Shown here one piece after another: positions 1 through 20,658 of a stretch of DNA of 20,658 nucleotides. Within the stretch, counting starts at the first letter, position 1. Each line of letters begins with the position of its first letter. The translations under genes and the position numbers were made by a program. The stretch lies in IMG/VR virus record IMGVR_UViG_3300046472_000270, positions 1 to 20,658 of that record. One strand, given 5' to 3'. The notes beneath the pieces are model-generated. The model searched no databases and had not been told where the DNA came from. It was given only the letters and a program-made list of their open reading frames with translations. The DNA is from a virus.

Positions 1-3
1 ATA

Positions 4-40
4 TTAAGATTAGGGTTATGGTTACGGGTTACTGTTAATG
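4..40. repeat. Degenerate TTANNG short tandem units at the window edge
   Basis: Reading from base 4, the sequence divides into TTAAGA, TTAGGG, TTATGG, TTACGGG, TTACTG and TTAATG: six consecutive units of 6-7 bases, five fitting TTANNG or TTANGGG. The array may continue leftwards beyond the window. Iteron-like binding sites or simple low-complexity sequence are both possible; no function is claimed. Confidence 0.35.
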
Positions 41-75
41 ATCTAACTTGGTCGCACAAGACAAACAAATAACTG

Positions 76-120
76 AAAATGCATGCAAATAAGTTAATCT
101 TACTTGTGTGCATTTTTTTT
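76..120 (+). terminator. Rho-independent terminator
   Basis: A 15-base arm (79-93) can pair with 99-113 across a TTAAT loop. There is one A:C mismatch and two G:U wobbles on the + strand RNA. A run of eight T (113-120) follows directly. The A-rich upstream flank is too short to make a good terminator on the opposite strand. It probably ends a transcript entering from left of the window, separating that unit from the portal gene block. Confidence 0.75.
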
Positions 121-446
121 AACTTCATCTTCTTACCCTTTTAAACAAAATTTAGGGACCCTATAGGCTACCACTACTAATTTTCGGTGTAAAATCTCGA
201 TCTTTATTTTTATTTCCTAGTGTATATTCGCGTAACTAAGCAAGCGACTATCCAACTATTTACATTTCTCCGTTTATACTCTACCATTTTCTCTTGAGAC
301 TGGAAGTGGGTTCGTGATTTGGTTCGGCCCGTTCTGAATTGCTTTCTACTGCTTCTATCTCGTGGATACTCTATGACAGTGTATTAATTTTTTATCCTTC
401 AATGGGATTAATGCGCAACCTCTTCATAAAGTATCCTATTAGGGGA

Positions 447-482
447 GAGCAGTTTTCTTAAGCTTTATCTAGGGGACTGCTC
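447..482 (+). repeat. Inverted repeat GAGCAGT / ACTGCTC
   Basis: Seven bases at 447-453 pair perfectly with 476-482 over a 22-base loop. Both arms adjoin a copy of AGGGGA (441-446 and 471-476), so the element combines a direct and an inverted repeat. It could be an operator or a leader hairpin. There is no T-run, so it is not a terminator. Confidence 0.4.
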
Positions 483-498
483 ACTTCTTTATCTGCTG

Positions 499-524
499 TA
501 GAAACACAAGGCTTAGTGTTTCTA
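499..524 (+). promoter_or_regulatory. Perfect 9-bp hairpin just before the portal start
   Basis: TAGAAACAC (499-507) pairs perfectly with GTGTTTCTA (516-524) over the loop AAGGCTTA. The stem begins 19 bases before the preferred GTG start at 543 and buries the alternative GTG at 516. It may set the accessible start of the portal message or mark a processing site. Confidence 0.5.
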
Positions 525-529
525 GATAC

Positions 530-533
530 AAGG
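530..533 (+). promoter_or_regulatory. Ribosome binding site deciding the portal start
   Basis: AAGG (within ACAAGGAT) lies nine bases before GTG 543. The upstream GTG at 516 has AAGG only four bases away and sits inside a hairpin stem, so 543 is preferred. Confidence 0.55.
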
Positions 534-542
534 ATCGTTTGG

Positions 543-3023
543 GTGGCTGTTTCCCCATTTAATACATTTGAACCTCAAATGCCCGGGATGCAACCGGAAG
601 GGCAAGGTTTACCCTTTGATTTACCACCTTTCAATCCAGAAGAAGCTCAAGCAGAAGCGCCTCCTGAACAACCAGAAGATTTCCACGCCAATCTAGCGGA
701 GGCCATGGATAGCGGTACGCTATCAGGTCTTGCCGCAAGACTCTTAGAGAATATAGAGAATGATGATAACGCCAGATCTGACTGGCTAAAAACGATTAAC
801 CTAGCCATGAAATATCTTGGCTGGAAAGTAGATGAATATAAAAGTATCCCGTTCTCTTATGCCTGCTCAGCTTACGATACCTCTCTCTCTATAGCCCTTA
901 TCAGCTCCTACTCCACTGTCTATGCAGAACTCTTTCCCGCTGCGGGTCCTACTCGCTCTGAGATTATTGGAATGCCAACTCAGGAAGTAGAAGACCAGGG
1001 GGATAGAGTCAAAATGTTCATGAATAACTTTTTGACGAACATTAACCGAGATTACTATCCAGACTCTAAAGGATTAGTGCTTTATACCATCTTTTGTGGG
1101 AGTGGATTTAGAAAGGTGTATCAAGACCCTATTCTGAACCAACCTGAAGCCAAGTTCATTAAGCCCCAAGATTTTATCGTTAATCCTAATACGACAAGCC
1201 TCATGTCTGCCGATAGGATGGCTCATAAAGTCTATTACTCCCGTAAGGATGTCATTCTTCGTCAGATGAACGGAGATTTCTTAGAAGATACGTTGCCTGC
1301 CATCATTGAAGAAAATCAGATGGATAAGAAGACGCTGACTAAGACTATTCAACATATTGATGGGGTTAATCCAGAATCCACTGAGAACAAGAACTTATTC
1401 ACGTTCTATGAAGTCCATGCGGATTTAACGGATAAGGATATTAGTTCGGGTCGAATGAGCGGGACGGATGAAGGGGATGAATTACCGAAACCTTATATTT
1501 TAATGATTTGCGAATCAACCAAGAACATTGTCTCTATAAGAAGAAATTGGAAAGAAGGAGACGCTATATATAAGCGCAAGGAATATTTTGTCGCTTATAT
1601 GTATTTACCCGGTTTTGGCATTTATGGAACAGGATTGGCCCATTTAATGGGGTCGAATGCCATAGTCTTAAGCAATGTCTTAAGGCAACTTATGGACGCA
1701 GGGACGCTCAAGAATTTCCCAGGGGGACTGCAGGTCGCTGGGTTGAAGATTGAGACGAACGATATTGCGATAGGCCCCAGTGAATTTAGGGAGATAGAGA
1801 CTGGTGGATTGCCTATTCAGCAATGCGTAATGCTCATGCCGTATGCGGAGCCATCCACGGTATTGATGCAGCTTAGAACGGACTTAATGCAGCAAAGTGC
1901 CAAAAATGGAATGGCCGCTGACAATCAAATCCCTGAAAGCAATATGAATGCCCCAGTTGGGACAACGTTAGCGTTATTGGAAGTCGCTAATCGTGCCCAA
2001 TCGACGGTGTTGCGGTCTTTCAGGAATTCATTAAGTCATGAACTCAAGCTCTTGTTTGATTTGTTTGGAGAGCATCTCGAAGACAGGCCTTATCTCTTTG
2101 CAGTTCCAGGGAAGGAGACTGCGATTATGAGGAAGGATTTCAATAATAGGATAAGTATTGTACCTGTTTCAGATCCAAACGTCTTAACAAGCACACATCG
2201 CTTATTGCGCGCAGAAGGTATCTATAAGATAGCCGGAGCCGCTCCTCAGTTGTATAACCAACGTGAGGTTAATAAGCTGATGTTACATGCGATGAACGTT
2301 GACAATATTGATAAGTTATTAAAGCCGGAACCACAACCGGCCATGCTGGATGCGATAACGGAGAATATGTACGTTCTGCAAGGAAAACCTGTATTGGTCA
2401 ATGTGCAACAAGATGACGATGCTCATATTCAATTGCACACTGCGTTTGCCCTGGAGATGAAGCAAGCGAATCCAGTAGCTTATGCGGCTATTATGGAGCA
2501 TAACCAAGTCCATAAAGCCGCAAAAGTTGCAAAAATGTTAATTCAAAACCAAGTAAAACAACAAGTTCAACAACAAATGCAACAAAACCCCATGATGCAT
2601 CCCATGTTCGCAGAACAGATGTCGAAACAGATTCACGATCAGGCCATGCAAAAGTTCTCTCAAATGCCAGTCCAGCAATTACTGATGGATATGCAAATAC
2701 AAAATATGGTTGCCAAGATGGACGCTGAGGAATTAGCGAAACAGCAACAACAACAGCAACAAATGATGAAACAACAACAGGAAGTTCAGCAGGTACCGAA
2801 CAAGATAATGATGGAAGACATTAAACAAAGACAAGAAGCGGCTCATCTTAAGAATGATGAGACGAAGTTAAAGGTTGAAGAAGATGCTTTCAAAGCGCAA
2901 TTGCATTTTGAGAGTGAGAAAGCGAAATTGGAAGCGCAAAAAGACATGGCTACTGACAAACATTTAGTTGATTTAGCCATAGCAGAAATGAAACAGCATC
3001 CTAATCCTACAGCGAGGTATTAA
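543..3023 (+). CDS. Portal protein (head-tail connector, P22-like)
   Basis: Predicted to form the dodecameric ring at one capsid vertex through which DNA is packaged and ejected. It is 826 residues from GTG 543, longer than P22 gp1 (about 725). The best recognition motif is PVGTTLALLEVANRAQS near residue 471, matching the PVGTTxALxE signature of large podovirus portals, followed by a helical stretch with FDLFGEHL. From about residue 660 there is a long Gln/Met-rich, highly charged coiled-coil tail with a seven-Gln run, the likely equivalent of the P22 portal barrel. The N-terminal 50 residues are Pro/Glu/Gln-rich and likely disordered. The next gene starts 2 bases after the stop. An open reading frame extends to GTG 516, but the ribosome site and hairpin favour 543. 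The family call is firm; the P22-type subclass is inference from size, tail and gene order. Confidence 0.87.
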   Translation: MAVSPFNTFEPQMPGMQPEGQGLPFDLPPFNPEEAQAEAPPEQPEDFHANLAEAMDSGTLSGLAARLLENIENDDNARSDWLKTINLAMKYLGWKVDEYKSIPFSYACSAYDTSLSIALISSYSTVYAELFPAAGPTRSEIIGMPTQEVEDQGDRVKMFMNNFLTNINRDYYPDSKGLVLYTIFCGSGFRKVYQDPILNQPEAKFIKPQDFIVNPNTTSLMSADRMAHKVYYSRKDVILRQMNGDFLEDTLPAIIEENQMDKKTLTKTIQHIDGVNPESTENKNLFTFYEVHADLTDKDISSGRMSGTDEGDELPKPYILMICESTKNIVSIRRNWKEGDAIYKRKEYFVAYMYLPGFGIYGTGLAHLMGSNAIVLSNVLRQLMDAGTLKNFPGGLQVAGLKIETNDIAIGPSEFREIETGGLPIQQCVMLMPYAEPSTVLMQLRTDLMQQSAKNGMAADNQIPESNMNAPVGTTLALLEVANRAQSTVLRSFRNSLSHELKLLFDLFGEHLEDRPYLFAVPGKETAIMRKDFNNRISIVPVSDPNVLTSTHRLLRAEGIYKIAGAAPQLYNQREVNKLMLHAMNVDNIDKLLKPEPQPAMLDAITENMYVLQGKPVLVNVQQDDDAHIQLHTAFALEMKQANPVAYAAIMEHNQVHKAAKVAKMLIQNQVKQQVQQQMQQNPMMHPMFAEQMSKQIHDQAMQKFSQMPVQQLLMDMQIQNMVAKMDAEELAKQQQQQQQMMKQQQEVQQVPNKIMMEDIKQRQEAAHLKNDETKLKVEEDAFKAQLHFESEKAKLEAQKDMATDKHLVDLAIAEMKQHPNPTARY

Positions 3024-3025
3024 TC

Positions 3026-4222
3026 ATGAGTGAATGGAGAGCAGGCTATCACGGAGACGATTCCATGAGAGCAAAAGCAGAAAGAATGTTCCGAGAAGAA
3101 AGTCCTGAAAGAGGCAGAGAAGTGCCTGGAAGTTATATGGCAAAAAGTCGAGAAAAAACTCGATTCTATGCCAAAGGTGGACATGTTCACTCTATGGAGA
3201 AATCACAACATGACATGAAAATTCCACGACGTGGAAAAACACCAAAGCTTAGCGTTCAGAACTTTGAAGAAGCAGAACGTATGAGACATGGTGGACGAGC
3301 TCGTCATAGAGCCGAAGGTGGTCAAATGGCCGAAGGTGGAGCGATGGCGGACGGCGGAGCAATGTCAGCAATGAAGAGGGGCGGTAAGTCTAAGAAACAT
3401 CATTATGCAGATGGTGGAGCTGTACCTACTCTTTTACCGCAAATGCAAGATGCAATGATGCAGGCTGCAATGAATAGCAGATCTGACATGAAGCGAGGCG
3501 GAAAAGCTCGTCATCACTATGCAGAGGGTGGAAAAGTCCGAGATGAAGTTGATGGAATAGAAGTCGAAGTGAAACCAATGAGAAAAGGGGGTCATATGCA
3601 TAAGAAATCTCATCGTAAAGCCGAAGGCGGAAAAATGATGGAAGGTGGCAGGATGGCAGAGGGTGGAAAGATGGCTGAAGGCGGATCTTATCGTAGAGGC
3701 GGTCATTCTCATAAAAAGCATCATAAAGCGGGTGGTGGAATGGTTGATGCTATTCAAGCGGATGCAGCCAGACGGCAGGCTGATGCCGCTAGCGGTATCC
3801 CTCAAATCGGTGTTTACAATCCTCAGATGCCCCGTATGAAACGAGGCGGAAGAACACGTCATAGAGCCGAAGGCGGACAGATGGCGGACGGCGGAGCAAT
3901 GTCAGCAATGAAGAAAGGCGGTCGTTCTCACAAGTATGCAGCCGGTGGAGCTGTTCGAAATCATTATGGAAGATACGAAGCGGACATGATGGGTGAACAT
4001 CATGGAGCGTCTAATCATTATCGAGATTACGTAGCAGACATGATGGGCGAACATGGTTGTCATGAGCCTGTCTCTCACCCACACATTGGGCGTTCTAAAG
4101 GAACTCCTTTTGCAGAAGGTGGTTATGCGATGGGTGGAGTCGGTAAATATCGTCATGGAGAAGCTACCAAGTCTGGTAAACAGATTGGACATGCTAAAGC
4201 TAAAGGGTCTCCTTTTGCATAA
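3026..4222 (+). CDS. Gly/His/Lys/Arg-rich AEGG-RGG repeat protein, function unknown
   Basis: I do not recognise a fold. The 398-residue product is low complexity and strongly basic. It alternates basic (K/R/H)GG blocks with acidic (A/M)(E/D)GG blocks: about eight of the first and twelve of the second, for example KRGGKARHHYAEGG and MAEGGKMAEGG, separated by His/Lys/Met-rich linkers. The C-terminal quarter has two 18-residue tandem units (NHYxxYxADMMGEH) and the phrase KG(T/S)PFA twice, once at the extreme end. Residues 1-70 are less repetitive and charged. GAGG at 3014-3017 is well placed. It lies in the portal operon, overlapping the next gene by TAATG. The composition suggests nucleic-acid or metal binding, or a flexible packaged virion component; this is inference. 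The AEGG phrase recurs in the small gene at 11333. Confidence 0.8.
   Translation: MSEWRAGYHGDDSMRAKAERMFREESPERGREVPGSYMAKSREKTRFYAKGGHVHSMEKSQHDMKIPRRGKTPKLSVQNFEEAERMRHGGRARHRAEGGQMAEGGAMADGGAMSAMKRGGKSKKHHYADGGAVPTLLPQMQDAMMQAAMNSRSDMKRGGKARHHYAEGGKVRDEVDGIEVEVKPMRKGGHMHKKSHRKAEGGKMMEGGRMAEGGKMAEGGSYRRGGHSHKKHHKAGGGMVDAIQADAARRQADAASGIPQIGVYNPQMPRMKRGGRTRHRAEGGQMADGGAMSAMKKGGRSHKYAAGGAVRNHYGRYEADMMGEHHGASNHYRDYVADMMGEHGCHEPVSHPHIGRSKGTPFAEGGYAMGGVGKYRHGEATKSGKQIGHAKAKGSPFA
3343..3913 (+). repeat. 34-bp exact direct repeat inside the AEGG gene
   Basis: Bases 3343-3376 recur identically at 3880-3913, 537 bases apart and in the same reading frame (encoding MADGGAMSAMK). Flanking similarity extends upstream (a shared 17-base CGTCATAGAGCCGAAGG at about 3302 and 3858). 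Identity at synonymous positions points to a recent duplication or recombination within the gene. Confidence 0.8.
3959..4066 (+). repeat. 54-bp tandem repeat (two 18-residue units)
   Basis: Units 3959-4012 and 4013-4066 encode NHYGRYEADMMGEHHGAS and NHYRDYVADMMGEHGCHE. Both DNA and protein are clearly related, but several substitutions separate the copies. Confidence 0.75.
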
Positions 4223-4458
4223 TGTCGATGTTTAGTTATGCAGAGCAACTTCTTGAACGTCTGAGGGGTAGAGAAAAAGTGTATGAAGATACGCTTTTGA
4301 ATACTGCCTTTCAGACGTTAGAAGAGCAGAAGATGGTCAAGGGCAGGAGAGATGGAATACAGGATGCAATCAAGATAGTTCTTCAATTAAACAAGGACTT
4401 TTTTGATTCAAAGACATTGAAATCGGAACTAAAGGAGAAGGAATATGAAGTTTACTGA
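4222..4458 (+). CDS. Small helical protein, function unknown
   Basis: The product has 78 residues, all predicted helical from heptad-like spacing, with an acidic-basic mix (LLERLRGREKVYEDTLL, then a Lys/Glu-rich end). No Cys, no membrane segment, no recognised motif. The start overlaps the previous stop (TAATG), indicating translational coupling. The 3' end overlaps the next gene by 14 bases and carries that gene's ribosome binding site. Its position between the AEGG-repeat gene and the GroES-like gene suggests a role in head assembly, but nothing in the sequence fixes it. Confidence 0.7.
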   Translation: MSMFSYAEQLLERLRGREKVYEDTLLNTAFQTLEEQKMVKGRRDGIQDAIKIVLQLNKDFFDSKTLKSELKEKEYEVY

Positions 4459-5050
4459 TAAAAGAGGACAAGGGCAAAAGAATTTTGTTATTCCAACAAA
4501 GAAATTAACGCCGGAACAAATCGCTCTAGATAATAAAAGAATGATGGAAGAACATCTGGAGTTTGTTAGGCAAGAAGAGTTGCGCCTTAGTGGAATGGAG
4601 GCGGCTAATGCAAAAAGTGTTGATAGTTTTAGATTAAGTTTTATTGAACCTTATGAAGAATCCGAAGCAATTCGTCAAATAGAAGAACTATTAGGATTTG
4701 AACGACCGCGTCCAACAGGCTATCACATTGCAGTTAAGATTTATGTCAGAGATGAGGATTGTGGAAAATTGTTTGATAAGGATGGAAAAGAGACTTTGAT
4801 TTATGCGCCTCCTAAAGTATCCGCACATGACAAGTTTAGAAACTGTAGCGCATTGGTTCTTTCATTAGGAGACGATGCTTATAGAGATAGAAAGTTTTTA
4901 AGTGGTCCTTGGGTACGAGTGGGTGATTGGGTCGTCATCGCAAGAAATGGTGGACCTCAAGTGAATTATAGAGGCGTCCCGGTTACCTTTATTCCAGATG
5001 ACAATATTTATTGTGTGATTTCAGATCCGACACATGTAACACGCGACTAA
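4445..5050 (+). CDS. GroES-like (Cpn10) co-chaperonin domain protein
   Basis: 201 residues. Residues 1-90 form a charged, mostly helical extension. Residues 91-195 read like the Cpn10 barrel: a first strand GYHIAVKIYV (compare DRVIVK in GroES), a variable loop YAPPKVSAHDKFRN where the GroEL-binding mobile loop belongs, SALVLSLGDDAYRD (compare GEVLAVGNG), then VRVGDWVVIARNGG (compare VKVGDIVIF), and a last strand NIYCVISDP. Family members cap GroEL-type chaperonins, and T4 gp31 is a phage example needed for capsid folding. Here it lies just before the scaffold and capsid genes, which suits that job. The canonical GGIVL mobile-loop sequence is absent, so GroEL binding is inferred. A strong AAGGAG site is at 4432-4437. 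No chaperonin subunit gene is in the window. Confidence 0.68.
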   Translation: MKFTDKRGQGQKNFVIPTKKLTPEQIALDNKRMMEEHLEFVRQEELRLSGMEAANAKSVDSFRLSFIEPYEESEAIRQIEELLGFERPRPTGYHIAVKIYVRDEDCGKLFDKDGKETLIYAPPKVSAHDKFRNCSALVLSLGDDAYRDRKFLSGPWVRVGDWVVIARNGGPQVNYRGVPVTFIPDDNIYCVISDPTHVTRD

Positions 5051-5069
5051 TGGATTTTTATAACATTAC

Positions 5070-5074
5070 GGAGG
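5070..5074 (+). promoter_or_regulatory. Ribosome binding site deciding the scaffold start
   Basis: GGAGG at 5070-5074 touches the in-frame ATG at 5075 and is therefore too close to serve it. It lies six bases before ATG 5081, which is taken as the start. Confidence 0.7.
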
Positions 5075-5080
5075 ATGGAT

Positions 5081-6106
5081 ATGGCAGTAGAATATAGCAG
5101 AGAAATTAAGACTGAGAACGTTGATTCGCCAACAGTTGACAATCAATTTACGGAAGAAGATGTTCGGTCTATGAAAGGGGAAGAATCGGAACCTGATTAT
5201 CAGGAACCCCAGGCAGAAGTCTACGAAGAGCCTGAGACAGAAAGTCAAGGACAGGAACAAGAAGAGACGCAAGAAGTCGTAGAGGAGAAGAGGAGATATC
5301 GAGATCCGGCAAAGAACCGTATCAACCAAATCCAGCGTCAGCGATATGCGGCATTGGACGAGGCCAATCGTCTTCGGGAAGAGAACGAAAGGTTAAGACG
5401 TCTAGCAACTATTTCTACAGAAACCGCTTCCAAACAATTTGAAGATAATGTTCTTCAAAGATTGGAGCGAGCTAAAAATCTTAAGATGCAAGCTTATGAG
5501 GCCGGAGATATTAAGGCTCAAACAGATGCTGATTTAGAAATGGCTGATGCGATGGCTGATTATAAATCTCATAATACTTGGAAGGCACAAGAGTCTTTAA
5601 AATCGCAAGAAAACTCTTATAACTCACAAGTTCCCATTAAACAAGGTCCCATTGTTAATGAACGAGAAGCGAGGGGTTGGATTGAGAGAAATTCATGGGC
5701 CAATCCTAATACTTCAGAGTTTGATAGAGATTTATTTCAAATAGCAGATAATGCCGCCTCTCAGCTTGATTTGTATTGTTATAAGAATGGACAAGCACAT
5801 CTGATTCAATCTCCTCAATATTTTCAGGAGTTGGATAATTATATGGAACAGGCAAGGCAGCATATGGAATCACAACGACAATCTCATGGAAGGGGGCAAA
5901 TACCGATGAAACAACCAATGCGGGGTGGAGTAACACCCGTTAGAGCCAGTAACAATGCGCTAGGCTCTTCCAAACAAAAAATGCAGTTAACTCAAGAGCA
6001 GAGAGATTTAGCTAAGTCTTTAGGCGTGACTGAAGATGTTTATAGACAAGAGGTATTAAGGGACATGAAAGATAGGCCAGAGAGATATAACAGAGGAGGT
6101 AGATAA
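5081..6106 (+). CDS. Probable capsid scaffolding protein
   Basis: 341 residues from ATG 5081. The N-terminal 80 residues are very acidic and likely disordered (many Glu/Gln). A basic helix follows (KRRYRDPAKNRINQIQRQR), then a long coiled coil (about residues 85-150, with ENERLRRL and LERAKNLKMQ). A less charged middle contains WIERNSWANPN. The C-terminal part is Gln/Arg-rich and ends in a compact basic helical segment (LTQEQRDLAKSLGV, then RPERYNRGGR). Acidic helical body plus a small basic C-terminal coat-binding segment is the classic pattern of podovirus scaffolds such as P22 gp8, and the gene lies between portal and capsid genes as in that group. Such proteins guide procapsid assembly and then leave. 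No sequence motif proves it. Confidence 0.68.
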   Translation: MAVEYSREIKTENVDSPTVDNQFTEEDVRSMKGEESEPDYQEPQAEVYEEPETESQGQEQEETQEVVEEKRRYRDPAKNRINQIQRQRYAALDEANRLREENERLRRLATISTETASKQFEDNVLQRLERAKNLKMQAYEAGDIKAQTDADLEMADAMADYKSHNTWKAQESLKSQENSYNSQVPIKQGPIVNEREARGWIERNSWANPNTSEFDRDLFQIADNAASQLDLYCYKNGQAHLIQSPQYFQELDNYMEQARQHMESQRQSHGRGQIPMKQPMRGGVTPVRASNNALGSSKQKMQLTQEQRDLAKSLGVTEDVYRQEVLRDMKDRPERYNRGGR

Positions 6107-6107
6107 C

Positions 6108-6638
6108 ATGGAAGTACCTGAAAGAACCGATCGCAAAAGTCGTTCCGATGATATGAGACGAGCAAGTGAGCGAGAAGCACAGTTGAGAAAAGGATATCAA
6201 ATGCATGGAAGAGATCCATTTTATATCCCCAAAGAGAAAATCCCAGAAGGATGGGAATATGTATGGGGTCGTATGAGTTATGATGGCGGTCGCCCCGATA
6301 TGGCCCGCGAACTAGAACTCAATCGAACCGGATGGACACCCGTCCCCCCAGAACGACATCCCGACTTGGTCCCAAAAGACTATACTGGCAGAATAAATCA
6401 GTCAGTTAGTTGTATCCAGATTAATGGTCTTCTCTTATTAGAGAGGCCTGAGATTTTTGGAATTGAAGATAGGGCTCGTCGAGAGGCGATGAATGACAAC
6501 CTGGTAGGTTCTATTAAGGGGTTGAAGAACTTCTTAGGAGAAGAGAATGTTCCAGGCTTACGCATTAATAGTAAGGTGGACTTTACTCAAGAACGGGGAG
6601 TCATAGGACGACGAGTGTTAGGTCCCAATAGCTTTTAA
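6108..6638 (+). CDS. Hypothetical phage protein
   Basis: 176 residues with AGGAGG (6094-6099) eight bases upstream, starting one base after the scaffold stop. The N-terminal 30 residues are highly charged (RTDRKSRSDDMRRASERE). A central segment follows with DPFYIPKEKIPEGWEYVWGR and GWTPVPPERHPDLVP, then a C-terminal region ending in RRVLGPNSF. The Trp/Tyr/Pro-rich centre looks like a small folded domain. I recall similar IPKxKIPEG..Y.W proteins beside phage capsid genes without known function. As last gene of block 1, directly followed by a terminator, it is probably a head-assembly factor, but this rests on context only. Confidence 0.65.
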   Translation: MEVPERTDRKSRSDDMRRASEREAQLRKGYQMHGRDPFYIPKEKIPEGWEYVWGRMSYDGGRPDMARELELNRTGWTPVPPERHPDLVPKDYTGRINQSVSCIQINGLLLLERPEIFGIEDRARREAMNDNLVGSIKGLKNFLGEENVPGLRINSKVDFTQERGVIGRRVLGPNSF

Positions 6639-6645
6639 TTAAATG

Positions 6646-6682
6646 AGGCAAGCGATTTATATTGTTTGCCTTTTTTATTTTT
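6646..6682 (+). terminator. Rho-independent terminator after block 1
   Basis: AGGCAAGCGA (6646-6655) pairs with TTGTTTGCCT (6662-6671) across the loop TTTATA, a ten-base stem with two G:U pairs. A T-rich tail (TTTTTTATTTTTA) follows. It begins eight bases after the stop of the gene ending at 6638. It would end or reduce transcription before the capsid genes, which then need their own promoter or readthrough. Confidence 0.8.
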
Positions 6683-6692
6683 ATGCTATCAT
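6666..6692 (+). promoter_or_regulatory. Candidate extended -10 promoter for the capsid genes
   Basis: TTGCCT (6666-6671) could serve as a -35 element. TATCAT (6687-6692), preceded by TGC (6684-6686), makes an extended -10 after a 15-base spacer. The short spacer is tolerable for extended -10 promoters. The -35 lies inside the 3' arm of the terminator. It is the only promoter-like signal I could find for the strongly expressed decoration and capsid genes. Confidence 0.45.
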
Positions 6693-6699
6693 AGTGTCA

Positions 6700-6867
6700 A
6701 GTTGGATACTAACCAGCTTAGAGTGTACCAAATCTCTATAAACTAAGGTAGCGGTAACCATACCTCCATCGTGTTCATGCACGTTAGACCATTAGGCGGA
6801 CCTGAGCCTTTAAACGGTCGGGCAGTGACGCCCAGTAGTAATTAAATGGATTTAACGAGGTAGTAAC
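6700..6867 (+). promoter_or_regulatory. Structured-looking 5' leader upstream of the decoration gene
   Basis: About 170 non-coding bases with several short complementary pairs: AGGTA/TACCT (6747-6766), CGTG/CACG (about 6770-6783), a nested pair GACC (6787-6790) with GGTC (6816-6819) enclosing AGGC (6794-6797) with GCCT (6806-6809), then GGGC/GCCC (6820-6833). The ribosome site GAGG (6857-6860) is 24 bases past the last stem. No open frame or tRNA is visible. It may be a stabilising or regulatory leader; I recognise no known RNA family. Confidence 0.45.
6820..6833 (+). promoter_or_regulatory. Leader hairpin copy 1 (GGGC-AGTGAC-GCCC)
   Basis: A four-base G/C stem with a six-base AGTGAC loop, ending 34 bases before the decoration-gene ATG at 6868. 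It is nearly identical to the hairpin before the capsid gene at 7555-7568. Confidence 0.55.
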
Positions 6868-7545
6868 ATGAGCAATGGTACGGGTTATAACGCTCCACGC
6901 GGGCTGATTCCTAGACAATATTTAAACGGTTCTCTCTACACAGGTCAAACTTCTCCTTACAACATAATTTCTGGCTTAGCGGCCAATATAGCCACTGGCG
7001 ATCCTGTTTATTGGGATAACGCGACTGGCGGTATTACATTAGCAACCGCTGGGTCTACCCATCGAATACTTGGTTCATTTCAGGGTGTTAGATATACCGA
7101 CACATCTGGAACGGTTCAGTTCCTTCCTAATTGGGCTTCCGGAACTGCAACATTAGGTTCAATACCTGCTCAAGCTTTTATAACTGACGATCCATTTATT
7201 CTATACGACATACAAGTCGCATCAGGCGCAGGTGGAACAGTTGCTGCACCGTCTATTTTGATCGGAAACCTCGGATTAAACATGAATCTGAACGTAGCCC
7301 AAGGAACAGCTTATAACGCTGTTGCTGGTGTTGTTCCTGCTTCAAATCCTGCGGCTGGAACTCCATTGAATGGTCAATCCGTTTGGTATTTGGATTCCAA
7401 CGTAGCACCTGCTGCGGACGCAACCTATCAAGTGACGCTCATTCGATTTACCCCAGTTTCTGGAAACATTTCAGGGCTAGTTTTTAATAACGTTCTATGT
7501 CTTATCAACATACATGCGTTTAGGGCTGGCGTAGCTGGGTTTTAA
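6868..7545 (+). CDS. Capsid decoration-type structural protein
   Basis: 225 residues, Gly/Ala/Thr/Asn-rich and predicted mostly beta. It starts with an aromatic-basic N-terminus (APRGLIPRQYLNGSLYTGQ) followed by GDPVYWD. This N-terminal style (GLxPxRxLNGxxYxG) is familiar from conserved structural proteins encoded just before the major capsid gene in many podo- and siphoviruses, thought to be head decoration or minor capsid components. GAGG lies seven bases upstream. There is only one Cys (in VLCLIN) and no membrane segment. Placement directly before the capsid gene and a leader shared in style with it suggest similarly high expression. Assignment by pattern recall and context; a portal-vertex protein is an alternative. 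Confidence 0.62.
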   Translation: MSNGTGYNAPRGLIPRQYLNGSLYTGQTSPYNIISGLAANIATGDPVYWDNATGGITLATAGSTHRILGSFQGVRYTDTSGTVQFLPNWASGTATLGSIPAQAFITDDPFILYDIQVASGAGGTVAAPSILIGNLGLNMNLNVAQGTAYNAVAGVVPASNPAAGTPLNGQSVWYLDSNVAPAADATYQVTLIRFTPVSGNISGLVFNNVLCLINIHAFRAGVAGF

Positions 7546-7554
7546 GGTTTTTTA

Positions 7555-7568
7555 GGGCAGTGAAGCCC
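7555..7568 (+). promoter_or_regulatory. Leader hairpin copy 2 (GGGC-AGTGAA-GCCC)
   Basis: It lies between the decoration stop and the capsid ATG, ending 24 bases before ATG 7593. It differs from the copy at 6820-6833 by one loop base. The capsid ribosome site AGGAG (7581-7585) follows and stays outside the stem. Confidence 0.55.
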
Positions 7569-7592
7569 GTAACGATTAAAAGGAGTTTTTAA

Positions 7593-8495
7593 ATGGCAAT
7601 TAACACAACTCAGATAGCGTCACTTTTGCGACCTGGTCTGTCTGCGGTGTTCGGTGATTATCCATTCTACCCAAGTCAATGGTCGGAACTGTTTGAAGTT
7701 TACGAATCTGACAAGGCAGTAGAATACGAAACCGAAATGAGAATGCTGGGATTAGCTAGTATTCGACCCGAAGGTTCGCCTACTGAGTCCGACATTATGG
7801 GACAACGCGTAATCTCGACGTACATCAATCGTTACGTCGCATTGCAGTTCCAAATAACTCGTGCTGCTGTAATGGATAACCTGTACAAGACGAAATTCCC
7901 ATTGATGGTAAAAGCTTTGAAGAAATCGATGGCACAAACGAAAGAAGTTTTGGGTGCTGCCATTTTCAACAATGCCTTTAGTTCTTCATTCCCTGGGGGA
8001 GATGGTGTTTCTCTCTGTAATACAGGTCACCCAATTGATACGGGTGTTTATGCAAATAAACCATCCGTTGATGTGGACTTTAATGAAGCTTCACTTGAAA
8101 GTGCATTGATTACCACTCAACAGTTCAAAGATCAAGCGGGTCTCATTGTGATGACGAAAGCGCAGAAGTTGCTTGTGTCACCACAAGGTCAATTTGTTGC
8201 GGAGCGCGTTTTGGGTTCTGCGTTCAGAACGAACACTCCCAATAATGACGTGTCAGCTGTCTACAATGGTTCGTATCTTCCAAAAGGCTGGGTTTGTAAT
8301 CAGTACCTAACAGCAAACAATGCTTGGTTCTTGGTCACTGATGCAGTTGACGGACTAAAACATTTTGTTCGGGAAAAGATTGAGACTGACGTATATACCG
8401 ATTTCCAAACTGATAATCTTTTGGCCAAGGCAGTCGAACGCTATTCCTTCGGGTGGTCAAATCCACGTGCGGTTTACGGAAGTAATGGTCCTTAA
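7593..8495 (+). CDS. Major capsid protein, HK97 fold
   Basis: 300 residues, forming the icosahedral head shell. The central run EVLGAAIFNNAFS (119-130), then GGDGVSLCNTGHPIDTG (135-151), is the characteristic FNNAF...DG..L..T.HP signature of one large branch of HK97-fold coat proteins (the Mu gpT-like type and relatives). An N-terminal region with RPGLSAVFGDYP and QWSELFEV resembles the start of those proteins. The C-terminus (KAVERYSFGWSNPRAVYG) matches the usual ending with an aromatic-rich strand. AGGAG is seven bases upstream of ATG. Length is typical for members without an N-terminal scaffold domain, which agrees with a separate scaffold gene at 5081. There are only two Cys residues, and no protease gene is seen nearby. 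Confidence 0.9.
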   Translation: MAINTTQIASLLRPGLSAVFGDYPFYPSQWSELFEVYESDKAVEYETEMRMLGLASIRPEGSPTESDIMGQRVISTYINRYVALQFQITRAAVMDNLYKTKFPLMVKALKKSMAQTKEVLGAAIFNNAFSSSFPGGDGVSLCNTGHPIDTGVYANKPSVDVDFNEASLESALITTQQFKDQAGLIVMTKAQKLLVSPQGQFVAERVLGSAFRTNTPNNDVSAVYNGSYLPKGWVCNQYLTANNAWFLVTDAVDGLKHFVREKIETDVYTDFQTDNLLAKAVERYSFGWSNPRAVYGSNGP

Positions 8496-8500
8496 TTTGA

Positions 8501-8529
8501 TGAGTGGGTTATAAATTGTAACCCACTCA
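8501..8529 (+). repeat. Perfect 11-bp hairpin after the capsid gene, no T-run
   Basis: TGAGTGGGTTA (8501-8511) pairs perfectly with TAACCCACTCA (8519-8529) over a seven-base loop, starting six bases after the capsid stop. AATT on each side could lengthen it past a bulge. No T tract follows, so it is more likely an mRNA 3'-end stabiliser, a processing site or a weak attenuator than a rho-independent terminator. Confidence 0.7.
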
Positions 8530-8559
8530 AATTGACTTACCTTATAAGGGGTATATGTA

Positions 8560-10323
8560 ATGGCACAGTTACTAAATTTTAATACGCCAGACACACGCAC
8601 TGCTTCAATATTAATTGGAGATCCGGTTCAGGCAACCGCTGGTTCGCCAGACGGTCTGCCCACCATGACAGCTTCAGCTGGCGTAAACGTCTCTGCCTGT
8701 ATTGAACTTCAATCAGTTACCTCTGCACTCTTGTTAAGTCGAATGACGACAACGCAGATGAATGCCATTGTTACTCCTTCTAATGGGATGTTGATTTACA
8801 ACACCACAACCAATCTCTTAACTGCTTATATAAATGGTGCATGGACCGCCGTTGAATCTGGTGGAGCAGCTCCAACATTTACCACTGTAACCAGCGGTTT
8901 AGGAACCGCAGCGGCTCCTAGCTACACATTCACAGGTCGTACAGATGTAGGGCTCTATAGTAGCGCTGCACATACACTTGATTTAACTGCTAACGGAACT
9001 CGTCAAGTATCGATTATAGGTACAGCGGTAGCCGTTGATTACCTGACAATTGCTGGTGGTGCAGCCGCATCAAATACAGTAACGATTGCTGCTACTGGTA
9101 CAGATGCAGCGGTTGGCATTACCTTTACTCCAAAAGGAACCGGAGCGCTTTTAAATGCCGTCGGTGCGGTTGCAACGCCAAGTTATGCGTTCACCGGAGA
9201 TCTGGGTGCTGGCATGTGGCACAGTGCTGCCAATACATTGGACTTCTCTGCTAATGCGGCTAGACAATTACAACTGATTGGAACTGCCGTTGCCGTTGAT
9301 TACCTCACAATCACCGGTGGAGCAACTGGAACAAATACCGTAACCATTACCACAGCGGGTACCGATACAAATATTAGTCTCACCTTAACCCCTAAGGGAA
9401 CAGGCGCTCTCTTAAATGCTGTAGGAGCTGTTGCAACGCCAAGTTATGCCTTTACCGGAGATGCTGGTAGTGGTATGTGGCAAAGTGCTGCAAGCGTACT
9501 TGATTTTTCTACGACTGGCGTACGTTCATTCCAGATAACAGATACATTATCATCCGTTAACTGGGTATCCGTGACGGGTGGCGCTACTGGAACAGGGCTT
9601 TCAACCGGTGTTGGATTTACTGCGAATGGTACTGATACGAATATTGATATTAGTGTTACGCCTAAGGGAGCGGGCAACCTCTCTGTTAGAGGTGCCACCA
9701 CTGCTGGTTCTATTGCTTTATGGAACCAAGCTAATACGTTCCAAACAATCATTTTAGGTGCGGCAGTTGCTTCAAACCTTACTTGGACATGGCCTCTTAC
9801 AGATGCAACGGTTCCAGCGGGCGCTACGACAACCGCGATTCCAATGTCCTCAAACGCTGCTGGTGTTCTCTCATTCTCGAATACTGGATTAATCTATGCT
9901 ACCGGCACATTAACCGCCGGCAATATTAACAGCATGTTTACGACCGGTATTCAGTTGATAGCAACCCCTGGTTCTGGAAAAGCGATTATTGTTCAAAACT
10001 TTATTTTAGAAATTATTGGTGCAACAAGCTTTGCTGCCGGTGGTGTGGTTTACCTTAACTATAGCACCACAGGTCATGGTACTACTTTAGCATCACAGAT
10101 TATGCCGGTAACCGCTGTCACAGCGGCGAGCTCTAATAATACGATTGCCAGCGCATTGGGAATGATTAGTAATACGGTCACTCCAGCTGCTGAAGGTGTT
10201 CAATTGGTTAGTACTTCAGTTGCTAATCAACCTGTTTGCATCACTAACGCCACTCAATTGTTTACAACCGGTACAGGAACAGCTAACTGGTATCTTTGGT
10301 ACATGATTGTTCCAGTAACATAA
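8560..10323 (+). CDS. Tail or head fibre protein with three 87-residue repeats
   Basis: 587 residues, Thr/Ala/Gly-rich and beta-structured. Residues 1-100 form the anchor module seen in the fibres at 13423 and 15360 (SPDGLPTMT, LLLSRMTTTQMNAI, NGMLIYNTTTN, NGAW). Residues 119-379 are three tandem repeats of exactly 87 residues (starting at 119, 206 and 293), each opening with PSY(T/A)FTG and closing with TPKG(T/A)G. Then comes a linker (SNLTWTWPLTDA) also present in the other fibres, and a C-terminal domain (about 448-587) with LIATPGSGKAIIVQNFI, a motif I associate with phage fibre and spike C-terminal domains. AAGGGG is eight bases upstream. Probably trimeric and surface exposed. Whether it sits on head or tail is unknown; it lies directly after the capsid gene. 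Confidence 0.72.
   Translation: MAQLLNFNTPDTRTASILIGDPVQATAGSPDGLPTMTASAGVNVSACIELQSVTSALLLSRMTTTQMNAIVTPSNGMLIYNTTTNLLTAYINGAWTAVESGGAAPTFTTVTSGLGTAAAPSYTFTGRTDVGLYSSAAHTLDLTANGTRQVSIIGTAVAVDYLTIAGGAAASNTVTIAATGTDAAVGITFTPKGTGALLNAVGAVATPSYAFTGDLGAGMWHSAANTLDFSANAARQLQLIGTAVAVDYLTITGGATGTNTVTITTAGTDTNISLTLTPKGTGALLNAVGAVATPSYAFTGDAGSGMWQSAASVLDFSTTGVRSFQITDTLSSVNWVSVTGGATGTGLSTGVGFTANGTDTNIDISVTPKGAGNLSVRGATTAGSIALWNQANTFQTIILGAAVASNLTWTWPLTDATVPAGATTTAIPMSSNAAGVLSFSNTGLIYATGTLTAGNINSMFTTGIQLIATPGSGKAIIVQNFILEIIGATSFAAGGVVYLNYSTTGHGTTLASQIMPVTAVTAASSNNTIASALGMISNTVTPAAEGVQLVSTSVANQPVCITNATQLFTTGTGTANWYLWYMIVPVT
8914..9696 (+). repeat. Three tandem 261-bp in-frame repeats
   Basis: Units start at 8914, 9175 and 9436, with an exact 261-base period. 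Copies 1 and 2 share FTPKGTGALLNAVGAVAT-type ends; copy 3 is the most diverged (AGNLSVRG end). The exact period with varied sequence suggests structural constraint on unit length. Confidence 0.8.
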
Positions 10324-10357
10324 TAGGAATCTTTAACTTAGGAAATAGGAGATATAT

Positions 10358-10609
10358 ATGGACAGTATGATTCAGAAGATTGAATCGCACATTAAGACTT
10401 TGCAAGAAACGTTAGACAAACAAACGTCTAGGGTTAGTGAATTGGAGAGAGAGAGAAATATTGCTATTGCAGATATTCAAAAATTGAATGGTGCCATTGT
10501 TGCGTATCAGGATTCCGTTAATCTTATGAAAGGTTCTGTTTCAGAGCTAGACCTGAAAAAGGTTCCGCCAGTTGTTGAACCTGAAGTAGTAGAGGGTGAA
10601 ATCGTCTAA
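10358..10609 (+). CDS. Small coiled-coil protein
   Basis: 83 residues. Residues 1-65 show continuous heptad spacing (IQKIESHIKTLQETLDKQ, VSELERERN, IQKLNGAIVAYQ), so a dimeric or trimeric coiled coil is likely. The last 15 residues are acidic and Pro/Val-rich (PPVVEPEVVEGEIV). AGGAG (10347-10351) is six bases upstream. The stop abuts the next start (TAAATG). Similar small coiled coils in phage structural operons act as fibre-associated or assembly chaperone proteins, but nothing identifies this one. It lies between a fibre and a structural protein gene, so a fibre-assembly role is the leading guess. Confidence 0.7.
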   Translation: MDSMIQKIESHIKTLQETLDKQTSRVSELERERNIAIADIQKLNGAIVAYQDSVNLMKGSVSELDLKKVPPVVEPEVVEGEIV

Positions 10610-11332
10610 ATGGCAAGACCAACAGTTTATACATGGCCAGCAGCAGTAACTACAGCCGTTTGTTTGGCACAAGGCAAACTTGCTGCGGGTAATCTTATTA
10701 TCAATGGTACGTTAGCTGTAACGGCTAGTGCACCCGATGCAAATGCTGTTACTCCTTATGCTATTTGGCCCGGTATATCCAGAACGGTTAGTTTGACTAC
10801 CGGTGGTGGCGCTAATTTAAGCGGTGTCAATTTTACGATTACTGGGACGTATAAAGGAGCTGCTCAAACTGAGACGCGTGTTGGTCCCAATAATAATACG
10901 GTTTACACAACCGCATTATTTGATACGGTTACTTCTGTTAGTATTGATGCAACCTTAGGAGGCGGCAATACCGTTTCTGTTGGAAGTGGTACGACCGGTC
11001 AAACACAATGGTTCGAATATAATCATAACGCATCTGTTTGCGCGATGATGGTAGCCGTTATTGTCACTGGAACTATTAATTATACGTTTCAGGGAACGTT
11101 AGATCCTGTTGGTCCTCAATTTGCTACACCTAATACATTCCAACCAATCTATACCATGATTAGCCAAACGGCGAGCGAAGCTTTGCCATTGGGTGTCTAT
11201 GCGGTAAACGTTAGCGGTGGAACAGATAGTCCTATTTATGCACCCACCCCTGTTAAACATTGCAACGTTCTTATTAATTCAGCAACGAATGGAACATTGG
11301 TCGCAACCTTTTTACAGCAAGGAGTGACTTAA
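10610..11332 (+). CDS. Beta-rich virion structural protein
   Basis: 240 residues, rich in Thr, Val, Gly and Ala. Residues 60-120 (SRTVSLTTGGGANLSGVNFT, then GTYKGAAQTET and TTALFDTVTSVSID) resemble a beta-sandwich module repeatedly seen in phage head and tail structural proteins, with the pattern (G)VxFTITGTxxxGxxQTET...FxTVTSV. The C-terminal half (QTQWFEYNH, TINYTFQGTLDP, GGTDSPIYAP) looks like a second beta domain. There is no close ribosome site (GAGGG is 13 bases from ATG), so translation is probably coupled to the preceding gene, whose stop directly abuts this start. Exact role unknown: minor capsid, decoration or tail component. Confidence 0.65.
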   Translation: MARPTVYTWPAAVTTAVCLAQGKLAAGNLIINGTLAVTASAPDANAVTPYAIWPGISRTVSLTTGGGANLSGVNFTITGTYKGAAQTETRVGPNNNTVYTTALFDTVTSVSIDATLGGGNTVSVGSGTTGQTQWFEYNHNASVCAMMVAVIVTGTINYTFQGTLDPVGPQFATPNTFQPIYTMISQTASEALPLGVYAVNVSGGTDSPIYAPTPVKHCNVLINSATNGTLVATFLQQGVT

Positions 11333-11575
11333 ATGACAAGCCGAGCTAAGAAAGAATACATGAAGGAATGTATGGCTGAAGGCGGAATGGCAGAGGGCGG
11401 AAAATGGATCCAAGGAGCCATTAAACATCCCGGAGCCCTTCATCGTAAACTACATGTTCCTAAAGGTGAAAAGATTCCTGCTAAGAAACTTGCAAAAGCC
11501 ACGCATTCTAAGAATAAAACCTTACGTAAAGAAGCGATATTGGCTCGCACATTAAAACGTCTACATCATGGATAG
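11333..11575 (+). CDS. Small basic AEGG-motif protein
   Basis: 80 residues, very basic (Lys/Arg/His-rich). The N-terminus holds MAEGGMAEGGKWIQGAIKHP, with two AEGG units as in the large repeat protein at 3026. A compact segment follows, GALHRKLHVPKGEKIPAKKL, then a helical Lys/Arg-rich end (LARTLKRLHHG). I recall KWIQxAIKxPGAL...GxKIPxxKL proteins as common small uncharacterised proteins in tailed phages; role unproven. AAGGAG (11319-11324) lies eight bases upstream. It could bind DNA inside the head or cap another virion protein. The shared AEGG phrase suggests a partner or localisation relation with the 3026 product. Confidence 0.7.
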   Translation: MTSRAKKEYMKECMAEGGMAEGGKWIQGAIKHPGALHRKLHVPKGEKIPAKKLAKATHSKNKTLRKEAILARTLKRLHHG

Positions 11576-11591
11576 AGAAGGATGAGTAAAA

Positions 11592-12647
11592 GTGACTACA
11601 TCTGGTACCTATGCATTCTCCTCACCACAAAGTGTTGAGTTAATCGAAGACGCTTTTGAGCGTATAGGTATTCCTAGTTCTCTTCTTGAAGGCCAAAAGA
11701 TAAATGCAGCTAAGCGATCGCTTAATTTCATATTAAGTGATTTAGTCAATAAAGGCTTAAACCTCTGGACTGTTCAACAGTTCATGTTAAACCTAGTCCC
11801 TAATCAAGCCTCTTATACGATGCCACCTAATACGATTCGTGTATTAGAAGCAACCATCAGACAATCTCAACGCAATCTTGGCGGTACTCCATTTACCTCT
11901 GCGGGGGGTAATGCGGCTAATGCTTTTGATAATAATCCAGCGACGGCTTGCACTCAAACGGCCCCTAATGGATATATCAGTTATAACTGGAATACCGCTT
12001 CTTATACGATTGCGCTCGTGGGTGTTCAATCTAATGCGACATTAACGTATACGCTGGTATTTGAATACTCTAATGACAATGTGAATTGGTTCCAAGTGGG
12101 TTCTGCTCCGGCTCAAACCTATACGGTTGGTCTTATTACGTGGTTTGTTGTAACAACACCCACTAACGGAGCGTTATTTAGAGTTCGTGAGACGGGTGGG
12201 TCGACGTTGAATGTTCAGGAGCTTTTTTTTAATACAGCTCTCACTGATTGGATTATCACTCCATTGTCTCGTTCTGAATATGTGTCTTTGCAGTATAAGA
12301 ATCAGACGGGGCGTCCTACGAGCTTCTATTTAGATAGACAGATAGTGCCTATTTTGAACGTATGGCCTGTGCCAACCCCTCAATACAATAATTTGTATTT
12401 TACGGCGACTCAAGCGATTCAAGACATTGGGCAGTTGACGAATAATCCTCAGGTACCGGCCAGGTTCTTAGAATCTATTACTGCGATATTGGCATATAAC
12501 TTAGCCGTAAAATATAGCTTGCCTATGGACAAGATTCAGATGTTAAAAGCATTAGCAGATCAAGTAATGAGTGCTGCTAGCAAGTCAGACATTGAGAAGG
12601 TACCGCTTAGAATTTACGGAAACTATCAAGGATGGTCTGACGTATGA
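11592..12647 (+). CDS. Head-tail adaptor (P22 gp4-like) with F5/8C-like insertion
   Basis: 351 residues from GTG 11592, with AAGGA at 11578-11582 nine bases upstream. Residues 1-90 (VELIEDAFERIGIPSSLLEG, LNFILSDLVNKGLNLWT, YTMPPNTIRVLEA) and 216-345 (WPVPTP, LYFTATQAIQDIG, PARFLESITAILAYNLAVKY) together give the helical adaptor pattern of P22 gp4-type proteins, which bind the portal after packaging and carry the tail. Between them, residues 92-215 look like a discoidin / F5/8 type C jelly roll: GGNAANAFDNNPATACTQ, YTLVFEYSNDNVNWFQVG, FRVRETGG, VQELFF. P22 gp4 itself is about 166 residues, so the insert explains the extra length. A carbohydrate-binding role for the insert is inference. The 3' end overlaps the next gene by ATGA. 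Confidence 0.75.
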   Translation: MTTSGTYAFSSPQSVELIEDAFERIGIPSSLLEGQKINAAKRSLNFILSDLVNKGLNLWTVQQFMLNLVPNQASYTMPPNTIRVLEATIRQSQRNLGGTPFTSAGGNAANAFDNNPATACTQTAPNGYISYNWNTASYTIALVGVQSNATLTYTLVFEYSNDNVNWFQVGSAPAQTYTVGLITWFVVTTPTNGALFRVRETGGSTLNVQELFFNTALTDWIITPLSRSEYVSLQYKNQTGRPTSFYLDRQIVPILNVWPVPTPQYNNLYFTATQAIQDIGQLTNNPQVPARFLESITAILAYNLAVKYSLPMDKIQMLKALADQVMSAASKSDIEKVPLRIYGNYQGWSDV

Positions 12648-13057
12648 CGTGGCGTCCGCATGGCAAACATGTACAAATTGACCCGAGCTCTCCGAGAGGC
12701 CTTGGAATCTGTGATTACACAGGTTTTGTGCATATGCATAAGGATTTGGTACGTCAGATGGAATGGCGTGGAAACGCTTTGATTTGGACGGGACTTTATG
12801 TAGGGAAAGATTATGCAGATAAGCCTAATGAGCAGAATAGGCCGCCTATATTGCCACCAGACCCGGTTCCCTTCCTATTCCCTCGTCCTCAGCAGACAAC
12901 CAATATTACTTGGAGTTCAGGTCTTGGATTGCCTTGGAATCAATTGAATGAATATACCTGGGGAACTTGGGGAACCATTATTGATGGTGCTCCGGCACCT
13001 AATGGAAACATAAGGCTTCAAAATTTGCAACAGACTAATTTTATGGGTACAACATGA
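12644..13057 (+). CDS. Conserved phage structural protein, candidate stopper
   Basis: 137 residues. The N-terminal half has GICDYTGFVHMHKDLVRQMEWRGNALIWTG in register with a pattern I recall from small virion proteins next to adaptor genes (CDxSGF...L..Q.eWRG..L), then YADKPNEQNRPPILPPDPVPF, a Pro-rich linker also typical of them. The C-terminal part is Trp/Asn-rich (TWGTWGTI). ATGA overlap with the adaptor gene and another ATGA overlap downstream show tight coupling. Position right after the adaptor fits a neck or stopper protein, but that job is inferred. Only one Cys is present, so a zinc knuckle is not supported. Confidence 0.6.
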   Translation: MTWRPHGKHVQIDPSSPRGLGICDYTGFVHMHKDLVRQMEWRGNALIWTGLYVGKDYADKPNEQNRPPILPPDPVPFLFPRPQQTTNITWSSGLGLPWNQLNEYTWGTWGTIIDGAPAPNGNIRLQNLQQTNFMGTT

Positions 13058-13413
13058 CAAATTTAGTTCTTAAAGACCCAGAGCAAACCTTTGGGGACGT
13101 AATAACTCTTACCAATAATGGTCAAGGGCTAACTCCTGCTCTCTCTAATGTTCAAGACGGTCTTGGTAATAATAGCACCATGCAATTAGCAACGACTTCC
13201 GTGAACTTTAATCGATCCGGCGCTAATACTTTTCAATTAGATGGGACTGCTGTAACAGCCCCTGTCGTCAGTATTAATTCTATGTGCGCAACAGTACCGA
13301 CATTATTACCTTTAACGGCAGACCCCGCAGGCGCAAACGGCATGATTTATTACAACACAGCCACTAATCATATACGAGTTTACGTAAATGGTTCTTGGCA
13401 GACTTTACTATAG
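13054..13413 (+). CDS. Small fibre-module protein
   Basis: 119 residues. Residues 1-80 are Asn/Thr/Leu-rich with beta character (ITLTNNGQGLTPALSNVQDG). The C-terminal 40 residues (TLLPLTADPAGANGMIYYNT, then NHIRVYVNGSWQTLL) match the second half of the anchor module at the N-termini of the three large fibres: NGM(I/L)xYNT....(V/T)Y.NGxW. It therefore looks like a separate small base or connector carrying the same interface. ATGA overlap with the preceding gene; no distinct ribosome site, so coupled. A possible fibre base-plate or adaptor piece. Confidence 0.6.
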   Translation: MTNLVLKDPEQTFGDVITLTNNGQGLTPALSNVQDGLGNNSTMQLATTSVNFNRSGANTFQLDGTAVTAPVVSINSMCATVPTLLPLTADPAGANGMIYYNTATNHIRVYVNGSWQTLL

Positions 13414-13422
13414 GAAAATATT

Positions 13423-15360
13423 ATGGCAATTAATTTAATTTCTGGCGGAGTAGTTCCAACAGCCTTCCTTATCGGAGACTATGGTCAAGCGCCTGGTGGC
13501 TCTCCTGATTCAGTAGCCACCATAACGCAAGCAGGCGGAAAAGCCGTCTCTGCTGGATTAGAAATCCAATCAGTTCTTGGTGGATTGTTATTGCCTCGCA
13601 TGACAACGACCCAACGTAATGCCTTAAATGCAACGAATGGGTTGATGGTTTACAACACAACCAGCGATACCTTCGATGTCTATCAAGCAGCCGCTTGGAC
13701 TCAAATTACTAATACATTTGATACCGCTCAGTTCATATTAGGTACTGCAAATGCGACATTCCCTAGCGCTCAAAGTTTAGGCGCTCTTACAACAGGGCTT
13801 TTAAAGAATACCGTATCCGTAAGCGTCGGTACATTAAGCAAAGCCGTTGCCGGAACGGATTATTATTCGCCCGGTAATCCCACAACAATCATTGATACAG
13901 GAAGCACCCCAACAACTGACAACCTCTTTGTTGGTACATCTTGCGGTAATATTTCTGCTACTGGAATTCAAAACACGGCCCTTGGTGTCAACTGCTTAAC
14001 CGGAATCACTTCTGGAAATAATAACGTATGCATTGGATATCAAGCCGGAATTTCTATTCTTGGGGTCAGCAATAATGTTTTAATCGGAACGCAAGCGGGG
14101 AAAAATGTTGTTAGTCCTGCAAACGTATTAATTGGTTATCAATCTGGGGAATTAATAGCTAACATCGGTGGTGGAAACGTAGGCGTTGGATATCAATCAT
14201 TGGTATTAGCAACGAGCGCTCTGGATACAGTCGCTATAGGAGGAAGCGCTGGCGCCCTTCAAACAACCTATACTAATTGCACATTTATCGGGGTTGGCAC
14301 TGATGCTTCTGTGAACAATCTTACAAATGCGTCAGCCATTGGGGCTTTTGCGTCTGTCGCCATCAGTAACGCAATGGTGTTGGGGAATAATGTCAATGTG
14401 GGAATAGGAACCTCTTCGCCTTCAGAATTTTTACACGTTTCTGGTGGTAATATTAGAATCGACAGCGCCAACTCCTTAAAGCTTTTTAATGCTGCGAGTA
14501 CTTTTTTCTCTGCCCTTAAGAGCGCTAATGTTGGTTCAAACATTACCTGGACATTACCATTAACAGATTCTGCGAATTATCTGAAATCAGATGGTGCGGG
14601 AACACTTTCTTTTGGAGCCATAACAACCTTAAGCACAGTAAGTGGCGTTGCTCCCTTCTCTGGTGTGATAGCAAACTATGCATCAACCTATACTACTGGA
14701 ACAGCTAGCCAATCAACGACCACCATTACGGGATCTGGCACGACATTTACAGTCGCAATGGTAGGAGGCGTCATTGTATTTGCTAATGGCACTTATGGGT
14801 TCATTACTGCCTTCGGAACTACGACATCGCTTACGGTCGACAGTTCCCAAACTGAAGCGGGTCAGGCCTATACGATTTATTACAACGGTCTTATCTCTGA
14901 CAATCTAGGAAATGCGGGTGCTAACAACTTGTACTTCAACGGAAATGGTATTGCCTCTTATGTTCCAGCACCGCTCAACTACTATGAGACAGCCGTATTA
15001 AGTGGTAACTGGACAGGGCCTGTCACTGTTGCTGGCAATGTGTATCTTACGAGAGTTGGAAACGTTGTCACTGCGAGAATTCAGAAGGTAAGCGGAACGA
15101 GCGGCAGCACTACCATGTGGACGTTTGGTGTTCTCGTTCCGGCAAGATTTTTGCCCACAACAAATGCGAATGGAGATTTATTCTTTCCCTATGTGGCTTC
15201 TTTGAATGCCGTTATATCAATATCGGTCATACGTCTTTACACTCAAACCGCAACGATTGGAACGTTGATCGCAAGTTATGGGTCTAATGATCTTGGTAAT
15301 TTTACTAGCGGCCAAGCATCGGTTATTGAAGAATCTGCGATTTCATGGGTGGTTCAATAA
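13423..15360 (+). CDS. Tail fibre A (paralogue of the next gene)
   Basis: 645 residues. Residues 1-95: anchor module (QAPGGSPDSVAT, LEIQSVLGGLLLPRMTTTQRNAL, NGLMVYNTTSDTFDVYQ). 100-165: fibre linker ending VAGTDYYSPGNP. About 168-325: repeated IGYQ(A/S)G, IGTQAG and AIGGSAGALQ turns and a final AIGAFASVAISNAMVLG, resembling YadA-head or Hep/Hag-like left-handed beta rolls. 326-350: VGIGTSSPSEFLHVSGG, a stalk motif often found in phage fibres. Then SNITWTLPLTDS, a module with GSGTTFTVAMVGG, the conserved YYNGLISDNLGN segment, and a distinct C-terminal tip. AGGA is seven bases upstream. Likely a trimeric host-binding fibre. There is no S74 peptidase-type chaperone end. Confidence 0.75.
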   Translation: MAINLISGGVVPTAFLIGDYGQAPGGSPDSVATITQAGGKAVSAGLEIQSVLGGLLLPRMTTTQRNALNATNGLMVYNTTSDTFDVYQAAAWTQITNTFDTAQFILGTANATFPSAQSLGALTTGLLKNTVSVSVGTLSKAVAGTDYYSPGNPTTIIDTGSTPTTDNLFVGTSCGNISATGIQNTALGVNCLTGITSGNNNVCIGYQAGISILGVSNNVLIGTQAGKNVVSPANVLIGYQSGELIANIGGGNVGVGYQSLVLATSALDTVAIGGSAGALQTTYTNCTFIGVGTDASVNNLTNASAIGAFASVAISNAMVLGNNVNVGIGTSSPSEFLHVSGGNIRIDSANSLKLFNAASTFFSALKSANVGSNITWTLPLTDSANYLKSDGAGTLSFGAITTLSTVSGVAPFSGVIANYASTYTTGTASQSTTTITGSGTTFTVAMVGGVIVFANGTYGFITAFGTTTSLTVDSSQTEAGQAYTIYYNGLISDNLGNAGANNLYFNGNGIASYVPAPLNYYETAVLSGNWTGPVTVAGNVYLTRVGNVVTARIQKVSGTSGSTTMWTFGVLVPARFLPTTNANGDLFFPYVASLNAVISISVIRLYTQTATIGTLIASYGSNDLGNFTSGQASVIEESAISWVVQ

Positions 15361-17321
15361 TGGCTATTAATTTAGTTTCATACGGAATAGAAAATACTGC
15401 GTTCTTAGTTGTTGACGCTGGTCAAGCACCGCGTGGTTCTCCAGATAGTCTTCCAACCCTAACGATTGTAGGCGGAAAACCTGTATCAGCCGCTTTAGAG
15501 ATTCAATCAACGTTAGGCGGGCTATTGATTCCCAGAATGACAACGACTCAAAGAAATGCATTGAATGTCGTTAATGGGTTCATGATTTACAATAAATCAA
15601 CCGATACATTTGATATCTATCAAGCGGGTTCTTGGAGTTCTATTAGTGATGCAGCGCTTGATACTTCTGCTCAGTTCATATTAGCAACCGCGAATGTCTT
15701 ATTTACGAATGCTCAAAGTATTGGAGCGTTGACGACTGGTCTTCTTAAAAATACGGTATCTTTATCTACCGGGACCTTATCGACCGCTGTCGCTGGAACG
15801 GACTATTATTCTCCTGGTAATCCGACTACGATTCTCGACGATCATACTAGGCATAACTTATTCGTTGGAACGTCATGCGGTAATAGCTCGGAGTCTGGGA
15901 ATCAGTGCGTTGGGCTTGGAATCAATACTTTAACCGGATTAACATCTGCTGTTTCAAACGTTGGCATTGGCTATCAGGCTGGTGTTTTTATACATGCCGC
16001 TAGTAATAATGTTTTGCTTGGTACTCAGACGGGAAATCAGAATGTAACATCCACATCTGCAGATCATGTATTTATTGGATATCAAAGCGGAAAGCTCGCT
16101 GGTAGTTCTGCGCTTTTCAGCGTCGGCATAGGATATCAAACTTTTGTATCATCTACATTTCCAAATAGTTGTGTTGCGATAGGATGGAGCGCTGGCGCCC
16201 TCCAAACAAATTATCAACTCTGTACATTTGCCGGGACTGACGCAGATGCTTCAGCTTCTTCATTGACCCATACAACTGCTATCGGAAATGGCGCATCTGT
16301 TGCCATTAGTACTGCGTTAGTGTTAGGCAATGGCTCTATTAACGTAGGGATAGGTACGAGTTCGCCCGCGGAATATCTACACGTTTCTGGTGGTAATATC
16401 CTCATAGATCCAGCGGGCAATAACGGCATCGGTCTGAAATTATATAATGCTGGGAATACCAATTACTCTCAACTAATAAGCGCCGCTGTTGCATCCAATA
16501 TTACCTGGACATTACCCATAGCAGATGCAGCGTTTGCATTACATTCTGATGGATCTGGAACACTTAATTTCCAAACCCCAACATTAGGAACCATTACAGG
16601 ACTTGCCGCATTCTCTGGCGAGATAGCAAATTATGGTTCTAATTATGCCGCTGGGAACGCAAGTCAATCTACAACGACTGTTACCGGCTCAGGTACGACA
16701 TTCACAACAGCAATGGTAGGAGGTTTAATAGTATTCTCAAACGGCTCCTATGGATTCATAACAGCCTTTGGAAGCACAACCTCATTAACCGTCGATACTT
16801 CTCAGACCGTTACCTTGCAATCCTATATCATTTATTACAATGGATTGATATCAGATAACCTTGGGAACGCGGGCGCTAATAATCTTTACTTCTCAGGTAA
16901 TGGTATAGCGTCTTATGTTCCAGCACCATTGAATTATTATGAGACAGTTACTTTAACAGCGAGTTGGACCGGCCCTCGTACAGTAACAAATCAGACTATT
17001 TATTTAACTCGTATTGGTAATGTTGTGACAATGCGTATTTCGGTAGTCGATAATATCGCCGCCAATGCGACTGCTCCCTGGGTTTTTGGTTCTGTTATAC
17101 CCGCAAGATTTATACCAGCCAATCCGATTGGGGATTTGTATATGGTATATAACTCTGTTTCTACCGGCTTCAATAGATTAAGCATTATGACGATAAATTT
17201 TGTTACAGGTCCTGTCGGAACGATTACCGCTTATACGGGGAATACGGGCCTTGCTAGTTTTCAGAGTGGCGATAACCCTATCAAGATAGATGAATATGGA
17301 ATTTCATGGACGTTAGGATAA
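15360..17321 (+). CDS. Tail fibre B (paralogue of the previous gene)
   Basis: 654 residues from ATG 15360, which overlaps the previous stop (TAATG). An upstream in-frame ATG (15345) lies inside the preceding gene and would add MGGSI before MAINL; alignment with fibre A, which begins MAINL, favours 15360. The same domain order follows: anchor module with LEIQSTLGGLLIPRMTTTQRNAL, linker VAGTDYYSPGNP, beta-roll turns (IGYQAG, LGTQTG, IGYQSG, AIGWSAGALQ, AIGNGASVAISTALVLG), VGIGTSSPAEYLHVSGG, SNITWTLPIADA, GSGTTFTTAMVGG and YYNGLISDNLGN. The C-terminal 110 residues differ most (WTGPRTVTNQTIYLTRIGN...GISWTLG). With fibre A it could form a mixed or alternative receptor-binding set. Tip divergence versus core conservation fits change of receptor specificity. 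Confidence 0.75.
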   Translation: MAINLVSYGIENTAFLVVDAGQAPRGSPDSLPTLTIVGGKPVSAALEIQSTLGGLLIPRMTTTQRNALNVVNGFMIYNKSTDTFDIYQAGSWSSISDAALDTSAQFILATANVLFTNAQSIGALTTGLLKNTVSLSTGTLSTAVAGTDYYSPGNPTTILDDHTRHNLFVGTSCGNSSESGNQCVGLGINTLTGLTSAVSNVGIGYQAGVFIHAASNNVLLGTQTGNQNVTSTSADHVFIGYQSGKLAGSSALFSVGIGYQTFVSSTFPNSCVAIGWSAGALQTNYQLCTFAGTDADASASSLTHTTAIGNGASVAISTALVLGNGSINVGIGTSSPAEYLHVSGGNILIDPAGNNGIGLKLYNAGNTNYSQLISAAVASNITWTLPIADAAFALHSDGSGTLNFQTPTLGTITGLAAFSGEIANYGSNYAAGNASQSTTTVTGSGTTFTTAMVGGLIVFSNGSYGFITAFGSTTSLTVDTSQTVTLQSYIIYYNGLISDNLGNAGANNLYFSGNGIASYVPAPLNYYETVTLTASWTGPRTVTNQTIYLTRIGNVVTMRISVVDNIAANATAPWVFGSVIPARFIPANPIGDLYMVYNSVSTGFNRLSIMTINFVTGPVGTITAYTGNTGLASFQSGDNPIKIDEYGISWTLG

Positions 17322-17325
17322 GTAT

Positions 17326-17970
17326 ATGGTAATGACATATAACTCGTTAGTTCAGCAGGTTCAAGATGAGCTTGATAGATACGATACGCTATTTGTATCC
17401 TACATTCCTAATTTGATTTATCAAGCAACAGACCGAATCAATGCCGATTTAAAAAATATTGGATTGGAACAATATGTCACCGGTACTTTTATTGCTAATG
17501 CTATTAACGGGGGTTCTGTTATTCCAAAGCCTGCTAGATGGAGAAGAACCATAACTTTTAATTATGGAACAGGTGTTGGAAATAATGTTGTCACTCCCAT
17601 ACTGCTTAGAACGTATGAGTTTTGTCGTAATTATTCACCGAATGCATCCGTATCAGCCCCACCCCTTTATTATGCAGATTATGGGTTTTACAACTATTTA
17701 ATTGTGCCAACACCAGACCAGGCTTATCCATTTGAATTGGCCTATTTAGAAGTCCCGGAGACTATCACAGCGAATGTTCAAACCAACTGGATTACGAACT
17801 ATGCACCGAGTCTTTATTTGTATGCAGTGTTATTAGAGGCGGTTATTTATTTGAACTTTCCAGAGCGTATCCCTTCAATGCAAGCTGAATACGAGAAACG
17901 ATTGGCTCCATTAGCGGCTCAAGACCAGGAAAGAAAGCTCGACCGCGAAACCAGTATAAGGGCGGATTAG
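17326..17970 (+). CDS. Second adaptor or tail-nozzle-like structural protein
   Basis: 214 residues, with AGGA seven bases before ATG 17326. The N-terminal helices (TYNSLVQQVQDELDRYD, FVSYIPNLIYQATDRINADL) match the start of phage adaptor proteins of the kind MTYxxLV..V...L.....IP.fI..AE.RI. A beta centre follows with IPKPARWRRTITFNYG and APPLYYADYGFYNYLIVPTPDQAYPFELAYLEVP, then a C-terminal helix pair (PSLYLYAVLLEAVIYLN, MQAEYEKRLAPLA). Role: connects portal ring and tail, or forms the tail tube base. Two adaptor-type genes (this and 11592) are separated here by the fibre genes. Function is from pattern recall; the exact ring it forms is uncertain. Confidence 0.65.
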   Translation: MVMTYNSLVQQVQDELDRYDTLFVSYIPNLIYQATDRINADLKNIGLEQYVTGTFIANAINGGSVIPKPARWRRTITFNYGTGVGNNVVTPILLRTYEFCRNYSPNASVSAPPLYYADYGFYNYLIVPTPDQAYPFELAYLEVPETITANVQTNWITNYAPSLYLYAVLLEAVIYLNFPERIPSMQAEYEKRLAPLAAQDQERKLDRETSIRAD

Positions 17971-17971
17971 T

Positions 17972-19507
17972 ATGTCGACTCCTCAAGATAAAGTCTTTGC
18001 TCTTCACTTCGCCCCTGGGATACAGAGGGATGGTACGGGATTTTCCAGTCAATATTGGACGGATGGACAATGGGTTCGGTTCTGGGCAGATGGTAGTGGG
18101 GTCCCAAAACCAAGGAAAATGGGAGGATATGCTCAGTTAACAACGATTGATAATATTGCTCGTGGTAGCTATGTTCAGCCTAATCCGCCTAATTTTAATG
18201 TTTATATTGGTGACCAGGATGAGTTGTTTTATATCCCGATAGATCAGTTCGGAACCGCCCTCGGTCCAGAAGTGGGCAGAACTCCTGCCTTATATATCCC
18301 TAATGTCAATAATGATTGGCAGTTTGATACCATGTATTCAACCATTAATAATTCCAGCATATTAGTAGCTTTTGCTGCCCCAAATCTCGCTTCTGTTGCA
18401 AGCAATGTGGATGCAGCAGTTTATTACGGAGATTCTCTTGCTAATACGCCTCTCATTCCAACCGGATTTAATGTATCAGGGGGTATAGTCGTATTGTCTC
18501 CATTTTTAGTGATGTATGGAAATGATGGGAATATTATAGTATCGAATCCTAACGATCCAACCACTGAATTCTTCACCGCCAGAGTCACAAACTCTAAAAT
18601 TGTCTTTGGATTGCCAGTTAGAGCCGGTAACTCAAGCCCCGCCGGTCTATTTTGGAGCTTAGATAGCCTTATCCGTATGACTTTCGTGGGGGGAACTGAG
18701 ATATTCAATTTTGATACCGTAACCGCAGAAAGCTCTATTCTCTCTAGCAGAGGAATTATTGAATACGATAATGAATACTTTTGGGCAGGGATTGATCGAT
18801 TCTTATTTTATAATGGTGTGGTTCAAGAATTACCCAATGATAAATCCTTAGACTTTTTCTTTGCAAATGTGAATTATGCACAACGTCAAAAAGTATGGGC
18901 AACAAAAGTAACGAGCGCTGGTGAGATTTGGTGGTTTTTCCCAACCGGTAATAACGTAGAGTGCAATCATGCGGTTATCTATAATAGACGTCTTAAGTGT
19001 TGGTATGACACAGCGATTAATAGAAGTGATGGTTATTTTGACCAAACCTTTGCAAGTCCTATCTGGACCGATAATGTGGCATCAGGGGGTGAATATCCTG
19101 TTTGGATCCACGAAACCGGTGTAGACCAAAACGTCGGAAACGTCCTAACCGCCATCGATTCCTTCATTCAAAGCGGAGATATCGCCTATTGCGCTAATGG
19201 CCCCGGCGGTCAACGCATCGGCCTTGATAGATGGGTCTATCTGACCCGAGTCGAACCCGACTTCCTCCAAGATGAGAACTTAACTTTAACAGTGACAGGC
19301 CGAGATTATGCAATCTCAAATCCCGCTGTTTCTACTCAGAATCCCTATGTAATTACACCTACAACAGTCAAGGTAGATATGAGAGAGCAGGCTCGAGAGA
19401 TGAGGCTTAAGTTTGAGAGTAATGCCATTGGTGGCGATTACTTTATGGGACAAGTGCTTTTGGTAGCAAGGATTGGGGATGGTAGACAAAGTGGTACAAG
19501 TCCTTAG
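17972..19507 (+). CDS. P22 gp10-like tail hub / DNA-stabilisation protein
   Basis: 511 residues, start one base after the previous stop, with AAGGG about 10 bases upstream. Almost wholly beta: repeated aromatic strands such as WTDGQWVRFWADG, KPRKMGGYAQL, VYIGDQDELFYIPI, LFWSLDSLIRMTFVGG, TEIFNFDTV, SSILSSRGIIEYDNEYFWA, DRFLFYNG and WATKVTSAGEIWWFFPTG. Residues about 219-283 carry the typical patch of P22 gp10-like proteins and related podovirus nozzle proteins, which seal the head after DNA packaging. The N-terminus (FAPGIQRDGTGFSSQYWTDG) is also typical of this group. The stop is followed at once by a perfect hairpin. Family membership is fairly secure by eye; the exact function is inferred from P22. 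Confidence 0.72.
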   Translation: MSTPQDKVFALHFAPGIQRDGTGFSSQYWTDGQWVRFWADGSGVPKPRKMGGYAQLTTIDNIARGSYVQPNPPNFNVYIGDQDELFYIPIDQFGTALGPEVGRTPALYIPNVNNDWQFDTMYSTINNSSILVAFAAPNLASVASNVDAAVYYGDSLANTPLIPTGFNVSGGIVVLSPFLVMYGNDGNIIVSNPNDPTTEFFTARVTNSKIVFGLPVRAGNSSPAGLFWSLDSLIRMTFVGGTEIFNFDTVTAESSILSSRGIIEYDNEYFWAGIDRFLFYNGVVQELPNDKSLDFFFANVNYAQRQKVWATKVTSAGEIWWFFPTGNNVECNHAVIYNRRLKCWYDTAINRSDGYFDQTFASPIWTDNVASGGEYPVWIHETGVDQNVGNVLTAIDSFIQSGDIAYCANGPGGQRIGLDRWVYLTRVEPDFLQDENLTLTVTGRDYAISNPAVSTQNPYVITPTTVKVDMREQAREMRLKFESNAIGGDYFMGQVLLVARIGDGRQSGTSP

Positions 19508-19508
19508 C

Positions 19509-19533
19509 AACTGCCGAGGATTACTCGGCAGTT
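19509..19533 (+). repeat. Perfect 10-bp hairpin after the gp10-like gene, no T-run
   Basis: AACTGCCGAG (19509-19518) pairs perfectly with CTCGGCAGTT (19524-19533) around GATTA. It begins two bases after the stop. As at 8501-8529, no T tract follows, so an mRNA-processing or stability element is more likely than a rho-independent terminator. Confidence 0.7.
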
Positions 19534-19549
19534 CAATTGGTGTACATCA

Positions 19550-19777
19550 ATGGTAATTCCATTAGATATTCCACTACAAAAATGGGCTGATTCGTTAGTC
19601 ATAGATTTTCCTAACGATAACATACCATTGCTGTATAATGAATCGAATTGGAGAACGTGGGGGAATTTTTTAGTAGAGGAAAACAGTTTTTTATCGAATT
19701 ACGCGCCGTCGACTAAGAGCTTTCGGGATTGGAAGCAATGGGCGATGGCGGTCTTCTTAACAATGGCGAACTTTTAA
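19550..19777 (+). CDS. Small Trp-rich phage protein
   Basis: 75 residues with five Trp in three W-rich pieces (QKWADSL, NWRTWGNF, DWKQWAMA) and a short hydrophobic end (AVFLTMANF). The pattern, Leu/Ile-Pro-Leu plus W..WA plus F.dW..WA, resembles small uncharacterised proteins encoded next to podovirus tail genes. No good Shine-Dalgarno is seen upstream of ATG 19550. The downstream gene starts 12 bases after the stop. Function unknown; it may assist ejection-protein assembly given its position. Confidence 0.62.
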   Translation: MVIPLDIPLQKWADSLVIDFPNDNIPLLYNESNWRTWGNFLVEENSFLSNYAPSTKSFRDWKQWAMAVFLTMANF

Positions 19778-19789
19778 AAGGAACTTAAT

Positions 19790-20658
19790 ATGTCATGGTT
19801 ATCTGATATTTTCAGTCCAATCGGCGACGCACTATCTACTGTTGGTAACGGCATTTGGTCCGGCATTAAAGATGTTGGGCAGGCGTTTGCGCCTGCGATG
19901 GGCACTATAGGCGGTCTTGCGGGGACAGCTTTAGGCGGTCCAGCGGGAGGTATGTTGGGAGGGTCCCTCGGCAACATGGTCGGAGGCCTCTTCGGTGGTG
20001 GAGGAGGAGGTGGCGGCGGAGGACAGCAGCAACAACAACAACAAAGTATGCCCCAGTTTGGTCAGCAAATGGGTGGTGGCTTTGGTAATTGGATGCAAAA
20101 CCAAATGAACCCCTATATGCAAGGAATGGGAGGAAATACACCTTTTAACCAAATGGCACCTCAGTTTGGGCAGAACATGGGTCAACAATTTGGTAATTGG
20201 ATGAACAATCAATTATCACCTTACTTTGGCAATATGGATTTAGGGAATAGATTTGGTGGATATGGACAGCAAGCTGGAAATTGGTTTAACAATCAATTTG
20301 AAAATGCTCTTCCTCAGTCTATGCAAGGAATGGGATATTCCTCACCCAGTAGTGTATTTAGAGATGTAGGTGAAAGGGGTGGTCGATATATGGGTGGTGG
20401 CGAAGGCTATATACCTGTAGCACCACAAGCACCTCAAGCGCCTGAATTCACGCAAGGTGGCTATTATGGGATTCCACAAGCTCCGCAAGCACCAGAAGCT
20501 CCCAACTTCCCACGAGGTGGTTACTACGGTCGTTCTGGCCAATCAGATATGGGTCCTCCCCCTAGCTATGAACAAGCAGTGAATGATTATGCTAGACAAT
20601 ATGGTCGTTCTGGGCCTGCTGTTCCTAGAGCACCAGAAGCGCCACAAGCCCCTGAGTT
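19790..20658 (+). CDS. Gly/Gln/Pro-rich protein, truncated by window end; candidate ejection protein
   Basis: ATG 19790 with AAGGAA (19778-19783) six bases upstream. The frame stays open for 289 codons to the window edge. Residues 1-37: amphipathic helix (MSWLSDIFSPIGDALSTVG). 38-67: glycine-zipper-like run (GTIGGLAGTALGGPAGG, MLGGSLGNMVGG) able to insert in membrane. 69-78: ten Gly; 79-85: seven Gln. Then three related units about 30-40 residues long with FGNWMxNQ or AGNWFNNQ, and from about residue 215 Pro/Ala/Gln repeats (PQAPQAPE) separated by GGYYG, with one PPPSYEQ. P22-like phages put DNA-ejection proteins here, and glycine-rich membrane-active starts suit that role. This is inference; a structural glue protein is possible. 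Missing end prevents length comparison. Confidence 0.65.
   Translation, partial: MSWLSDIFSPIGDALSTVGNGIWSGIKDVGQAFAPAMGTIGGLAGTALGGPAGGMLGGSLGNMVGGLFGGGGGGGGGGQQQQQQQSMPQFGQQMGGGFGNWMQNQMNPYMQGMGGNTPFNQMAPQFGQNMGQQFGNWMNNQLSPYFGNMDLGNRFGGYGQQAGNWFNNQFENALPQSMQGMGYSSPSSVFRDVGERGGRYMGGGEGYIPVAPQAPQAPEFTQGGYYGIPQAPQAPEAPNFPRGGYYGRSGQSDMGPPPSYEQAVNDYARQYGRSGPAVPRAPEAPQAPE

Follow-up and report, generated by a model that had tools for sequence, protein, structure and literature searches.

A divergent GroES-like co-chaperonin gene in a phage head module, with a predicted Cpn10 barrel and a remodelled mobile loop

The stretch of viral DNA analysed here, referred to as the window, comprises positions 1 to 20,658 of IMG/VR record IMGVR_UViG_3300046472_000270. 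It carries a head module with the conserved order portal, small ORFs, Cpn10, scaffold-like gene, two small genes and major capsid protein (MCP) (Table 1). A preliminary description had placed the Cpn10 gene between the portal and scaffold genes. The slot is correct, except that two ORFs (3026-4222 and 4222-4458) separate the gene from the portal. The first of these encodes a basic protein that shares AEGG/MAEGG-type repeats and K/H/R-rich stretches with a second basic protein encoded at 11333-11575; a similar protein occurs on G004. Elsewhere in the window, the adjacent long ORFs at 13423-15360 and 15345-17321 resemble paralogues with very similar N-terminal regions, and are probably duplicated tail-fibre or appendage genes.

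The AAAGGAG motif about 8 bases 5' of the ATG of the 201-aa ORF is a strong Shine-Dalgarno sequence. The closest relative, L169, encodes a co-chaperonin that is 71-72% identical, and its start codon lies within three codons of that in the window. Comparison of these two genes gives pN and pS values of 0.22 and 0.54 for the N-terminal 60 residues, 0.19 and 0.84 for the Cpn10 barrel, and 0.15 and 0.80 for the mobile loop, which is thus under purifying selection; synonymous sites are near saturation, so that only the direction of these differences is meaningful. Because pN is well below pS in every part, the whole co-chaperonin appears to be maintained, its N-terminal extension included.

Table 1. 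Features of the head module and of the co-chaperonin gene in the window
Feature	Position	Strand	Basis
Portal protein	516..3023	+	phrog_1216, E=8.6e-16
Small 78-aa ORF overlapping the co-chaperonin start; relatives have small ORFs here too	4222..4458	+	
Shine-Dalgarno-like AAAGGAG before ATG	4431..4437	+	Sequence
Cpn10/GroES-family phage co-chaperonin gene, 201 aa	4445..5050	+	Open frame, profiles, structure model
N-terminal extension (residues 1-86), modelled with helices at 23-57 and 69-83	4445..4702	+	AF2 model, alignment, pN<pS vs L169
Cpn10 barrel, about residues 87-194	4703..5026	+	AF2 model, Foldseek, VIA-align
Mobile-loop equivalent, residues about 102-133, with insertion before hydrophobic edge	4748..4843	+	Alignments, AF2 model
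LIYAP, residues 118-122, at the position of the GroES I-V-L GroEL-binding edge	4796..4810	+	Alignment
Scaffold-like gene, by position and composition	5075..6106	+	phrog_28737, unknown function
Conserved head-module gene, HTVC027P gp57-like	6108..6638	+	
Cement/decoration-like protein	6868..7545	+	Profile matches, synteny
Major capsid protein (MCP), 300 aa, Mu gpT-like	7593..8495	+	phrog_371

Several lines of evidence identify the encoded protein. It matches the PHROG_3188 profile 'co-chaperonin GroES' with E=4.7e-7, and the same profile picks up GroES in 11 of 14 control genomes. When searched as a single sequence, it scores 14.3 bits against Pfam Cpn10, below the cut-off of 21.1; its canonical relatives pass. 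A profile built from 86 relatives finds 14 matches in the PDB at E<=0.01, all of which are Cpn10 chains (E from 1.2e-11 to 0.003). An AlphaFold2 (AF2) model made with the alignment of these relatives has a mean pLDDT of 84, and its top 33 Foldseek matches in the PDB are all Cpn10. VIA-align superimposes this model on Mycobacterium tuberculosis Cpn10 (1p3h_A) with Z 9.2 over 96 residues, and on T4 gp31 in its GroEL complex (2cgt) with Z 7.9 and an rmsd of 1.8 over 71 residues. The best BFVD matches are viral 'co-chaperonin GroES' entries. The resemblance to Cpn10 is not due to chance.

GroES-like barrels of another superfamily, the MDR dehydrogenase domains, do appear in the structural ranking, at Z 5.7 and below. 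Every Cpn10 chain listed outranks them, and the sequence profile recovers Cpn10 alone from the PDB. The MDR assignment was rejected on this ranking, and the chance that the barrel belongs to another superfamily is negligible. The preliminary description had read the order of Cpn10 strands at residues 91-195 and had proposed a profile search and a structure model as checks, a non-Cpn10 fold being the outcome that would speak against it. Both return Cpn10, and the model has a confident barrel at about residues 86-194. Taken with synteny, the profile and the predicted structure place the protein in a phage co-chaperonin family with a Cpn10 barrel.

This family has been described before. HTVC023P-type pelagiphages have GroES among their core genes (PMC9599517), and the gene has also been published in CRP-901/902 (PMC10149686). 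The PHROG_3188 relatives found in head modules include Pelagibacter phages HTVC023P and HTVC027P, Roseobacter phages CRP-901/902, DSL-LC04 and 023Pt_psg01. These phages share with the window the slot between portal and scaffold/MCP genes, the barrel, the MCP family and the lack of Cpn60. Their proteins are 134-155 aa long and carry a canonical K-T-[KA]-G-G-[ILV] loop, whereas that of the window has 201 aa, a longer loop without Gly-Gly and about 45 extra N-terminal residues. The window protein is a divergent member of this published family. Bacterial GroES/Hsp10 proteins have the same barrel and strand order. They are 16-26% identical to the window protein in structural alignments, and differ from it in that the latter has an N-terminal extension and a remodelled loop and is encoded without GroEL.

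The genomic setting recurs widely. GroES occupies the slot upstream of a scaffold-like gene and MCP in 023Pt_psg01, DSL-LC04, HTVC027P, Pag-Yong1 and CRP-902, and again in HTVC023P, QDWS535, Caulobacter RW and several spring-water genomes. In these cultured or complete phages, two small genes usually precede the MCP gene, and the portal gene, where annotated, precedes GroES. A Cpn10 match is present at 188 loci, gathered by one portal-based and two GroES-based searches. Those with enough flanking sequence have a downstream scaffold-like gene (161/163), a gp57-like gene (147/147), a cement-like gene (121/121), an MCP gene (79/79) and an upstream portal gene (92/95), although these counts are not independent, because many loci are near-identical and most were fetched through Cpn10 homology. 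Since nearly all syntenic relatives checked share it, the arrangement in the window is not exceptional.

One related phage contig, L178, carries tandem Cpn10 genes (4617-5069 and 5070-5609). One copy has a long loop, and the other a short one (VLIMA) together with an N-terminus that differs; a search with the second copy recovers no match besides itself. The two copies are not sisters in the tree, which suggests an old duplication or acquisition, and they perhaps form a mixed ring. In several Campylobacter phage records, GroES-like genes are labelled 'putative capsid and scaffold protein', for example, MT863727.1 6030-6209. This label is probably a mis-annotation, because comparable genes of other Campylobacter phages carry the name co-chaperonin GroES.

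A test that starts from the capsid protein is less biased than synteny counts that start from Cpn10. Of the complete named records tested, 14 carry this MCP lineage, and every one of them also encodes Cpn10; part of these records were first found through GroES, and nine were reached by MCP searches. Cpn10 was not found in MT836833, a 10.8-kb fragment that is the one negative named record, or in three further partial virus records. In vir526 and MW202601, the gene is kept outside the head-module slot, and both proteins are distant from that of the window. The former (host Methanomicrobiales) was considered as a natural experiment, since an apparent slot lacking Cpn10 would have supported GroEL dependence. 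However, its full record has groS elsewhere, and this argument was dropped. A Cpn10 gene displaced from the head-module slot lies beyond the terminase at 42826-43182 of BK063670.1 (L258), a virus assigned to Methanomicrobiales (archaea).

No Cpn60 was found in the window or in a 54,134-base contig with the same sequence, and a search of 32 records, of which the IMG/VR virus records may be incomplete, likewise returned none. The earlier statement that the gene has no GroEL partner thus extends from the window to longer contigs and complete relatives. A search of genome contigs yielded four metagenome-bin contigs, the best of them in an alphaproteobacterial bin, and these are too weak to support a claim about the host.

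The part of the protein that would contact GroEL departs from the canonical pattern. Relatives outside the window's clade mostly carry K-T-K-G-G-[ILV]-x-[hydrophobic] or a close variant, like cellular GroES. The window's clade consists of 11 members without Gly-Gly (FastTree local support 0.93), most of which have about 8-17 residues inserted ahead of the edge. Pro122 is invariant in the eight closest members and is preceded by hydrophobic residues; the edge variants are IYLP, IALP, IVVP and LYLP, with IYAP in the window and LYAP in L169. Judged from these alignments, the GroEL-binding edge appears remodelled rather than missing. The AF2 model contains a short hairpin within the loop, with strands at 107-110 and 116-119 and lower confidence (block pLDDT about 68-74), so the longer loop of this clade may form a beta-hairpin.

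The loop had previously been called non-canonical, and this holds in that Gly-Gly is absent and the loop is longer. Its position was misjudged. The hydrophobic edge L118-I119-Y120-A121-P122 is retained, and the segment YAPPKVSAHDK, taken to be the loop, starts inside it. A disordered loop had been expected at about residues 118-132; the loop extends over about residues 102-133 and includes the modelled hairpin. Given the missing Gly-Gly and the lower model confidence, GroEL binding is not to be assumed.

A functional precedent is T4 gp31, which binds GroEL and folds the T4 capsid protein (PMC6318259). Like the window protein, gp31 has a Cpn10 fold and is encoded by a phage without its own GroEL; its client is the capsid protein. 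The gp31 loop has 22 residues compared to 16 in GroES, and roof loops are absent in gp31 (PMC6318259). Its linker is acidic and longer, with S-G-L-I-I in place of Gly-Gly, and the window protein likewise has a lengthened linker and lacks Gly-Gly. Counted from the sequences, about 16 residues precede the edge in gp31 and about 20 in the window protein, compared to about 12 in GroES and canonical phage relatives. The lengthened linkers are presumably a convergent adaptation. There are also differences. The roof segment between SLG and VGD has about 15 residues in the window protein, as in GroES, but about 8 in gp31, so the window protein does not share the missing roof loops of gp31. In addition, gp31 lacks the long N-terminal helix predicted for the window protein, and T4 gene 31 resides outside the capsid operon, whereas the window gene is inside the head module.

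The helical N-terminal extension noted in the preliminary description is borne out by the AF2 model, which predicts helices at residues 23-57 and 69-83. A motif, SFIExxEExEA..IExxLGF, is conserved within it across the clade. A shorter N-terminal segment is widespread among these co-chaperonins. Only the window protein, L169 and, with a different sequence, a relative on G004 have the first 45-60 residues. PHROG matches within the first 90 residues (E 0.0045 and 0.024) involve short stretches of helix and were not regarded as evidence of homology.

These departures from GroES could mean that the Cpn10 fold now serves a structural or assembly role in this clade, for example, as a ring that binds portal or scaffold, and that GroEL binding has been lost. 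Loss of Gly-Gly, the loop insertion in most of the clade, the added N-terminal helices (predicted) and the location in the head module are in keeping with such a change. It is nevertheless improbable, because the hydrophobic edge and the invariant proline persist in all eight closest members, the loop is under purifying selection, and Cpn10 is also retained outside the head module in vir526 and MW202601, though in distant proteins. Moreover, gp31 is a proven GroEL partner that similarly lacks Gly-Gly and has a lengthened linker before its SGLII sequence.

We consider it probable, with a good degree of confidence, that the window protein acts as a gp31-like lid for host GroEL in folding capsid proteins. 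Use of host GroEL is proposed by analogy with T4 gp31, and we infer all three of heptamer formation, GroEL binding and the MCP as client. In this mechanism, seven copies of the co-chaperonin would assemble into a lid that uses the mobile loop to cap the GroEL of the infected cell. Proteins of the capsid module, most likely the 300-aa MCP, would then fold in the chamber ahead of assembly, and the helical N-terminus may contribute an element that lies on the outside or faces the cargo. A normal GroEL/GroES chamber would have room for the 33-kDa MCP, which leaves the need for a special lid unexplained. An auxiliary role in raising host protein folding as a whole during infection, instead of one directed at capsids, is conceivable since gp31 can replace GroES for host clients as well (PMC6318259). 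The gene's tight linkage to capsid genes and its presence in all complete named genomes of the capsid lineage make this very unlikely.

A more elaborate version of the lid proposal is speculative and should be regarded as doubtful. In this phage branch, the flexible Gly-Gly loop might have given way to a longer hairpin that is partly pre-formed, and N-terminal helices might have been gained that recruit capsid-module clients or keep them at the GroEL cavity. The resulting lid would be tailored to a single host GroEL or a single client.

This analysis adds a divergent clade, marked by its remodelled loop and helical N-terminal extension, and the consistent co-occurrence of the co-chaperonin with one capsid lineage. 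The lineage spans many hosts, and all of its complete named genomes tested encode a GroES lid, which suggests that this capsid has an obligatory folding dependence. The Gly-Gly loop, the extended loop and gp31 form a natural series for the adaptation of phage lids to GroEL and client.
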